Notes under the pieces: generated by a model | The model's input: only the letters and a program-made list of their open reading frames with translations | Told to the model about the DNA's origin: nothing | Database searches by the model: none | Made by a program: the position numbers and the translations under genes | Shown here: one piece after another, positions 1-64,000 of the stretch | How positions within the stretch are numbered: position 1 is the first letter of the stretch | Layout of the letters: every line of letters begins with the position of its first letter | Source of the DNA: Candidatus Edwardsbacteria bacterium RifOxyA12_full_54_48 | Lineage (GTDB): Bacteria > Edwardsbacteria > AC1 > EtOH8 | NCBI GenBank assembly: GCA_001777915.1 | Contig: MFFN01000005.1 | Location: 1-64,000 of the forward strand | Direction: 5' to 3' | Length of the DNA stretch: 64,000 nucleotides

Positions 1-216
1 CTGGTTGCCTGTATAGACGGCTTAAAGATCAATCACAAGGTCCAGGATTATTACGGGGAACAGGTCAAAAAGCTTCTGGAAGGAACGATCATTTGCTTCG
101 CCCGGTACGGCAGGGACCCGATGTCCAGGATGAACGTGCGTACATCCTCCCGCAAGGTCAATTTTGATATAAACATTTATGACACCAAGGACCAGGCAGT
201 TAAAGCAATTACATAA
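1..216 (+). CDS. C-terminal end of an unidentified protein (5' end outside window)
   Basis: An open frame enters from the left edge in frame 1 and ends with TAA at 214-216, giving the last 71 residues of a protein. The visible part starts LVACIDGLKI and ends DQAVKAIT. It is a mixed alpha/beta sequence with a basic stretch around residues 35-52. The alternation of strand and helix loosely recalls STAS or SpoIIAA-like domains, but that is a guess and I do not assign a function. Base composition is closer to the integrase module than to the AT-rich genes that follow, so it may be element core or host sequence. Confidence 0.55.
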   Translation: MVACIDGLKINHKVQDYYGEQVKKLLEGTIICFARYGRDPMSRMNVRTSSRKVNFDINIYDTKDQAVKAIT

Positions 217-303
217 ACGAGAATGCAGATCTGCGGAAAGCAGCAGAACTTATGAGCAGTAGCGTTCATAATATTTTTGCAAACAAGGTTTAAAGGAATG
301 AAA

Positions 304-678
304 ATGATTATAATTGGTCAGGCAGAAATCAGAGACACAGCGGTTAATGTTGTGTACAAATGGTATAGAAAACGAGGATGGAGAGTTGTTATTCAAAAAA
401 GAAAACCTTACGATTTAGTTGCTAACAAAGGAAATAATAGGAGGTATGTTGAAATAAAAGGAACAATGAACCAGCCTAATAATTTCCGTGCGTTACTTTC
501 TAAAAATGAAAAACTGTTTATAGATAAATGTCGGGCAAATAAAATGCACTATCGACTCCATGTTGTTGCCGGTATAGGAAGATATAAGGAAATAATTCAC
601 AAATGGTATTCTGAAAGAAAATTATCTCAACCAAAGCCTGCCGGGCATTATTATATTACTGTGAAATTAAAAGATTAA
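304..678 (+). CDS. DUF3883-like PD-(D/E)XK nuclease-fold protein
   Basis: A protein of 124 residues. The core shows YDLVA, then after a short turn YVEIKGT, followed by a later FIDKC-type helix; this matches the DUF3883 pattern in which an acidic residue and an E-x-K triad form a PD-(D/E)XK restriction-endonuclease-like site. DUF3883 is usually found as a domain in restriction or defence proteins; here it stands almost alone. The start at ATG 304 is preferred because AAGGA (293-297) lies six bases upstream; ATG 298 and TTG 277 are in the same frame. The gene is AT-rich and about 130 bases separate it from the next gene. DNA cleavage is inferred from the motif only. Confidence 0.6.
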   Translation: MIIIGQAEIRDTAVNVVYKWYRKRGWRVVIQKRKPYDLVANKGNNRRYVEIKGTMNQPNNFRALLSKNEKLFIDKCRANKMHYRLHVVAGIGRYKEIIHKWYSERKLSQPKPAGHYYITVKLKD

Positions 679-810
679 TATTTTTAAACAAATTGGGAAA
701 TATAATGTGAATCATAATCCTCGTCCTATCTCAATTATTATTTAATTTTTGAATAGGACTGTTACTAAATCACTAGATGATGGTATAAATTCTAAATATG
801 AGAGCAAGTT

Positions 811-1845
811 ATGTCCAATGTTATTAATGTGAAGCAAAAATCAGAAAATGAACGTTTGTTCCTTTATATTCCTTTTAGCCTCTTGTATTTATGGAAAGCA
901 TCTACAGGTATAAAATACTTGGTGTTCCTAGTCTTGTTTATTCCTTTAATTTATGGATTTTTAGGAATTAAAGATCCATTCAACATATTTAATTATATTA
1001 TAATTGTTCCATTGTATTTTGCTCTCGCTAGTACTATTGTAAGAGAGCTTTACCAGAGGCTTGATGAAATATACGGTCCATCAAATTCATTTCATCTTTC
1101 AAAAACCTTTCCGAGAAAGAAATTTGAGAAAATAAACCCTCATAAATTAGTTCTGTTTTTATCTTGCCTCAGCCTTGTTTTCCAGCTATGTTATATATTC
1201 AACGAGTTGGGTCTTGGACACGGAAACAATCCTATTTATCCTCTTTTTAGTAGGTTGTTTGAGCAACATTGGTTCTTTCGCAATTTCCCCTTAATATTCT
1301 TTATAGAATATATCACGGTTCAATTCTTTGCTCTTTGGTTTGCATTTACAATAGTATTTGCCTTGATTGATTTATGTAGACGTTATTATTGGGTGCTCCG
1401 TAAAAGTAGAATATTTCATCGTGATTATGAAGTAGCTGACAACTGGGTAGAAGGCACAAATAAAACGTTTTATAAAGTTACATTTATGTCGATATTGCTT
1501 TGTTTGAACGCATATACATATAGATCGCTTATTCATAATGGATCTACTTTGAATTCGCTAGGATTCATCTTTTTTGGTCTTTTATTAGTTTTACTTGTTA
1601 TTATTGCACGTACCTATCTGCGTTTAAATAAAATGAAATATAAATTAATCAAACTTAGGCGTAGTAAATCAGCGCACCCAATAAGACGTATTATTCAAAT
1701 TATTTGGATAATTATAGCTGCAATAGTTGAAGCTGTCCCGAGCATCACTATTAGTCAGACAACGACAGGCTCTATGCTTATTTTGAATATATATGAATTT
1801 ATCCGTCCTTGGATAGACAATATCTTCCAATTCAAACAATTTTAA
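811..1845 (+). CDS. Polytopic membrane protein of unknown function
   Basis: A protein of 344 residues with about six to seven hydrophobic segments (roughly residues 36-52, 60-76, 113-130, 160-187, 225-240, 250-268 and 293-310) separated by basic loops such as FPRKKFEK and LRRSKSAHPIRR. No enzymatic or transporter motif was recognised. It lies between two nuclease-like genes in an AT-rich cargo region. In defence islands such proteins are sometimes membrane effectors, but nothing in this sequence proves that. A weak purine-rich stretch (GAGAGCAAG) precedes ATG 811. Confidence 0.7.
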   Translation: MSNVINVKQKSENERLFLYIPFSLLYLWKASTGIKYLVFLVLFIPLIYGFLGIKDPFNIFNYIIIVPLYFALASTIVRELYQRLDEIYGPSNSFHLSKTFPRKKFEKINPHKLVLFLSCLSLVFQLCYIFNELGLGHGNNPIYPLFSRLFEQHWFFRNFPLIFFIEYITVQFFALWFAFTIVFALIDLCRRYYWVLRKSRIFHRDYEVADNWVEGTNKTFYKVTFMSILLCLNAYTYRSLIHNGSTLNSLGFIFFGLLLVLLVIIARTYLRLNKMKYKLIKLRRSKSAHPIRRIIQIIWIIIAAIVEAVPSITISQTTTGSMLILNIYEFIRPWIDNIFQFKQF

Positions 1846-1951
1846 TAACATTGAATTGACCACATTCAGGACAGCATCAAGTACAGCGCATATTTTAACG
1901 ATCATTGAGTAAAATAACTAAATATATAAATTATATATATTAGGTACTGTT

Positions 1952-3358
1952 ATGTCAGAAGAAAAATACAAACCCTGCCCATTATGTGGGACTATGCTTC
2001 CATATGATAAATGGCTTGAGGTCGTAGGTGTTTATGAAGAGCAGCAAAAACATAAGAAGCAGTTGGAAATTGAATTAGGCAAGGCAAAGGAACAAAGCAA
2101 GAAACTCGCAGAAGAACAGAAAAAGTATCGTGCTCAAGAGAAGGTGCTTCGTACCCAATTCAAACAGAAAATGCAGTTGGAACGTAATAGGATCAAGAAA
2201 ACAGAAAATAGATTAAAAGAAAAGGAATCATTACTAAAGAAGAAACTTGAAAACAAATATGCAAAACAACAAACAACACTTCGCAAACGGTTCGAAAGAG
2301 ATAAGAAAAGTGCCCTAGGCAAAATAAAAGCACAAGGTATCAAAATAGGTTCGGAACAGGAAAAGGCAAAGACAGCAAAGCTTAAAAAACTTCTTGATGA
2401 TCTTAAAACCAAACAAGCTGCATCTGAGTTTAAACTTAAGCAACAATTCCAGAGAGAGCAGGATACATTAAGAAAGAGGTTTGAACGTGACAAACAGATA
2501 GAGCTCAAGCGTGTAAGAAGTGAGGCTATTGCAAAAGGCATAGCAAAACAAAAGGCCAGAACAGATAAAGTAACTTCTCTGATGGATAAGATACGTAAGG
2601 ATAGAGATGAAGCTAACGAACGGGTAAAACAATTAGAGGAAATGATTAAAAAAGGTACAACACCTCAGCTTGAAGGATTTGATTTTGAAAAATTATTTTC
2701 AGATCAACTGAAAAAGAAATTTCCCAATGATGATATTAAATCAACGGGAAAGAAGGGCGATGTAATCCAAACAGTTAAAGTTGAAACAAAAACAGTTGGC
2801 AAAATTATCTATGAATGTAAGAAAACAAGGGATTTCAAGAATCAGTATATTGATCAGATAATAAGAGATAAGGCAAAGGTCATAGTTAATTATGGCGTAA
2901 TCGTTACCTGGGCTTCGAAAGAAAATAAGCAGGGATTTTGGATTGAAAAAGATATCTTCATAGTCCATCCCTATGGCGTCCTTGATATAGCGTCATTCTT
3001 AAGAGAGACGCTGGTACAGGTATTTACCTTAAATATAACCAAATCAGAATTTGCTACAAAAGGCAAAGCACTCCTTGATTTCATGCAATCCGAGGATTTC
3101 AGGAACAGGATCCAAGACTCAATCAACAAAAGTCGTGAAGCCTATGAAGTATTAAGGAAAGAAGTGAAAACGCATGTAAATACCTGGAAGAAACGTACTA
3201 AAATCTACGACAGCATACATAAGAACACAGGCATCATCCAAGGTACTGTCCGGCATGTGCTGCTACATGGCAAGATCCCAGAGAAACTCCCCGAAGAAAC
3301 AGTCTTCCCCGCACTTCCAATCGCAATTGAAAAGATAAATAGTAACGAGAATAAATAA
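1952..3358 (+). CDS. Coiled-coil protein with C-terminal DUF2130-like nuclease domain
   Basis: A protein of 468 residues in three parts. The N-terminus carries a CPLCG knuckle (residues 8-12). Residues about 25-235 are a highly charged Lys/Glu/Gln coiled coil containing two near-repeats of the segment LRKRFERDK. From about 245 to 400 the sequence matches DUF2130: FEKLF, then GDVIQTV, then IIYECKKTRDF, then KAKVIVNYGVIVT. The D-x(n)-E-x-K arrangement (GD, then YECK) is a PD-(D/E)XK-like site. DUF2130 proteins are widespread and poorly studied; they may cleave or process DNA. The start follows AGGT with spacing six. The next gene begins 36 bases downstream, so this is likely the first gene of an operon reaching 10087. 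Confidence 0.65.
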   Translation: MSEEKYKPCPLCGTMLPYDKWLEVVGVYEEQQKHKKQLEIELGKAKEQSKKLAEEQKKYRAQEKVLRTQFKQKMQLERNRIKKTENRLKEKESLLKKKLENKYAKQQTTLRKRFERDKKSALGKIKAQGIKIGSEQEKAKTAKLKKLLDDLKTKQAASEFKLKQQFQREQDTLRKRFERDKQIELKRVRSEAIAKGIAKQKARTDKVTSLMDKIRKDRDEANERVKQLEEMIKKGTTPQLEGFDFEKLFSDQLKKKFPNDDIKSTGKKGDVIQTVKVETKTVGKIIYECKKTRDFKNQYIDQIIRDKAKVIVNYGVIVTWASKENKQGFWIEKDIFIVHPYGVLDIASFLRETLVQVFTLNITKSEFATKGKALLDFMQSEDFRNRIQDSINKSREAYEVLRKEVKTHVNTWKKRTKIYDSIHKNTGIIQGTVRHVLLHGKIPEKLPEETVFPALPIAIEKINSNENK

Positions 3359-3394
3359 ATCACTCTTCTCTAATTGATTAAGTAAGGAATGGTC

Positions 3395-4492
3395 ATGCCG
3401 TTTAATATACAGACTAAAACAGCTATGTTTGTTCGGTGTGGCAGATTGTGTTGCCTTTGCCTTAAACAATGCGGTACAAATATTGAAGCTGCACATATAA
3501 TTGATGAAGCGCAAGGTGGTTTAAATGATGCAGATAATGGAATCCCAGTATGTCTTGATTGTCATCAGGAAATAGGAGCTTATAATCCGCGACACCCCAA
3601 GGGTAATAAATTTCAACCACAGGAGTTAATTGCACGTAGAGACCGTGTTTACGGTTTAGTCGAAACTGGTTTATTGTATGCGCAAATATTTGCGCAGCGC
3701 TCACAGAGAAATATATCTAATGGAAACGATCCACGTGATGAAATTCCAGTAAGACCCGCGATGTCATTAACAGCAAAGCGTTTTCTTGATTCAATACAAT
3801 CATCTCTAGATACATCGGAGATATCAACCAGGAAACTATCATTATTGAGTCAAAATGATCGTGCATATATATTGGAAGAATTATCAAATAAAATTGTAGA
3901 CAATCTGCAGGATATTAATCTATTCGCTCGTTTACTACAAAGCGATGATTTTCCTAAAAATGAAGCAACCCTCTTGTTGGAGCAGGTATTAAGAGCAGCC
4001 ACTCTTTATGGATCAGCGATAATAAAGGCTGCAATATTACGGGAATTTTCACCCGACCTTATTGCGAGTGTTTACGAGGGTGTTTTATTAGCTTTTTTTG
4101 AAGATATTATTCTTACTATTAAGAGGGATCAATATCCTGAAGTTAATGCAATAGTTCCTTCTTTAATACGTCATTCTTCTGTCGTTCCAAGGTTATTATG
4201 GCGTGAGTATGTATTAAGCCTTATCGATCAAGCAAAGTCTGGATCGTATCAGGGAGCTCCAGCAGCGAGAAATATATTGTTAGAGTTACCATCAGAAATT
4301 GCCAAAGAAGGCATACAAAATATTGACAATAAATACTTATTGTTTAATTACCAATATGACTTTCTTAAACAATTTATAGGAAAATATATTGATTGTGCTT
4401 TGCAAATACAAAAAAAGATGTTTATTGATTATGCCCGTATGACGGCAAAAGAATTTTATGAAAAATATTTCCCCGATGAATGGGAAATATAG
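3395..4492 (+). CDS. HNH endonuclease-domain protein
   Basis: A protein of 365 residues. Residues 1-90 form an HNH/McrA-like zinc nuclease domain: CCLC near residue 16, then EAAHII, DNGIPVC and DCHQEIGAYN. The paired Cys and the His-Asn-His ladder are intact. Residues about 120-350 are helical with no motif I recognise and may be a sensor or oligomerisation domain. ATG 3395 is preferred over ATG 3389 because AAGGA lies six bases upstream of it. The gene sits between the DUF2130-like gene and a small unknown gene, with 36- and 28-base gaps. The likely role is metal-dependent cleavage of DNA or RNA, inferred from the HNH motif. Confidence 0.7.
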   Translation: MPFNIQTKTAMFVRCGRLCCLCLKQCGTNIEAAHIIDEAQGGLNDADNGIPVCLDCHQEIGAYNPRHPKGNKFQPQELIARRDRVYGLVETGLLYAQIFAQRSQRNISNGNDPRDEIPVRPAMSLTAKRFLDSIQSSLDTSEISTRKLSLLSQNDRAYILEELSNKIVDNLQDINLFARLLQSDDFPKNEATLLLEQVLRAATLYGSAIIKAAILREFSPDLIASVYEGVLLAFFEDIILTIKRDQYPEVNAIVPSLIRHSSVVPRLLWREYVLSLIDQAKSGSYQGAPAARNILLELPSEIAKEGIQNIDNKYLLFNYQYDFLKQFIGKYIDCALQIQKKMFIDYARMTAKEFYEKYFPDEWEI

Positions 4493-4520
4493 TGATATTA
4501 AACATTAATCCTGAGATTAT

Positions 4521-4889
4521 ATGCCTATAAAAAAGTACCATGAAGAATTTGATTTGTTTCTATCTTCAAAAGGCGTTCTTCTTCCAGATGGCCAATACGG
4601 CGTAGTCCATACATTTATGGATAAAGGGGTTGGGTCATTCGGAGCCAATCATCGCGAACTTGACATATATCACCGTGAAGAAGGTTTGCGCAGTTGGCTT
4701 AATGGTAAATATAATGTAATCGGGCAGCACAGGGCAACAGATTGGCTACGTGCTGGCCTCGGGCATATTTGTTTAGACGTTGTTGAGTCAAATCTTCCCA
4801 ATAAATATACTTGGGATCATGTATATGAAAAAGCTTATCAATTAATGAAAAGAATGCGATGGAATAAATCACGTTTTATATTTTTTTAG
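4521..4889 (+). CDS. Small unknown protein in nuclease-rich operon
   Basis: A protein of 122 residues, not recognised. It has several conserved-looking polar and aromatic clusters: GVVHTFMDKGVGSFGANHRE, IYHREEGLRSWL and IGQHRATDWLRAGLGHICLD. The His, Asp and Glu content would suit a metal or phosphate-binding site, but no known catalytic motif is clear. The end is basic and aromatic (RMRWNKSRFIFF). It lies 28 bases after the HNH gene and 13 bases before the PD-(D/E)XK-like gene, so it is probably co-translated with them. No good ribosome-binding site precedes ATG 4521. Confidence 0.55.
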   Translation: MPIKKYHEEFDLFLSSKGVLLPDGQYGVVHTFMDKGVGSFGANHRELDIYHREEGLRSWLNGKYNVIGQHRATDWLRAGLGHICLDVVESNLPNKYTWDHVYEKAYQLMKRMRWNKSRFIFF

Positions 4890-4902
4890 AGGTGTATTTA
4901 CA

Positions 4903-6060
4903 ATGATTGATGCAAAATACAATTCGTCATTAGATAGATTGCCGGGAGATGACCTCTGGGCAAAAATGATTAATTCCTGTGAAAACATAGAGGGGTTATC
5001 TAAAAAAGAGATAAAAGAATCCCAGGATGCTTTTAAAGTATTGCAAAACACGTTAGGCATAAATTTCTTGGAAATGGTGTTTAGTAAAAATCATCCGATG
5101 ACATTTAACTTGATAAATGTGGTTGCATGGACACGGAGATGGATAATATGGTTGGCAAAAGCAATAGATGTATCTCTAAATTATGATAAAAAGAGAAGTA
5201 TACTTAAAAGATTAAAAGACCCAGATAAATATTATGAGGGTTTGTCTGTTTTAAAGTATGCTGATAAATTATCTAGAATGGGTTTTGAAATATCAATCGA
5301 TGAAATGATTGGGAAAAAAGTTCCTGATATTAAGGTTATTAACAAGGAGAATGGCGAAACATTTGTAATTGAAGTATCTATTCAGAAAAGAAGTGTTCAT
5401 GAAGAGAAGGCATTTGAAATTATGAGATCTGTAACGTTTGCTGTATTTTGCAGTGCCCCTGGAATGAGTTATTGTGGAGGTATATATAAATATCTTGCAG
5501 ATAAACATTTGGCAGATGTTATATGTAAAGTAAAAGATATTGCTGTTTCTTCTAAATCAAATAATTTATTTAAATGTCTTCATATCCCTTATATTTTAGA
5601 TTTTGCTATTGCTCCAAGTGAGGATGATCCCAAATTAATAAACTGGGCAAAGAGGTATAGAACACAACCAGGTCAATTTTCTGGTCCAGACGATGAAGTC
5701 AATCATTTTCGCAGATTAGAGGCAAAGGTGTTTAAAGAACAAGAACAATTACCTATTGATAAACCTGGAATAATCATTATTGAAAGTAATGATTTATTTA
5801 GAACGCGCGATTACAGGGGCACAATATCAAGAATTGAAGATATTGTATATAAATATGATAAATTAGCTGTACTAATAATATCAGGCAGTTATATCGGAAG
5901 CGGGTCAAATGTCATTATACAAAAGGAAGGCCATAAATATATTGGAATAAAAAAGAATGATTTATTATTTGAACAATATTATTTTATCAAGAATAAATAT
6001 TGTAATCATAAATTATCAAAAGAAACGCTTGATAAAATAATTAAATCCTTAAAGATCTAA
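4903..6060 (+). CDS. Unknown protein with PD-(D/E)XK-like motif
   Basis: A protein of 385 residues. Around residues 135-165 the sequence reads KVPDIKVINKENGETFVIEV followed directly by SIQK. The spacing PD-x(13)-E-x-S-x(2)-K resembles a PD-(D/E)XK active site in which the usual lysine has been displaced. Downstream are IPYILDFAIAPSEDDP and a Gly/Ser-rich strand ISGSYIGSGSNVII. The N-terminal 120 residues are helical with a Trp-rich patch (WTRRWIIWLAK). AGAGGTG lies about eight bases before ATG 4903. Nuclease function is inferred only from the motif; the displaced lysine could also mean an inactive, nucleic-acid-binding fold. Confidence 0.55.
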   Translation: MIDAKYNSSLDRLPGDDLWAKMINSCENIEGLSKKEIKESQDAFKVLQNTLGINFLEMVFSKNHPMTFNLINVVAWTRRWIIWLAKAIDVSLNYDKKRSILKRLKDPDKYYEGLSVLKYADKLSRMGFEISIDEMIGKKVPDIKVINKENGETFVIEVSIQKRSVHEEKAFEIMRSVTFAVFCSAPGMSYCGGIYKYLADKHLADVICKVKDIAVSSKSNNLFKCLHIPYILDFAIAPSEDDPKLINWAKRYRTQPGQFSGPDDEVNHFRRLEAKVFKEQEQLPIDKPGIIIIESNDLFRTRDYRGTISRIEDIVYKYDKLAVLIISGSYIGSGSNVIIQKEGHKYIGIKKNDLLFEQYYFIKNKYCNHKLSKETLDKIIKSLKI

Positions 6061-6083
6061 TATATTGTTTAAGGGAGAATGAA

Positions 6084-6335
6084 ATGGCGCTCTATTTCTT
6101 AGAATATGATCTCAGAAAGGACCGGGACTATCAGAAGCTCTACGATGAGTTGAATAAATTCAATGCAGTAAGAATCCTGAAATCATTATGGTGTTTTAAT
6201 AGAATCAATATAACTTCGGAAGGGTTGAGGGATTATTTTAAGCAATTTATTGATTCTGACGATGGTTTAATGGTTGCAGAAGTGACCAGTTGGGCAACAA
6301 CCAACTCAGAAGGAACCCCGAATCAACTAAAGTAA
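6084..6335 (+). CDS. Cas2/SinR-like small ferredoxin-fold protein
   Basis: A protein of 83 residues beginning MALYFLEYDLRKDRDYQKLY, with the beta-alpha-beta start typical of Cas2, VapD and the SinR-type proteins (hydrophobic strand ending in YDL, then a helix). The middle reads RILKSLWCFNR and the end DGLMVAEVTSW. Members of this superfamily are small ferredoxin-fold proteins; some are Mg-dependent nucleases or toxins, and Cas2 is the adaptation scaffold of CRISPR systems. There is no CRISPR array, Cas1 or other cas gene in the window, so this is a stand-alone relative. AAGGGAG precedes the start; the gene follows its neighbour by 23 bases. Confidence 0.65.
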   Translation: MALYFLEYDLRKDRDYQKLYDELNKFNAVRILKSLWCFNRINITSEGLRDYFKQFIDSDDGLMVAEVTSWATTNSEGTPNQLK

Positions 6336-6344
6336 CGATATATT

Positions 6345-6368
6345 AATGGGCTGCTGACGCAGCCCATT
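6345..6368. terminator. Inverted repeat, possible terminator or processing hairpin
   Basis: A perfect ten-base-pair stem (6345-6354 with 6359-6368) and a TGAC loop sit between the Cas2-like gene and the DUF4365-like gene. The downstream T run is poor, so it could be a weak terminator or an mRNA-processing hairpin inside the operon. Confidence 0.5.
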
Positions 6369-6393
6369 ATGCATTATTTAACATGAGGTTAGT

Positions 6394-7992
6394 ATGAGCA
6401 GGGGGAAAAGGCGTTCACCAAGTCAGCTTATTGGTATAAAAGGTGAAAAAATATTTGAAGATTGGGCTACAAATCGCAGATTGACGACAAATAAAGCAGA
6501 GGAAGATTATGGGATTGATTATTTTTGCCAAGTATTCAACCCATTTGTTAATAGAGCAAATGAAATCACCGGTCATACTTTAATGGTTCAAGTCCGATCT
6601 ATTGAGGGCAGCAGTAAAAAGAGAATAACGCTTAATAAAATAGATGCAGAAAATCTATTGCGTCAAAGCAATGCAACATGTCTTATTGGCGTTAACATTA
6701 TAAACCGTATGGTTCATTATCGATTTCTTAATAAAGAATTTATTGATAAGTTAATAGATTTTATTGGGTCTGGCAATAGCACCTATTCCATTAATCTCGA
6801 TGAAATGGAAAGTGATTTTAATATTTTTGATGAGCTTCTCACATACCATACAAAACCTGGTGTGATACATGGATTAATGCTTTATAAAAACGAAAAACAA
6901 ATAAATCAAGCAATACCTGGCGCAACAGTAACTATGCATCAATCTAGAGATAGTAGTTATGCTATTATCGATTTGCCCTGGATAAATTCTGTATTGAATA
7001 TACAACCTGAATTATTTTCAGAAGTTAGATCGCTTATATTTGAACAAGGGAAACAGCCCCATGAATTACCTGGAGTTGATATTGACCCTGAAATATATAA
7101 AATCTTAGATTTGGTTGATGGTGAGGTCTACATAAGTGGGGGTAGTGAAAAAGAAGCTAATCTAACCGTGGAATATAACGGGATTAAGGCTTCGGAAAAG
7201 TTTATATATCGACGATTAAGGGACGAAAGAGCATTCACGCATCCGATAGGATTAAGCCTTAGAATCTCTGACCGGAGAAAGAAGGGAGATATATTTATTC
7301 ACGAGTTGGAATGTTGTTTATTTGACAGTACAATGTCTTTGGGAAGCAATCATGATATGTTAGCGTTTTTAAAATTACTAAATGAGGGGGCTAAATTTGA
7401 ATTAGATGGCGAACCATTTTTAAAGATTGATGATTTCGGAAAACGTGCTTCACATATAGGTCAGGCGATTATATCACTAGAAAATATTACCAAATATCTA
7501 AATATTAGTATGGAAGATTATTTCCTTAATGATTTATTGAATGAAGAATTAGATCGGTCGGTTTATTTGCTAGAAGCAGTATGCATAAAAAAGGAAGCTA
7601 TCAATAAATATATTAAAGGGTTTATATACGGACCGTTAGCTGACGGAAATATTGATGAAATAAAAACAAAAGAAGGATTATTTGAGGTTCCAGTCGTACT
7701 TAATTTAAAAAACAAGGGTGTTGTTCTGTGGATCAAAGTAAAAGGAATATTATATATAGATGCAGAAGGTAAAATCAGTGGCTTCCGTTTTGATGAACAG
7801 ATTAGTTGGAAATATATGATAACGGAAAGAATGAATAAATCGGTATATCCGGAGTTATGGGTTATTAATGAATGGCCACCCATTGAATTAGGTAAGGCAC
7901 ATAGTAGAAAAGAAAAACTAGACACAAAAGAACCAGGATATATAAAACACAATGTTAAGGTTTGGGGAAAAGACAAGCAAAAGGTATTTTAA
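6394..7992 (+). CDS. DUF4365-like nuclease-fold N-domain protein
   Basis: A protein of 532 residues. Residues about 12-130 match the DUF4365 pattern: IGIKGEKIFEDW, EEDYGIDYFCQVF and MVQVRSIEGSS, the last with R in place of the usual Lys of QVKS. DUF4365 belongs to the PD-(D/E)XK clan and is common in defence loci, often fused to other domains. The remaining 400 residues are not recognised; they look mixed alpha/beta. TGAGGT precedes ATG 6394. The stop at 7992 is one base before the next start, so translation is probably coupled. The Lys-to-Arg change makes catalysis uncertain. Confidence 0.6.
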   Translation: MSRGKRRSPSQLIGIKGEKIFEDWATNRRLTTNKAEEDYGIDYFCQVFNPFVNRANEITGHTLMVQVRSIEGSSKKRITLNKIDAENLLRQSNATCLIGVNIINRMVHYRFLNKEFIDKLIDFIGSGNSTYSINLDEMESDFNIFDELLTYHTKPGVIHGLMLYKNEKQINQAIPGATVTMHQSRDSSYAIIDLPWINSVLNIQPELFSEVRSLIFEQGKQPHELPGVDIDPEIYKILDLVDGEVYISGGSEKEANLTVEYNGIKASEKFIYRRLRDERAFTHPIGLSLRISDRRKKGDIFIHELECCLFDSTMSLGSNHDMLAFLKLLNEGAKFELDGEPFLKIDDFGKRASHIGQAIISLENITKYLNISMEDYFLNDLLNEELDRSVYLLEAVCIKKEAINKYIKGFIYGPLADGNIDEIKTKEGLFEVPVVLNLKNKGVVLWIKVKGILYIDAEGKISGFRFDEQISWKYMITERMNKSVYPELWVINEWPPIELGKAHSRKEKLDTKEPGYIKHNVKVWGKDKQKVF

Positions 7993-7993
7993 T

Positions 7994-10087
7994 ATGTTGA
8001 TCAAGAATGAATATTATAAAGAACTTTCAGTAATTCCCGAGCTATATAGCAATGGAAAATATAGTGAAGCAATAAGGATATGTTTGTTATTAAGTAAAAA
8101 GCATAATACATATACAATAATGTTTTTATTGGGAGTGCTATACATTGCAAAAGCATTGTTTGAAGAGAATAAAAATATACTAAATGTAAATAAAGCAAAT
8201 AAATCAACCCTTGCAGCTTATACAATTATTAAGAACCATTCATTTAATGAAGTATTAAATTATCTGGCAGATTTAGATTTAATATTCAGGGGCATTGAAT
8301 TATATGAAAATAAAAATGATTTAAAAAGAATTAGACATGATGAATATAAATATGAATCATTATCTAGAATTTACAGCAAGCTTGCAAATGTGAATTGTGA
8401 TATAAACGAATCCCTGACATTGGCCCACAAAGCACTTGAAATATATAATAAAAACGAGGACGCATATCAAAGACTACTTGACATATATGATAAAAACGAT
8501 AAAAAGAAAAAAGAAGCGCTATTGCGTTGGGTGTATGCTGATATAACTATCATAACGCCACTTGAAATATTATATGGTATCTATCTAGATAATAATTCCA
8601 TTAAGGAAGCATGTTGTTGCTGTTATTATATTGCTAGACGAAAAAGATATGTTGCAAATCAAATCAAAAAAGGGGGTTTATGCGATGAATACATATATAC
8701 TGCTATTTTATCCGAGAGATTAGCCCATGAATTATTATTGAAGTATTATTGGAATGAAAAGAACTTTAAAAAGGCCCAACTCCATCTTTTAAAATGTTAT
8801 GCGTTATGGAAAATAAGTAACAATATTAATTCTTACGACAATGTATTTAATATAAACAGATTAAACGAAGAATTAAAAAGAAACAAGAATTGTATATATT
8901 GGTTTTTATATTGTTTAATTAATATCGATAATAAAATTGATTTATACTCAAATAAGAACAATAATTTAATAGATATATATAATTTTATTAAGGTTGTAGA
9001 AAATGATATAACCGCTTTATTTAAAGATGAATTTAATGTGTGTCTTAAATGTTTTATTAAAAACAATACTCTGTTGCCATATCCGATGATAATAATTTCC
9101 AAAGTATTTTGTATCACCCTTCTTTACACCGTAGTAAAAAAATACTTAAATCCTGAATGGTCAGAGAAGAAATATTTGACAAGAGTGATAGAAATAATAT
9201 TTAAGGATTTTACTAAGGAAACGTATAGATCGCTCAATTTAACAGAAAGTCTAAAAGAAGAAATAGTAAAGCAACTTAATACTTATGATAATTCTACAAG
9301 ATTAGTTTATATAGATATTATTAACATTATAAAAAAAATAATTATTAAATATAATATCGATATAAAATTTGAATCGGTCAATACTCTTGAAACTATTGTT
9401 CATGACATTGCCAAAAACAAATCTGCCATGACAAGTGGAAAAGAGAAAGAATTGGTTTTTAAAATAAAGACATATTTAAAAGGCCTTAATGACGAAATAT
9501 ATAATAATGCGCTCTTGAAAATAGACATAAACCATTGTTTGTTATCTTCAATTAGTAAGGGTATTATAGATATTAAGTCATCCCAAAATCGTTTGCATAA
9601 GTATTTATCCCCTTCTGGAAATGCAGATAAAATTACCGGAAATATATCAGCAAAGATATGCTTAAACAATGAATATTACATTATCACCCATGAAAATAAT
9701 ACACCTAAACGATATATGGGTGATAATAATTTAAAAAACAAAAATATATATAATATATGGGTTGATCAATCAAGATATCAAGTATGGATTGATAGGACAC
9801 AAATAAAATTTACTCCAACGTTGGTTCATGTTCTAACGCTGTTATTAATAAAATACCCTATTGGATGCAAATATGAGGAATTAGTATATTGTGCACCAAC
9901 AAAAGCAGTAGATAATAATAATGTCCATCAATGGATGAGTGAAATTAGTTACAAAATGGGCAAAAAGGTGTATAACAAATACATAATACCCAACCCAGGT
10001 ATTGGCTATATGATTAAAGAAGATATAAAATATTGCGTAATATTTGATAAGTACTATTATAATTTAAAAATAAAAACATCAACGTGA
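7994..10087 (+). CDS. TPR-like helical protein with C-terminal winged-helix domain
   Basis: A protein of 697 residues, very AT-rich. Residues 1-160 contain TPR-like helical pairs (SNGKYSEAIRICLLLSK; ESLTLAHKALEIYNKNEDAY). The last about 100 residues resemble the OmpR/SARP-type winged-helix domain: VWIDRTQIKFTPTLVHVLTL, then a recognition helix region VDNNNVHQWMSEISYKMGKK and the wing IIPNPGIGYMI. This order (TPR first, winged helix last) is the reverse of most SARP regulators. It could be a DNA-binding regulator or sensor for the upstream nuclease genes. ATG 7994 is chosen because AAGG lies nine bases upstream; an in-frame codon at 7952 would overlap the previous gene. Confidence 0.6.
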   Translation: MLIKNEYYKELSVIPELYSNGKYSEAIRICLLLSKKHNTYTIMFLLGVLYIAKALFEENKNILNVNKANKSTLAAYTIIKNHSFNEVLNYLADLDLIFRGIELYENKNDLKRIRHDEYKYESLSRIYSKLANVNCDINESLTLAHKALEIYNKNEDAYQRLLDIYDKNDKKKKEALLRWVYADITIITPLEILYGIYLDNNSIKEACCCCYYIARRKRYVANQIKKGGLCDEYIYTAILSERLAHELLLKYYWNEKNFKKAQLHLLKCYALWKISNNINSYDNVFNINRLNEELKRNKNCIYWFLYCLINIDNKIDLYSNKNNNLIDIYNFIKVVENDITALFKDEFNVCLKCFIKNNTLLPYPMIIISKVFCITLLYTVVKKYLNPEWSEKKYLTRVIEIIFKDFTKETYRSLNLTESLKEEIVKQLNTYDNSTRLVYIDIINIIKKIIIKYNIDIKFESVNTLETIVHDIAKNKSAMTSGKEKELVFKIKTYLKGLNDEIYNNALLKIDINHCLLSSISKGIIDIKSSQNRLHKYLSPSGNADKITGNISAKICLNNEYYIITHENNTPKRYMGDNNLKNKNIYNIWVDQSRYQVWIDRTQIKFTPTLVHVLTLLLIKYPIGCKYEELVYCAPTKAVDNNNVHQWMSEISYKMGKKVYNKYIIPNPGIGYMIKEDIKYCVIFDKYYYNLKIKTST

Positions 10088-10708
10088 ATCAAAATAATGT
10101 AACCATTGTGCAATAGAATGTTCAAGTTTTATTTTACAGATATTAGAAAACGTATTCGAGTTTATAAACAAGCTATTTCTCTTAATTTTAAAATCAAGAT
10201 ATTTTATCCAATAATTACAGCATTCATTTAATTTCCCGCATCCGGAGATAATTTCATTTTGAATATATTGCTTATCTAATGCCTGTCTTTCAATGTCAGT
10301 ATATTCTAATTTTAAAATAGATTGGATTTCTTTTGCTTTTTTTCCCTTTAAATGGGATCTGGTCCAATTTATCAGGCTCGGTCGATTGTTACCGATGACA
10401 TAATAAGATTGTAGGCATGGGATATTTTGTTTTTTGAGACCCAGCATGGTATTAAAGGGAACCTGTTCATTAACAAAAGGGCAATATGTTCTTGTTGTAG
10501 CATAATAAACTAGCTTATAAAATAGGTAGAATCTAGAATTATTATTTATGAAAGGTATTTTTCGGAGTAATTTATTTTTTTCGTAATTGGTAATAGATTC
10601 AGAATCGTTTAATTTGTATATTAAATTCTCGAGGGTATTATCATTAGGTATGTATCCATCAACCATAATGCCATGAATTTTTCCCTTGGGTGCTGTTATT
10701 TTTGTCAT
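10079..10708 (-). CDS. Unknown protein, convergent with the cargo operon
   Basis: A protein of 209 residues on the minus strand, overlapping the end of the TPR/winged-helix gene by nine bases tail to tail. Not recognised. It has several Cys residues (RTYCPFV, IPCLQSYY, SGCGKLNECCNYW) and a basic segment TRSHLKGKKAKEIQ. The cysteines could bind metal but are not in a standard zinc-ribbon spacing. The start is ATG 10708; TTG 10711 is just upstream. Codon use is AT-rich like the neighbours, so it belongs to the same cargo. Confidence 0.55.
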   Translation of the reverse strand: MTKITAPKGKIHGIMVDGYIPNDNTLENLIYKLNDSESITNYEKNKLLRKIPFINNNSRFYLFYKLVYYATTRTYCPFVNEQVPFNTMLGLKKQNIPCLQSYYVIGNNRPSLINWTRSHLKGKKAKEIQSILKLEYTDIERQALDKQYIQNEIISGCGKLNECCNYWIKYLDFKIKRNSLFINSNTFSNICKIKLEHSIAQWLHYFDSR

Positions 10709-10749
10709 CAATTTAGTACAACACTATTATATATAAATATATTTACGAA

Positions 10750-10774
10750 AACCCCGCTTTTAGCGGGGTTTTTT
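10750..10774 (+). terminator. Rho-independent terminator at cargo/core boundary
   Basis: An eight-base-pair GC-rich stem (10750-10757 with 10763-10770, ACCCCGC type) with a TTTTA loop is followed by a TTTTTT run. It separates the AT-rich cargo from the mobility module. Confidence 0.85.
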
Positions 10775-10779
10775 GTTTA

Positions 10780-10807
10780 TAAGTAAATTATAAGTAGATG
10801 GTAAGTA
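10780..10807. repeat. Three TAAGTA direct repeats at 11-base spacing
   Basis: TAAGTA occurs at 10780-10785, 10791-10796 and 10802-10807, each exactly 11 bases apart, so the copies sit on the same face of the helix. They lie just downstream of the terminator and upstream of the VWA-protein gene. They may be binding sites for a regulator, replication initiator or recombinase. Confidence 0.6.
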
Positions 10808-10831
10808 CCCCCTTAGTGCAAAATGATATTA

Positions 10832-10855
10832 TTTGAAATACAATTTATTCAAATC
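10832..10855. promoter_or_regulatory. Inverted repeat upstream of the VWA-protein gene (possible operator)
   Basis: ATTTGAA (10832-10838) and TTCAAAT (10849-10855) form inverted arms around a ten-base centre, 18 bases before the start codon of the 10873 gene. The position suits an operator, but no clear -35/-10 pair was found. Confidence 0.3.
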
Positions 10856-10872
10856 TAAGAAAGGAGATTCCC

Positions 10873-12390
10873 ATGACCACAATCCTAATCCTTCTCACGC
10901 TGGCGGCAATCGTTGCGGCCGGCAGAAATCTTCCCTCGATGTTGTTTGCTCCAATATTAAGCATTATTCAATATTTTGGCTCTCTTATCGAAGGCTTTCG
11001 TGAAAATCTCAAGCAATATATTTTAAAACCTGAACCTCCAGGGCTAATAAGATATATTCTCTCTGCGCTTTTCACCCTGGGATCAATTACATGGTCCCTA
11101 ATGGATGCATTGCTTACAGAAGTATCCCTTAAAATAATTGTTTCCGAGAAGACGCTTCAGCTTTTCAAAACAGGCATTCAACCAGTGGATTATTTCATTT
11201 CTAATTATCTGTATTCTTGTATCGCTCTGGTTTTAGTTCTTATGCTCACGTTGCTCTTCCATTTTGCCTTTTCTTATATTGCAAACAGATATCCTCATTT
11301 AATTGAACAAATGACTTTCATATCAGTCGTTGTTGCGGCGTTGGGTATGCTCATTATTATGGCTTTAATGCGCTATTATTCTTCACAATGGTTTTCAGAG
11401 GTAAATCGGGCGATTGCAAATCATAATTATGTTTTACCTAATAATCTGACAAGCAAAACCGGAATGTTGTCGATGATGTTTCTTGTCTGGGGAATCTTGT
11501 GCGCCGGAATTTGCGCTCATTTAGGGTTTAACCAGTTCTTAAAGCAAACCGCCCAAATCTTGACAGGAATTGTTTTTGTTCCGATATCCCTGCTTTTATT
11601 TTTCTTGGTTCTTTTATCCAAATTGGTCGAAGGAGTGCAGGCCATAATAGGCATTCCGGTAGCTATCCTCAACGGAGCTGTTGATTTGATCAAGGAATCC
11701 GTAAGAAAAAGGCAACCTGATTACAGGATTATTTCAATGATTGTAATTTTTATATTGAGTATATTTCTTTCTGGTTGCACTCTTCCGGTAAATAAACCCA
11801 AATTAATAGTCGCAGTAATTGATCAGTCATATTCATTTAAACAAGAGCAGGATAATACTCTTACAAAGGTAAACGAGTTGATTGATTTTCTTGGTCCAGA
11901 GGATCATTTCTACTGTTTATTCATCAATGGCAAATCTTATAGCGACAAACAACTTCTTTACATTCTGCCCAGGCAAGATGAAGCAGATATTTATAACCTG
12001 CTTGACGACTATAAATCGCGGGATGATGTCAAGAAAAGTATCTCAGATATATTAGCCGGGCCTTGCTCCAATAATTCAGATGTACTTGGCGCTTTGCATC
12101 GAGCGCAAGCTATTTACAAGTCAAGAAGAGAAGGGTATGACAAATATCTTTTTCTGTTCAGTGACCTTTCGGACAATATCAATAGACAAACACCGGCACC
12201 TGAATTGGACAGCGTCAGGGTAATCACGTTATTTTCAAATTCTGACAAAAAGAATATTATTTCTGCCAAAAGCCAAACCGAAGCGTGGGAAAAAGTGTTT
12301 GCAGACAGCAGGGCTTCTGAGGTACTCATTCTGGGCCACGATATCAGCATGTCATTCGAGATAAAACAATATCTGGAAAGGGGGATTTAA
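10873..12390 (+). CDS. Membrane protein with C-terminal VWA-like domain
   Basis: A protein of 505 residues. The first about 300 residues hold six or more hydrophobic segments. A further hydrophobic segment (about 285-300) ends in LSGC, then comes a soluble domain starting KLIVAVIDQSYSF. IDQSYS matches the DxSxS signature of a MIDAS metal site in von Willebrand factor A domains, and FLFSDLSDN is a plausible later MIDAS Asp. It probably presents a VWA domain at the membrane. AAGGAG precedes ATG 10873. It is the first gene of a tight run (next gene two bases after the stop) leading to the ATPase and integrase. The function in the element is unknown; a role in transfer or host-surface contact is a guess. 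Confidence 0.65.
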   Translation: MTTILILLTLAAIVAAGRNLPSMLFAPILSIIQYFGSLIEGFRENLKQYILKPEPPGLIRYILSALFTLGSITWSLMDALLTEVSLKIIVSEKTLQLFKTGIQPVDYFISNYLYSCIALVLVLMLTLLFHFAFSYIANRYPHLIEQMTFISVVVAALGMLIIMALMRYYSSQWFSEVNRAIANHNYVLPNNLTSKTGMLSMMFLVWGILCAGICAHLGFNQFLKQTAQILTGIVFVPISLLLFFLVLLSKLVEGVQAIIGIPVAILNGAVDLIKESVRKRQPDYRIISMIVIFILSIFLSGCTLPVNKPKLIVAVIDQSYSFKQEQDNTLTKVNELIDFLGPEDHFYCLFINGKSYSDKQLLYILPRQDEADIYNLLDDYKSRDDVKKSISDILAGPCSNNSDVLGALHRAQAIYKSRREGYDKYLFLFSDLSDNINRQTPAPELDSVRVITLFSNSDKKNIISAKSQTEAWEKVFADSRASEVLILGHDISMSFEIKQYLERGI

Positions 12391-12392
12391 CC

Positions 12393-12794
12393 ATGTCAAA
12401 GAATTATGAAATACGGCTTGAAGATACGGTTTTATTCAACATCGCGGTCAGCTTAATAGAAGCCGTTGGTCGAGAAGCCACAAAGATGCTTCAGCTTAGT
12501 TGCTCTGCTTATAATGATTTTCTAAAGCCAAGACAGTATTCGACGGGTTTGATATCATCAGCGGCGATGCCAAACCATATGCAGGTTAAAAAGCCGACGA
12601 TAATAAAAGAAACCGCCCATAAGGTCCGTCCGAGTGATGTTGAAATTGCCAAGTTTATCGAGATTAAAGCTCAGCAACTCGGCTATCAGTCCCAGGGGAT
12701 TAAGCTTCTTCCCGAGAAAACAGGGGAAGTCATAGAGTTTACGTTCAGTATTCCCAAGGAAAAGATCAATATTCTACGAGGAGGTAAAACATGA
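12393..12794 (+). CDS. Unknown small protein of the integrative element
   Basis: A protein of 133 residues, two bases after the VWA gene and overlapping the next gene by four bases (ATGA). An N-terminal helix (TVLFNIAVSLIEAVGREATK) is followed by a proline-rich linker and a C-terminal part GEVIEFTFSIPKEK. No family recognised. The gene arrangement says it is co-expressed with the neighbouring element genes. Confidence 0.6.
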   Translation: MSKNYEIRLEDTVLFNIAVSLIEAVGREATKMLQLSCSAYNDFLKPRQYSTGLISSAAMPNHMQVKKPTIIKETAHKVRPSDVEIAKFIEIKAQQLGYQSQGIKLLPEKTGEVIEFTFSIPKEKINILRGGKT

Positions 12795-13162
12795 ACAAGT
12801 ATGAACAGGCAACAAATGAATCGAGAGGGTCAGGGGTATTGCCACCCTGGTTGTGCCGTGAGATCGAATCCCAACGGGAGTATCTTTTAATCGTGCATTC
12901 TTTCTATCCGCAATGCATCCCGGTGAGCAATGCTGAAATCTGTGCCAGGTTGTATTACCTGAATAAATATTGTTTAATCCGCCGCGAGGACATGATTATA
13001 TTCAAATATATAATCGTCCTGTTAATGTTGGGTCAAGGTCTACCAGTGAAAGATACTGCAATGCGCCAATATAATCAGGGATTAAATTATCAGCAAATGC
13101 AACGATTGGAATATTGGCGCTCTCTGATATATCGTAGTCGTAATGAATCAGGTCGAGCTTAA
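12791..13162 (+). CDS. Unknown small protein of the integrative element
   Basis: A protein of 123 residues translated with a four-base overlap to the previous gene. It contains one hydrophobic stretch (MIIFKYIIVLLMLGQGLP) and is otherwise polar with a basic C-terminus (YWRSLIYRSRNESGRA). Several Cys are scattered (WLCRE, YPQCIP, EICARL, KYCLIRR). No family recognised. GAGGAGG precedes the start. Confidence 0.6.
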   Translation: MNKYEQATNESRGSGVLPPWLCREIESQREYLLIVHSFYPQCIPVSNAEICARLYYLNKYCLIRREDMIIFKYIIVLLMLGQGLPVKDTAMRQYNQGLNYQQMQRLEYWRSLIYRSRNESGRA

Positions 13163-13234
13163 ATATACAAATCAATAATATCGAGGTAGTTATATAAGAG
13201 TATCTGCCTCAAATCAATAATTAAGAGGTTGGTT

Positions 13235-14332
13235 ATGAATCATAGAGTATTCATAGAGGATGGCGGGAAAGTAAAAATATATCCGCCGACACGAGAAGTA
13301 GTGGAACCGCTTATGCGGCAACTTGGCCAGGATTACCATTGTGAGAGCATCCGTCACCCGTCATCATTTAGTCCCTTATTCCAACAAACCAGAAGGCTTC
13401 TCGTCGGGATAACAATAGATGAATCTAAAAAAATGACCTTGGATAAGCTCTGGCAGGTTCATGATTCAAAATCATTTAAAGACCAGGGAATATCTCTCCT
13501 CGATCTTAAAATCGAAATATGCAAAAGGCTTTACGAAAAATGCGAAGTGTGTGGACATCTCTGCAAAGTCAACAGATACCAAGAAAAAGGTAAATGCGGA
13601 GTGGGTGTTGAGACATATTACGATTACTGGGGATCATTGATCGGAGAGGAGCCGGTTATAAATCCAGCTGCCGGCATTGCTCTTTGGGGTTGCTCCTGGA
13701 ATTGTTCATTTTGCCATGCGTCAGATTACCTTAATATCAATAACGGCACAAAAGAAGGAAAGCTGCTGGGATCGGACATTTGGAAAGAGATTGCTTATAG
13801 AAATTGCCAAACAATTGAATTTAACGCTGCTGGTGATCCAACACCACATTTGCTGTCAATCCTTAATGTTTTAAATCAGGCTCCAGGCACTATGAATCAC
13901 CCGATAGTATGTAGTAGTAACAGCCATGCAACTCAAAATGCCTGGAAACTATTAGATGGAATCGCCGATGTCTTTTTGGTGGATATTAAATTTGGAAATG
14001 ATAGCTGTGCACACTCCCTTGCAGGTTGCTTGAATCATAATTACTTCACCAAAGAAACCTTGGAATGTCTGGATAAACTTCCCGGGAAAAAGATAATCCG
14101 TTGGCTTCTTTTGCCTGACCATGTCGATTGCTGTGGACAAGAAATCGTAAAAATGCTTTCCCGTCATGACTTTTATGTCAGCCTGCTGAATGATTTTCAG
14201 GATGACCATAAAATGGTTTTTAAAAGGAAAAATACCGATGATGAAATAGCCAGAGCAAAAGAATTAATCAAACGATATGGGCTAAAAGATATCAACCATC
14301 CGGAAAATGCCAGACATTTCTGGACTAAATGA
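13235..14332 (+). CDS. PflA-like radical SAM protein
   Basis: A protein of 365 residues. The radical SAM cluster motif CSWNCSFC (CxxxCxxC) is intact at about residue 150. Upstream lies a second Cys set, CEVCGHLCKVNR then GKCG, and EEPVINPAAGI, as in the family annotated as putative pyruvate-formate-lyase activating enzymes (YgiQ-unrelated, PflA-like COG1313 group). Later motifs include EFNAAGDPTP and VFLVDIKFG. It should bind a [4Fe-4S] cluster and cleave S-adenosylmethionine; the substrate is unknown and no glycyl-radical enzyme is nearby. ATG 13235 is chosen over TTG 13229 because GAGG lies six bases upstream. An unusual cargo or core gene for a mobile element. Confidence 0.8.
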   Translation: MNHRVFIEDGGKVKIYPPTREVVEPLMRQLGQDYHCESIRHPSSFSPLFQQTRRLLVGITIDESKKMTLDKLWQVHDSKSFKDQGISLLDLKIEICKRLYEKCEVCGHLCKVNRYQEKGKCGVGVETYYDYWGSLIGEEPVINPAAGIALWGCSWNCSFCHASDYLNINNGTKEGKLLGSDIWKEIAYRNCQTIEFNAAGDPTPHLLSILNVLNQAPGTMNHPIVCSSNSHATQNAWKLLDGIADVFLVDIKFGNDSCAHSLAGCLNHNYFTKETLECLDKLPGKKIIRWLLLPDHVDCCGQEIVKMLSRHDFYVSLLNDFQDDHKMVFKRKNTDDEIARAKELIKRYGLKDINHPENARHFWTK

Positions 14333-14343
14333 GGAGAAAGGTC

Positions 14344-14895
14344 ATGAGATACTTTGATTATCAGGGACCTGACTGGGGCAACAGGAGAGGGCAAACACCG
14401 GAGCCCAACTTCAACGAAACTCATGTCAGGGTTAGTGAAATCATACAGCCCAATGGGGAAAAGGTTACATTGGGCGGGGAGGAAACGCAGACAGTACTCA
14501 ATCCGGAGGAGGGAAATACAAAGACCATAGTGCGTGATGTTGCCACTCCCTTGGCCTGCGGATGCGTTCCTACAAAGGACACAAAGATTCGGGTTTTTCC
14601 CAATGGCACGGCTTGTTGTGAAAACCACTTCCTAGTTTGCTCGCTTTGTTCAGCCCCGATACTGCCGAACCTGCATACGATTATTCCGATAGACGGGAAG
14701 AACTACTTTTTTCACCGGGATAATTGCGCGGAGATAGTGCTTCGTCAATTATTGCGAAATGAACAGACAAATCCCAGTTTTTCTGACAATACCAGGGTCT
14801 TACTCGAGAATATGCTGAGTGACATCCGCGCCAACAAGAGCTGGGTATACAGGCTTTTTACAGGAAGGCGTAGCAATGGGCTTCTTCTCAGATAA
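14344..14895 (+). CDS. Cys-rich, zinc-binding-like protein of the element
   Basis: A protein of 183 residues. The middle part has many Cys and His residues: ACGCVPTKD, ACCENHFLVCSLCSAP and FFHRDNCAE, which look like one or two zinc sites. The rest is polar. ATG 14344 follows AGGAG with spacing eight and is better than ATG 14329, which overlaps the radical SAM stop. Its 3' end overlaps the ATPase gene by 20 bases, indicating coupled translation. Function not known; it may be a partner or substrate adaptor of the adjacent ATPase. Confidence 0.6.
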   Translation: MRYFDYQGPDWGNRRGQTPEPNFNETHVRVSEIIQPNGEKVTLGGEETQTVLNPEEGNTKTIVRDVATPLACGCVPTKDTKIRVFPNGTACCENHFLVCSLCSAPILPNLHTIIPIDGKNYFFHRDNCAEIVLRQLLRNEQTNPSFSDNTRVLLENMLSDIRANKSWVYRLFTGRRSNGLLLR

Positions 14896-16933
14896 TAACC
14901 GATCACCACGACGGTATTTTCAAGGCCCTAATGAATCAGCAATCAGGGCTGGAGAGGTAATGGCCCGTTATCAGCAGATTCAGGAGATAAGGCAACAGCG
15001 TTTAATCGCTGATAACATCCAAGGTCAAATTCCGCTGGGATTTGTAAGCAATAGTGAACTTCTTTTCGGGCTACGACCAAGCGATGCTCCGAAGAATGCC
15101 TTGGTTTTGGGACTGCCTGGAACTGGAAAAACAAATGCCTGCCGGGTGCTGGTCGACGGTTTCCTTAAAAATACAGACGCTACAGTAGTGTTCTTTGATA
15201 AAAAGGGCAGTGAAAAGTGTCTTTACCCGTACTTGCTTCAGGTGCTTGATAAAAGTCAAATCTTATTTCTCAGCCCGGAGAAGAACCTCTGTGACAACCC
15301 ATTCTGTCCACCTCATCAAAGTATCAATCACCAGGAGTGGTACAGGATTATTTGCAACGTCCTTTTACCGAGCCTTGGTATCCGTTTCGAAGCAGGCAAT
15401 GCCCTAATAGCTGGTGCGTATAAAGCTAAACAATATTTACCAGAGGGAGTAAATCCCTGTTTATTTGATATATATCCCCGTCTTGTTGAATTGCGTCCCC
15501 GTCGTTATGACGAACACGTTAAGGCAGATTATTATTCCAGGGGAGAGTTTCGATTGGAAATGTGTTTAATGAATCAACAAAAAGGTTTTAGTTATCGTCA
15601 AGGAATTCCTTTTGATATATACCGGAAGAAAAGATTCATCGGGATCGACCTTTCCCGGACAGATGATTTTACCTCGAAGCTTATTGTGGAATCATTCGTT
15701 GCCAAGGTATTCCATTATCAAATTGCCCAAGGCCGGGATGAGGATGCTTCGTGGGTTTTATGTTTTGACGAAGCCCAGCATTATTACAGCAGTGAAAAGA
15801 TACAGACATTTACTGGCATAAGCCCCTTGGAGGAATATATACGAATGACTAGGTCAACAGGAATATGGCAGATACTGGCCAACCAAAGCTATAGCGCTTT
15901 ATCACATGGTGCAAGGACCATGGTCGGATCCAAAATCCTTTTCAAAATAGATTCGACGGAGTTAAAGTTTCTTCGTGATTCAATGATGTTATCTGAAGAT
16001 GAGATTCAAATGGCTGATAATCTTAATATCGGTGAAGCATTGGTCAAACTTGATTCCAGGCCGGGAACACCTGTGTTTAAGATAACTGTCCCAGAGTTCA
16101 GAATAAGTAACGGTCCAATTACTGAAAATATCTTTGAGCCGGTTCATGAAAAATATGATTGCCAACCTATTCCCGAGGAGGAAAGGATAAGAATAATCAA
16201 TCAGATATTGGGAGAAAAGGAAAAGCCAAAACCAATGACAGAGATTAAGCGAGAAGTGGCTATGAATGATAACAAGAAAATCCACGAATTCTTGATAAAT
16301 ATTTCAGAAAAACCATTTCTGCAATTTACTGAAAGATTAGCTGATCTTAAATTTGGGGAAAGCATTGCAGAAGCTGACAGAATCAAGAAATTGCTTATAG
16401 ATCAGGATTATGTTGTTGAGTACAAAATAAAACTCAAGAAAGGTCGGGGTTCAAAATCGTCATGTCTCGGGATTGCATCAGCAGGCAAGGATTACCTTAT
16501 TGGGAATGGTTATAAACCGGTAAGGATTATCGAGGGGAAATCAGGATTTCTTCATTCATTGATCGTCAATAAGCTGATAAAACCGTTTTATGAATCTCAA
16601 TACCAGGTGGAAATCGAGGGTAAAAACAAGGGCTTTGATTGCGACCTAGCAGTTTCTGACGAAGACAAAAAGCTAATTGCTGTAGAGGTTTCATTCACGA
16701 CAACCAGCGATGGTGAAATAAGAAATATCGTGAGAAACATCAATGCTGGTTATGAAAAAGTGCAGATTATCGTCGTGGCGATCAGCAAAGAAGGCAAATC
16801 CATCGTCGAGGATGAAACCAGAGCAATGGCCAAGAAACAAATATTTCAGGAGGCCTTTTCTAGAGATCTCGAAGAATCAATTTATTCCAAGGTACAGGTA
16901 TTAACCTTAAAAGAGTTTAGGGATATGGCATAA
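14876..16933 (+). CDS. HerA/VirB4-like ATPase with C-terminal nuclease-like domain
   Basis: A protein of 685 residues. Walker A is GLPGTGKT (about residue 80) and Walker B is WVLCFDEAQH (about 290), with a downstream IRMTRSTGIWQILANQS sensor region; this is the VirB4/TraD/HerA-type DNA-translocating ATPase pattern. After a helical linker, the last about 130 residues contain KGFDCDLAVSDEDKKLIAVE followed by VSFT, reminiscent of a PD-(D/E)XK core (D...E-x-S). It may pump or process element DNA during transfer. The start ATG 14876 has AGGAAGG seven bases upstream; the longer in-frame start at 14819 is not needed. It precedes xis by one base. Confidence 0.75.
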   Translation: MGFFSDNNRSPRRYFQGPNESAIRAGEVMARYQQIQEIRQQRLIADNIQGQIPLGFVSNSELLFGLRPSDAPKNALVLGLPGTGKTNACRVLVDGFLKNTDATVVFFDKKGSEKCLYPYLLQVLDKSQILFLSPEKNLCDNPFCPPHQSINHQEWYRIICNVLLPSLGIRFEAGNALIAGAYKAKQYLPEGVNPCLFDIYPRLVELRPRRYDEHVKADYYSRGEFRLEMCLMNQQKGFSYRQGIPFDIYRKKRFIGIDLSRTDDFTSKLIVESFVAKVFHYQIAQGRDEDASWVLCFDEAQHYYSSEKIQTFTGISPLEEYIRMTRSTGIWQILANQSYSALSHGARTMVGSKILFKIDSTELKFLRDSMMLSEDEIQMADNLNIGEALVKLDSRPGTPVFKITVPEFRISNGPITENIFEPVHEKYDCQPIPEEERIRIINQILGEKEKPKPMTEIKREVAMNDNKKIHEFLINISEKPFLQFTERLADLKFGESIAEADRIKKLLIDQDYVVEYKIKLKKGRGSKSSCLGIASAGKDYLIGNGYKPVRIIEGKSGFLHSLIVNKLIKPFYESQYQVEIEGKNKGFDCDLAVSDEDKKLIAVEVSFTTTSDGEIRNIVRNINAGYEKVQIIVVAISKEGKSIVEDETRAMAKKQIFQEAFSRDLEESIYSKVQVLTLKEFRDMA

Positions 16934-16934
16934 A

Positions 16935-17138
16935 ATGAGCCGCCTTATAGACATAAATACACTTGCTGAAAAGCTGTGTGTGAAACCCATGACTATCTAT
17001 AGCTGGATACATGAAGGCATTATCCCCCATTTTAAGCTTGGGCGATTAGTAAGGTTCGACGAGGAGTTGATAGAGGATTGGCTTAAAAAAAGAAAAGTTA
17101 GCGGAAGGAGCCAACGTGCTCTTGACGTAAAACTATAA
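16935..17138 (+). CDS. xis: Excisionase-like helix-turn-helix protein
   Basis: A protein of 67 residues of the MerR-like excisionase family: an HTH (INTLAEKLCVKPMTIYSWIH), a short wing (GIIPHFKLGRLVRFDEE) and a C-terminal basic tail. Such proteins bind next to the attachment site and bias integrase toward excision. It starts one base after the ATPase stop and lies 34 bases before the integrase, the usual order in integrative elements. Confidence 0.8.
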   Translation: MSRLIDINTLAEKLCVKPMTIYSWIHEGIIPHFKLGRLVRFDEELIEDWLKKRKVSGRSQRALDVKL

Positions 17139-17172
17139 AGGTCTGCTGTTAGGCAGTTGAAAAGGAGATACA

Positions 17173-18231
17173 ATGCGAATATATCAAAGAAGGAAAGTAT
17201 GGTACATAGACTATATTTTCCAAGGCAAACGATTCAGAAAACGAATCGGATATTCAAAAAAGGTTGCTGAATTAACTCTGAAAGACATTGAAGTCAAGAT
17301 TGCAAGAAAGGAACATTTGGGAATTCAAGAAACAAATAAAATTCTTTTTGAAAAATATTCTGAGGAATATTTGAAGTATGCAAAAATAAATAAATCAGAG
17401 AAATCGTATACTTTAAACATCACTAATATTAAAGCGTTGAATTTATTCTTCAAGGGCAAATACCTTACAGATATCAAACCCCAGGATATTGAATCTTATA
17501 AGGAGGAGCGTAGCAAGAATTTAAAACCAGCTAGTGTTAACCGCGACCTTGCCTGCTTGCGTCATATGTTGAACAAGGCAATACAATGGGGATATTTATT
17601 GTCAAACCCGATGAAAGGCATTAAGCTGTTAAAGGAGCCCCCAGGGAGATTGCGTTTCTTGTCCGAGGAGGAAATCAAAAGATTACTACAAGAGTTGCCA
17701 GCAGGATCCAAACTTATCATACTGGTCGCGATGTACACCGGGATGAGGAGATCTGAAATCCTCAATCTCAATTGGAGCAATGTGGATTTGAAGAACAGGA
17801 TCCTTGTCGTCGAGAAAACCAAGACCAATGAGCGGAGAATCATCCCAATCAACGACAGTTTGTTTTCTCAGTTACAGGAATTATCCGCAAAGAAAAAGAG
17901 CGAAGTGGTGTTTGCCGAATGCAGGACTAATCTGCGAAGGAACTTCACGGATGCATTGAAAAGGGCAAACGTTAGGGATTTCAGATTTCACGACCTGCGC
18001 CATACCTTTGCATCTTATCTTGTGATGAGCGGTGCCAGCATAAAAGTGGTTCAGCAGCTTCTTGGCCATAAAGATTTAAAAATGACGATGAGGTATTCGC
18101 ATCTTTCAAATGAACACCTCCAGGAAGCTGTCGGAAAGTTAAATTACCTTAAACCAGAGAAACCAAAGCCACAAACAATAAGGGAAACCAGAGGACAATA
18201 CAAGGTCAGTCATGCAATGGTTCTGAGATAG
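17173..18231 (+). CDS. int: Tyrosine recombinase / integrase
   Basis: A protein of 352 residues. The N-terminal about 60 residues form an arm-binding-like domain (WYIDYIFQGKRFRKRIG), then a SAM-like core-binding domain, then the catalytic domain with the conserved Arg in YTGMRRSEILNLNW, HDLRHTFASYLV (H-x-x-R), LLGHKDLKMTMRYSHL (His, and the nucleophile Tyr). All catalytic residues are present, so it should be active. AAAGGAG precedes ATG 17173. The nearby tRNA-Lys 3' end, about 0.9 kb downstream, is the probable attachment site. Confidence 0.92.
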   Translation: MRIYQRRKVWYIDYIFQGKRFRKRIGYSKKVAELTLKDIEVKIARKEHLGIQETNKILFEKYSEEYLKYAKINKSEKSYTLNITNIKALNLFFKGKYLTDIKPQDIESYKEERSKNLKPASVNRDLACLRHMLNKAIQWGYLLSNPMKGIKLLKEPPGRLRFLSEEEIKRLLQELPAGSKLIILVAMYTGMRRSEILNLNWSNVDLKNRILVVEKTKTNERRIIPINDSLFSQLQELSAKKKSEVVFAECRTNLRRNFTDALKRANVRDFRFHDLRHTFASYLVMSGASIKVVQQLLGHKDLKMTMRYSHLSNEHLQEAVGKLNYLKPEKPKPQTIRETRGQYKVSHAMVLR

Positions 18232-18238
18232 CAATTAT

Positions 18239-18261
18239 AGTCCAGCTTTTTAAGCTGGGCT
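18239..18261 (+). terminator. Terminator-like hairpin after the integrase
   Basis: AGTCCAGCTT (18239-18248) pairs with AAGCTGGGCT (one G-T pair) around a short loop, eight bases after the integrase stop. It is followed by ATTTTACT, a weak T run. Confidence 0.6.
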
Positions 18262-18298
18262 ATTTTACTCACAACAACAATATTCTAAGGAGGATAAA

Positions 18299-18520
18299 AT
18301 GTTAATTTATCATTTATTTGCACTGGTCTTCGTCGCAGTGATGGCTAGAAAATATTCTGCCAAGGAGATCTTGCGGGCAGCAATTAAGGCGGGAATCATT
18401 GCATACATAGTCATGGGTCTGGTATTTGCTCAAGGAATTATCAGAAAAATAGCCTTCCGTTCAGTTATTCACCTGCAACAAAACAATAACAATTCCTACA
18501 ACAGTAACCCTCTTATCTAA
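18299..18520 (+). CDS. Small membrane protein
   Basis: A protein of 73 residues with two hydrophobic segments (LIYHLFALVFVAVMA and AGIIAYIVMGLVFA) around a basic loop, and an Asn-rich end. AAGGAGG lies eight bases before ATG 18299, a strong site. Function unknown; it lies between integrase and the HExxH protein in the element. Confidence 0.6.
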   Translation: MLIYHLFALVFVAVMARKYSAKEILRAAIKAGIIAYIVMGLVFAQGIIRKIAFRSVIHLQQNNNNSYNSNPLI

Positions 18521-18540
18521 ATTAAAGGAGGTACACCATA

Positions 18541-18972
18541 ATGAGTATCACGAATAAAATCTACATTCCCGAAGATGTACTCTATTTCCTTAAACTTGCT
18601 GGTTATGATAAATTTGTATATTCCAACATTGACGAAGTGGTTGTCCGGCCTGATCTTCCAGCTAATGGGGTAGCGTTTATTGGGAGCCGTCCCCGGCTTG
18701 TACACATTAAATTACGTGTCCCACCCGTTAATAATGCAGCATGGAGACAAGTAACTGCCATATCCAACGCAACAACTTATGTGCATGAAGCCGCACATCA
18801 TTACAGATGGGAGAATTATCATGATCGTGGAGAGTATGCACCACAATGTTATGAATGGCGGTTCTTACGGGCATTGCAACCTCTGATCGAATCTCAAGGC
18901 AAAATCCGAATGGTTATTCACCCCCGAACGTGGTGGGGTGGTTTCAAGGGGTGTAATTATTTAATCGTTTGA
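18541..18972 (+). CDS. Small HExxH metalloprotease-like protein
   Basis: A protein of 143 residues. It contains YVHEAAHHYRWE, an HExxH zinc motif, followed by a Tyr/Glu-containing helix (QCYEWRFLRAL) that could supply the third ligand of a gluzincin-type site. It has no signal peptide. AAAGGAGG precedes ATG 18541. It is the last gene before the right element end. In integrative elements such ImmA-like or WLM-like peptidases can cleave repressors to induce excision; here that is only an analogy, since no repressor partner is visible. Confidence 0.6.
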   Translation: MSITNKIYIPEDVLYFLKLAGYDKFVYSNIDEVVVRPDLPANGVAFIGSRPRLVHIKLRVPPVNNAAWRQVTAISNATTYVHEAAHHYRWENYHDRGEYAPQCYEWRFLRALQPLIESQGKIRMVIHPRTWWGGFKGCNYLIV

Positions 18973-19040
18973 CTGCTCGGGTTCCTGGGGGAACAATAAA
19001 TACCTTTTAGTGCATTTGAAATGGGCATATTCAGAAAGCT

Positions 19041-19061
19041 ATGGCACAAATATGGCACAAA
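19041..19061. repeat. Tandem ATGGCACAAA repeats, candidate integrase arm sites
   Basis: ATGGCACAAA occurs at 19041-19050 and again at 19052-19061, about 70 bases from the tRNA 3' end. Short direct repeats in this position commonly serve as arm-type binding sites of tyrosine integrases; the assignment is by position only. Confidence 0.5.
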
Positions 19062-19094
19062 CCATAAAAGAAGGCCCAAGTCAGTATAAAACAA

Positions 19095-19120
19095 AAAAGG
19101 CAACCTATTGGTTGCCTTTT
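19095..19120 (-). terminator. Terminator of tRNA-Lys (bidirectional hairpin)
   Basis: AAAAGGCAACC (19095-19105) pairs perfectly with GGTTGCCTTTT (19110-19120) around TATT. On the minus strand it is followed by a CCTTTTTTG run, so it ends the tRNA-Lys transcript; it may also stop element transcripts coming from the left. Confidence 0.75.
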
Positions 19121-19127
19121 AATTATC

Positions 19128-19203
<76 letters not shown>

Positions 19204-19220
19204 ATTTTTTCAAGACAATC

Positions 19221-19249
19221 ATTATACTAAAATTTTGCCAGAATGTAAA
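19221..19249 (-). promoter_or_regulatory. Sigma-70-type promoter of tRNA-Lys
   Basis: On the minus strand TTTACA (plus 19244-19249) and TATAAT (plus 19221-19226) are 17 bases apart and 18 bases upstream of the tRNA 5' end. Confidence 0.75.
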
Positions 19250-19386
19250 GAGTCTTTTAATTTCATCCTCCAAAAGATAAAGAAAGCCGGCGGAACTTTA
19301 TCCTTGACTAGGTGCCCAAATAAGGGTTATAGTTACAAATCATTCCAGCCTGGTTATATTTTTAATTTATTGATTATTAAGTGCTT

Positions 19387-20664
19387 ATGGCACTGCTATC
19401 AAAACATATTGAATTGGCCTACGGAGACACCTGCCTTAAAATTGATATGCCAGAAAAGAACCTGCTCGAAATCCTTTCGGTTTCAGGTAGAGAGGCTATC
19501 AGCGGCGTTCCCGCCGCTCTGGACAAGGCAATGCTAAAACCCATCGGATCACCCCCACTTTGTGAACTTTTGAAAAAAATCAAACCCCATAGACCCCTGA
19601 TAATCGCCAGCGACCATACCAGGGTGGTTCCCCATTATTCCTTGATCCTGGATCGCCTGTTGGATGAGTTTCAAAAAGCCGGGATCGGCCCCAATCAGGC
19701 CGATCTTCTTATCGCCACCGGGAATCACCGGGCGCCCAGCTGCGAGGAACGAGAGGCCATGTATGGGCCAAAGGCCTTCGATCGGCTGAACCTGTATGCC
19801 CATAACTGCGACCAAAACTGCATCGCCCTAAGCCGGCTGACAAACGGCCGTGAAGTGGAAGTGAACCAGCGGTTGCTGGAGAGCGATTTCATTATTGCCA
19901 CCGGCAAGATCACTCCGCATTACCTGGCGGGCTATTCCGGCGGCCGGAAGGCGGTCATGCCGGGCTGCGCCTCGCGAAGCTCCATTGCCGCCAACCACGC
20001 CATGGTCGCCCGGCGCAAAAACGGGCCGGGGATCATCAGAGATAATCCCATCCACCTTGAAATGGCCGAAGCCGCTTCGCTGGCAAGAATTGACTTCCTG
20101 ATTAACGTAGTCCCCACCCCGGAAGGTAATATCGCCGGCCTATTCGCCGGGCACTGGCAGAGGGCCTGGGAGTCGGGGGTAGAATTGTGCCGCCAGGTAT
20201 GGTCGGCTGAGTATGGGGGATTGGCAGACTGCATCATCGCCTCGGCCGGGGGATATCCGCTGGACATCAACCTCTACCAGATGCAGAGGTTGCTCAATAA
20301 CCTGGAATGCGCTGTCAAGCCTGGCGGGACCATAGTGCTGGTCGGTGAATGCCGGGAGGGGGTTGGACAGGATGGGTTCGGCCACTGGATGGAGAGGTAT
20401 TCGATAAAAGAAATATTATCTACCCCCGAAGAAAATATCACCGCCGAGGCCCATCGGGCCTTTGCCACAGCTCTGGTGATGGATAAATGCGAGGTTCTGC
20501 TGATAAGCAGCATCGAGAAATCCAAGACCCAGGAACTGAAATTCAAGTTCGTGCCCGACTGCCAAAGCGCTTTGGACTATCTGAAGCTCAAACATGGGGC
20601 GGATTTCAAATGCTACCTGGTGCCCCAGGCCAACTCCATCATGCTGGAGAGGCGACAGCCATAA
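19387..20664 (+). CDS. larA: Nickel-pincer lactate racemase-like protein LarA family
   Basis: A protein of 425 residues of the LarA (DUF2088) family, which racemises lactate or related 2-hydroxyacids using a nickel-pincer nucleotide. Residues with the spacing of Lactobacillus LarA are present: SDHTR (Asp76, Arg79), TGNHR (His114), PHYLAGYSGGRK (His178 and the cofactor-binding Lys188) and His204. The His-Lys-His intervals of 10 and 16 residues equal those of LarA. No larB, larC or larE is in the window, so cofactor synthesis must be encoded elsewhere. The start is ATG 19387 or GTG 19381; neither has a good ribosome-binding site. The exact 2-hydroxyacid substrate is not certain. Confidence 0.85.
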   Translation: MALLSKHIELAYGDTCLKIDMPEKNLLEILSVSGREAISGVPAALDKAMLKPIGSPPLCELLKKIKPHRPLIIASDHTRVVPHYSLILDRLLDEFQKAGIGPNQADLLIATGNHRAPSCEEREAMYGPKAFDRLNLYAHNCDQNCIALSRLTNGREVEVNQRLLESDFIIATGKITPHYLAGYSGGRKAVMPGCASRSSIAANHAMVARRKNGPGIIRDNPIHLEMAEAASLARIDFLINVVPTPEGNIAGLFAGHWQRAWESGVELCRQVWSAEYGGLADCIIASAGGYPLDINLYQMQRLLNNLECAVKPGGTIVLVGECREGVGQDGFGHWMERYSIKEILSTPEENITAEAHRAFATALVMDKCEVLLISSIEKSKTQELKFKFVPDCQSALDYLKLKHGADFKCYLVPQANSIMLERRQP

Positions 20665-20727
20665 CCGGAGATCCCGGCCGCAGTCTTATTTAGCATTAGA
20701 TATAAACCCAATTATAAGGAGAGGCGT

Positions 20728-21564
20728 ATGTTCAAGTCGATTGTTTTATCCGCCGCTGTCTGTTTTTTATCGGCCAACCTTTTTGCCGCCGGGAAAAACA
20801 AACCGTCCCCGGGCGCTGAATTCTGGAGGGATGGCAAATACTGTCGGCAGGATGATATCGATCTGAAAAAAGCCGGGCAGGGGGTCCTCCGGGCAAAAGT
20901 GGAAGGCCGGTGGCAGGATTTTACCATCCAGCATCTTTCCCCGGACTTCATGGAATGGAACCTTAAGGAGAGGATTAAATCCCTGGAGGGCATCAAAAAA
21001 CGGGAGATGCCGGGTTTTGCCGGGCCGCACAGCGGAATGGTGGCCAGCCACGGAGCCGGCCGCGGGGACAGCCGGACCACCATCAACAATGCGGTAAAGG
21101 GGATGGGCTTTCTTCCCAAACCGGAGGCCATTGGCGGGCTGCTGGATGAGCTTCAATCTACGGCGGATTCCTCAATGAACTATAAACTGAACTGGCTGAT
21201 GAACCTCTATGGCCAGAGAAAGGACCTGCTGGATGACACCAAGCAGGTCTCTTTGGAACTGTATGCCAAGCCGGATTTTGCCACCCATACCTTTTTGAAT
21301 CAGATGACCGATCCGGCGGTATCCATCGTCTTTCTGGATATTCCCTCTTTCGAGGTCCGGGCCCTAGCCCAGCTGATCGATCCCAATGATCCGGAGCTTA
21401 CCGGATACCAGAGACAGATGGTGGAATACGTAAACGGCATCCATGATTATTTCCATGGGGCGGCCCCCAGGAAATCAATCGTGGCGGTTTACCATGTGAT
21501 AGAGGTGTTTGATAACTCCCCCGGCAAGGCCAGGGGAAAGAGGGTGGTTCCGCCGCTGCCCTAG
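20728..21564 (+). CDS. Exported protein of unknown function
   Basis: A protein of 278 residues with a signal peptide (MFKSIVLSAAVCFLSANLFA, cleavage near AA/GK). The mature part is soluble with a Gly/His-rich segment (GFAGPHSGMVASHGAGRG) and a C-terminal region YVNGIHDYFHGAAP. No known family. It is probably periplasmic. AAGGAG precedes ATG 20728. It converges with the next gene, leaving one base between the stops. Confidence 0.65.
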   Translation: MFKSIVLSAAVCFLSANLFAAGKNKPSPGAEFWRDGKYCRQDDIDLKKAGQGVLRAKVEGRWQDFTIQHLSPDFMEWNLKERIKSLEGIKKREMPGFAGPHSGMVASHGAGRGDSRTTINNAVKGMGFLPKPEAIGGLLDELQSTADSSMNYKLNWLMNLYGQRKDLLDDTKQVSLELYAKPDFATHTFLNQMTDPAVSIVFLDIPSFEVRALAQLIDPNDPELTGYQRQMVEYVNGIHDYFHGAAPRKSIVAVYHVIEVFDNSPGKARGKRVVPPLP

Positions 21565-21565
21565 A

Positions 21566-22288
21566 TCAGCAGCAGGGTGTCTGCTTGGTGCAGGACCTGG
21601 GTCCCCTTATAAGGCAGACGGCCCGGCGGATGGCATGGTATAGCCCGATGTAAATGAATATCAGACCGGTGACGCTATGCCAGTGGGACAAATTGAAAGT
21701 GATGACGGGCCGGGATCCCGGCGGCAGGATAAAATATAGTCCGGTCAGCGAACCGGCAAAAAAACTGATCAGCAGCAACCAATTCCAGGCGGTTTGGATA
21801 AGAATGATCTTTTTGGGGTCCTGCCGCTGCCATATTTCCCCGGCACTAGCTAATACTGAGACCATAAACAGCAGAAGCCAGGGGTGATAGTTGGGGCGGT
21901 TTAGTTTCAGGGGTTCCCCTTCGGGCCGTTCGATGGCTATTGTTTCCGGTTGTTCCTCCGGAGCGGCCGCGGGAATATTCTGGGGATCCGGCTGCGGAAT
22001 AGCATCCAATTCCGATCCCTGTTCGGTTTGATTATTATCGGTCGATTCTCCAGCCGGCCCGGGGTTTTCATTTTGGGTATCATCCCCCGGTTCCCCGGCC
22101 GAGGCTCCGCCAGATTGAGTGAGGTCCTGGGACAGATCGCAGATGCTGTCCCCATTGCCGTCAACATAGCGCCCGCACTGGCCCGGGGCGGGATCGTCGG
22201 TCAGGCCGAAGGGGCAGTTAGTTTGGGCCAGACAATATCCGGCGGCCAACAACATCAGGGGCAATGCAAGAATGATTTTTTTGGGCAT
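21566..22288 (-). CDS. Membrane protein with exported Cys/Asp-rich N-part (DUF4405-like)
   Basis: A protein of 240 residues. A signal peptide is followed by CPFGLTDDPAPGQCGRYV and DGNGDSICDLSQ, a calcium-loop-like Cys motif seen in exported redox-type membrane proteins. A long acidic Pro/Gln/Glu linker (residues about 55-120) leads to three membrane segments with conserved-looking His (SHWHSVTGLIF, GLYHAIRR), as in DUF4405 or cytochrome b-like domains where His pairs bind haem. It ends in a Cys pair. A redox role at the membrane is inferred from these features only. Confidence 0.55.
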   Translation of the reverse strand: MPKKIILALPLMLLAAGYCLAQTNCPFGLTDDPAPGQCGRYVDGNGDSICDLSQDLTQSGGASAGEPGDDTQNENPGPAGESTDNNQTEQGSELDAIPQPDPQNIPAAAPEEQPETIAIERPEGEPLKLNRPNYHPWLLLFMVSVLASAGEIWQRQDPKKIILIQTAWNWLLLISFFAGSLTGLYFILPPGSRPVITFNLSHWHSVTGLIFIYIGLYHAIRRAVCLIRGPRSCTKQTPCC

Positions 22289-22370
22289 GGGGTTCCTTTA
22301 TTTTCAAGTCTGTTAGGTTTGGACAATGATAACAACCAAACATCAGTTTGTCAACCTTAACCAAAAGCGG

Positions 22371-22612
22371 TGGATATTAAAACCACCGACGCTTTTCCTG
22401 AGGCATCATGATTTCAGGCTTTACTGGATGGCGCAGCTGGTATCGCTGACCGGCACGGGGACACAGCAAGCGACCATGAGCTGGCTGATCCTCGACTTGC
22501 CCGAAAGGGCCTTTTTACTGGAACTGTCCCGGCCATCGGCGAGACCCAGGTCCTATCATTTACCTGCCAGGCTAATGGGCGGCCGGCCGGCAAAGCAAGA
22601 AAATACCGCTGA
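22371..22612 (+). pseudogene. Remnant of an MFS transporter (EntS/MFS_3-like N-terminus)
   Basis: In one frame the sequence reads FLRHHDFRLYWMAQLVSLTG followed by a TQQATMSWLILDL-type segment, the standard start of MFS_3/EntS-like exporters. Near base 22525 similarity passes to another frame (GTVPAIGETQVLSFT then a stop at about 22612). The first helix pair is therefore recognisable but frameshifted, and the remaining 350-400 residues are absent. This is a decayed gene fragment of about 240 bases between two intact genes. Confidence 0.6.
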
Positions 22613-22744
22613 TGGCTTTACTGGTTATATAGTGGTTGAAATTTGACAGCGTTTTATGTTAAATTGACATATTATATCTGAACCTTTAACCAAAAAACAG
22701 CTGATATGACCGCAGGGAAGAAACAGACCCCCCAGGGAAAGATA

Positions 22745-24328
22745 ATGGTAATAATGCCGGACGGCAAAGTGATGGAACCGAGCATAATCCTGACCATAGA
22801 GGATCTGCGCGACAAGGAAAAAACCGTTATGAAGATGTTCGGGGGCAGCCCACAGATGACCATGAGCGCCAAGGAGGCTCTGATGGTAGACATCTCCGAG
22901 GTGGTGGCCAATCTGGTCGGCGACAGGATCGAACTGGCCGGCCAGTATAAGACCGACACCCTGGTCTATTACGCCCCCACCGCCTTCAGCGGCGACAAGG
23001 AGCGGGCCATCACCGTGGCCAACAAAGTGTACGCCCAGCGGTTGATGAAACTGGAAAAGGAAAGGCGCGACCATACTGTCGCCATAGCCAGGCTTAAGGA
23101 CCTTTACGAGTCCGAGAGGAACAAGATCGGTCTGCTCACCGCCAAGATTTTGGAGGTGAAGAACAGCGGAGTCAGCGAGGAGAAGAACCAACAGCAGGTC
23201 AGCCAGGCCCGCGAGGAAGCCATGAAGATGGCCGAGGAGACCATCCTGGCCATCGAAAACGAGAAGAAAGATCTGGAGCAGACGGTGGACCAGCTAGAGG
23301 CGCTGCTGCATGACAGTATCTCCATCGCCCAGCATTCCGAGGAGATGGAGCGGCTGAAGACGGAATACGACGAGGTCAACCGCCGGGCCATGAGGTACCG
23401 CCCTTCGGAGAACCTCAGCCAGCTGAGCAGGGAGCAAAAACAGGAGCTGGCCAAGCTGCTTCCTAAGCTCAAGGGCACCGATGGCAACGATCGTTATTTC
23501 GACCTGCGCCAGGTCCTGAAAATTAAGGACCGGCAATCCGGCCTGCTGGAGGGCACTCATGTGCTGGTCAAATACCGGCCGGCCGACGAGACCAAATATT
23601 TTATGGGCCGGCTGTTTTTCAACGACACCAAGGATTATATCTGCCTGGGGCAGGGGTTCGAGATCACCTCCGGAGTATATACCGGACGGGATCGCAAGGA
23701 AACGCCGACCGACGAATCGGTCCTTCAATATCTTAATATGAACCCCCTTAGCGTCCAGATCTACCTTGAGGCGGTGCGCAACTCGGCCATCCAGACGGTC
23801 CAATTCTGGCTGCACGACCTCAGAGCCGAACAGCTGATGGAGATCCAATCCATCGATCCCCTGATAGTCCAGTTGATGAAAGATTCCATGAAGATAGCCC
23901 ACGAAAGGGCTTACGAGGTGAATGCCACCTGCGATGAACCTCAGCCATCAGATCCAAGGACGGAGGAAGACAGAGGAATGGTTGATCCTGTTCTGGCAGC
24001 TGTCAAGAAAGCCGTGGCCCAGCCGCTGGCCATGAAATACGTGCTGGATGAGCAGGATCTGAAGAAAAGGATAAACCAGGCCTCCGACCAAATGCAGAAG
24101 GAGGCTCTGGCCCGCCAGCTGAAGCGGCTCCAGGGAAAGAAACACGGCGAGATCCGGGCCTTGTACGAATCCCTGAAAAAGATGCTGATGGACGAGGAGA
24201 TGGTGGGCCCCGATCGCATCAATTTCAAGAAATACGTCCCGATATTGGAACTGCGTAAAAAGATAAGCGAAAGCATGGCGGAGCGGATAAAGCGGGACGA
24301 CAAACTTCCCGACTCCATTCTGGATTGA
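22745..24328 (+). CDS. Large coiled-coil protein of unknown function
   Basis: A soluble protein of 527 residues from ATG 22745, which has AGGGA six bases upstream; ATG 22706 is an in-frame alternative without such a site. It starts with a short beta segment (MVIMPDGKVM), then a long coiled coil (about residues 100-240, SEEKNQQQVSQAREEAMKM and similar), a central beta-rich part (LLEGTHVLVKYRP; FEITSGVYTGRDR) and a second charged helical region. No family recognised. It precedes a small exported protein gene by 21 bases. Confidence 0.6.
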   Translation: MVIMPDGKVMEPSIILTIEDLRDKEKTVMKMFGGSPQMTMSAKEALMVDISEVVANLVGDRIELAGQYKTDTLVYYAPTAFSGDKERAITVANKVYAQRLMKLEKERRDHTVAIARLKDLYESERNKIGLLTAKILEVKNSGVSEEKNQQQVSQAREEAMKMAEETILAIENEKKDLEQTVDQLEALLHDSISIAQHSEEMERLKTEYDEVNRRAMRYRPSENLSQLSREQKQELAKLLPKLKGTDGNDRYFDLRQVLKIKDRQSGLLEGTHVLVKYRPADETKYFMGRLFFNDTKDYICLGQGFEITSGVYTGRDRKETPTDESVLQYLNMNPLSVQIYLEAVRNSAIQTVQFWLHDLRAEQLMEIQSIDPLIVQLMKDSMKIAHERAYEVNATCDEPQPSDPRTEEDRGMVDPVLAAVKKAVAQPLAMKYVLDEQDLKKRINQASDQMQKEALARQLKRLQGKKHGEIRALYESLKKMLMDEEMVGPDRINFKKYVPILELRKKISESMAERIKRDDKLPDSILD

Positions 24329-24349
24329 ACATACACTAAGGAGAAAAAG

Positions 24350-24880
24350 ATGAAAAGACATCTATCATTGGCGCTGCTCATTACCTTGCTGCTGGCCTTC
24401 TCCCTGCCGGCCGAAAAAAAGAGCGACAAGAAAAAGGACCAGGCGGCTGCCGAGGAAACATCGCCCCAGGGCCTTTATAAATATCTTCCCGAGTCATACG
24501 ACAAGCAGGCGGTATTCACGGTGGCCGACCTGATCGCATTAAAAATGACCGCCTACAACAGCCGGGCCCAGGGTATCAGCGGAAAACTGATCAGCAGTTC
24601 CATAACGGCGCTGGCCTGGCCGGACAGCTTGGTGCTGAACTGCTACCTGGAACTTCAGGAGAAGGACAAGGCCAGCTACTTGGGTGCGGGAAAGTTCACC
24701 TACCCCCAGGACGATCTGCCGGCAATGTTCCAGGAGGCGGTCACTTTCATCCAGAAGATGTCCCACTTGTATTATGCCGACCTAAACGACAAATACACGG
24801 TCATCAATCTTTATATGAAGGGCAGCCTGGTGGCTAATTGGAAGGATTTTCAGCTCAAGGTTCAGGCCCAGGGGAAGTGA
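24350..24880 (+). CDS. Exported protein of unknown function
   Basis: A protein of 176 residues with a signal peptide (MKRHLSLALLITLLLAFSLP) and a Lys-rich mature N-terminus. The body is a compact alpha/beta sequence with no motif recognised. AAGGAG precedes ATG 24350. The gene is tightly linked to the next (four bases), so it may share an mRNA with the metallo-hydrolase, although one is exported and the other is likely cytoplasmic. Confidence 0.6.
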   Translation: MKRHLSLALLITLLLAFSLPAEKKSDKKKDQAAAEETSPQGLYKYLPESYDKQAVFTVADLIALKMTAYNSRAQGISGKLISSSITALAWPDSLVLNCYLELQEKDKASYLGAGKFTYPQDDLPAMFQEAVTFIQKMSHLYYADLNDKYTVINLYMKGSLVANWKDFQLKVQAQGK

Positions 24881-24884
24881 TAAA

Positions 24885-25538
24885 TTGATCGATCCAAACA
24901 AACCCCTGATATATCAGACCGTGGTGGCCAAGGGTCTGGTGGACACCAATTGCTATCTGCTGGCCTGCTCTGAAACCGGGGAAGCGATGATAATAGACCC
25001 CGGGGCTTTCAACCCGGGCGAAGCAAGGACCATCCTGGGGCTTATCAGCCAGCATGACCTGAAACCCCGATATATCCTGAACACTCACGGCCATATCGAC
25101 CACATAGCCGGCAACCAACCGATCAAAAAGGCCACCGGGGCCGAACTGCTCATTCACTCCAGTGATGCCGACATGATTGGATCGGGCACCATGAACGGCT
25201 CGTTCATGTTCGGGAAAGAGGTCGTCTCTCCTCCGGCCGACCGGCAGTTGGAGGACGGCCAAATTATACAGCTGGGAAAGCTATCGATACGGGTGATCCA
25301 TACCCCCGGCCATACACCGGGATGCATTTGTCTTCATGTCGATGGCACGCTTTTCTCCGGCGATACATTGTTTGCCGGCTCGGTGGGACGGACCGATCTG
25401 CCGGGCGGAGATGAAAAGGCCATCATCCGCTCAATCAAAGAAAGGCTTTTGAACCTGCCCGATGAGACCGTGATCCGGCCGGGCCATGGGCCGAGGACCA
25501 CCATTGGGCAAGAGCGGAAAGAGAACCCGTTCCTGTGA
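24885..25538 (+). CDS. MBL-fold hydrolase, glyoxalase II-like
   Basis: A protein of 217 residues with the metallo-beta-lactamase signature THGHIDHIAGN (HxHxDH), later HTPGHTPG (His), FSGDTLFAG (bridging Asp) and RPGHGP (His). This set forms a two-metal site, as in hydroxyacylglutathione hydrolase-like enzymes; many bacterial homologues act on other thioesters. Start is TTG 24885 with GGGGAAG upstream. It precedes pgk by 52 bases. Confidence 0.8.
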   Translation: MIDPNKPLIYQTVVAKGLVDTNCYLLACSETGEAMIIDPGAFNPGEARTILGLISQHDLKPRYILNTHGHIDHIAGNQPIKKATGAELLIHSSDADMIGSGTMNGSFMFGKEVVSPPADRQLEDGQIIQLGKLSIRVIHTPGHTPGCICLHVDGTLFSGDTLFAGSVGRTDLPGGDEKAIIRSIKERLLNLPDETVIRPGHGPRTTIGQERKENPFL

Positions 25539-25590
25539 AAATTGAAAATATCAAATATTGAATCTCAAATTGCCGCAGAGGAGGATTTCC

Positions 25591-26802
25591 ATGAAAAAAC
25601 TCAATATCCGCGATCTCGATCTGAAAGGCAAACGGGTGCTGGTCCGGGTGGATTTCAACGTTCCCCAGGACAAGAAGACCGGGGCCATCAAGGACGACTC
25701 CCGGGTGGTGGGGGCTCTGCCTACCATCAATTATCTGATCGAACATGGGGCCAAGGTAATATTGATGTCCCATCTGGGAAGGCCCGATGGTCAGGTAAAT
25801 GTGCAGTTCACCCTAAAACCGGTGGCTGAAAAGCTGTCGGAATTGCTTAAAAAGCCGATCAAATTCGCTTCCGATTGCATCGGTTTGGAGCCGCTGAAAA
25901 TATCACAGGAATTGAAAGCGGGCGAAGTTCTCTTGTTGGAGAACCTGCGTTTCCATGCCGAAGAGGAGAAGAACGATCCGGCTTTTGCCAAACAGCTGGC
26001 GGAGCTGGGGGAAATATATGTCAACGACGCTTTCGGCACTGCCCACCGGGCCCACGCCTCCACCGAGGGAGTGACAAAATATTTCAAACAGAACGCCGCC
26101 GGGTTCCTGATGGAGAAGGAGATAGATTATCTGTCGGCCGTCCTGGAAAGCCCGGAGCATCCCTTTGTGGCCATCCTGGGCGGGGCCAAGGTGTCCGATA
26201 AAATTGCGGTGATAGAGAATCTTTTAAACAAAGCCGATGCCGTTCTGATCGGCGGGGCCATGGCCTACACATTCTTGCTGGCCCAGGGCAAGGAGGTCGG
26301 CTCCTCCCTGGTCGAGAAGGACAAACTGAATATGGCCAAGGATATCCTGCAAAAATCCCAAAAGATCAGATTTCTACTGCCGATAGACCACATTGCAGCC
26401 GAGAAAAAAGAAGGCCAACCGGATAAGAAAGGAAAGCCGACCTTCACCTTCGTCAATCCCAAAGAGGTCGCAGAAATCCCCCGGGGCCTGGCCGGTGTGG
26501 ACATCGGTCCCCGGACGATCATCGAGTACAATAAGGCCATCTCCGGGGCTAGGACCATAGTCTGGAACGGACCGATGGGCATCTTCGAGACCCCGGAATA
26601 CGCCAAGGGGACCTTCGAAGTGGCCAAAGCCGTGGCGGCATCGGGGGCCAAGTCCATCATCGGCGGGGGGGATTCCGCCTCGGCGGTGCATCTTTCCGGG
26701 GTGGCCGAAAAGATATCGCATATCTCCACCGGGGGCGGGGCGTCGTTGGAGTTTTTGGAGGGGAAAGTACTGCCCGGCGTGGCGGCGTTGACGGATAAAT
26801 AA
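25591..26802 (+). CDS. pgk: Phosphoglycerate kinase
   Basis: A protein of 403 residues, the usual length. It begins [19 protein letters not shown] with VDFNVPQ (substrate Asp and Asn), and has [34 protein letters not shown] and the C-terminal GGGDSASAV nucleotide motif. It catalyses the reversible transfer of phosphate from 1,3-bisphosphoglycerate to ADP in glycolysis/gluconeogenesis. ATG 25591 follows GAGGA with good spacing. tpiA follows after 32 bases, forming a glycolytic pair. Confidence 0.97.
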
Positions 26803-26834
26803 CATCAAGGGATTTGATCATAAAAGGAGATAGA

Positions 26835-27584
26835 ATGCGCAAACCCATAATTGCCGGAAACTGGAAGATGCACAAAAATATGTCCGAGGCCAAAGCTTTG
26901 GCGGAAGGCATTGTTCAAAAGGTTCAAAAGGTTGAAAAAGTTCAAATAGTGCTGTGTCCGCCTTTTACGGCCTTGGGGGTCGTGGCTGAAGCAATAAAAG
27001 GATCTAATGTCGAATTGGGCGCCCAGAACTGCCATTTCGAGGATAAAGGCGCCTTTAGCGGCGAGATATCCACGGCGTTTCTTATCGATGCCGGGTGCAA
27101 ATTTGTGATCATAGGGCATTCCGAGCGACGGCAGTATTTTGTCGAGGATGATGCCCTGATCAACAAGAAGATCAAAAAAGCTTTGTCTTCAGGGCTGATA
27201 CCCATATTCTGCATCGGCGAGACCCTGCAGGAGCGCCAGAAGGAACAGACCTTCGACGTGCTGAAACGCCAGGTGCTGCATGGCCTGCAGGAAGTAAACC
27301 TCTCCGATCCCGAACGGTTGATAGTTGCCTATGAGCCGGTTTGGGCCATCGGGACCGGAATGACCGCCAGCAAGGAACAGGCCCAGGAGGCCCACCGTTA
27401 TATCCGCGACCTGCTGGCCGGGCTGTGGGGAAGCGAGACTGCCGAAAAGATAAGGATACAATACGGCGGCAGCGTCAAACCGGACAATGTCACGGAACTT
27501 ATGGCCCAGGACGATATCGACGGAGCCCTGGTGGGCGGGGCCAGCCTGGAGGCAGATTCTTTTTCCAGGATCATAAAATTTTGA
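26835..27584 (+). CDS. tpiA: Triosephosphate isomerase
   Basis: A protein of 249 residues. NWKMHKN (substrate Asn, Lys), the catalytic His in IGHSERR, the catalytic Glu in AYEPVWAIGTG and the phosphate motif YGGSV are all present. It interconverts dihydroxyacetone phosphate and glyceraldehyde 3-phosphate in the cytoplasm. AAAAGGAG precedes ATG 26835. It is co-transcribed with pgk and followed by a strong terminator. Confidence 0.97.
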   Translation: MRKPIIAGNWKMHKNMSEAKALAEGIVQKVQKVEKVQIVLCPPFTALGVVAEAIKGSNVELGAQNCHFEDKGAFSGEISTAFLIDAGCKFVIIGHSERRQYFVEDDALINKKIKKALSSGLIPIFCIGETLQERQKEQTFDVLKRQVLHGLQEVNLSDPERLIVAYEPVWAIGTGMTASKEQAQEAHRYIRDLLAGLWGSETAEKIRIQYGGSVKPDNVTELMAQDDIDGALVGGASLEADSFSRIIKF

Positions 27585-27600
27585 GATCACCGCCCAACAG

Positions 27601-27629
27601 AAAAGCCCGGATCTACGATCCGGGCTTTT
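27601..27629. terminator. Bidirectional terminator between tpiA and rubrerythrin
   Basis: AAAAGCCCGGATC (27601-27613) pairs perfectly with GATCCGGGCTTTT (27617-27629) around TAC. It ends tpiA on the plus strand and the convergent rubrerythrin gene on the minus strand. Confidence 0.9.
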
Positions 27630-27640
27630 GATATTCTTTC

Positions 27641-28144
27641 TTAAAACGGCTGGAAACGGGCCTCTTCCCAGTAGGCGCTCATGAATAACTTCTGTTGCTT
27701 GACCAGCGCCTCCAGGTGTTTTTTCTCCCAGGCTACCAGGACGGACAACAGGGTTTTAAGCTTGGCATTTTTGGCCTTGCTTTTCATCTTGGAATAAAAA
27801 TCTATCGAATTCTGCTCCAGCAGTATTCCGATGGAGAGGGCGGACATCTCGTAATGCTTGTCCTTGATGCGCTTGACGAAGTCCGCCGAAAAGATGGGGC
27901 TGGGGCCGGCGGCGGATACCTTCGACTTGCCGTCTATCGCGGCCAGATTCCATTTTTTGTCCCGGCCGTAGGAGGCGATCCCGTCCAGCAGGGTCTTGCG
28001 GTGCAGTTCCTCGTCCTGGGCCAAAGCTTTGAAAACCTCTTGGGCTTTTTTGTCCGTGGTGATGGCCGAAGCGGTCAGATAGTGATGATACCCGTCCTGT
28101 TCGGCCAGGATGGCCAGCTTGAGCATTTCGATGGTCCGGTCCAT
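27641..28144 (-). CDS. Ferritin-like rubrerythrin-family protein
   Basis: A protein of 167 residues forming a four-helix diiron-type sequence. Candidate ligands include AEQDGYHHY, EELHRK, EQNSIDFY and WEKKHLEAL (ExxH). There is no C-terminal rubredoxin CxxC domain. Relatives reduce peroxide or store/sense iron in anaerobes. It lies 18 bases after the next rubrerythrin-like gene on the same strand, so the two are probably one operon. Confidence 0.75.
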   Translation of the reverse strand: MDRTIEMLKLAILAEQDGYHHYLTASAITTDKKAQEVFKALAQDEELHRKTLLDGIASYGRDKKWNLAAIDGKSKVSAAGPSPIFSADFVKRIKDKHYEMSALSIGILLEQNSIDFYSKMKSKAKNAKLKTLLSVLVAWEKKHLEALVKQQKLFMSAYWEEARFQPF

Positions 28145-28162
28145 GATGGTGCTCCTTTTGGT

Positions 28163-28693
28163 TTAATTTGATTCCAAAGAAAATTCCCTGACCCCGAACC
28201 AGAAACCTATGTCATTGATGCTGTCGATCTCGGCCTGGATCAGGTTGTAATGGGATTCCTCCATCTCGACCAGCCGGAAAAATATCTGCTTGGCGGTGAC
28301 ATCGGTCTCCTTGTTGCCCTGGCGCATGTAAAAATCGGCCGCCTTGCGCTCCAGATCCAATGCGATATTCAGGGCGGTGAGGTCATCCGAGGTGCCCTGT
28401 TCGGCCTTGATCCTGGTCTGCTGGGAGGAAAGCTTGGGGACCACCTCCTCGATGTCGGAGGGGGCGATATCGAGGCCCACCCATCTCTTGCCCTGCTGAA
28501 GGCGGTTGCGCTCCTTCTCCAGAAGCTCCATGTGCCCGAATTCGTCCTGGGCCAGCCTAATGAACATATCCTTGCCAGACTGCGACCTGGTGCTGCGGGC
28601 GAATTTCAAATAGCTTTCCAGCCCCGTCTTCTCGCCCTTGATGGCCTTGTTGAGGGCGGTGATGGCCTGCTCGGAGGATACCTTTGTGCTCAT
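28163..28693 (-). CDS. Ferritin-like rubrerythrin-family protein
   Basis: A protein of 176 residues. Helix motifs KGEKTGLESYL, QDEFGHMELLEKE, DLERKAADFY and VEMEESHYNLI give the E/ExxH diiron pattern. It lacks a rubredoxin domain. Likely oxidative-stress protection in an anaerobe. ATG 28693 is chosen because AAAGGA precedes it; a longer in-frame start at 28747 is not supported. It is paired with the downstream gene of the same family. Confidence 0.75.
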   Translation of the reverse strand: MSTKVSSEQAITALNKAIKGEKTGLESYLKFARSTRSQSGKDMFIRLAQDEFGHMELLEKERNRLQQGKRWVGLDIAPSDIEEVVPKLSSQQTRIKAEQGTSDDLTALNIALDLERKAADFYMRQGNKETDVTAKQIFFRLVEMEESHYNLIQAEIDSINDIGFWFGVREFSLESN

Positions 28694-28748
28694 ACGAGTC
28701 CTTTCGAATATTTGAATCATTTTAACCCTGAAAAAAGACAAATGCAAG

Positions 28749-31700
28749 CTATTTTATCACCATGGCGCTGGTGGAGAATTCCGGGTCCATCTGCCAGGCG
28801 GGGGAAAGGCGGATGCCGATCCGTTGCGGTTTTAAAAGAAAGAAAACCTTCTTTTGCTCCGAAAGTTCCGGCCAGACCGGATATCCCGGGCTCAGCCTTT
28901 TGGTGCCGGCAAGCCCCATGGCCCTCTGGGTCCTTTCCTGGGCCCATTTGGCCAGGGCCTCGGTCAGTTCGGCCGACAGGCCGTACAACAAAAACTGTTC
29001 CCGGATCTTATTTTGTTTTTTCAGCCGGGCAAATTCCCTTTTGAGCTTATTTCCCAGGGTAACCACCTGCAATCCCACTGTAAAATCCCGACCATTGTTA
29101 TTTCCCATCATTCTGTCTGCAAATTTGGCCGAGAAAATCAGTTCCAGGGGTTTTGCCCCTTTTAGAAACTGTAATTTTATAACCGGCTTGTCCCACTTAG
29201 CCTTAAAAACACCGTAAATCATCTTGGGTTCAAAGATTTCTCCCCGCAAGCAGCCATTAACCAGAAGGTCAAAGTTTTTTTGGGCTTCGGCAAGCTGTAG
29301 CTCCTTTTTTTTGCCACGGGACATCTTTGACACCATCTGCCAGCGTTTTTCGAACAACGTTTTTTTATCCAACAGACCCAGCAGTTCGGCCAGGGGGATC
29401 CTTTTGACCACCGTTATACTGTCTTTTGGCATCCTTCGGGATTTGGCTTTGGATGTTTTGCTGCTGCCGGCCTGTTTTTTATCCAGCGATTGTACTATCT
29501 TGAGGCCGTCCATGGCGTCCCCGGCAAAGAAAACCTTGCCCTGATAGCGGGGCTGAAGCTCTTTCTTTACGAATGACTCATTCAATGCCGCTCCGCCGCA
29601 CAGCACCGGAATGGTCAATCCGGACCCGGAGAAGACCTCCAGATATTCCGACATAGCCCGGGCCGATTCCACCAGCAGACCGGAAAGGCCAATGGCCATC
29701 GGCTTATGCCTCCTGACCGCCAAAAGAATGTCCTCGGCCGTCTGCCTGATGCCCAGGTCGATCACCTGGTACCCGTTGGCGGTCAGGATCAAGCCCGCCA
29801 GGTTCTTGCCGATGTCATGGATGTCGCCCCGGACCGTAGCGATCACGATGGTGCCGGTGCGGGAAGTTCTGCGGCCCTTGAGATGGGGCTTCAGGATATC
29901 CACCGCTTTCTGCATCACTTCGGCCGAGCGGAGAACGAAAGGCAGCTGCATCTCGCCGCGACCGAAAAGCTTTCCCACTTGGTCCATGGCCGGAAGCAAT
30001 ATCCGGTCGATGATCGTCACCGGATCGTGATCCTTCAGCAGAAGGCGGATATTATCCGTCAGGTCCTTTTCTTCGCCCCTGATTATGCTTTGCTGAAGCT
30101 GTTTTTGGGACGTCAACTTTCGGAGTCGGGTCTTGGGTGGAGCTGTTTCCGGCTTGCCGGAAAAATAATTCAAAATAAGTTCCAGCGGAGACGATTGTCC
30201 TTTTCGGCGGTCAAAGATAAGGTCGTCGCATAACTCCACCGCCTGGCGGGGGATCCGATTCAGGGGCATGATCTTTCCGGGATGGATTATGGCGGCATCC
30301 AGCCCGGCGGTTATGGCCCTTTGCAGGAATACCGAATTCAGGGCTTTCCGGGCCTCCGGCGGCAGCCCGTAGGAGATATTGCTGACACCCAGGACGGTGA
30401 AGGAATCGGGGAAGATCTTTTTCAGCTCTGCGATGGCCTCTAGGGATTCCAACCCGGCCCGGCTGAGCGACCGGTCGCCGCTGCCCAGGGTGAAGGTGAG
30501 GGTATCGAAGAAAAGATCCTGATGGGTAAGGCCATGCTTCAGGGATAGGGAGGCCAGTCGCCGGGCTATCGCCACTTTCCGGGCGGCGGTATGGGCCATG
30601 CCTTTTTCGTCGATGGTCAGGCAGACCACGGCGGCCCCGTATTGCCGGCACAGGGTCAGGATCTTTCGGGCCTTGGCGCCGCCATCCTCCAGGTTGATGG
30701 AATTTATGATCGATCGCCCGGAGAGATTCTTCAAGGCTGCCTCGACGGCTTCAGGGTCAGTGGAATCGATCATCACCGGGAGACGGCAGCGGGTGTTCAG
30801 CAGAAAGCACAGGCGGCGGTAATCATCAACCTCATCCCGGCCGGGCCGGGCCAGCGAAAGGTCGATGGCGTGGGCCCCCTCTTTCTCCTGCGAACAGGCC
30901 ATAGCTGCCATGCCCTGAAGGTCATCCTTCTCCAGCAGTTCGCGAAAGGCCTTGCTGCCCGAGGCATTGGTCCGTTCGCCGATCAGCAGCGGCTTGGGCG
31001 AAACCGCGATCTCCTGCGACTGATATAGCGAGGAGATGCGGGCGGTAATTTTTGCCGGCCGGCGGGGAGGGATATCCTTGAGTCTTTCGGACAGCATTTT
31101 GATGTATTTGGGACCGGTGCCGCAGCAGCCCCCGGCGAAATTCAAACCCGGGTTCCGGGCGAAGCCCTCCATGCTGCGGGTGAACTGCTCCGGCCCCAGG
31201 TCATAATACAATTGCCCGTTCTTCATCCTGGGCAGCCCGGCATTGGGCAGCAGGGAGAGCAGCTTGGGTGAGTTATGGCCCAGATAATAGACCGCCTCGG
31301 CCAGGCCTTCCGGGCCCAGGCTGCAGTTGAGCCCGATGGCATCGATCTCCCAGCTCTCCATCGAAGCCAGTAGGGCTGAAATATCGCTGCCGGTAAGGGT
31401 GCGACCGCCCTGGTCGATGGTGAACTGGACCAGGATCGGTTTTATCAAAGATCTTTTTGCCTGGACCTCCCTTATCGCGGCAACGGCGGCCTTGGCCTGC
31501 AGGATGTCCTGGCAGGTCTCCACCAGGAAAAGATCAACCCCCCCGGCCAGCAGGCCTTCGGCCTGGATGGAATAACTTCCCTTCAGGTCATCGAAACTTA
31601 CCTGTCCCAGGCTGGGGATCCTGGAGCCCGGCCCCATCGAGCCGGCCACGAACCGTGGGTGCCGGGCAGTGGTGAATTCTCCGGCAGCCCCCCTGGCCAA

Positions 31701-31997
31701 TGATGCGGCGGTCTGGTTGATCTCAAAAGCGCCGGCTTTTAATCCGTGCTCCGCCAAAATATGCGGGGCCCCGCCGAAAGTATCCGTCTCGATGATATCG
31801 GCTCCGGCCGTCAGATAATCCCTATGAACCTGGGAAATGAGATCGGGCCGGCTGACCGCCAGATACTCGTTGCAGCCGGGATGATCCTGATAATCATCTG
31901 CAGTAATCCCCAGCTCCTTGAGATAGGTACCCATAGCACCGTCAAAAACCAGGATATGTTTTTTGGCCTGTTTTATAAGGTCGGATTTGCCGATCAT
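28749..31997 (-). CDS. metH: Cobalamin-dependent methionine synthase
   Basis: A protein of 1082 residues with the four MetH modules. The homocysteine-binding barrel (1 to about 320) has FDGAMGT and the zinc Cys in NCSLGP and GGCCGT. The pterin-binding domain (about 345-600) begins LLIGERTNASGSKAF. The B12 module (about 640-860) carries DIHDIGKN, the DxHxxG cobalamin-His motif. The C-terminal AdoMet-activation domain contains RLSPGYPVWP. It transfers the methyl group of methyl-tetrahydrofolate to homocysteine. Its start overlaps the metF stop by four bases, so the two are translated together under the SAM riboswitch upstream of metF. Confidence 0.95.
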   Translation of the reverse strand: MIGKSDLIKQAKKHILVFDGAMGTYLKELGITADDYQDHPGCNEYLAVSRPDLISQVHRDYLTAGADIIETDTFGGAPHILAEHGLKAGAFEINQTAASLARGAAGEFTTARHPRFVAGSMGPGSRIPSLGQVSFDDLKGSYSIQAEGLLAGGVDLFLVETCQDILQAKAAVAAIREVQAKRSLIKPILVQFTIDQGGRTLTGSDISALLASMESWEIDAIGLNCSLGPEGLAEAVYYLGHNSPKLLSLLPNAGLPRMKNGQLYYDLGPEQFTRSMEGFARNPGLNFAGGCCGTGPKYIKMLSERLKDIPPRRPAKITARISSLYQSQEIAVSPKPLLIGERTNASGSKAFRELLEKDDLQGMAAMACSQEKEGAHAIDLSLARPGRDEVDDYRRLCFLLNTRCRLPVMIDSTDPEAVEAALKNLSGRSIINSINLEDGGAKARKILTLCRQYGAAVVCLTIDEKGMAHTAARKVAIARRLASLSLKHGLTHQDLFFDTLTFTLGSGDRSLSRAGLESLEAIAELKKIFPDSFTVLGVSNISYGLPPEARKALNSVFLQRAITAGLDAAIIHPGKIMPLNRIPRQAVELCDDLIFDRRKGQSSPLELILNYFSGKPETAPPKTRLRKLTSQKQLQQSIIRGEEKDLTDNIRLLLKDHDPVTIIDRILLPAMDQVGKLFGRGEMQLPFVLRSAEVMQKAVDILKPHLKGRRTSRTGTIVIATVRGDIHDIGKNLAGLILTANGYQVIDLGIRQTAEDILLAVRRHKPMAIGLSGLLVESARAMSEYLEVFSGSGLTIPVLCGGAALNESFVKKELQPRYQGKVFFAGDAMDGLKIVQSLDKKQAGSSKTSKAKSRRMPKDSITVVKRIPLAELLGLLDKKTLFEKRWQMVSKMSRGKKKELQLAEAQKNFDLLVNGCLRGEIFEPKMIYGVFKAKWDKPVIKLQFLKGAKPLELIFSAKFADRMMGNNNGRDFTVGLQVVTLGNKLKREFARLKKQNKIREQFLLYGLSAELTEALAKWAQERTQRAMGLAGTKRLSPGYPVWPELSEQKKVFFLLKPQRIGIRLSPAWQMDPEFSTSAMVIK

Positions 31998-32956
31998 ATC
32001 AGCTGTTTCTCCTTGAGCTGTTTCATCACCTCGGCGGTGGCGGAGGTCTTGCCCAGGGTGTAAAAGTGAAGGCAGGGGACATCCAGATCGATCAGGTCCT
32101 GGCAGAGCCGGGCGGTGAAATCGATCCCGGCCTGGCGGGCCGCGGCCTTGTCGTCATGCTGCTTGATGGTGTCCACCAGTTTTTCCGGCAAGGAAACGTA
32201 AAAATCGCGGGGGATACTGGTCAGCTGGTCCCGGTTGACCATCACCTTGATGCCGGGGATGATGGGCACGGTTATACCGGCCTCCCGGGCCTTTTTGACG
32301 AACGATTCGAACAATTCGGCCGAGAACACCATCTGGGTCAATATATACGAAGCGCCCTGGTCCACCTTGGATTTAAGGTTCCGGATGTCGTCGGCTAGGT
32401 TGGGGGCCTCGTAATGCTTCTCCGGATATCCGGCCACCCCCATGCAGAAATTGGTGGGGATGGCGTCGTCCAGGTTCTCCAGATACTGGCCCCGGTTGAG
32501 ATGGGCTATCTGCTCCACCAGCTGGCAGGCATGGTGGTGCCCCTCGGGCTCCGGGAGAAAGCCCTTGTAATCGGGCGGGGGGTCGCCCCGGATGACGAAC
32601 AGGTTCTCGAAGCCCAGGTACTGCAGGTCGATCAGGGCATCCTCGGTCTCGTAACGGTTGAATCCCCCGCAGATCAGGTGCGGCACCGTCTCCACCCGGT
32701 AGCGGTTGGCCAGGGCGGTGCAGATGCCCACCGTGCCAGGCTTCTTGCGCTTAGGTATCTTGACGATGACGCCGTTCACCTCCTCGTAGACGATCCGCTG
32801 CTGGTGATAGGTGACATTGATGAAGGAGGGATTGAAGGGCATCAGCCGGTCGATGGCATCATAGATCACCTGGATGCTGTGGCCTTTCTCGGGCGGGGTG
32901 ATCTCCAGTGAGACCAGGGTCTTCTTCCGCTGTTCCAGATGCTGGGTGACGTGCAT
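31994..32956 (-). CDS. metF: Methylenetetrahydrofolate reductase
   Basis: A protein of 320 residues. SLEITPPEKG at the N-terminus, NVTYH, FVIRGDPP, GVAGYPEKH, TQMVFSAELF and IPGIKVMV are typical of FAD-dependent MetF. It makes 5-methyl-tetrahydrofolate, the substrate of the metH product encoded directly downstream with a four-base overlap. ATG 32956 gives the normal N-terminus; the frame is open further upstream (to 33052) but without family similarity. About 430 bases of leader separate it from the riboswitch terminator. Confidence 0.93.
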   Translation of the reverse strand: MHVTQHLEQRKKTLVSLEITPPEKGHSIQVIYDAIDRLMPFNPSFINVTYHQQRIVYEEVNGVIVKIPKRKKPGTVGICTALANRYRVETVPHLICGGFNRYETEDALIDLQYLGFENLFVIRGDPPPDYKGFLPEPEGHHHACQLVEQIAHLNRGQYLENLDDAIPTNFCMGVAGYPEKHYEAPNLADDIRNLKSKVDQGASYILTQMVFSAELFESFVKKAREAGITVPIIPGIKVMVNRDQLTSIPRDFYVSLPEKLVDTIKQHDDKAAARQAGIDFTARLCQDLIDLDVPCLHFYTLGKTSATAEVMKQLKEKQLI

Positions 32957-33387
32957 GTAAGTTCTCTTATTAGTAGTGAATATTCTGATTTTAAAGAAAT
33001 GCGTAGGTTGATCTGTAAATTGTTTCCAAAGTATGTTGGCCCGGCAAGTCACGTTAGCCTTTCCCCCGCTTTCTCTTTGAAGAGAAAGCTACAAAGAGAA
33101 CTGTCGCTGCACCGCTGCCCGGAAGTTTATGATATCCTGCTGCCTAAATGTCTTGACCACGAAACGGGGCACCCGCAGGCAAAACATTCTTAACGGCAGC
33201 TTTTGCCAAGCAGCAGCGCTGATGCGACCCTGGAGCTGGCCCCAGAACCAGCAGACCTTCCCAATCTGGCATCCGGCAACATCACAAAGAGCGGGGATTG
33301 GATTTTTTCAGGGACCGCTGGGAGTTACACAACGATCAGTTTCATTCGATGGACACGAGAAGGTGATCCGGGGATGCCATAAAACAC
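32957..33387 (-). other. Long metF leader without a recognised gene
   Basis: Between the riboswitch terminator and metF there are about 430 bases without a supported gene. The only clear structure is a nine-base-pair hairpin at 33068-33090 (GCTTTCTCT/AGAGAAAGC with TTGA loop). It has no T run on either strand, so it is not a terminator. Its purpose is unknown. Confidence 0.4.
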
Positions 33388-33389
33388 AA

Positions 33390-33427
33390 GACCCTTTTCC
33401 GGAGCGGATGCACTTCAGAAAAGGGTC
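33390..33427 (-). terminator. Riboswitch expression platform: rho-independent terminator
   Basis: GACCCTTTTC (33390-33399) and GAAAAGGGTC (33418-33427) form a ten-base-pair stem; the minus strand continues TTGTGTTTT. The loop sequence GTGCATCCGCTCC can instead pair with GGAG-TGATGCAC at the aptamer P1 3' side, giving a mutually exclusive antiterminator. This is the off-switch of metF-metH when S-adenosylmethionine is bound. Confidence 0.85.
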
Positions 33428-33459
33428 CTTAAACCTCTGTTTCATCTTCAGTGATTGTG

Positions 33460-33547
33460 CATCACTCCAGGAATTAGCACCTTGTGGAATCTTTCATCCG
33501 CAGGTTGCTGAGGCTTCACCGGGCCTGTCCCTCCACCTCTCTTGATG
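33460..33547 (-). ncRNA. SAM-I (S-box) riboswitch aptamer
   Basis: On the minus strand the conserved S-box core is readable: ATCAAGAGAGGTGGAGGGAC, then GGCCCGGTGAAGCC, then CAGCAACC, and later AAGGTGCTAATTCCTGGAG. P1 is CATCA (plus 33543-33547) with TGATG (plus 33460-33464). It binds S-adenosylmethionine and controls metF-metH by premature termination. Placement and sequence agree with the family consensus. Confidence 0.95.
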
Positions 33548-33604
33548 ATAATGTCAACTGGGATATTAACAAAAATAGTTTTGTTTGTCAAGCCTAAAGC
33601 AAAA

Positions 33605-33624
33605 GAGGGCGCCAGGGCGCCCTC
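33605..33624 (-). terminator. Terminator of the alpha-oxoamine synthase gene
   Basis: GAGGGCGCC (33605-33613) pairs with GGCGCCCTC (33616-33624); the minus strand then reads TTTTGCTTT. It ends the gene at 33644-34825 before the riboswitch. Confidence 0.8.
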
Positions 33625-33643
33625 CAAAATAACCAAGAGATCT

Positions 33644-34825
33644 TCAGATCAGCCCCAGTTCCTTTCCGGCGGACCGGAACTCCTCCAGCACCTTGTCCAG
33701 CTGGGCCTCGGTGTGGGCGGCCGAGAAGCTGGTGCGGATCATCTCCCGGCCCTCGGGCACCGCCGGGGACATCACCGGGTTGGCGAAGACACCGTGGGTC
33801 ATCAGGTGCTTCCACAGGGCAAAGGCCTTCTCCCGGGAGCCGATCATCAACGGAATGATGGGGGTGCAGGCCACCCCGGTGTCGTAGCCCATTTCCCTGA
33901 AGCCGGCCAGCATCTTGTCGGCATTGTGCCACAGCTTGGTCAGCAACTCCGGCTCGTCCTGAAGAACATCCACCGCGGCCGAGACGGCGGCGGTCAATGC
34001 CGGGGGCAGGGCGGCCGAGAAGATCATGCTGCGGGCGAAATGCTTGACGTAGTCTATCACCTCGAAATCGCCGGCCACCACTCCGCCGATGGCGGCGAAA
34101 CTCTTGGAAAAGGTGCCCATCATCAGGTCGGTCTCCTGCTCCAGGCCGAAGTGCTCGGCGGTGCCCCGGCCGTGCTTGCCCAGCACCCCCAGGCCATGGG
34201 CATCGTCCACCAGCACCCGGGCATTGTATTTTTTGCCCAGGCGGACCAGCTCCGGCAGGTTGGCGATGTCGCCCTCCATGCTGTAGATACCGTCCACGAT
34301 GATCATCTTGCCCTTATGATGGTCCAGCCCTTTCAGCAGCCTTTCCAGGCTATCCATATCGTTGTGCTGGAAACGCCGCATCATGGAGTACGACAGCCGG
34401 CAGCCGTCCAGGATGGAGGCGTGGTCGAACTTGTCGGTGATCAAAATATCATCCTTGGTGCCCAGGCAGGAGATGACGCCCAGGTTGGTCTGCATGCCGG
34501 TGGAGAACACCAGGGCCGCTTCCTTGTTCAGGAACTTGGCCAGTTTGGCCTCCAGCTCGTTGTGCATGTCCAGGGTGCCGGTAAGAAAGCGGGAGCCGGT
34601 GCAGCCGGTGCCGAATTTCTCGATGGCCTTGACGGCCGCCTCCTTGACCCGGGGATGGGTGGTCAGGCCCAGGTAATTGTTGGAGCCGATCATGATCATC
34701 TTCTGGCCGTCTATTATCACCTCCGGCTCCTGGGCCGAGGACAGAGGGTGGAAATAGGGATACAGCCCGGCCTGGCGGGCCAGCTGGGCCTCCTTAAAAT
34801 CGAAACATTTCTGGAATATATCCAT
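33644..34825 (-). CDS. PLP alpha-oxoamine synthase (serine palmitoyltransferase/AONS-like)
   Basis: A protein of 393 residues of the alpha-oxoamine synthase family. IGSNNYLGL, TGSRFLTGTLDMHNELE, DHASILDGCRLS, VDDAHGLGVLG and GTFSKSFAAIGG (PLP-binding Lys) are present. The N-terminus with QAGLYPYFHPL recalls bacterial serine palmitoyltransferase-like members rather than KBL; 8-amino-7-oxononanoate synthase is another option. It condenses an amino acid with an acyl thioester with loss of CO2. ATG 34825 is preceded by AAGGA with spacing six. No biotin or sphingolipid genes flank it. It is a third family member besides the two kbl genes at 48-52 kb. Confidence 0.8.
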   Translation of the reverse strand: MDIFQKCFDFKEAQLARQAGLYPYFHPLSSAQEPEVIIDGQKMIMIGSNNYLGLTTHPRVKEAAVKAIEKFGTGCTGSRFLTGTLDMHNELEAKLAKFLNKEAALVFSTGMQTNLGVISCLGTKDDILITDKFDHASILDGCRLSYSMMRRFQHNDMDSLERLLKGLDHHKGKMIIVDGIYSMEGDIANLPELVRLGKKYNARVLVDDAHGLGVLGKHGRGTAEHFGLEQETDLMMGTFSKSFAAIGGVVAGDFEVIDYVKHFARSMIFSAALPPALTAAVSAAVDVLQDEPELLTKLWHNADKMLAGFREMGYDTGVACTPIIPLMIGSREKAFALWKHLMTHGVFANPVMSPAVPEGREMIRTSFSAAHTEAQLDKVLEEFRSAGKELGLI

Positions 34826-34929
34826 TTTGCTTCCTTGAGTAATTTTAATGACGCTCAATTATACACGAAACGGCATTGTTATGGCAAGCATTTTAAGCCG
34901 CCGGGTTGGCAGGGGCACAGATAATTTTA

Positions 34930-34956
34930 TTGACAAGTAATATAGTGCTGTAATAT
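34930..34956 (+). promoter_or_regulatory. Possible promoter of the 34992 gene
   Basis: TTGACA (34930-34935) and TAATAT (34951-34956) are present, but the 15-base spacer is shorter than the ideal 17. Confidence 0.35.
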
Positions 34957-34991
34957 CATGTAAATTATAAAATGATCATGAGGATGGATCT

Positions 34992-35621
34992 ATGAGGATA
35001 GTTATTTCTGCTTTATGCGGCTTGTTTGCCTCGGTTACAATTCTGACCGCCCAGACCCAGCCGGTGACAACCTTGAGCAATGCCGAGCTGTTCAGCCGGC
35101 AGTATGTACAGGCGGATACGATAAAACCCAATATTGAAAGCACGATCGCCAGTTCAAATGAAGAAAATTCGTTGCCATACAAGAGAAGGGTTAATAACGG
35201 TTCTATCATTAAAACAACCGCCAGTGGCACTATGTGGGGTGGGGTTGGTCTATTGGTTGGTGGTGGTGTCGGGGTAATGGCTGGTATGATATATACTGAT
35301 CCTTCTGGCACAGAAAGTAACTCTGAAAACTGGGCAGGGTTATTAGGTGGTGTGGTAGGTGCAGGGATCGGGACAGTTGCCGGGTGCAGTTATGGGGTGT
35401 ATGGTACGGGGAAGAAGTATAGGAAAGGGTCGTATTGGCACGCTTTGGCCGGAACTGTTTTGCCTTCATTGGCAGTGGCCGGTGCAACTGCATTATTATC
35501 AGATAAAAATAGATCTAATATGGACGCAACCTTAATCACTTTTGCCCTTGCTCCCATAACCTCAACAGCGGCTTATTATATTTTCTCCAAAGAATTGCCG
35601 GATACGTTAAAAACGCCTTAA
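34992..35621 (+). CDS. Exported glycine-zipper membrane protein
   Basis: A protein of 209 residues with a signal peptide (MRIVISALCGLFASVTILTA) and two Gly-rich hydrophobic segments (WGGVGLLVGGGVGVMAGMIY; WAGLLGGVVGAGIGTVAGCS), plus a third near 150-170. Gly-zipper segments of this sort are found in outer-membrane lipoproteins and envelope proteins. No enzymatic motif. Likely envelope-located; function unknown. A purine-rich stretch (GAGGATGGA) precedes ATG 34992. Confidence 0.6.
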   Translation: MRIVISALCGLFASVTILTAQTQPVTTLSNAELFSRQYVQADTIKPNIESTIASSNEENSLPYKRRVNNGSIIKTTASGTMWGGVGLLVGGGVGVMAGMIYTDPSGTESNSENWAGLLGGVVGAGIGTVAGCSYGVYGTGKKYRKGSYWHALAGTVLPSLAVAGATALLSDKNRSNMDATLITFALAPITSTAAYYIFSKELPDTLKTP

Positions 35622-35633
35622 TAGCAAGTTATT

Positions 35634-35660
35634 AAAAGGAGCGGAGTTGCCGCTCCTTTT
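35634..35660 (+). terminator. Rho-independent terminator
   Basis: AAAAGGAGCGG (35634-35644) pairs with CCGCTCCTTTT (35650-35660) around AGTTG; a T run (TTTTTTA) follows. It ends the glycine-zipper gene. Confidence 0.9.
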
Positions 35661-35756
35661 TTATTTGTCCTTTTTATCCTTGATTTTGGCTTTTATAGGT
35701 GCTAAAATTACTCCTCGTGCCAATAATAAAGCATTAAAAATATAGAGGATGCGGGT

Positions 35757-36140
35757 ATGAAGTATCTGAAGACCAATCCATCCCTGTGCAAAGGGATCAA
35801 GGCCTGCGAGAAGACCTGTTCCAAGGCCTTCTTTAAGGTGGAGGATCCGGAGAAATCGGCCATCAGGGTCAAGCAGACCGAGGCCGGTTTCGAGATCAAC
35901 GTCTGCAACCAGTGCGGCGAATGCATAGCGGTGTGCCCGGTGCTGGCCCTCAAGCGCAACAGCCAGGGCGTGGTGATGCTGGACAAGAAACTGTGCGTGG
36001 GCTGTCTGATGTGCGTGGGCTACTGCCCCACCCTGTCCATGCGCACCCACCCCGATCAGCGGGAGCCCTTCAAGTGCGTGGCCTGCGGGATCTGCGCCAG
36101 GGCCTGCCCCGAGAAGGCGCTGGAGATAGCAGAACGGTAA
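35757..36140 (+). CDS. Polyferredoxin, probably the partner of AOR
   Basis: A protein of 127 residues with three full CxxCxxCxxxCP motifs: CNQCGECIAVCP, CVGCLMCVGYCP and CVACGICARACP, plus extra N-terminal cysteines (LCKGIKACEKTC). It should hold at least three [4Fe-4S] clusters and act as electron carrier. It lies 106 bases before the aldehyde ferredoxin oxidoreductase gene, on the same strand; such ferredoxins commonly accept electrons from AOR. Confidence 0.85.
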   Translation: MKYLKTNPSLCKGIKACEKTCSKAFFKVEDPEKSAIRVKQTEAGFEINVCNQCGECIAVCPVLALKRNSQGVVMLDKKLCVGCLMCVGYCPTLSMRTHPDQREPFKCVACGICARACPEKALEIAER

Positions 36141-36154
36141 TCTGATAACAGTAA

Positions 36155-36174
36155 GGGCACGATGCATCGTGCCC
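36155..36174. repeat. 20-base perfect palindrome
   Basis: GGGCACGATG followed by CATCGTGCCC is an exact inverted repeat with no loop, 15 bases after the ferredoxin stop. It is adjacent to another palindromic repeat and may be part of an interspersed repeat family. Confidence 0.6.
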
Positions 36175-36178
36175 CACG

Positions 36179-36217
36179 GACCTCACCCTTGCCCTCTCCT
36201 AACGCATTAGGAGAGGG
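36179..36217. repeat. CCCTCTCC palindromic repeat, copy 1
   Basis: The unit GACCTCACCC, a two-base change, GCCCTCTCC, then a hairpin CCCTCTCCTAA (36192-36202) with TTAGGAGAGGG (36207-36217). A second copy of the same unit is at 49702-49740. These are dispersed hairpin repeats lying upstream of the AOR gene; they may act as RNA-stability elements. Confidence 0.7.
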
Positions 36218-36246
36218 AGAAAAGCAAAAAGATTAGGAGAAGAAAA

Positions 36247-38790
36247 ATGGACGAGAACAAGGTCTTTGAATATACCAGATACACCGAAGGCATCGAAGCG
36301 ATGAAGGCGGCTCATAAAGTGCTGGCCGAGCATTCTTTCACTCCCAGCCTGCCCCAGAAGGGCTACAACAACCGCTCCCTGCATATCGATCTGGGCACCT
36401 TGAAGTTCACCGAGAAGAAGATCGGCGAGGCCATGAAGCAGACCTTCACCGGCGGGCGGGGCTTCGGATTAAAATATCTGTGGGACGCCATCAAGCCCAC
36501 CACCAAGTGGAACGACCCGGAGAACGACATCATCATCTCCCCAGGCCCGATCTGCGGCATCACCCAGTATCCGGGCTGCGGCAAATCGCTGGTGGTGGCC
36601 CTGTCGCCCATCACCAACATTCCCATCGACTCCAATGTCGGCGGCTATTTCGGCCCGCTGTTGAAATTCTCCGGCTTCGACGCCCTGGAGATCCAGGGCA
36701 AGGCCAAGGCAGACGTGATCGTGGTGATCGACGGGGTCAAGGGGAAGGTCACCCTCGAGACCGCCCCCCAGGAATCCCTGGACTCCCACGTGGCGGCCGA
36801 GCAGTTCACCCATGAGTATGCCACGGACGAGGCCGACCTGCGCAACGTCTCGGTGGTCAGCGCCGGGGCCGCCGCGGCCCACAGCCTGATCGGCTGCCTG
36901 AACTTCTCCTATTACGACATGCGGCGCAAGGTGACCCGTTTAAAACAGGCCGGGCGGGGAGGGATCGGCACGGTGTTCCGCGACAAGGGCCTCAAGGCCC
37001 TGATCGTTCACGGGCCGCAGGTCAAGGGCGACATGAACCATCCGGCCGACCTGGGCCGGATCCAGCGGGCCGGGGTCAAACTGCACAAGGAGATGCACGA
37101 CTTCGACGACAAGATGTGCACCATGCGCAAGGTGGGCACCACCAACATCGTCAGCGTGATGGACGCCTACGACCTGCTGCCGGTGATGAACTTCCAGTAC
37201 GGCAGCCATCCCGACACCAAGAACATAGACAAGACCATGTGGGTCAAACAATTCACCCAGGGCATCCCGGACGGATGCTGGTACGGCTGTTCCATGGCCT
37301 GCGCCCACGGGGTGGATGAGTTCGCCCTGCGCACCGGCCCCTACAAGGGCCACAAAGTGGTGGTGGACGGCCCGGAGTACGAGACCGCGGCCGGCTGCGG
37401 CTCCAACTGCGGGATCTTCGACCCCTTATGGGTCATCGAATGCAACTTCTACTGCGACACCTACGGCATCGACACCATCAGCTTCGGCACCATCACCGGC
37501 TTCATCATGGAATGCTGGCAGCGGGGCATCCTCAACGCCGAACGCACCGGCGGGCTGGACATGAGCTGGGGCAAGGGGGAATCGCAATTAGAGCTGATGC
37601 ACCAGATGGCTAAGGGTCAGGGTTTTGGGCTGATCGCCGGCCAGGGGGTGCAGCGGATGAAAAGGATCTTCGCCGACCAGGGCTGGGGGGACTACGCCTT
37701 CCTCAACGACATCGGGCTGGAGGGCAAGGGGCTGGAGCAGTCGGAATACATGTCAAAAGAATCGCTGGCCCAGCAGGGCGGCTACTACCTCACCAACAAG
37801 GGCCCCCAGCACGACGAGGCCTGGGTGATCTTCATGGACATGGTCAACAACCAGATCCCCACCTTTGAGGACAAGGCCGAGGCCCTGTACTATTTCCCGA
37901 TGTTCCGCACCTGGTTCGGGCTGAACGGCCTGTGCAAGCTGCCTTGGAACGACATCGAGCCCGGCGACAACCGCACCAAGAACGCCCCCATGGACGCGGC
38001 CAAGGTGCCGGAGCACGTTCAGAATTACGTGGACCTGTTCTCCGGGGTCACCGGCCGGGAGATCACCAAGGAGGAGATCATCAAAATGTCGGAGCGGGTC
38101 TACCAGTTCCAGAGGGTGTTCGACCTGCGGATGGGCAAGGGAACCCGGAAATACGACCAGCCGCCCTACCGGGCCATGGGGCCGGTCACCAAGGAGGAAT
38201 ACGAGTCCCGCCAGGAACGATATGACAAACAGCTACAGGAATGGATGCAGATAGACCCGGCCGGAAAGTCCATCGAGGAGAAGATGGCCCTGCACCGCAA
38301 ATACCGGGAGGACCGCTACCAGAAGCTGGTGGATGCGGTCTACAAGCGGCGGGGCTGGACCTCCAACGGGATCCCCACCCTGGAGACCCTGAAACGCAAC
38401 GGGATAGATTTCCCGGAGGTGGTGGCCACGGTGCTGCCGCACCTGTCGGAAACGGAGGTCAAAGAGGCCCGGACGGCCTATGTGGCTACCAAGAAGACAG
38501 AGCCTAAGGGAAATAAAATATCAAAAACCAAAGATAAAAAAGCGGCGGGCAAAAAGCAAAAAGCAAAAACCAAAAATAAAAAAGCAGCGGGCAAAAAGCA
38601 AAAAGCAAAAACCAAAAATAAAAAAGCAGCGGGCAAAAAGAAAGCAGTCAAAAAAACGGTCGCCAAAGCAAAACCCAAGGCTAAAAAAGTAATTGTCAAG
38701 AAAAAAGCGGCGGCCAAAAAGCAAAAACCAAAAGCCAAAAATAAAAAAGCAGCCGCCAGAAAGCCGGTGAAAAAGTCCAAGAGAAAATAA
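36247..38790 (+). CDS. aor: Tungsten-containing aldehyde ferredoxin oxidoreductase with Lys-rich tail
   Basis: A protein of 847 residues. The first about 745 match AOR: GGRGFGLKYLWD, TGPYKGHK, GPEYETAAGCGSNCG, the [4Fe-4S] Cys set GCWYGCSMACAHG, and a later GLNGLCKLPW Cys. AOR oxidises aldehydes to acids with a tungsten (or molybdenum) bis-pterin cofactor and reduces ferredoxin. Residues about 749-847 are an added tail of Lys/Ala repeats, with two 14-residue copies of KKAAGKKQKAKTKN (38536-38619) and a partial third. The tail is histone H1-like and is not part of AOR. GGAGAAG precedes ATG 36247. Confidence 0.9.
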   Translation: MDENKVFEYTRYTEGIEAMKAAHKVLAEHSFTPSLPQKGYNNRSLHIDLGTLKFTEKKIGEAMKQTFTGGRGFGLKYLWDAIKPTTKWNDPENDIIISPGPICGITQYPGCGKSLVVALSPITNIPIDSNVGGYFGPLLKFSGFDALEIQGKAKADVIVVIDGVKGKVTLETAPQESLDSHVAAEQFTHEYATDEADLRNVSVVSAGAAAAHSLIGCLNFSYYDMRRKVTRLKQAGRGGIGTVFRDKGLKALIVHGPQVKGDMNHPADLGRIQRAGVKLHKEMHDFDDKMCTMRKVGTTNIVSVMDAYDLLPVMNFQYGSHPDTKNIDKTMWVKQFTQGIPDGCWYGCSMACAHGVDEFALRTGPYKGHKVVVDGPEYETAAGCGSNCGIFDPLWVIECNFYCDTYGIDTISFGTITGFIMECWQRGILNAERTGGLDMSWGKGESQLELMHQMAKGQGFGLIAGQGVQRMKRIFADQGWGDYAFLNDIGLEGKGLEQSEYMSKESLAQQGGYYLTNKGPQHDEAWVIFMDMVNNQIPTFEDKAEALYYFPMFRTWFGLNGLCKLPWNDIEPGDNRTKNAPMDAAKVPEHVQNYVDLFSGVTGREITKEEIIKMSERVYQFQRVFDLRMGKGTRKYDQPPYRAMGPVTKEEYESRQERYDKQLQEWMQIDPAGKSIEEKMALHRKYREDRYQKLVDAVYKRRGWTSNGIPTLETLKRNGIDFPEVVATVLPHLSETEVKEARTAYVATKKTEPKGNKISKTKDKKAAGKKQKAKTKNKKAAGKKQKAKTKNKKAAGKKKAVKKTVAKAKPKAKKVIVKKKAAAKKQKPKAKNKKAAARKPVKKSKRK
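38536..38640 (+). repeat. 42-base in-frame tandem repeat in the aor tail
   Basis: Two full 42-base copies (38536-38577, 38578-38619) and a partial third encode KKAAGKKQKAKTKN. They keep frame, so the reading frame of the AOR fusion is maintained. Confidence 0.85.
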
Positions 38791-38854
38791 AGCGGCCTTG
38801 CTGACATGCTAGAGTTTTTATATTTGATTTTCTATTTTTTAGTTTTTTAAAATC

Positions 38855-39304
38855 ATGCGTCTAGTGATTCAGCGCGTTTCTTCGGCTTCGGTAACCGTCG
38901 AAAATGATCTTACCGGGAAGATCGGCCAGGGTCTCGTTATCCTGGCCGGATTTTCACATCTGGACGACGAGGCGGTCATCGGCAAACTGGCCGAGAAGGC
39001 GGTAAATCTACGGATATTCGAGGATGCCGAAGGTAAAATGAATCTTTCCCTGCTGGATGTCAGGGGAGGCATCCTGCTGGTCTCCCAGTTCACCCTGTAT
39101 GCCGACTGCCGGAAGGGGAGGCGTCCCTCCTTCACCGATGCGGCCGCTCCGGAAAAAGCCCAAGCGCTGTACCAAAAACTAATTACTGCAATTAAATCTT
39201 ACGGCATAGAGGTGCAGACCGGAATGTTCGGAGCCAAAATGTTAGTGGAGATAAATAACGATGGACCGGTGACCGTCATTTTGGATTCCCGGGATATTTG
39301 CTGA
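38855..39304 (+). CDS. dtd: D-aminoacyl-tRNA deacylase
   Basis: A protein of 149 residues, normal size for DTD. It begins MRLVIQRVSSASVTVE; SQFTLYADC and NNDGPVTVILDS correspond to the conserved active-site strand (SQFTL) and cross-dimer Gly-Pro motif region. It hydrolyses D-amino acids from mischarged tRNA in the cytoplasm. The upstream region has no clear ribosome-binding site. Its stop overlaps the following gene if that gene starts at TTG 39298. Confidence 0.93.
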   Translation: MRLVIQRVSSASVTVENDLTGKIGQGLVILAGFSHLDDEAVIGKLAEKAVNLRIFEDAEGKMNLSLLDVRGGILLVSQFTLYADCRKGRRPSFTDAAAPEKAQALYQKLITAIKSYGIEVQTGMFGAKMLVEINNDGPVTVILDSRDIC

Positions 39305-39324
39305 GCCATATATCAATCAAGCTG

Positions 39325-40485
39325 ATGCGAGTCAGAATTAAAATAACTGCCGAAGAAGTAGTAAAACTCTTGGTAAACAGCTCGTTGGTCCTTAAACTTT
39401 TGGTTGACTATCCGCAGGCGGAATCGCGGCTGGACAGGGCAATAGGACTGGCCGAAAGGTTCAATCAGGGAAATTTGAAATATAGGGCCTTATCCGAAAA
39501 GGCAGCTCTTTACTATCTCTGGGGCAAACTCGATGAAGGTTTGGAACTGACCCGGGTGGTAATATCGGAGGGCGGAGCGGAGCACGTCGAAATTCTGGCC
39601 AGCGCCTGGAACACATCGGGAAACATTCACTTGCGGTGCTGCAGTTTTGAAATGGCCGAGCATTCGTTCCTACAGGCCCTGGACCAATATAAAAAAATGG
39701 AAATGGAAACATCGGTGGGGATCGTCCGGAATAACCTGGCAAATATCCATAACATTCAAGGCAATTACACCAGGGCGCTTGAATTATACCGGCAGGCCCT
39801 GGAATGTTTCGAGCGGCAGAACGACATCTTTCGCATCGCCCATGTGCTTTATTCCATGGGGCAAATAGTGCTGGCCCTCAAGGACGTACCTCAGGCCAAG
39901 TCCTTGCTTAACCGGTCGCTGAACTTGCGCCGGACAGTGCAGGACTACCGCGGCATAACCAACAATCTGCTGATGCAGATCGGGATACTGACAGAGGAGC
40001 GGGATTATAAAGGAGCCAGAGAGCTGCTTCGCCAGGTCGATCAGGTCATGAATGAACGGAAACTGACAGATCCCCACATAAGAGCCTATCGGGATGGCGA
40101 GGCCGGATTGTTCCATTTTGAAGCAGGAGAATATGACCTGGCGGAGAAATGCCTGTTAAGGCTTATCGAACTATCGCAAAAGATGAAGGAATCGTCTTTT
40201 CTTTCCCGGGGTTACAGCTGTCTGGGCAGGACCAGAGTATTCCGGGACGGGAACGAGACCGGTATCGCCGATATCAAAAAGGGAATAGAACTGGCCCAAG
40301 CCGGGGGACTGCCGCTGGAACTGAAGGACGGCTGGGCCTATCTCATGGAATGTTATTCCCGTCTGGGCCAGATGGAACCGGCCCGGCAGGCGGCCCGGAA
40401 TTATGCCCGGGTGGCCTTGGAGCAGGGTGCCGAGCAGGCAGCGGTGGATTCGGAAATAGCCCGGACGCTTTCCGTCATAAGCTGA
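39325..40485 (+). CDS. TPR-repeat protein
   Basis: A protein of 386 residues from ATG 39325 (TTG 39298 is an alternative that overlaps dtd). Most of the sequence is TPR pairs such as ASAWNTSGNIHLRCCSFEMA, IVRNNLANIHNIQGNYTRAL and HVLYSMGQIVLALKDVPQAK. It has no signal peptide or extra domain and is probably a cytoplasmic scaffold or sensor-type helical protein. Function unknown. tdh follows after 42 bases. Confidence 0.75.
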   Translation: MRVRIKITAEEVVKLLVNSSLVLKLLVDYPQAESRLDRAIGLAERFNQGNLKYRALSEKAALYYLWGKLDEGLELTRVVISEGGAEHVEILASAWNTSGNIHLRCCSFEMAEHSFLQALDQYKKMEMETSVGIVRNNLANIHNIQGNYTRALELYRQALECFERQNDIFRIAHVLYSMGQIVLALKDVPQAKSLLNRSLNLRRTVQDYRGITNNLLMQIGILTEERDYKGARELLRQVDQVMNERKLTDPHIRAYRDGEAGLFHFEAGEYDLAEKCLLRLIELSQKMKESSFLSRGYSCLGRTRVFRDGNETGIADIKKGIELAQAGGLPLELKDGWAYLMECYSRLGQMEPARQAARNYARVALEQGAEQAAVDSEIARTLSVIS

Positions 40486-40527
40486 TTACCAAAAACAATA
40501 AAAAATATACAATCAAGGAGTTCTTTC

Positions 40528-41643
40528 ATGCCCCAAAAAATGAAGGCGGTGGTCAAGACCAAGCCCCAGTTGGGTGCCGAGTGGCAGGAAGTAGACATCC
40601 CAGAACCAAAGCCCGACGGGGTGAAGGTCAAGGTGCTGGCCACCTCCATCTGCGGCACCGACGTTCACATCTACGAGTGGAACAAATGGTCCCAGGACCG
40701 GATCGGAGCCAAAAAACTTCCCCAGATACTGGGCCACGAGGTGGCCGGCGAGGTGGTGGAGGTGGGGCCGCACTGCAAGCGGATCAAGGTGGGCGACTAT
40801 ATCTCGGCCGAGACCCACATCTACGATCCCGGCGACCTGCAGGCCATGCTGGGCCAGCTGCACATCGGCGAACGGATGAAGATCGTGGGGGTGGATCACA
40901 ACGGCTGCTTCGCCGAATACTTCACCCTGCCGGAGTCGGTCTGCTGGGTCAATGACAGGAGCATCCCGCCGGAGCTGGCCACCGTCCAGGAGCCGATGGG
41001 CAACGCCTGCTACACGCTGTTGGGCGAGGACGCCGACGTGGCCGGAAAGAGCGTGGCCATCTACGGCGATGGGCCCACCGCACTGTTCGCGGCCGGGCTG
41101 GCCCGGGTCTGCGGGCTGTCGCAGATATTCATCATCGGCATGTCGGACTTCGCCTTGAACATCGCCAAAAAAATGGGGGCCGACCATACCCTGAACATCT
41201 CCGACAAATCGGTCAACCGCCTGGAATTCATCCGGGACCACACCGGGGGCTACGGCACCGATCTGGTGCTGGACATGGTGGGCGCACCCTCGGCCATCGA
41301 GGAGGGCATGAAGGTGATCCGCAAAGGCGGCCGTTACAGCGCCTTCGGGGTGCCTTCGACCACCCCCGTCCCGGTTGACTACACCAACGGGATCGTGTTC
41401 CGGGGCATCACCATCAACGGCATCTCCGGACGCAAGATGTTCGACACCTGGTACCGGGTGCGCAATCTGCTGACCTCGGGCCGGATAGACATCAAGCCCA
41501 TCGTCACCCATCTGTTCGAGCTCAAGGACTTCGCCAAGGGGTTCGAGGCGGCCATGGGCAACCCCCGGCAGTGCGGCAAGGCGGTGCTGTTCCCGGATCC
41601 CAAGGAGCTGGAGGCGGCCAGAAAGAGAATGGGAATCAAATAG
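40528..41643 (+). CDS. tdh: L-threonine 3-dehydrogenase
   Basis: A protein of 371 residues of the zinc MDR family. ICGTDVHIYEWNKWSQ (catalytic zinc Cys and the TDH-specific Trp segment), GHEVAGEVVEVG and QEPMGNA match TDH; GDGPTALFAAGLA is the NAD-binding site. It oxidises threonine to 2-amino-3-ketobutyrate, which the kbl products near 48-52 kb split to glycine and acetyl-CoA. Oddly, the structural-zinc lobe, normally carrying four Cys, reads THIYDPGDLQAMLGQLHI without any Cys, so the structural zinc is absent. GGAG precedes ATG 40528. Confidence 0.88.
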   Translation: MPQKMKAVVKTKPQLGAEWQEVDIPEPKPDGVKVKVLATSICGTDVHIYEWNKWSQDRIGAKKLPQILGHEVAGEVVEVGPHCKRIKVGDYISAETHIYDPGDLQAMLGQLHIGERMKIVGVDHNGCFAEYFTLPESVCWVNDRSIPPELATVQEPMGNACYTLLGEDADVAGKSVAIYGDGPTALFAAGLARVCGLSQIFIIGMSDFALNIAKKMGADHTLNISDKSVNRLEFIRDHTGGYGTDLVLDMVGAPSAIEEGMKVIRKGGRYSAFGVPSTTPVPVDYTNGIVFRGITINGISGRKMFDTWYRVRNLLTSGRIDIKPIVTHLFELKDFAKGFEAAMGNPRQCGKAVLFPDPKELEAARKRMGIK

Positions 41644-41649
41644 ATCATT

Positions 41650-41674
41650 ATGACCCCTCGTTGCGAGGGGTCAT
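41650..41674 (+). terminator. Terminator after tdh
   Basis: ATGACCCCTCG (41650-41660) pairs with CGAGGGGTCAT (41664-41674) around TTG, six bases after the tdh stop; TTTAATTT follows. Confidence 0.8.
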
Positions 41675-41700
41675 TTAATTTGCATTAGGAAGGGAATCAA

Positions 41701-42078
41701 ATGAATATCAAATCCCCCATCAGCTTTATCCTGGGCATCCTGCTGGCCGCCTTCGGGGCCTGGGGCATTATCGCCAGTGAGAACCCGGCCAAGTTCATCC
41801 CGCTGGTCATCGGCTTGTCTTTGATCTACCTGGGCTGGCGGGGCGGGCGCCAGCCCACGATCATAATAGGCCACATCATCGTCACTAGCGGGTGCTTCCT
41901 TATCACCTACGGCATCTACCTGCTGCCCCATGCCAAGCCGGACCTGGCCCATATCCTGGGCCTGCCCCTGTTCTGGGGATTGTTCTGCCTGTTCGGCGGG
42001 ATCTGCGCCATCTATCACGGATTCTGCAACTGTGTCATCTGTTGCTCAGGCAAGGCTGAGATCGGTCAAATAAAATAA
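41701..42078 (+). CDS. Small polytopic membrane protein
   Basis: A protein of 125 residues with four hydrophobic segments (SFILGILLAAFGAWGIIA; FIPLVIGLSLIYLGW; TIIIGHIIVTSGCFLITYGI; LFWGLFCLFGGICAIYHGF) and a Cys-rich end (CNCVICCSG). No family recognised. It precedes the DUF485/symporter operon by 128 bases but its link to it is unclear. GGAAGG precedes ATG 41701. Confidence 0.7.
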   Translation: MNIKSPISFILGILLAAFGAWGIIASENPAKFIPLVIGLSLIYLGWRGGRQPTIIIGHIIVTSGCFLITYGIYLLPHAKPDLAHILGLPLFWGLFCLFGGICAIYHGFCNCVICCSGKAEIGQIK

Positions 42079-42206
42079 TCTGCCGATAAGGCGATCAGGC
42101 GTTTTTAATATTGCATCGGGGGACAGATTTTTGGTATCATTAACCTCCAAGACAGACACAGACCCGATATATCAATTTTATCAAATCCCAAAACAGGAGA
42201 TAGTCA

Positions 42207-42515
42207 ATGCACGAACCCTCCAGCCAATGGGCCAAGGATCATGCGGCCTCGATCAAACGGGTATTGGGGCTTTGGTTTGTGACCCTCTATGCCACCATCT
42301 ACGCCGGTTTCATCGTCATCAACGTGGTCAGTCCCGGCTTCATGGCGGTTGATGTGGGAAGTTTCAACGTGGCCATAGTCTATGGATTTTTACTGATCAT
42401 CTTCGCCATATTCTTGGCCGCCATCTACAACCACATCTGCACCCATGCCGAGGAAGTGATGACAAACATGCATCCCGCTGAAGAGGCCGAGGCGCTGGAG
42501 GAGGGACACTCATGA
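42207..42515 (+). CDS. DUF485 membrane protein (YjcH-like)
   Basis: A protein of 102 residues with two membrane segments (WFVTLYATIYAGFIVINVV; VAIVYGFLLIIFAIFLAAIY). This is the DUF485 pattern, usually encoded directly upstream of an acetate-type sodium symporter as here, with a four-base overlap. It is thought to be a small accessory subunit. ACAGGAGA precedes ATG 42207. Confidence 0.85.
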   Translation: MHEPSSQWAKDHAASIKRVLGLWFVTLYATIYAGFIVINVVSPGFMAVDVGSFNVAIVYGFLLIIFAIFLAAIYNHICTHAEEVMTNMHPAEEAEALEEGHS

Positions 42516-44473
42516 ATTACGCCGTATCGCCCTGGGCCATCGCCATCTTCTGCACTTTCGTGGTGGCAGTACTGGCCATATCGTACCATTTCGCCCGCCA
42601 GACCAAATCCGCCTCGGGGTTCTATACCGCCGGCGGCAACATCCACTGGTCGGTCAACGGCATCGCCTTCGCCGGGGACTATCTTTCGGCCGCCTCCTTT
42701 CTGGGGATCTGCGGCATGATCGCCTTCTCGGGCTACGACGGCTTCCTGTATTCCGTCGGCTATCTGGCCGGTTGGGTGGTGGCCATGTTCGTGGTGGCCG
42801 AGCCCATCAAGCGCCTGGGCAAGTACACCTTTACCGACGCCCTTAACGCCAAGTTCAATTCCAAGGGCATCCAGCTGGCGGCGGCCATCAGCACCCTGCT
42901 GGTGTCCATCTTCTACCTGATCCCCCAGATGGTGGGAGCCGGCAGCCTGGTGACCCCGCTTTTGGGCCTGCCCCATGAGTTCGGGGTGATCATGGTGGGC
43001 ACCCTGGTGATCATCATCGTGGCCACGGCCGGTATGGCCTCCACCACCTATGTCCAGTTCCTCAAGGGCGGGCTGTTGCTGGTCTTCTCCCTGATACTGG
43101 TATTCCTGGTGCTGTCCCGCGGCGTTTCCACCAAGCCCGACCAAGGTGGTGACGTGCCCTTCCGCGATTTTCACACCGTCAAGGTCGTCTCCTGGGACGG
43201 CCAGAACATAATATTGGCTGACAACGGCCATGCGGTGGCGGGAGTCTTTTCCGAGAACGCCGGGAAACTGGTCTTCGTCAAGCTGGTTAAAGACGGGCAG
43301 ACCTCGTTTTGGAAGCTCAATCCCGCCGAGATGCTTCTGGAGGAGACACAGACCATCGCTGTCCGGCCCGATGGCTCCAAGCTTTACAACGGGGAGCCCA
43401 AGGAGAATGGGAAATTCTACCAGGTGGGCCACATGAGCCGGTTGGTCGAAAACGGCCAGGAGGTCCAGAAGTCCGGCACCACCGATTTCTTCAGCTTCAT
43501 CAAGACCATCAAGGATGGAACGGTGGTGCGCTGGCTTAAATTTATGGGCTTGAAGGATGGCGAGGATAAGGTGACGGTCTATTACCAGCAGCCTATCGCC
43601 GGCAAAGAAGTGCTCAAGCCGGGGGTGAAATTCAAGGTGGACAGCGCCAAGGGGGCCACCACCTCCGACAAGGTCAACTTCATCTCGCTGATGATCGCCC
43701 TGTTCTTCGGCACTGCGGCCCTGCCGCATGTGCTGATCCGCTACTATACGGTGCCCAACCCGGCCAGCGCCCGGAAGTCGACCATCGTGGCCATCGCCGC
43801 CATAGGCCTGTTCTATATGCTGACCCTGTACATGGGCTTGGGGGCCATGGTCAACGGGGTGCTGGACCTGACCAACGACAACATGTCGGCCCCGCTGCTG
43901 GCCAAGTCGTTCGGGGTGGCGATATTCGCCATCATCTCGGCCCTGGCCTTCGCCACGGTGCTGGGCACGGTCAGCGGACTGATCATCGCCTCCTCGGGCG
44001 CGGTGGCCCACGATCTGATGGACAAGTTCTTCAAGGTAAAGATGGACGAGCGCCAGAAAGTGATGTGGGGCAAGCTGGCCGCGGTGGGCGTCGGCATTGT
44101 CGCCATGGTGCTGGGCATTTTGTTCAAGGGGATGAACGTCTCCTACCTGGTGGGCTGGGCCTTCGCAGTGGCCGCCTCGGCCAACCTGCCGACCATCGCC
44201 ATGATCCTTTTCTGGAAGAAGACCACCTCCCGCGGGGTGCTGGCCTCGATACTGGTGGGCCTGGGCTCGGCCCTGGGGATGATACTGATGTCGCAGGAGA
44301 CCATCAACGAGGTCTATCACCTGCCGCATATCAAGTCCCTGATCCCCATCAACAACCCGGCCATCATCTCGGTGCCCTTAAGCTTTCTGACCCTGGTAGT
44401 GGTCTCCCTGTTGACCCAGCGCCAGGAGGCCGCCCGGCAGTCCAGAAACGAAGTTCAGGAGGGAAGGGCATGA
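42512..44473 (+). CDS. Sodium:solute symporter, ActP-like, with a large insert
   Basis: A protein of 653 residues of the sodium:solute symporter family, closest to acetate/cation permeases: AGGNIHWSVNGIAFAGDYLS, SAASFLG, YDGFLYSVGYLAGW, FFGTAALPHVLIRYYTVP. About 13 membrane segments are seen. Between residues about 203 and 388 is a hydrophilic insert of about 185 residues (for example DFHTVKVVSWDGQNIILAD, KDGTVVRWLKFMGLKDGE) which makes it longer than the about 550-residue standard. It likely takes up acetate or another small organic acid. It overlaps DUF485 and the porin gene by four bases each, forming one operon. Confidence 0.85.
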   Translation: MNYAVSPWAIAIFCTFVVAVLAISYHFARQTKSASGFYTAGGNIHWSVNGIAFAGDYLSAASFLGICGMIAFSGYDGFLYSVGYLAGWVVAMFVVAEPIKRLGKYTFTDALNAKFNSKGIQLAAAISTLLVSIFYLIPQMVGAGSLVTPLLGLPHEFGVIMVGTLVIIIVATAGMASTTYVQFLKGGLLLVFSLILVFLVLSRGVSTKPDQGGDVPFRDFHTVKVVSWDGQNIILADNGHAVAGVFSENAGKLVFVKLVKDGQTSFWKLNPAEMLLEETQTIAVRPDGSKLYNGEPKENGKFYQVGHMSRLVENGQEVQKSGTTDFFSFIKTIKDGTVVRWLKFMGLKDGEDKVTVYYQQPIAGKEVLKPGVKFKVDSAKGATTSDKVNFISLMIALFFGTAALPHVLIRYYTVPNPASARKSTIVAIAAIGLFYMLTLYMGLGAMVNGVLDLTNDNMSAPLLAKSFGVAIFAIISALAFATVLGTVSGLIIASSGAVAHDLMDKFFKVKMDERQKVMWGKLAAVGVGIVAMVLGILFKGMNVSYLVGWAFAVAASANLPTIAMILFWKKTTSRGVLASILVGLGSALGMILMSQETINEVYHLPHIKSLIPINNPAIISVPLSFLTLVVVSLLTQRQEAARQSRNEVQEGRA

Positions 44474-45453
44474 GAAAAACCATCTGGATAGCTGTGCTGG
44501 CTGCGGCACTTATTTTGCCCTCAATTACTTTGGCGGCCGCACCGGTGGAGGTCGGCCTGGGGACACTCCGCCTGGGCGGAAATCTCCAGACGGTCTACGG
44601 CTATTCCCAGACCGGCAAGTGGTCCTTCGCCGCCAAGCGGGTCCGGCTGATCCTGAACGGTGATCTTCCCGAGCAACGGCTCAAGTATCTGATCCAGCTG
44701 GAGGCACTGACCAGCCCGGCCCTGCTGGATGCCCGGATCCAGGCTGCCGGATATCTGCCCCAGACAGACCTCATGCTGGGGAGGTTCATACCGTCATTCA
44801 GTTTATATATGCCGCGCTCCACCGCCGCGCTGGAGATGATCAACTACCCGGTCATCCTGACCAAATACGCCATGTGGCGGCAGATGGGGATACAGACCAC
44901 CACCAAGCTGCAACCCATGGAACTGTCCATCGGGGTGTTCAACGGCTATCCAGCCAACAACTATGCCGATAACAACAAAGGGAAGGATCTGCTGTTCTCG
45001 GCTACCGCTAAACCGGCCGGCTTCCTGCAGCTTCTGGGCTACTCCTGGCTGGGGAATTCGGTGCAAAAGGGCAGCCAGGATACCCTCAAGAACCGCTACG
45101 GGGGAGGATTCAGCATAGAACATAAGCTCGGCCAATCGATGCTCCTGACCGTCCGCAGCGAGGCCATAGCCGGCCAGGACCGGCTGCCTTTCTCGGGGGG
45201 CCTGGTCAAGAGCGGGGGATACTATGCCCATCTCGGCCTGCGACCCCACCCGAAAATCGAGGTGTTGACCCGCTGGGACAAGTTCGATACTGAGCGTTCA
45301 GACGACGGCACCGCCTGGCTGACGCTGGGAGCCAACTATTACCTATCGGGGACCAATGCCATGATCTATGCCAACTATATGCGCAAGAAGGTGGAACAGC
45401 CGGGCGCGCCGCACAACGACGAGTTCGCCGTCCAGGTTCAGCTGGCCTTTTAG
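44470..45453 (+). CDS. Outer-membrane porin (phosphate-selective porin O/P-like)
   Basis: A protein of 327 residues with a signal peptide (MRKTIWIAVLAAALILPSIT) and a beta-rich mature sequence with alternating aromatic residues (GNLQTVYGYSQTG, FNGYPANNY, TWLTLG-type strands) ending in a strand with Phe (FAVQVQLAF), as outer-membrane proteins do. It resembles short Porin_O_P members. The ATG at 44470 overlaps the symporter stop. Together they probably give uptake of one organic acid across both membranes. Confidence 0.8.
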   Translation: MRKTIWIAVLAAALILPSITLAAAPVEVGLGTLRLGGNLQTVYGYSQTGKWSFAAKRVRLILNGDLPEQRLKYLIQLEALTSPALLDARIQAAGYLPQTDLMLGRFIPSFSLYMPRSTAALEMINYPVILTKYAMWRQMGIQTTTKLQPMELSIGVFNGYPANNYADNNKGKDLLFSATAKPAGFLQLLGYSWLGNSVQKGSQDTLKNRYGGGFSIEHKLGQSMLLTVRSEAIAGQDRLPFSGGLVKSGGYYAHLGLRPHPKIEVLTRWDKFDTERSDDGTAWLTLGANYYLSGTNAMIYANYMRKKVEQPGAPHNDEFAVQVQLAF

Positions 45454-45469
45454 TTCACCCCGGAGGGCG

Positions 45470-45498
45470 TTGACTTAAAAAAACGCAGATGATATAAT
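45470..45498 (+). promoter_or_regulatory. Sigma-70-type promoter upstream of acpS-acs
   Basis: TTGACT (45470-45475) and TATAAT (45493-45498) are exactly 17 bases apart, 178 bases before the acpS start. It should drive acpS-acs. The interval holds no gene. Confidence 0.7.
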
Positions 45499-45675
45499 CC
45501 TCCAATTGCAGGCATTTTAGGAATAAATAAAACCTAAATGCTAAACAAGTGCTAATATCGAAACACTAAACTCAAAACAGTTTTGAGAATTATATATTCG
45601 TATTTTGATATTGTTAAGGATCTTTCGACTTTGCTCAAGACAAGTTTCGAGTTTCGTGCTTAGGATTTGAGTAAG

Positions 45676-46041
45676 ATGATCTTTGGCATCGGGGCCGACA
45701 TAGTGGCCGTGGAACGGTTCAAAAAACTCAAGGACAAGGAAGAATTTCTGGCCCAGTTCCTCTCATCCGATGAACTGTCCCACGCTCCCAAGATCAACCG
45801 GGACCTGTTCTACGCATCTTTGTTCGCGGTCAAAGAATCCGTTCTGAAAGCCCTGGGGTGCGGCCTCAGCCGGGGATCTTACTGGCATGATATCCGGGTG
45901 ACAAAGGATATCCGGGTGAGCTTCTCCGGACGGTTGTTGGAAATGCTGCCGGCCGGCGGCGGCCATTCCATCCATGCCTCGGTATCGGAAGCCGGGGAGT
46001 TCGCAGTGGCCTATGTAATAATTGAAAATATCAATAAATAG
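45676..46041 (+). CDS. acpS: Holo-[acyl-carrier-protein] synthase
   Basis: A protein of 121 residues with the AcpS signatures FGIGADIVAVERF (metal-binding Asp) and FAVKESVLKALGCGL (Glu and Lys). It transfers 4'-phosphopantetheine from CoA to a Ser of acyl carrier proteins; the ACP gene at 47978 is a plausible client. ATG 45676 is chosen over TTG 45667 because AGGA lies closer to the usual spacing. acs follows 11 bases later. Confidence 0.9.
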   Translation: MIFGIGADIVAVERFKKLKDKEEFLAQFLSSDELSHAPKINRDLFYASLFAVKESVLKALGCGLSRGSYWHDIRVTKDIRVSFSGRLLEMLPAGGGHSIHASVSEAGEFAVAYVIIENINK

Positions 46042-46052
46042 GAGATAACGGG

Positions 46053-47753
46053 ATGAGCAACATCGGGTCATACGAGGAGCGCTATAAGAATTTCGATTGG
46101 AAGATATCGGAACAGGAGCTGGAGTACGGAAAAGACGGGCAGTACAACATAGGCTACTACTGCAGTGACCGGATCTGCGAAAAGGGTCTGGGCTCAAAGC
46201 CGGCCCTGATCTGGGAGGGATTCACCGGCGAGGTGAAAAAATACACCTATGATGATATCCGGGCCTACAGCAACACCACCGCCAAGTTCCTCCAGGACCA
46301 GGGGGTCAAGCCGGGAGACCGGGTCTGCCTGTTCATGGACAAGATCCCCGAGCTGTACATCTGCTTCCTGGGCATCCTCAAGATGGGCGGGATCGCCCAG
46401 CCGCTGTTCTCGGCCTTCGGCGAGGAGGCGCTGATCACCCGGCTGGATGACGCCAAGACCAAGGCCATCCTCACCACCAGAAAACATGCGGGCAAGGTGC
46501 GCCGGATCCGCAAGGACCTGCCGGAGCTGGCCACCATCATCATAGTGGATGCCGATGACAAACCGCTCAATCCCGGCGAAGTCTCCTTCGGTATGGAAAA
46601 ACTGCCCCGGGTGGAGAAATTCGATATTGTCAAGGTAGAGCGGGAGACCCCTTCGGTCCTGCATTACACCTCCGGCACCACCGGAAAGCCCAAGGGCGCC
46701 CAGCATGTCCACAATTCGCTGGTGGCCCAATATATCACTTCCAAGTGGGTGCTGGATCTTAAAGCCGACGACATCTACTGGTGCACCGCCGATCCCGGCT
46801 GGGTCACCGGAACCTCCTACGGCATCATCGGGCCCTGGGCCAACGGGGTCACCCAGGTGGTGCTGGACGCCGGCTTCAGCGCCCAGAACTGGTACGCCTT
46901 CATCGAGCGGATGAAGGTCACCATGTGGTATTCGGCCCCCACCGCCATCCGGATGCTGATGAAGGAGGGATTCGACGCCGTCAAGAAGCACGACCTCTCC
47001 AGTCTTCGTCACCTGGCCAGCGTGGGCGAGCCGCTCAACGCCGAGGCCGTGATCTGGTCGGAAAAAGCATTTGGCAAGCCATTCTACGACACCTTCTGGC
47101 AGACCGAGACCGGCGCCATGATGATCTGCAATTATCCCGGGATGAAGGTCAAGCCAGGCTCCATGGGCAAGCCCTTCCCCGGCATCATCGCCAGCGTGGT
47201 CAATCCCAAGACCTTCGAGCCGGTGGACAAGCCCGGCACGGTGGGCCTGATCGCCTTCCGGCCCGGCTGGCCCTCCATGATGCGGGCCTACTGGAACAAC
47301 AAGGAGACCTACGACGGCAAGTTCAAGAACGGCTGGTACCTCTCGGGTGACCGCTCCAGCATCGACGCCGACGGCTACTACTGGTTCGTGGGGCGCGATG
47401 ACGATGTCATCAACACGGCAGGGCACCTGGTGGGCCCGTTCGAGATCGAGTCCGCCCTGCTGGAACACCCGGCGGTGGCCGAATCGGCCGCGGTGGGCAA
47501 GCCCGACCCCCTTAACATGGAGGTGGTCAAGGCCTTCATTGCCCTTAAGCCTGGCTTCGAGCCTTCCAGCGACCTGGAGATGGAGATCATGAACTTCATT
47601 CGCAAGAAGCTGTCGCCGCTGGCCATGCCCCAGGAAATAGAGTTCATGGCCTCGATGCCCAAGACCCGGAGCGGAAAGATCATGCGCCGGATGCTGCGGG
47701 CCAAGGAGTGGGGCGAGGAGATCGGCGATATCTCGACTTTGGAAAACGATTAG
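46053..47753 (+). CDS. acs: AMP-forming acetyl-CoA synthetase-like ligase
   Basis: A protein of 566 residues. Signature motifs: YTSGTTGKPKGAQHVHNS (P-loop), DTFWQTETGAMM, YLSGDRSS, GRDDDVINTAGH and the C-terminal KTRSGKIMRR with the catalytic Lys. It is shorter than the 650-residue E. coli Acs and closer to the 570-residue Gram-positive type. It activates acetate (or another short acid) to acyl-CoA via an acyl adenylate. AGGAGA precedes ATG 46053. With the upstream symporter and porin the cluster suggests organic-acid uptake and activation. Confidence 0.88.
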   Translation: MSNIGSYEERYKNFDWKISEQELEYGKDGQYNIGYYCSDRICEKGLGSKPALIWEGFTGEVKKYTYDDIRAYSNTTAKFLQDQGVKPGDRVCLFMDKIPELYICFLGILKMGGIAQPLFSAFGEEALITRLDDAKTKAILTTRKHAGKVRRIRKDLPELATIIIVDADDKPLNPGEVSFGMEKLPRVEKFDIVKVERETPSVLHYTSGTTGKPKGAQHVHNSLVAQYITSKWVLDLKADDIYWCTADPGWVTGTSYGIIGPWANGVTQVVLDAGFSAQNWYAFIERMKVTMWYSAPTAIRMLMKEGFDAVKKHDLSSLRHLASVGEPLNAEAVIWSEKAFGKPFYDTFWQTETGAMMICNYPGMKVKPGSMGKPFPGIIASVVNPKTFEPVDKPGTVGLIAFRPGWPSMMRAYWNNKETYDGKFKNGWYLSGDRSSIDADGYYWFVGRDDDVINTAGHLVGPFEIESALLEHPAVAESAAVGKPDPLNMEVVKAFIALKPGFEPSSDLEMEIMNFIRKKLSPLAMPQEIEFMASMPKTRSGKIMRRMLRAKEWGEEIGDISTLEND

Positions 47754-47977
47754 GAACGTGAACCATCCGCAGATTACGCAGATTGCCGCAGATAATTCTT
47801 ATTTAAAAGCGGATATATCTGTGAAGCTGGGATAGGTCAGAAAACATCGGTAAATAAAACGATCCACGGATTATTGCAGTGAATCACTGATGGTAGTTAA
47901 GCCTGAAAAATAAATCTGTGTTAATCTGGGAAATCTGTGGATAAAGATAACAATCGCCCAAAACTAAGGAGACGACA
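47754..47977. other. Interspersed inverted-repeat region
   Basis: No gene. This 224-base gap holds an imperfect palindrome: ATCCGCAGATTACGCAGATT (47765-47784) and an inverted counterpart at 47923-47942, matching at 17 of 20 positions. Between them is AT-rich filler. It looks like a non-autonomous (MITE-like) repeat. Confidence 0.55.
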
Positions 47978-48235
47978 ATGTCCGACGACATAAAGAAAAT
48001 GATCATAGAATACGTGAAAAAAGAATACCTGGACGAGGATTCAGACATGGAGGTCAAGGAGGACACCAAGCTGATCTCCAGCGGGATCGTGGACTCGTTC
48101 TCCATGGTCTCTTTGAAGACCTACCTGGAGAAGAAATTCCAGATCAAGCTGCCGGACGATGCCGCCACCCCGGAGGCCTTCGACTCGGTCAACAACATCA
48201 TCGAGCTGATCAAGAGATTTGGAGTGCAGGTCTAA
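47978..48235 (+). CDS. Acyl carrier protein
   Basis: A protein of 85 residues with ISSGIVDSFSMVSLKTYLE; the Ser in DSFSM is the phosphopantetheine site. Acidic helices fit ACP. It lies between the acs-like gene and kbl copy 1, each in separate transcription units because palindromic repeats fill both gaps. An unusual neighbour for kbl, which normally uses CoA thioesters. AAGGAGA precedes ATG 47978. Confidence 0.85.
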   Translation: MSDDIKKMIIEYVKKEYLDEDSDMEVKEDTKLISSGIVDSFSMVSLKTYLEKKFQIKLPDDAATPEAFDSVNNIIELIKRFGVQV

Positions 48236-48247
48236 CCAATTCATCAA

Positions 48248-48341
48248 TTGTCATCCCGAGATCGCATCTTTGCCTTACTGGCTGAGAGATGGCAGGGTCA
48301 CCCTTCAACCTGCCAAGCGGGCAGCAATCTCAGGGTGACAA
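48248..48341. repeat. Palindromic interspersed repeat between ACP and kbl1
   Basis: The ends form inverted arms: TTGTCATCCCGAGAT at 48248 and ATCTCAGGGTGACAA ending at 48341. The interior contains further short hairpins (CCTGCCAAGCGGGCAG type). It looks like a MITE-type or REP-like element. Confidence 0.55.
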
Positions 48342-48373
48342 GCTCAATCAAGAATTAACAGTTAGGAGATACG

Positions 48374-49621
<1,248 letters not shown>

Positions 49622-49623
49622 CC

Positions 49624-49740
49624 TTTGCCACTAAGGCACTAAGACACTAAGTAATTTTACTTAGGTGTCATTCCCGCGCAGGCGGGAATCCAGGCCGTCT
49701 TGACCTCACCCCGGCCCTCTCCAAATAAATTTGGAGAGGG
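49624..49740. repeat. Cluster of palindromic and dispersed repeats after kbl1
   Basis: Three repeats lie in tandem. TTTGCCACTAAGGCACTAAG (from 49624; 28 bases to 49651) is an inverted match to 52252-52279. ATTCCCGC (49670-49677) pairs with GCGGGAAT (49682-49689). The CCCTCTCC hairpin unit (49702-49740) is copy 2 of the family at 36179. They fill the first half of the gap before the HEPN-like gene. Confidence 0.7.
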
Positions 49741-49921
49741 GGCGTCATTGCAAGCATGCCTGCATATGGGCTTACGTGTCATTGCGAGAAGACCCATGTG
49801 CCTGACTAATGAAGCAATCTGTTTTATGCAAGCCGTAATTTAGAGAGTAACTATGCGGCGGGAAGGGATTTAACTCCCGTCCCGCCGTTTGTGCTATTGT
49901 TTATTAGTGAAAGGAAAATAA
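49741..49921. other. Gap with further repeat-like sequence
   Basis: No gene. GTCATTGCGAGAAGACCC with a later GAAGCAATCTG recalls the widespread palindromic CATTGCGAG...GAAGCAATC type of dispersed repeat, and a GTCATTGCAAG partial copy precedes it at about 49743. AAAGGAAA just before 49922 is a weak ribosome-binding site. Confidence 0.4.
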
Positions 49922-50920
49922 ATGGCCGACACTGATACACCTAAAAGTATCCCATCTGATTGGGCCTCTACAGGGCATATATGGTTTTATTTAAAAACCT
50001 TCCAGATTTTACAAAGTGGTTTAAAAAAGCTGTATCAAAAAATGACAGTATTTGATAAAGTAAGAATGGAATTTGATCTTAACAATACATCATTTGAAAA
50101 GGATTTATTGTATGTTGAGAAATTTATAAATTGGGGTGATGAATTAATTAAAAAATATAGTGATCCAGAAGATATGGTGGATATGAATATAAACTATCTT
50201 CATTTGAGACTTTTAAAAGCAGGTGGATTGATTGAACTACAGGAATATAAGGCTAAAAGGGAAAAATTAATTACGAATGGTTATGGTGTGCCTAAAAAAC
50301 TTCTTTCTGCAATAGATGAAAGAATTGCAAAAATGACAGAAATTTTAGAACTAGGTTTAATGAAAGATTTGGAACCTGCAAATATTTTTATTGAAATGGT
50401 GTTACCACAACAACTGCCAGAGAAAACCGGGTTATCAAAACAGCCAATAATTCAATATAATGATAAGTTAGTATTTGTTGACGAAATACCAATAATTGAT
50501 CAAGAACTAAAAACACGCTGTTTAGATCTTTTAAAGCAATTTGAAGAAAAGCATGAAATTGAGAGATTTGATACAGTTGTTAGAGAAATCAGTACAATTT
50601 TAGAAGATAGAGTAAGAAAGATTGCAGATATAAAAGAAAAACTTGTGGGTGTAAAATTAATGAATGCAGCTATTGCTGGCACCAAACCTAAGTTAGTATT
50701 TAGTGATGATCCATCAATACAAGAAAGTGCTCATCTTCTTTTTTTAGGATATGTGGGGTTTTTCCGAAATGAATCAATGCATAGGTTGATACCCAATTTT
50801 ACATACGCCCGTGTTTATCAATTGCTTGGTTATGTAGATTATTTACTTTTTCTATTGACGCAGGCTAGGAAACAAACTGAAAGTTCCACTGAAGGCCCGC
50901 ATATACCGGTAAACAATTAA
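49922..50920 (+). CDS. AT-rich protein with TIGR02391/Ymh (HEPN-like) C-terminus
   Basis: A protein of 332 residues. The C-terminal about 140 residues match the TIGR02391 (Ymh) pattern: a helical domain FDTVVREISTILEDRVRKIA, GVKLMNAAIAG, then a FRNESMH motif (R-N-x3-H), which is the HEPN RNase-like signature. N-terminal 180 residues are helical and unrecognised. Such proteins are often abortive-infection or toxin-like. The gene is far more AT-rich than both flanking kbl genes and is set between them among repeats, indicating horizontal insertion. Confidence 0.6.
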   Translation: MADTDTPKSIPSDWASTGHIWFYLKTFQILQSGLKKLYQKMTVFDKVRMEFDLNNTSFEKDLLYVEKFINWGDELIKKYSDPEDMVDMNINYLHLRLLKAGGLIELQEYKAKREKLITNGYGVPKKLLSAIDERIAKMTEILELGLMKDLEPANIFIEMVLPQQLPEKTGLSKQPIIQYNDKLVFVDEIPIIDQELKTRCLDLLKQFEEKHEIERFDTVVREISTILEDRVRKIADIKEKLVGVKLMNAAIAGTKPKLVFSDDPSIQESAHLLFLGYVGFFRNESMHRLIPNFTYARVYQLLGYVDYLLFLLTQARKQTESSTEGPHIPVNN

Positions 50921-50974
50921 GTAAGTTAACTTTTATCTTTCTAATATAACACAAGGGGTAATCACCAACTCATC

Positions 50975-52192
50975 ATGGCACTTCACATCAAGGTAAAGGA
51001 ATTTTACCGCAACGAACTGGTGGAACTGCAGAACGCCGATCTTTTCAAGGAGGAGCGCTACATCCACACGCCCCAGGCGGCCAGCATCAAGGTGGAATAC
51101 CCGGCCAACTCGCCCCAGAAGGAGGTCATCAACTTCTGCGCAAACAACTATCTTGGCCTTTCCAGCCATCCGGCCATCGTGGCCGCGGCCCAAAAGGGCC
51201 TGCAAGAACGGGGCTTCGGGCTGTCCTCGGTCCGGTTCATCTGCGGCACCCAGGACAAACACAAGGAGCTGGAGCGGAAGATCGCCAAATTCCTGGGCAT
51301 GGAGGACGCCATCCTGTATTCCTCCTGCTTTGACGCCAACCTGGGCGTGTTCGAGGCTCTGCTGGGCGAGGAGGACGCCCTGATCTCGGACGAGCTGAAC
51401 CACGCCTCCATCATCGACGGCATCAGATTATGCAAGGCCGAGCGGCGCCGCTTCAAGCACATGGACATGCACGACCTGGAAGCTCACCTGAAGCAGACCA
51501 TGAACAAACGCTTCCGGATGATCGTCACCGACGGGGTGTTCTCCATGGACGGCGACCTGGCCCCGCTGGAGCAGATCTGCAACCTGGCGGAATCCTACGA
51601 GGCCATGGTGCTGGTGGATGAAAGCCACGCCAGCGGCTTCGTGGGCCCCACCGGCCGCGGCACCCATGAGCATTTCGACGTGATGGGCCGGGTGGACATC
51701 ATCACCACCACCTTCGGCAAGGCGCTGGGCGGGGCCTCTGGTGGATGCATCAGCTCCAGCCAGGAGATCATCAACATCCTGCGCCAGCGCTCCCGGCCCT
51801 ACCTGTTCTCCAACACCATCAGCCCATCCGTTGTTGCCGCCACCATCAAGGCCATCGAGATGATGGAGACATCCACCGCCCTGCGCGACAAGGTGATGAG
51901 CAACGCACTGTACTTCAGGCAGAATATGAAGGAGGCCGGGTTCGACATCCGGGAGGGGATACACCCCATAGTGCCCATCATTCTGCACCAGGCCGAGATC
52001 GTCCAGCAGATGTCCCGGATGCTTTACGACGAGGGCATCTATGTGGTCGGGTTCTTCTACCCGGTGGTGCCGCGGGGCCGGGCTAGGATCCGGGTCCAGA
52101 TATCTGCGGCGCACGAGCGGGAGCATTTGGACAAGGCCATCGAAGCTTTTACCAAGGTTGGGAAGAAGCTGGGGGTACTTAAACCTAATTAA
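50975..52192 (+). CDS. kbl: 2-amino-3-ketobutyrate CoA ligase (glycine C-acetyltransferase), copy 2
   Basis: A protein of 405 residues with SVRFICGTQDKHKELERKI, YSSCFDANLGVFEALLGEED, NHASIIDGIRLCKAER, VLVDESHASGFVGPTGRG and ITTTFGKALGGASGG (PLP Lys). The match to E. coli Kbl motifs is closer than for copy 1, so this is the likelier partner of tdh. It makes glycine and acetyl-CoA from 2-amino-3-ketobutyrate and CoA. It lacks a clear ribosome-binding site. It lies 54 bases after the HEPN-like gene. Confidence 0.9.
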   Translation: MALHIKVKEFYRNELVELQNADLFKEERYIHTPQAASIKVEYPANSPQKEVINFCANNYLGLSSHPAIVAAAQKGLQERGFGLSSVRFICGTQDKHKELERKIAKFLGMEDAILYSSCFDANLGVFEALLGEEDALISDELNHASIIDGIRLCKAERRRFKHMDMHDLEAHLKQTMNKRFRMIVTDGVFSMDGDLAPLEQICNLAESYEAMVLVDESHASGFVGPTGRGTHEHFDVMGRVDIITTTFGKALGGASGGCISSSQEIINILRQRSRPYLFSNTISPSVVAATIKAIEMMETSTALRDKVMSNALYFRQNMKEAGFDIREGIHPIVPIILHQAEIVQQMSRMLYDEGIYVVGFFYPVVPRGRARIRVQISAAHEREHLDKAIEAFTKVGKKLGVLKPN

Positions 52193-52251
52193 CCACAAAA
52201 GGCACAAAGAGCACAAATACCACTATTCACAATTTACGATTCACGATTTGG

Positions 52252-52279
52252 TTTAGTGTCTTAGTGTCTTGGTGGCAAA
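52252..52279. repeat. Inverted partner of the 49624 repeat
   Basis: The 28 bases TTTAGTGTCTTAGTGTCTTG and following are the reverse complement of 49624-49651 at 25 of 28 positions. The two copies face each other and bracket the HEPN-like gene and kbl copy 2. Confidence 0.7.
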
Positions 52280-52289
52280 AGGGGAGCTT

Positions 52290-53273
52290 ATGATATTTAA
52301 AAAGTCCTATTCCTTCATCATCCTGCCGCATCACGGGGAGCAGGGAAAGTCGGTGTTCTTTCACTCCTGGTGGCTGAATGCCATTTTGCTGACAACTATA
52401 GCGGCGGCGGGTATCTCCGGCTTTTTCATCGCCCGGCATTACCTGTTCCACCATAAGCTCAAGACCGCCTTCGAGCCCACCTTCAAGGAGAACGAGGTCT
52501 TAAAGGAAGAGCGCAAGGGATATGACCAGGTCAAGGACTCTTTATCCCACGACATCTCATCGCTCCAGGCCCAGCTTAAAAAGGAGCGCAGCAATTATCT
52601 GGCCTCGGTGGGCAGCCTGGCCCGGCAGGTGGATAATCTGCGAAAACTGGCGGTCAAGGTCAAGATCCAGGCCGGCTTCAAGACCGCCAACATAGTGGAA
52701 GAGGGGGAGGCCGCCGGCGGTCCGGAGTCGCCCATCACCCTCGGCCGATATGATATCAATATGCCTGTTGAAACGGCCCAACTGGAGGCCAGGGTCATCC
52801 CCGATATCTTCCAGCAGGTTTCTGAGCTTAAAAAAATTGACGGTTATCTGGAGACCAAGGAATGCCTGCTTTCGGCTACCCCCGAACTGGCGCCCCTGTT
52901 TGGCAAATTGACCTCCACTTTCGGGGTCAGGAGATGGAAAAGGAGCGGCCATTCGGAGAACCATTACGGACTGGATATCGCCGTGCCCCGCGGTACGCCG
53001 GCAAGCGCACCGGCCGAGGGGGTGGTGACCATCAGGAGCTGGGTGGGCGATTACGGCAATCTGGTAGAATTGGACCATGGAACAGGTTATACCACCAGAT
53101 TCGGACATCTCTCTAAATTCAATGTTGAGATAGGCGATCGGGTCAAAAAAGGCCAGGTGATCGGATTTGTGGGCTCCACCGGGCGCTCCACCGGGCCTCA
53201 TCTGCATTATGAAGTCCGAATGAACGGCACCCCGGTAGATCCCATTGGCTATATGGGCGATCTGGGAGAATAA
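52290..53273 (+). CDS. M23-family peptidase with membrane anchor and coiled coil
   Basis: A protein of 327 residues. One membrane segment (WWLNAILLTTIAAAGISGFF, residues about 25-45) is followed by a coiled coil (about 60-125) and a C-terminal LytM/M23 domain: NHYGLDIAVPRGTP (zinc His and Asp), GYGTR-type loop and GPHLHYEVRMNG (HxH). It should cut peptidoglycan cross-bridges or act as an activator of amidases in the periplasm. ATG 52290 follows AGGGGAG. A terminator follows the stop. Confidence 0.85.
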   Translation: MIFKKSYSFIILPHHGEQGKSVFFHSWWLNAILLTTIAAAGISGFFIARHYLFHHKLKTAFEPTFKENEVLKEERKGYDQVKDSLSHDISSLQAQLKKERSNYLASVGSLARQVDNLRKLAVKVKIQAGFKTANIVEEGEAAGGPESPITLGRYDINMPVETAQLEARVIPDIFQQVSELKKIDGYLETKECLLSATPELAPLFGKLTSTFGVRRWKRSGHSENHYGLDIAVPRGTPASAPAEGVVTIRSWVGDYGNLVELDHGTGYTTRFGHLSKFNVEIGDRVKKGQVIGFVGSTGRSTGPHLHYEVRMNGTPVDPIGYMGDLGE

Positions 53274-53285
53274 TTTAAGAGTTTC

Positions 53286-53316
53286 AAAGCCCCGGCGTTT
53301 TACACGCCGGGGCTTT
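53286..53316 (+). terminator. Terminator after the M23 peptidase
   Basis: AAAGCCCCGGCG (53286-53297) pairs with CGCCGGGGCTTT (53305-53316), 13 bases after the stop. Confidence 0.85.
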
Positions 53317-53476
53317 GTCATTAGCTTGGTTCTTTTGTCAAAAATATGTGACAAATATTTGAAATAATGAAATATATATTTTCAAAATTATTCATCTAAC
53401 ACAAAGGGATCCAATATGATATAAAGATTGATTTATTATGGCATGCTCTGTGCTTTAATTACTGTTAGGAGAAAAA

Positions 53477-53974
53477 ATGAAAAAGCATGTCAAAATAATA
53501 TCAATCATGGTCCTGATGATAAGCGCAAAGTTCGCATACAGCCAAACCGTTGCCTTATTGACTCCCAGCGATGTCACTCGGACAGTTAACGTATCGGTGA
53601 GCGTAGCCAAAAAGGCCAGGCTCGAAGTTCTGAGCGCATCAAATATTTTAAATGTCGGCAACGAAGATAAAGCCAGAGGGTATGTTGATCTGCCGAAAGC
53701 TATTGTTCTCAAAGTGTGGTGCAATAGCATCGATGGCGCCAGGGTAATGGGCCAGATAGAACCTCAGAACAATGAGATAAAAGGTAAAATACTGTATAGG
53801 TTGTCCGGAGAAAAGAATTTCTGTGAAGCCACCGGGAGTCTGCACGATATATATGAAAGTTACAAGATCGAGAGAGGCTCTAAAGTTTCATTGGATATAA
53901 GATATCTATTGAGCGACAATACGCCGGCTGGCGACCACCAATTTGAAGCATCTTTTGTGGCCGAGCCCAAATGA
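53477..53974 (+). CDS. Exported pilin-like/beta-rich protein
   Basis: A protein of 165 residues with a signal peptide (MKKHVKIISIMVLMISAKFA). The mature part is beta-rich and alternating, with two Cys (VWCNSID and NFCEATG) that could form a disulfide. The overall pattern is like small fimbrial or spore-coat-U-type subunits, but no family was recognised. It precedes the chaperone-usher-like genes by about 0.8 kb, with a tRNA gene between them, so a joint role is only suggested. GGAG precedes ATG 53477. Confidence 0.6.
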   Translation: MKKHVKIISIMVLMISAKFAYSQTVALLTPSDVTRTVNVSVSVAKKARLEVLSASNILNVGNEDKARGYVDLPKAIVLKVWCNSIDGARVMGQIEPQNNEIKGKILYRLSGEKNFCEATGSLHDIYESYKIERGSKVSLDIRYLLSDNTPAGDHQFEASFVAEPK

Positions 53975-54039
53975 TGGTGGCGTTTAGTATCAAGCCCAAT
54001 TGGTAAATATAGATCTTAAAACAAAGAGATGTTATATGA

Positions 54040-54076
54040 ACAAGCTAAGGAATATTTAAAATATTCCTTAGCTTGT
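54040..54076. repeat. Long perfect hairpin
   Basis: CAAGCTAAGGAATATT (54041-54056) and AATATTCCTTAGCTTG (54060-54075) are perfectly inverted with a three-base loop; one more A-T pair extends the stem at 54040/54076. It is 65 bases after the pilin-like gene stop and could be its terminator, though the T run is weak. Confidence 0.65.
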
Positions 54077-54164
54077 GTTGCTTTATTTCCGGGCGGGGTA
54101 TTGCTTGACAAAGCAGTCTAAAATGATATATACTACAATCATACAAAGGCCTTTATTTATGATT

Positions 54165-54183
54165 GGGTGATCAGCTCAGCTTG
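54165..54183 (+). pseudogene. tRNA-Val 5' fragment
   Basis: GGGTGATCAGCTCAGCTTG (54165-54183) matches the first 19 bases of tRNA-Val (54229 on) at 17 of 19 positions and then diverges. It is a partial duplicate 64 bases upstream of the intact gene. Confidence 0.55.
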
Positions 54184-54228
54184 TCCTTCACCGGGCAGGC
54201 AGAAAGTATTGCTCAGGATTACGCGGTC

Positions 54229-54306
54229 GGGCGATTAGCTCAGCTTGGTTAGAGCGCCTGCTTTACACGCAGGAGGTCGGGGGTTCGATCCCCTCATCGC
54301 CCACCA
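54229..54306 (+). tRNA. tRNA-Val (anticodon TAC)
   Basis: A complete cloverleaf: acceptor GGGCGAT (54229-54235) with ATCGCCC, D-arm TAGCTCAGCTTGGTTAGAGC, anticodon loop TTTACAC (anticodon TAC, valine), T-arm GGGGTTCGATCCCC, and an encoded ACCA (54303-54306). The transcript would read GTA and related Val codons. Confidence 0.95.
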
Positions 54307-54739
54307 TTTGGACGACGCAGGAGGTCGCCCCGATCTATCGGGGTCATGGTTTTTCACAAATTCACTGTAACTTGGCAGAAGCCTAGATGACAAAGAAAAA
54401 CGTTAACCACTAAAAGATGTTGCCTGTCCGTCACGACAATCAATAAGCATCAAAGCATAGCTATTATTCAACCTACAATGGCAATACCAAGTTATAAAAG
54501 ATTATCCTTGTGTATCAGTATTGACGTCTAATAAGTTATATATATGCAAAAAGCAAGAGAAGAATTTGCACATATAAAAAGAAGTTAATTGTAGAAATCT
54601 AAATGTGGGGTATTTTAATAATAGAATAACAAAATATTGTGGAACGAACATTGTTCCCAAATGGGAATAAAAATTGCATGCAATTATTGTCAAGACAACA
54701 ATTAAAAATAATTATCAACTAAACAAACAAGGAGGTAAA
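54307..54739. other. AT-rich gap upstream of the pilin-like gene
   Basis: No supported gene. The stretch is AT-rich; a strong ribosome-binding site AAGGAGG (54730-54736) leads into the next gene. No clear promoter pair was picked out, though the promoter for the pilin operon must be here. Confidence 0.4.
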
Positions 54740-55249
54740 ATGAAGAAACTTTTGCTTGCCAGCTTGGTGATCGCTCTGTTTGCCGGGATGGCACTGGCCC
54801 AGCCTGCGGACGAAACAGCCACCGTGGATGTTCAGGTAACTGTCAATGGTATTTGGTCAATTACGCTGGATGTGGCGGCAATTGACTTTGGCCTGTTGGA
54901 GCCGGGCGATATTGCAACGCCGGCAGATGTGGTTGCAACCGTAAGGTCGAATCAAAAGATACCCTGGGGTTTGCAGCTCAACAAGGATCGTGACCTGACC
55001 AATGATGTAGCCCTGGAATCGATCCCGTCGGCTAACTTCACCTATGCCGGAGCAGGTGGAGCCGGTACCTGGGTCAATGGTGAGTTTTCCTTAGCACCCG
55101 CCACGGCCTACACGTCAGCAACGCCTGCGGAAGACAAGATTGCGGCGGGGCTTGCATTAACAACCACCCTGAGCCTAACCATCCCTGCACCTGCGGCTGC
55201 CGGTCTGTACACCAACGTCATCACCTATACTTTGACCGCCACCCCGTAA
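54740..55249 (+). CDS. Pilin-like secreted beta-protein
   Basis: A protein of 169 residues with a signal peptide (MKKLLLASLVIALFAGMALA). The mature part is beta-rich: WSITLDVAAIDFGLLEPGDI, VATVRSNQKIPWGLQL and a Thr/Ala/Pro-rich end. The arrangement resembles CsuA/B- or DUF4402-like pilin folds. It lies just upstream of the PapD-like chaperone and usher-like barrel, so it is the obvious secreted subunit. AAGGAGG gives a very strong start at ATG 54740, as expected of an abundant product; the in-frame ATG 54674 is unlikely. Confidence 0.65.
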   Translation: MKKLLLASLVIALFAGMALAQPADETATVDVQVTVNGIWSITLDVAAIDFGLLEPGDIATPADVVATVRSNQKIPWGLQLNKDRDLTNDVALESIPSANFTYAGAGGAGTWVNGEFSLAPATAYTSATPAEDKIAAGLALTTTLSLTIPAPAAAGLYTNVITYTLTATP

Positions 55250-55266
55250 GCTGGCATTTCAACAAG

Positions 55267-55298
55267 GCGGGGCATCACTTATTTAAGGGGTGCCCCGC
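55267..55298 (+). terminator. Attenuator-like hairpin between pilin and chaperone
   Basis: GCGGGGCA (55267-55274) pairs with TGCCCCGC (55291-55298), followed by TTTTGACTTT. Placed after the pilin gene, it may let the subunit be made in excess of the chaperone and barrel. Confidence 0.7.
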
Positions 55299-55328
55299 TT
55301 TTGACTTTAATTTTAGAGCCCGATCGTG

Positions 55329-56402
55329 ATGAAAAATATCGTTGCAACAACACTGATTACCATTTTATCAACAGCCTTTGCCTTGGGCCAGGGGGCGCTT
55401 TCCATAAACGTTTGGCCGTCCAGGGTGGACATTAGCGTTGTGCCGGGTGAGAGCCGGACCGGAGTTATCAGCGTGGATAACAAGGGGAAGGAAAAAACCC
55501 AGGTATTATGTTATATTACCGATGTCGGCATGGATATATACGGCGAGCTTCTTTTTCCCGAGGGAGGAACTCTGGCCACATCGTGTGAATCCTGGTTTTT
55601 GGTCAACCCGGAAAATTTCTTTCTTTCTCAAGGCACCAACCAGAAGATCCGTTATACTTTAAAGGTTCCGGACAATGCCTCGGGAACCTATCTGGCATCA
55701 ATTTTTTTTCATACCAAACCTCAGGATGGGGCCAAGAACAGCGGCAGCCGTTTATCAGTCAGGGTTGGCACCCTGTTCGTCATCAATGTCACCGGCACCG
55801 GGCACAAGGATGGGGAGTTAAGCTCGCTATCATTGCACAATACGGTTAAAGCCACCACCGCCCAGGTAGAACTGGGGGTTTTAAATAAAGGAAACGTTCT
55901 GATCCGCCCCAGGGGTACGGTGGAAATAAAAACCAATGATGGCTGGACGGTCGATAAATTGGCTTTCAATGAGGATAATCAGGCGGTTTTGCCAAAATCC
56001 GAGCGGGTCTTTAGGATCCCGCTGGCCAACATAAAACCCGGCAGCTATAACCTGATTGCCATGGTGGATTACGGAGGAGCCGAGATTTTATCCGGAGAGA
56101 CCATGGTCAATCTGGTGGCGACAGAAGTCCCCCGGCACGACTGGCCGATACCGCAGTCGAAAAGCCCCATGAAAATCTCCGGCAAAGCGGCCAAGCCGAT
56201 GGAGCCGGCGGTCAAGCTTTCCCCCGAGGAGATAAAAAGCCTCTTTAGTCTGGCCACCAAGCAATATACGACGGGAGATTATCAATCTTCTTTTTCCACC
56301 TGGCAGAAACTTTTAAAAGCCGACCCCGGAAATACCACCGCCAGAAAGAACCTGGAACGGACCAAAGCCAAACTGGACGCCTTGAAAAAAATAAAAGGTT
56401 AG
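55329..56402 (+). CDS. PapD-like chaperone fused to a TPR module
   Basis: A protein of 357 residues. A signal peptide (NIVATTLITILSTAFALG) is followed by a PapD-like Ig domain (about 22-130: INVWPSRVDISVVPGESRTG, FLSQGTNQKIRYTLKVP) and a second Ig domain to about 255 (GSYNLIAMVDYGG). From about residue 296 is a TPR: SPEEIKSLFSLATKQYTTGD and a basic end. The same TPR closes the next protein. It probably escorts the pilin-like subunit in the periplasm. The next gene begins with no gap. ATG 55329 is chosen over GTG 55326. Confidence 0.7.
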   Translation: MKNIVATTLITILSTAFALGQGALSINVWPSRVDISVVPGESRTGVISVDNKGKEKTQVLCYITDVGMDIYGELLFPEGGTLATSCESWFLVNPENFFLSQGTNQKIRYTLKVPDNASGTYLASIFFHTKPQDGAKNSGSRLSVRVGTLFVINVTGTGHKDGELSSLSLHNTVKATTAQVELGVLNKGNVLIRPRGTVEIKTNDGWTVDKLAFNEDNQAVLPKSERVFRIPLANIKPGSYNLIAMVDYGGAEILSGETMVNLVATEVPRHDWPIPQSKSPMKISGKAAKPMEPAVKLSPEEIKSLFSLATKQYTTGDYQSSFSTWQKLLKADPGNTTARKNLERTKAKLDALKKIKG

Positions 56403-58844
56403 ATGCGCAACTTTCTTAAAATCACATTTATACTGCTGATATCCGGCCCGACCCTGACTTGGGCTGCGGAGCAGCTTTATTTTACCTATGGTTTTGAGGA
56501 GGGCAATAGTTTGGTCGGGCAATACTACGGTCAGCAGGAATACCGCCATACCCTGAAAAGTGCTCTTGAAAAGAAAATGGACAATTTTAAGCTTTTGTCC
56601 GAATTCTCAATGTACTACAGCAGCCTGGAGCAGATTCACCTTCAAACCGTCAGGCTGGCATTCAACCAGATGTCTTTCGGCCACAGCCTGCTCAGTGTAG
56701 GCTTGGGGGATAACAACCCCAACCTGCCCTACAATGCCGGTCTCTGGAACAACCGCATACGGGGCGCCAGTGCTGATTATCAGTATGATAATTTAACTGC
56801 CGGGGTATTCGGGGGAACCCCCTCGGACCTTTATCGGGAAAGCGCTTCGTTAAGCAGCCGCAATGTGCTGGGTTCATACTTGGGTTATAAACCGGCCGCT
56901 TGGTTTTCCGAAAAGATATTCCTCTATAAGGAATCCAGCAGCCTGCCTGCCGACTCCCTTTACCGGAGGGCAACCGGGTTTGGCCAGCAGATGGATATAA
57001 CGATGTCCCAGGGCTTAAGTATGATGATGGCTACGGCCTGGAAGAAACGCCAAGAGGAGAGGACCGGAGTGATCATCTCCCGCTCGGCTCCCTGGGTTTC
57101 TGCCAACATCGCCTGGACTGCCAAAAAATACAGTTTCTCGGCCGGCCTGGACTTTCTGGGAGCCAATTTCCGTCCCCTACAGACCAAGAATTATTACGGC
57201 CCCAGGTTCTACGCCAGCTGGAGGCCGAACGAGATAATAAGAATGGACGGCAGATTTACTAACTACAATGCCGACGGCGATACCCTCTATCCCATGATCA
57301 CCAACAGCTGGGGGGCGGGCTCCAGTGTCAAATTATCAAACCTTCCCTCTCTGAAGGTCAGCTATACCAGCCGAGATAACAAAGTTAGCTGGGGCGGGCC
57401 CAATGCCAGGCGGTATGTTTCCGATGGACAAACGATGGAATTGAGCCAAAAGTTTAACCAATTGGAAATGAAATTCAAATACCAGGTTGAAAACCGGGAA
57501 GAGAAAATAGATCAGTCAATGGACGCCTCCCGGCAGCTGTGGATGGTAAAACCACAGTACCGGTCGCAGCTGGCCACCTTCTGGCTGAGCGGGGAATTTG
57601 ACCGGTGGAGCGATAACCGGAGGACAACCTCCGGATATTACAATCGCTACCGGGCTGGAACCAATGCCGGGCTATGGAGCGGCAGCCGGGCCATTGTCGA
57701 GCTGGGATTCAATCAGCGGGTCGACCAACGCGACAGGAATAATACAAGCATGGTTGCCAGCCTGAATTTGAAATTCAACCTTTCGAAAAAATACTTGCTG
57801 GACCTCTCCTGGTGGAACGAGAACAATATCGCCCAGGATACCGGCTTCTTCTACCTGCGCGACAGGTCGCGGCTGGGCCTTTTCGTCACCAGAAGGATCG
57901 ACATCTCCGGCAACGATCTGGAGGGGTTGGTGTTTCTGGACGCCAACAAGAATGGCTTTCAGGACGCCGGGGAATTCGGATTGCCCGGGATAATCTTGAA
58001 TCTTTCCAACGGCAGAAAGACCATCACCGATGCCAGGGGAAAATACTCCTTCACCAATATCAACAGCAGCAACCCAACCGTTAAAATAGACATGGCAAGC
58101 CTTTCGGCCGAATATAACATCATCGGCGCCGGAGAGAAGCAGGCTTCCCTGGGGGGCTGGCGGTCCACCCTGGTCAATTTTACCGTTTCGGCCCTGGGTG
58201 GGATCAAAGGGCGGGTATTTGTGGATAACAACAATAACGGGGTCTTTGACGGAGACGATTACGGAATGTCCGGGGTTATGGTCATAATACAGCCCTCCAA
58301 CACTGCCGCAATTTCCAACGGTGGCGGCATGTTCCGCATCACCAATGCTCCCACCGGCCAGCAGACACTGAACATTGATCTCAACAGTATTCCACCGGAT
58401 TACGAGCTAAAAAGCCAGCCTTCCAGATCGATAAACATCAAACAGGGGGAGATATCCAACCACCTGGAATTTGCCGTGGTAAAAAAGATCCGTCCGGTAA
58501 AGAAAGTGGTGTTCGGCGGTGTGAGCACGGTCAAGATAAATACTTCTCCAAGAGCAGAAGCGGCACCCAGGTCCGCTGGAAGCGAAAAACAAGCAGCCAG
58601 GGCCCCAAAACAGCAGGATAGAGTTACCATTAAAGCCAAAGAACCACCACCGTCCAAGCTGTCAGCCACTGAAATTGATGCCCTGTATAAGGAAGGTACG
58701 AAGCTATACAGCTCCGGGGATTATCAGGGGGCCTTAAAGATCTGGCAGAAAATATTGGCGGCAGATCCCGGACACAGCCAGGCAAAAAGAAATCTGGAAA
58801 AAACCCGACAAAAATTGGATGCCTTGAAAAAAGCCAAGGGATAA
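56403..58844 (+). CDS. Usher-like outer-membrane barrel with SdrD-like domains and TPR
   Basis: A protein of 813 residues. Signal peptide (LTWAAEQ cleavage region), a barrel of about 22-500 with many alternating Tyr/Phe strands, then two SdrD/carboxypeptidase-regulatory-like domains beginning GLVFLDANKNGFQDAGE (about residue 507) and GRVFVDNNNNGVFDGDDYG (about 602), a Ala/Lys/Pro linker and a TPR from about 751 (SATEIDALYKEGTKLYSSGD) that is nearly the same as the chaperone TPR. It resembles the outer-membrane usher of an alternative chaperone-usher pathway but has no recognised PapC/FimD signature. It directly follows the chaperone gene. Confidence 0.65.
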   Translation: MRNFLKITFILLISGPTLTWAAEQLYFTYGFEEGNSLVGQYYGQQEYRHTLKSALEKKMDNFKLLSEFSMYYSSLEQIHLQTVRLAFNQMSFGHSLLSVGLGDNNPNLPYNAGLWNNRIRGASADYQYDNLTAGVFGGTPSDLYRESASLSSRNVLGSYLGYKPAAWFSEKIFLYKESSSLPADSLYRRATGFGQQMDITMSQGLSMMMATAWKKRQEERTGVIISRSAPWVSANIAWTAKKYSFSAGLDFLGANFRPLQTKNYYGPRFYASWRPNEIIRMDGRFTNYNADGDTLYPMITNSWGAGSSVKLSNLPSLKVSYTSRDNKVSWGGPNARRYVSDGQTMELSQKFNQLEMKFKYQVENREEKIDQSMDASRQLWMVKPQYRSQLATFWLSGEFDRWSDNRRTTSGYYNRYRAGTNAGLWSGSRAIVELGFNQRVDQRDRNNTSMVASLNLKFNLSKKYLLDLSWWNENNIAQDTGFFYLRDRSRLGLFVTRRIDISGNDLEGLVFLDANKNGFQDAGEFGLPGIILNLSNGRKTITDARGKYSFTNINSSNPTVKIDMASLSAEYNIIGAGEKQASLGGWRSTLVNFTVSALGGIKGRVFVDNNNNGVFDGDDYGMSGVMVIIQPSNTAAISNGGGMFRITNAPTGQQTLNIDLNSIPPDYELKSQPSRSINIKQGEISNHLEFAVVKKIRPVKKVVFGGVSTVKINTSPRAEAAPRSAGSEKQAARAPKQQDRVTIKAKEPPPSKLSATEIDALYKEGTKLYSSGDYQGALKIWQKILAADPGHSQAKRNLEKTRQKLDALKKAKG

Positions 58845-58858
58845 AATCAAAAATAGAG

Positions 58859-58890
58859 AAAGCGGCTCTATCTGGAGATAGAGCCGCTTT
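58859..58890 (+). terminator. Terminator of the chaperone-usher-like operon
   Basis: AAAGCGGCTCTATCT (58859-58873) pairs perfectly with AGATAGAGCCGCTTT (58876-58890), with TTTT following. A 15-base-pair stem, 15 bases after the stop. Confidence 0.9.
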
Positions 58891-59112
58891 TTATGTGCAA
58901 AATTTTAACAAAAATTGCAAAATATCATAGTACTGGGAGTAGTTATTGCATTTGTGATTTGGTATTTAATAAGGTATTACTATCCGCCAGTCTATAGTTT
59001 ATCATAACTATAATGCTTCCATAGTCTTAAATTGATATCAGCAAATTCCTGATCGTAGGTATGAAATTTGTATGATATGTAGTTAAGTAAACACAGTAAA
59101 TGACGGGTATTT

Positions 59113-61686
59113 ATGAAAAAGGCAGCACTTTTAATAATATCTTTTGCCCAGATATTTTTTGTAAAGCAAATTCTGGCCACGGATTATTCGGTCATTATAA
59201 AATGCCCCGCCTATATATCCGGCCAGGCGACGTCCGGCACCGGGAATCCCTTTGCGGTTCTGGTGGGAATTGTCCCCGATACCACCGGCGAGGATTTTGT
59301 GGGCAGATGCCGCATCGGCAGTTCCAGCACCACTGCCGGGAACAACCATTTCCACTGGCAGGACAGCACCGCCTGGGACGGGGGTGTGCGCAATACCTGG
59401 GGCGGCGATCTGACGGCATACTACAATTCCAGGCATATTGCCTCCGCCGATTCCGGAGAGACCACCAAGGTCTGGTTCGTCACCAAGTGCGATACCACCC
59501 CCCAGTCGCAATACATCCTGGCCAGGATCCGAAGGCTGGTGGATACCACGGTCACCGGTTCAAACCGCGATTCTCCCCGTCAAATTGTGACGGTGATGAA
59601 CATGACCGCCCAGGGCGCCTGGATGGAAGGCCATGTATACAGCGATCCGTCATATTCTGCGCCACTGGCAAACTATGTGGTGCTGGCTTACCGGGCGGAC
59701 ACCATCGTCGGTTCCTACATCACCGAGAACAACACTATAGTCGAAGGATATGATTCGGGCGACCCCGGTTACGTCATGTTCACTGCCCCGGCCGGGACCA
59801 TCGATTCCTTCAAGGTCAGGGATATGTCCGATAACCCGGTCAATTTCTACGTAAAAAGCACCCCGCCCTGGACCATCACCGCCGGGGACACCACAAATTT
59901 CGACATCCTGCCCAACGTTCCCACCATCGTCTACACCTCGCCGGCAAACAATGCCGCCAATGTTGCGATAAATTCCCCCATTAAGATCGGGTTCAACAAG
60001 GCCATCAATCAATCCAGCTTTGCCTATAGCTGTTCCACCGGAACCTCCGGCTGGTCGGTCTCCTGGAACGGCGCCGGCGATACGGCCACCCTGACCCATG
60101 CTAACTTCAGCTATGTGACCACCTACAAATTTCAGGTGACTGCGGCCAAGGACCTTTCCAATAACGATCTGGTCCCGGGGCCCAAACCCAACCCCTTCCG
60201 CTTTGCCACCCAGCCGGACCCGGCCACCATCCCCCTAAAGATCATCTGCCTGGATGTGGGCCAGGGCGACGCCACCTTGGTGCTTTCGCCCTCCGGAAAA
60301 TCGCTGTTGTTCGATGCCGGCGAGACCGGCCGGGGGTATGGCAAGATCTGGCCTTTCTTGAGGGACAGCGTGAACCTTCACCACCTGGACTATACGGCGC
60401 TCAGCCATTACCACGAGGACCATATCGGCGGAATGGACGAGGTGATCGACAGCCTGGGGGGCCGGGATTCAATCTTAGGCTGGGGATACGACCGCGGCGG
60501 AACCTACGCCTCAACCGCCTTCACCGATTACAACACAGCTCTGGGAGCCAAACGGAAGACCATCGGACTGAGCCAGGTGATAGATCTGGGATCCGGGGTA
60601 AGCGCCAAATGCGTGGCGGTCAACGGCCAGACCTACGGAGACAACATCTCTCCCTCCGATGAGAACGATTTCGGCGCAGCCCTGCTGATACAATACGGCG
60701 GGTTCAGGATGATCGTATCCGGCGACCTGGGAGGATATAATTCGGGCGGGTACAAGGATGTGGAATCAATCCTGGCCCCGGACCTGGGCGGGGTTTCGGT
60801 GCTGCATGTCAACCACCACGGCTCGCAATACAGCAGCAATCCCACTTGGATTGCCAGCCTGGATCCCAAGGTCTCGGTCATCTCGGTGGGAAACAACGGC
60901 TACGGACATCCCACCCAGCTGGCGTTGGACCGGCTGTGCAGCGATCCCGGGGCGAATAATTATATCTACCAGACGGAGCTGGGATCGGGCGGCACCATTC
61001 CGCCGGGCCGGGGGGAAGTGGTGGGCAGCAACATCTGGATAGAGGTGACGGCCGATACCTTTACCGTCAACAGCAGCGACAAATACCCCAATCCGGTGCA
61101 GCTTTCATTTTTAACCGCAAGTGCCGATGCCCAAGGCCGGGCTGAGATCAAATGGCGCACCGAGAGCGAAAAAGACTGCGACAGATGGGAGGTTGAACGG
61201 ACGGAAGATCCTTCCGCCAGTTATGTCAGGATCGGAGAAACGGCCGGGAACGGGACCACCAATCAGCCCTCGGAATATATATTCACAGATCCCCATCAAC
61301 TGCCAGCGGGGGATTATTATTACCGGATCGCCCAATACGATTTCTCGGGCACGATAACTTATTATGGGCCGGTGAAGTTGCCGCTGGATGGCGGCGGGCT
61401 GCTGCCTGCCGAATTTAAACTGGGGAGCAACTATCCCAATCCGTTCAGCCGGGACACCAAAATAAACTATCAGATTCCCGGGGCCGGGCGGGTCAGCCTG
61501 GCGGTCTACAACGTGGCCGGACAGTTGGTAAGGACCTTGGTCAATGAAAACCGGGGGAGAGGGAAATATCAGGCGGCCTGGGACGGCAAGGACGGCACCG
61601 GGAAGGCTCTTCCCAACGGGGTTTATATGTTCCGGCTGTCGGCCGGAAACGCCAGCGGCTTAAGAAAAGTGATGCTGATAAGGTAG
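59113..61686 (+). CDS. Secreted ComEC-like metallo-hydrolase with Por/FlgD-type C-terminus
   Basis: A protein of 857 residues. Signal peptide (MKKAALLIISFAQIFFVKQI), a beta-rich N-part, an Ig-like Big_5 domain (about 270-365: TSPANNAANVAINSPIKIGF), then a ComEC/Rec2-like MBL domain (about 370-610): DVGQGDATLVLSPSGKSLLF, LSHYHEDHIGGMDE, SGDLGGYN, HVNHHGSQYSS and VGNNGYGHP. It ends with a FlgD/Por-type sorting domain (NYPNPFSRDTKINYQIPGAG; GVYMFRLSAG). The metal ligands look intact, so it may cut an extracellular phosphodiester or related bond. The sorting domain implies a type IX-like export route. Confidence 0.75.
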   Translation: MKKAALLIISFAQIFFVKQILATDYSVIIKCPAYISGQATSGTGNPFAVLVGIVPDTTGEDFVGRCRIGSSSTTAGNNHFHWQDSTAWDGGVRNTWGGDLTAYYNSRHIASADSGETTKVWFVTKCDTTPQSQYILARIRRLVDTTVTGSNRDSPRQIVTVMNMTAQGAWMEGHVYSDPSYSAPLANYVVLAYRADTIVGSYITENNTIVEGYDSGDPGYVMFTAPAGTIDSFKVRDMSDNPVNFYVKSTPPWTITAGDTTNFDILPNVPTIVYTSPANNAANVAINSPIKIGFNKAINQSSFAYSCSTGTSGWSVSWNGAGDTATLTHANFSYVTTYKFQVTAAKDLSNNDLVPGPKPNPFRFATQPDPATIPLKIICLDVGQGDATLVLSPSGKSLLFDAGETGRGYGKIWPFLRDSVNLHHLDYTALSHYHEDHIGGMDEVIDSLGGRDSILGWGYDRGGTYASTAFTDYNTALGAKRKTIGLSQVIDLGSGVSAKCVAVNGQTYGDNISPSDENDFGAALLIQYGGFRMIVSGDLGGYNSGGYKDVESILAPDLGGVSVLHVNHHGSQYSSNPTWIASLDPKVSVISVGNNGYGHPTQLALDRLCSDPGANNYIYQTELGSGGTIPPGRGEVVGSNIWIEVTADTFTVNSSDKYPNPVQLSFLTASADAQGRAEIKWRTESEKDCDRWEVERTEDPSASYVRIGETAGNGTTNQPSEYIFTDPHQLPAGDYYYRIAQYDFSGTITYYGPVKLPLDGGGLLPAEFKLGSNYPNPFSRDTKINYQIPGAGRVSLAVYNVAGQLVRTLVNENRGRGKYQAAWDGKDGTGKALPNGVYMFRLSAGNASGLRKVMLIR

Positions 61687-61701
61687 GCCATATCTGTTTT
61701 G

Positions 61702-61729
61702 AAAGGCACCGAGAAATATCGGTGCCTTT
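61702..61729 (+). terminator. Terminator of the secreted MBL gene
   Basis: AAAGGCACCGA (61702-61712) pairs with TCGGTGCCTTT (61719-61729) around GAAATA, then TTTTTATT. Confidence 0.9.
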
Positions 61730-61746
61730 TTATTATATAATTTTCC

Positions 61747-61775
61747 TTGACAGTTTAATTATATTTGACTATACT
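61747..61775 (+). promoter_or_regulatory. Sigma-70-type promoter of the 61804 gene
   Basis: TTGACA (61747-61752) and TATACT (61770-61775) are exactly 17 bases apart, 28 bases before the start codon. No other gene lies between. Confidence 0.75.
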
Positions 61776-61803
61776 ATAAACGATATAAACCCCTAAAGTG
61801 CTA

Positions 61804-63126
61804 ATGAACAATACCTTAAGAATAACGATCGGGCTGGTGTTGACAGCCGCCGTATTGGGTCTTTCCTATTGGGCAATTATGCCTGCCGGAAAGAAGCCCG
61901 GGGCTGCCCAGACCGACGAGTTGAAGATCCGCTCCGAGCTGGTGGCCAAGAACCTGGCCCGGGTGGTCTCGGATCCCTTTGCCAACCAAGACGACCTGGC
62001 ATTATCCGAGATCATTGCCCAGACCAAACAGGATTATTCCGAGGTGGCCGACCTATATCTGATCAATCTCAAGGGCACTGTTGCCGCATCCAGCAACGAG
62101 ACCGCAGTGGGGGACGAGTTGATCATTCCCTCCGGCATAAAAAAACTGGCCGGGGAATCGGTATTGGTTCAAACTGCGGGGAATCCCAAATCCCCGGACA
62201 AGGTGTACTGGGCCGCCGCCCCGGTATTGCTGGGGCGGGAGAGGATCGGCAGCGTCTACCTCCAGCTTAAAGGCAAGGCCAAGACAGCAGGGGCGGTAAA
62301 AACCCCGCAGTCCATCTATATCCTGGCCGGCCAGGCCGCAGCCCTGGTGATGATGTTCCTGCTGATGATCTTCGGTCCCAAATCGAAAGCGGCCGAGGTC
62401 TCCACCGAAGCCTTCGACAAGCTGGAACAGAAGAAAAAGGACATCGAGAAGGATCTGGAGAACAAGCGCAAGGAGCTGAAAAGGGTGGAGGCCGAGGCCG
62501 CCGACCATAACCGCTGGCTGGAGATGTTCCGTTCCGAGGAGAACGACCTGGCCGGCCAGGTCAAGAAGCTGCGCGAGGAACGGGGACAGATGGATAGTCA
62601 TCTGGATGAGGGACGCAAACAGCTGATAGAATTCGAAACCCTGCTCAGGGAGAAGCAGACCAAACTGGAGGAGGTCAGCAATCATCTGTCGGACCGTATA
62701 CAGGAGGGCATAGAACTGGATAAGAGACTGGAGCGGGTCCAGCACCAGGAGGCAGAATTGAACCAGCGGATGGTGGAACTCAAGAAGGGTGAGGAGAATC
62801 TGGCTCAGTGGCTCAAACAGTCCAAGACCGAGGTGCAGAACCTGGTCCAGTTCATAGCAGAGAAACGGGTGGAGGAGAGCGAACTGGAACAGACCATCGA
62901 GGAGAGACAGCGCTTGAACGCCGAGTTAGAGGAACGGGGGCAGCAGTTGCAGTCGCAGATCGCAGAACTGGCCAATGTCTGCGAACAGTGGAGCGCCGAG
63001 CATGAAAGGCTCTCCAACGAGGTCTCCGAAAAACAGCAGAACCTGACGGCCATCATGCAGCTGTTGGAAGGCTCCCGGACCAGGTTAGAGAAACTTCAGA
63101 AACAGGGATCGGAGGTATCCTCCTGA
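61804..63126 (+). CDS. Membrane protein with periplasmic sensor-like part and long coiled coil
   Basis: A protein of 440 residues. One membrane segment (IGLVLTAAVLGLSYWAIM), then a periplasmic segment of about 150 residues containing EVADLYLINLKGTVAASSNE, as in small CACHE-like sensor folds; a second membrane segment (AGQAAALVMMFLLMIFG, about 185-200) and a cytoplasmic coiled coil to the end (about 205-435). No output domain such as a kinase was found. It could be a signal or structural protein linking envelope and cytoplasm. Start ATG 61804 (GTG 61798 possible). The next gene overlaps its stop by one base. Confidence 0.65.
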   Translation: MNNTLRITIGLVLTAAVLGLSYWAIMPAGKKPGAAQTDELKIRSELVAKNLARVVSDPFANQDDLALSEIIAQTKQDYSEVADLYLINLKGTVAASSNETAVGDELIIPSGIKKLAGESVLVQTAGNPKSPDKVYWAAAPVLLGRERIGSVYLQLKGKAKTAGAVKTPQSIYILAGQAAALVMMFLLMIFGPKSKAAEVSTEAFDKLEQKKKDIEKDLENKRKELKRVEAEAADHNRWLEMFRSEENDLAGQVKKLREERGQMDSHLDEGRKQLIEFETLLREKQTKLEEVSNHLSDRIQEGIELDKRLERVQHQEAELNQRMVELKKGEENLAQWLKQSKTEVQNLVQFIAEKRVEESELEQTIEERQRLNAELEERGQQLQSQIAELANVCEQWSAEHERLSNEVSEKQQNLTAIMQLLEGSRTRLEKLQKQGSEVSS

Positions 63127-64000
63127 TGAGCGACTATTATTCACTGCTGGGCGTCCGCCGGGAAGCCAGCACCTCTGAGATCACGGCAACCTACCGAAAC
63201 ATCCTGAGGGAAAAATTTCAGGAAGCGGGGTATAGTTTCCTTTTTTCCGATGTCACCCAGGCCTACCGCACCCTGTCCAACCCCCAAAAGCGCAAGGACT
63301 ATGATCTACTGCTGCAAAAGGTGGTGGGCAGATACATAGTGCAGAATCCCAACAATCCTACACCGGCCGATAAGAAATATCAATCCGGGCTGAATGCCAT
63401 AGAACAAAAGAGATTCCAGGCAGCGGTTGATTTTTTCACCCAGGCCATAAAAATCGACCCCGAGAAGAGTCATTTTTACAGCCAGCTGGGACTGGCCCTG
63501 GGGATGTTCAATGGCCGGCTGGCCGAGGCCGAAAGATACTGCAAAAAGGCCATAGAACTTGAGCCCGACAATCCGGAGCTGTGCTACAACCTGGGTTTTC
63601 TCTACCAGAGGCACAACCTGGTGGATGCCGCACAACAGGCCTTTCTGCAGGCCCAGCAGGCCGAGCAGGATCGATGGGGGACCGTATTTAACCCAAGCAA
63701 CGCGGTGATCGAATTGCAGTGGACCGAAGATGAGGAGAAGCCAGCAAAAGGACCGGAGCCCATCGAAGATGAATTGCCGGGAGATACCGCAGCCCAAGAA
63801 CCGACGGAGGCGCCGGAATTAGTAGAAGACGAGTTGTCGGAAACAACCGAACCTGCGCCCGCCGACCTGTCCGCTGCAGCGCCAGCGAAGGAGGAAGATC
63901 TTCGATCCGCCGGCGGGGCTGAAGATCTGTCGGAGGCGTCAGAGATAGACAAAGAGACTGAAACCATCGAAACGCCGGGGACTGCCCAGGAAAAGCCCAC
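63126..64000 (+). CDS. J-like domain plus TPR protein (3' end outside window)
   Basis: The window end cuts an open frame that starts at ATG 63126, overlapping the previous stop by one base. The visible 291 residues start MSDYYSLLGVRREASTSEIT, a J-like fold ending SNPQKRKDYDLLL. The central HPD tripeptide of J proteins, needed to stimulate DnaK, is absent (the loop reads LREKFQEAGYSFLFSDV). Two to three TPRs follow (GLNAIEQKRFQAAVDFFTQA; AERYCKKAIELEPDNPELCY). From about residue 200 the sequence is a Pro/Glu/Ala-rich acidic linker. It is co-translated with the coiled-coil membrane protein and may bind it. Confidence 0.75.
   Translation, partial: MSDYYSLLGVRREASTSEITATYRNILREKFQEAGYSFLFSDVTQAYRTLSNPQKRKDYDLLLQKVVGRYIVQNPNNPTPADKKYQSGLNAIEQKRFQAAVDFFTQAIKIDPEKSHFYSQLGLALGMFNGRLAEAERYCKKAIELEPDNPELCYNLGFLYQRHNLVDAAQQAFLQAQQAEQDRWGTVFNPSNAVIELQWTEDEEKPAKGPEPIEDELPGDTAAQEPTEAPELVEDELSETTEPAPADLSAAAPAKEEDLRSAGGAEDLSEASEIDKETETIETPGTAQEKP

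Follow-up and report, generated by a model that had tools for sequence, protein, structure and literature searches.

How might a periplasmic chaperone deliver its cargo to an outer-membrane barrel when both proteins end in related TPR tails? The question is raised by a locus of Candidatus Edwardsbacteria bacterium RifOxyA12_full_54_48, located in a 64,000-nucleotide stretch of DNA that we refer to as the window, and belonging to a genome of 2.74 Mb (G000). A preliminary description of the window had placed three genes here, for a pilin-like protein, a PapD-like chaperone and a barrel protein, and had read them as a chaperone-usher-like system; all three are present at those positions. Below we consider what the proteins are related to, how their tails have evolved and which roles the tails may play.

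Organisation of the locus

The first gene (54740..55249, + strand) encodes a pilin-like subunit of 169 aa, which consists of a signal peptide and one small beta domain ending in AGLYTNVITYTLTATP. It is followed on the same strand by the gene for a periplasmic chaperone of the PapD/WxLIP superfamily (55329..56402, with an alternative GTG start possible at 55326), the 357 aa product of which carries a signal peptide, two Ig domains, a linker and a TPR tail (residues 297-357; 56217..56399). The ATG of the third gene (56403..58844, + strand) lies directly 3' of the chaperone stop codon, and the gene encodes an usher-like outer-membrane barrel protein of 813 aa. Its beta-barrel (residues 23-502; 56469..57908) is followed by two domains of the SdrD_B/carboxypeptidase-regulatory type (residues 503-598 and 599-698; 57909..58496), a linker modelled with low confidence (residues 699-752; 58497..58658; pLDDT <50) and a second TPR tail (residues 753-813; 58659..58841). 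The two SdrD-like domains had been recognised earlier, and the SdrD_B model does indeed match in two copies (E 1e-16).

Between the pilin and chaperone genes a hairpin precedes a short U run (55265..55300, + strand; -25.8 kcal/mol, z -5), and the same structure recurs in the sister genomes G001, G002 and G003. It is a candidate attenuator, which would possibly raise expression of the pilin over that of the chaperone and usher. Immediately past the barrel gene lies a terminator-like inverted repeat (58859..58890, with no strand assigned in our annotation), which the terminator scan scored as resembling a minus-strand terminator.

The pilin-like protein is conserved in g1 and G009, and its relatives adjoin chaperones in other loci. 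When the pilins were compared with those of E. coli using hhalign, the score came mainly from the signal peptide. A second small secreted pilin-like protein of 165 aa (53477..53974, + strand) is separated from the locus by a tRNA-Val gene and lies outside the transcription unit. It is conserved in the three genomes of the same genus (L062, L063 and L064) and aligns weakly with the first, and its membership of the system is uncertain.

Relationships of the chaperone and the barrel

Chaperone-usher pathways, including the classical (Fim/Pap), archaic (Csu) and alternative (CFA/I, ECP) systems, have in common with this locus a small secreted subunit, a periplasmic chaperone of two Ig domains and a large barrel of the outer membrane that carries two periplasmic domains at its C terminus, all encoded together. 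The locus differs from them in that the chaperone and barrel do not pass the PapD_N and Usher models, in the SdrD_B type of the C-terminal domains, in a barrel devoid of an N-terminal domain and, in the model, of a plug, and in the TPR tails. Archaic systems have been recorded in Cyanobacteria and Deinococcus-Thermus, and the residues with which chaperones bind the subunit carboxylate are not the same in the classical as in the archaic systems (PMC4654587).

The AlphaFold model of the chaperone (pLDDT 84) shows two Ig domains (residues about 22-262), and its best match among solved structures, using Foldseek, is the WxLIP protein of Enterococcus faecium (9i1y, 9i25; E about 2e-12), followed by CfaA, CsuC, DraB, FimC and PapD. 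A profile built from tailed and tail-less relatives of the chaperone also retrieved WxLIP from the PDB with an E-value of 1e-8, and the Edwardsbacteria-only profile did so with an E-value of 1e-3. Aligned with ten E. coli K-12 chaperones by hhalign, the chaperone profile yielded 94.5% (E 7e-8) with both Ig domains covered, while cross-controls against ushers and pilins gave 0.6-3%. The window chaperone scores below the Pfam gathering thresholds of both PapD_N and DUF916 (WxLIP_PGBD). However, its relatives in G139 and G184, both of which adjoin a barrel of the same kind, do exceed the PapD_N cut-off, and the window chaperone is thus a member of the PapD/WxLIP superfamily that lies outside the described core families; the DUF916 model was matched by 6 of 20 relatives, with a best E-value of 4e-5. 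Its earlier designation as a PapD-like chaperone is borne out by the Foldseek matches to CfaA, CsuC, PapD and FimC and by the hhalign result, at the superfamily level only. Profile matches of the chaperone to 'Pizza' proteins in the PDB were discarded as a repeat artefact, their single-stretch E-values exceeding 30.

The barrel protein (pLDDT 79) was modelled as a 26-strand barrel, compared with the 24 strands of the FimD and PapC barrels, together with the two SdrD_B-type domains and the tail. A Foldseek search of the PDB with this model placed FimD or PapC structures at all of ranks 1-17, with a best E-value of 3e-17 over the whole chain, and the best non-usher match followed at 9e-7. TM scores against usher structures are about 0.35, rising to 0.48 (by target length) for the isolated translocation domain, and these low values indicate that the structural match is a distant one. 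The Pfam Usher model (PF00577) had no match in 17 genomes at E-values up to 10, and the profile comparison between the Edwardsbacteria barrel alone and E. coli ushers was not significant, so that the link to ushers rests on the fold or on the wider family. A profile of 24 related barrels aligned with E. coli ushers at 88.8% (E 2.5e-6; cross-controls 0-14%), colinearly from mid-barrel through both C-terminal domains, from which it follows that the SdrD_B domains occupy the positions of usher CTD1 and CTD2. Fold and wider-group profile together support the barrel being a distant relative of ushers. The usher N-terminal domain is absent, both the sequence and the AlphaFold model having the barrel start right after the signal peptide, and the barrel model contains no insert of sufficient size for an usher plug.

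Matches to the chaperone profile were found in 46 of 290 genomes. Among 43 loci outside the family, 24 barrels of this kind adjoin a chaperone, often with small pilin-like genes nearby, and these tail-less pairs are spread over many phyla. The first C-terminal domain starts at residue 483-513 in Edwardsbacteria versus 580-821 in all 24 tail-less relatives, which carry 70-310 extra residues ahead of their C-terminal domains, whereas the Edwardsbacteria proteins are without these residues and carry the tail. Among the relatives scanned, the N-terminal domains are variable and include Cu_amine_oxidN1, pilus-formation N-terminal and NEW3/Ig-like domains, and some show a plug-like stretch (weak in G036). 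In G247, from an unrelated lineage, a TPR occurs at the N terminus of the usher and a separate TPR protein is encoded next to the usher gene.

The preliminary description had allowed that the barrel might be a member of some other known family; no such membership emerged, and the chaperone-usher-like reading has gained from the usher fold matches, the profile link to E. coli chaperones and the pairing of chaperone and barrel across many phyla.

Structure and evolution of the TPR tails

The tails were originally described as nearly the same 60-residue TPR on both proteins. Both proteins do end in a related tail, but the tails are 61 residues long and about 55% identical, and although one TPR is present, the AlphaFold models show each tail to be a single TPR extended by a long last helix (helices at residues 299-315, 318-331 and 336-356 of the chaperone, and 755-771, 774-787 and 792-811 of the usher-like protein). 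With a profile of the family tails, the two window proteins reach 118 and 112 bits. The genome carries only four strong tails, the other two being on adjacent, unrelated barrel proteins with CarboxypepD_reg domains (P0001 and P0002; about 91 bits), and no other TPR exceeds 28 bits. Since the tails score far above all other TPRs in the genome, a fortuitous resemblance between two TPRs can be ruled out.

When other genomes were searched for paired tails, as had been suggested at the outset, the tail was present on both chaperone and barrel in 10 of the 10 family genomes examined, and the loss of conservation that would have told against the idea was not seen. Outside the family, no tailed chaperone was found, either in the 43 loci or in the remainder of the 290 genomes searched. 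Within the usher-like protein the tail is the best-conserved segment. Identity to the window protein rises along the G006 usher from 16% for the barrel to 26-30% for the C-terminal domain pair and 51% for the tail; the corresponding values for the usher of G009b are 21%, 45-51% and 75%. For the chaperones of G005 to G009, which are the more distant genomes, identities to the window protein are 46-57% in the tail, 28-55% in the Ig domains and 18-43% in the linker. A segment that is conserved above the barrel, and mostly above the chaperone Ig domains, is under strong constraint, as judged from these sequence comparisons.

The tail tree is based on 66 columns. Separate chaperone-tail and usher-tail clades, as expected if the tails were an independent ancestral feature of each protein, were rejected by the AU test on these 66 columns (p 0.02 and 0.005, respectively). 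In G006 and G008 the gene order is reversed relative to the window, with the barrel gene preceding the chaperone gene, and here the barrel tail clusters with the tails found on chaperones in the window's genus (98/98) while the chaperone tail clusters with the usher tails of that genus (98/85). Since the Ig domains unite the tailed chaperones in a single clade (97/96), the pattern looks like an exchange of tails. Such a swap, within the limits of 66 columns, would fit a requirement for one tail of each type. The tails of the unrelated barrel pair make up a clade (98/99) that is separate from the tails of chaperone and usher.

Possible roles of the tails

In classical ushers the N-terminal domain receives the chaperone-subunit complex, and its replacement by the tails is therefore a natural inference. 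We propose that the locus encodes a deep-branching assembly system of the chaperone-usher type, in which the two-Ig-domain chaperone would hold pilin-like subunits in the periplasm, and the barrel, together with the two CTD-like domains, would provide an outer-membrane platform for their assembly and, presumably, export. The Edwardsbacteria usher would have lost the N-terminal periplasmic part that is present in its relatives, and the matching TPR tails would substitute for this docking domain by bringing the chaperone-pilin complex to the usher, either through direct tail-tail contact or via one shared partner. Docking by the tails, as first suggested in the preliminary description, is plausible, and it is indirectly supported by the absence of the N-terminal part, the status of the tail as the most conserved usher segment and the N-terminal TPR of the G247 usher. 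For a chaperone-usher-type system with direct or indirect tail docking, we consider the case evenly balanced. In the six tails checked, those of the unrelated barrel pair included, the net charge of the last 20 residues is invariably +6. Contact made directly by the last helix is not favoured by this charge, and a common anionic partner would account for it no less well than direct pairing.

The same charge, together with the presence of the tail on the unrelated barrel pair, leaves room for a shared third partner. Accordingly, one could regard the tail as a lineage-specific anchor that attaches outer-membrane and periplasmic proteins to such a partner, be it an envelope protein, peptidoglycan or another anionic surface, with no part in docking of the chaperone to the usher. 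We regard this as a serious possibility, albeit one that is probably incorrect. Relatives of the tailed CarboxypepD_reg barrel pair occur in the other genomes of the family, and in other phyla TPRs are found C-terminal to PorV-like barrels and to a PilQ-like secretin as well. Among the TPR-ending outer-membrane barrels, which include PorV-like proteins and those combining a barrel, CarboxypepD_reg and TPR, the last repeat resembles the tail, but none was seen with a chaperone partner or pilin and their tail clade differs. A general anchor also accords less well with the restriction of the tail, in the window's genome, to two gene pairs, each of adjacent genes, with the separate clade formed by the barrel-pair tails, and with the coincidence of tail gain and loss of the usher N-terminal part.

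The affinity of the chaperone to WxLIP suggests another, improbable, reading in which the locus would correspond, in a diderm, to the WxL cluster of Firmicutes: a WxLIP-like protein would stabilise a WxL-like surface protein at the surface, and the barrel would act as a carrier rather than a pilus usher. In its favour, EfmWxLIP1 of the WxL/WxLIP (DUF916-DUF3324) systems is the closest solved relative of the chaperone by both fold and profile, and WxLIP is predicted to contribute a hairpin that completes the beta sandwich of WxL (PMC10599100). However, the barrel is usher-like, the chaperone profile also matches PapD-family chaperones, and the published description of WxLIP includes a membrane helix at its C terminus (PMC10599100), a feature not found on the window chaperone, which ends in the TPR instead. 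The system is of the diderm type, with an outer-membrane barrel as partner; the WxL model found no match in the window pilin and touched only one of 14 pilin-like proteins (E 0.09). One chaperone relative, in G068 (L076), carries a C-terminal hydrophobic stretch.

That the shared tail is a passive remnant of recombination or domain shuffling, with no role in assembly, is very improbable: TPRs are common and the apparent exchange of tails between genes implies that recombination probably happened, but both proteins keep their tails in every family genome examined while the linkers diverge freely, and the tails change at a lower rate than the remainder of the usher and, in most cases, than the chaperone Ig domains.

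Among the central steps in known chaperone-usher pili is recruitment through the N-terminal domain of the usher. If tail docking is correct, this step would be exchangeable, rather like a plug-in, and the two tails would offer a simple test system. The WxLIP match, moreover, suggests a link between the pilus chaperones of diderms and a Gram-positive surface system. A broader proposal, which we advance tentatively and would put at less than an even chance, is that a heterotypic pair of TPR tails recruits the complexes in place of the N-terminal domain and that the chaperone family unites chaperone-usher chaperones and WxLIP in an old superfamily of subunit-complementing proteins. In the literature searched, with subscription journals outside the search, no TPR-bearing chaperone-usher system was found.

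The wider family, comprising the chaperone and SdrD-type barrel of many phyla, looks mostly unannotated. On a Deinococcus plasmid, for example, the chaperone is annotated as 'hypothetical protein' and the product encoded two genes on as 'carboxypeptidase-like regulatory domain-containing protein'.

Surroundings of the operon

A second secreted pilin-like protein is encoded at 53477-53974, 5' of the chaperone and barrel operon, and is kept across the genus. The tRNA-Val gene (54229-54306) separates it from the operon and, 64 nt upstream of this gene, lies a 19-nt imperfect copy (54165-54183; 89%) of the tRNA-Val 5' end (54229-54247), which is perhaps an insertion remnant or a decayed tRNA. Further to the left, at 17173-19203, an integrase-like gene lies near a tRNA-Lys gene, which suggests that an integrated element forms the window's left part.

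Chaperone variants in other genomes

In genome G006 (L069:7793-12201), a second chaperone, lacking the C-terminal TPR tail, is encoded upstream of the barrel while the tailed chaperone lies downstream, and the same arrangement occurs in genomes G004, G007 and G008. The small genome G068 (0.8 Mb) carries, at locus L076, pilin-like genes together with two WxLIP-like proteins, both of which have a hydrophobic stretch at the end, and no barrel was found. It is a possible link between WxL clusters and this chaperone and barrel family.

Further proteins with the tail or a similar TPR

On contig C4 of the window's genome, two neighbouring barrel proteins (L061:6846-10232), each with two CarboxypepD_reg domains, bear a TPR tail of their own class, and relatives of this pair are present in the other family genomes. 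A PilQ-like secretin of genome G215 (L142:2386-4044) carries a C-terminal TPR similar to the tail. In genome G247 (L205:3703-7262), of an unrelated lineage, the TPR of an usher-like protein is N-terminal, and the adjoining gene encodes a separate TPR protein of 165 residues.
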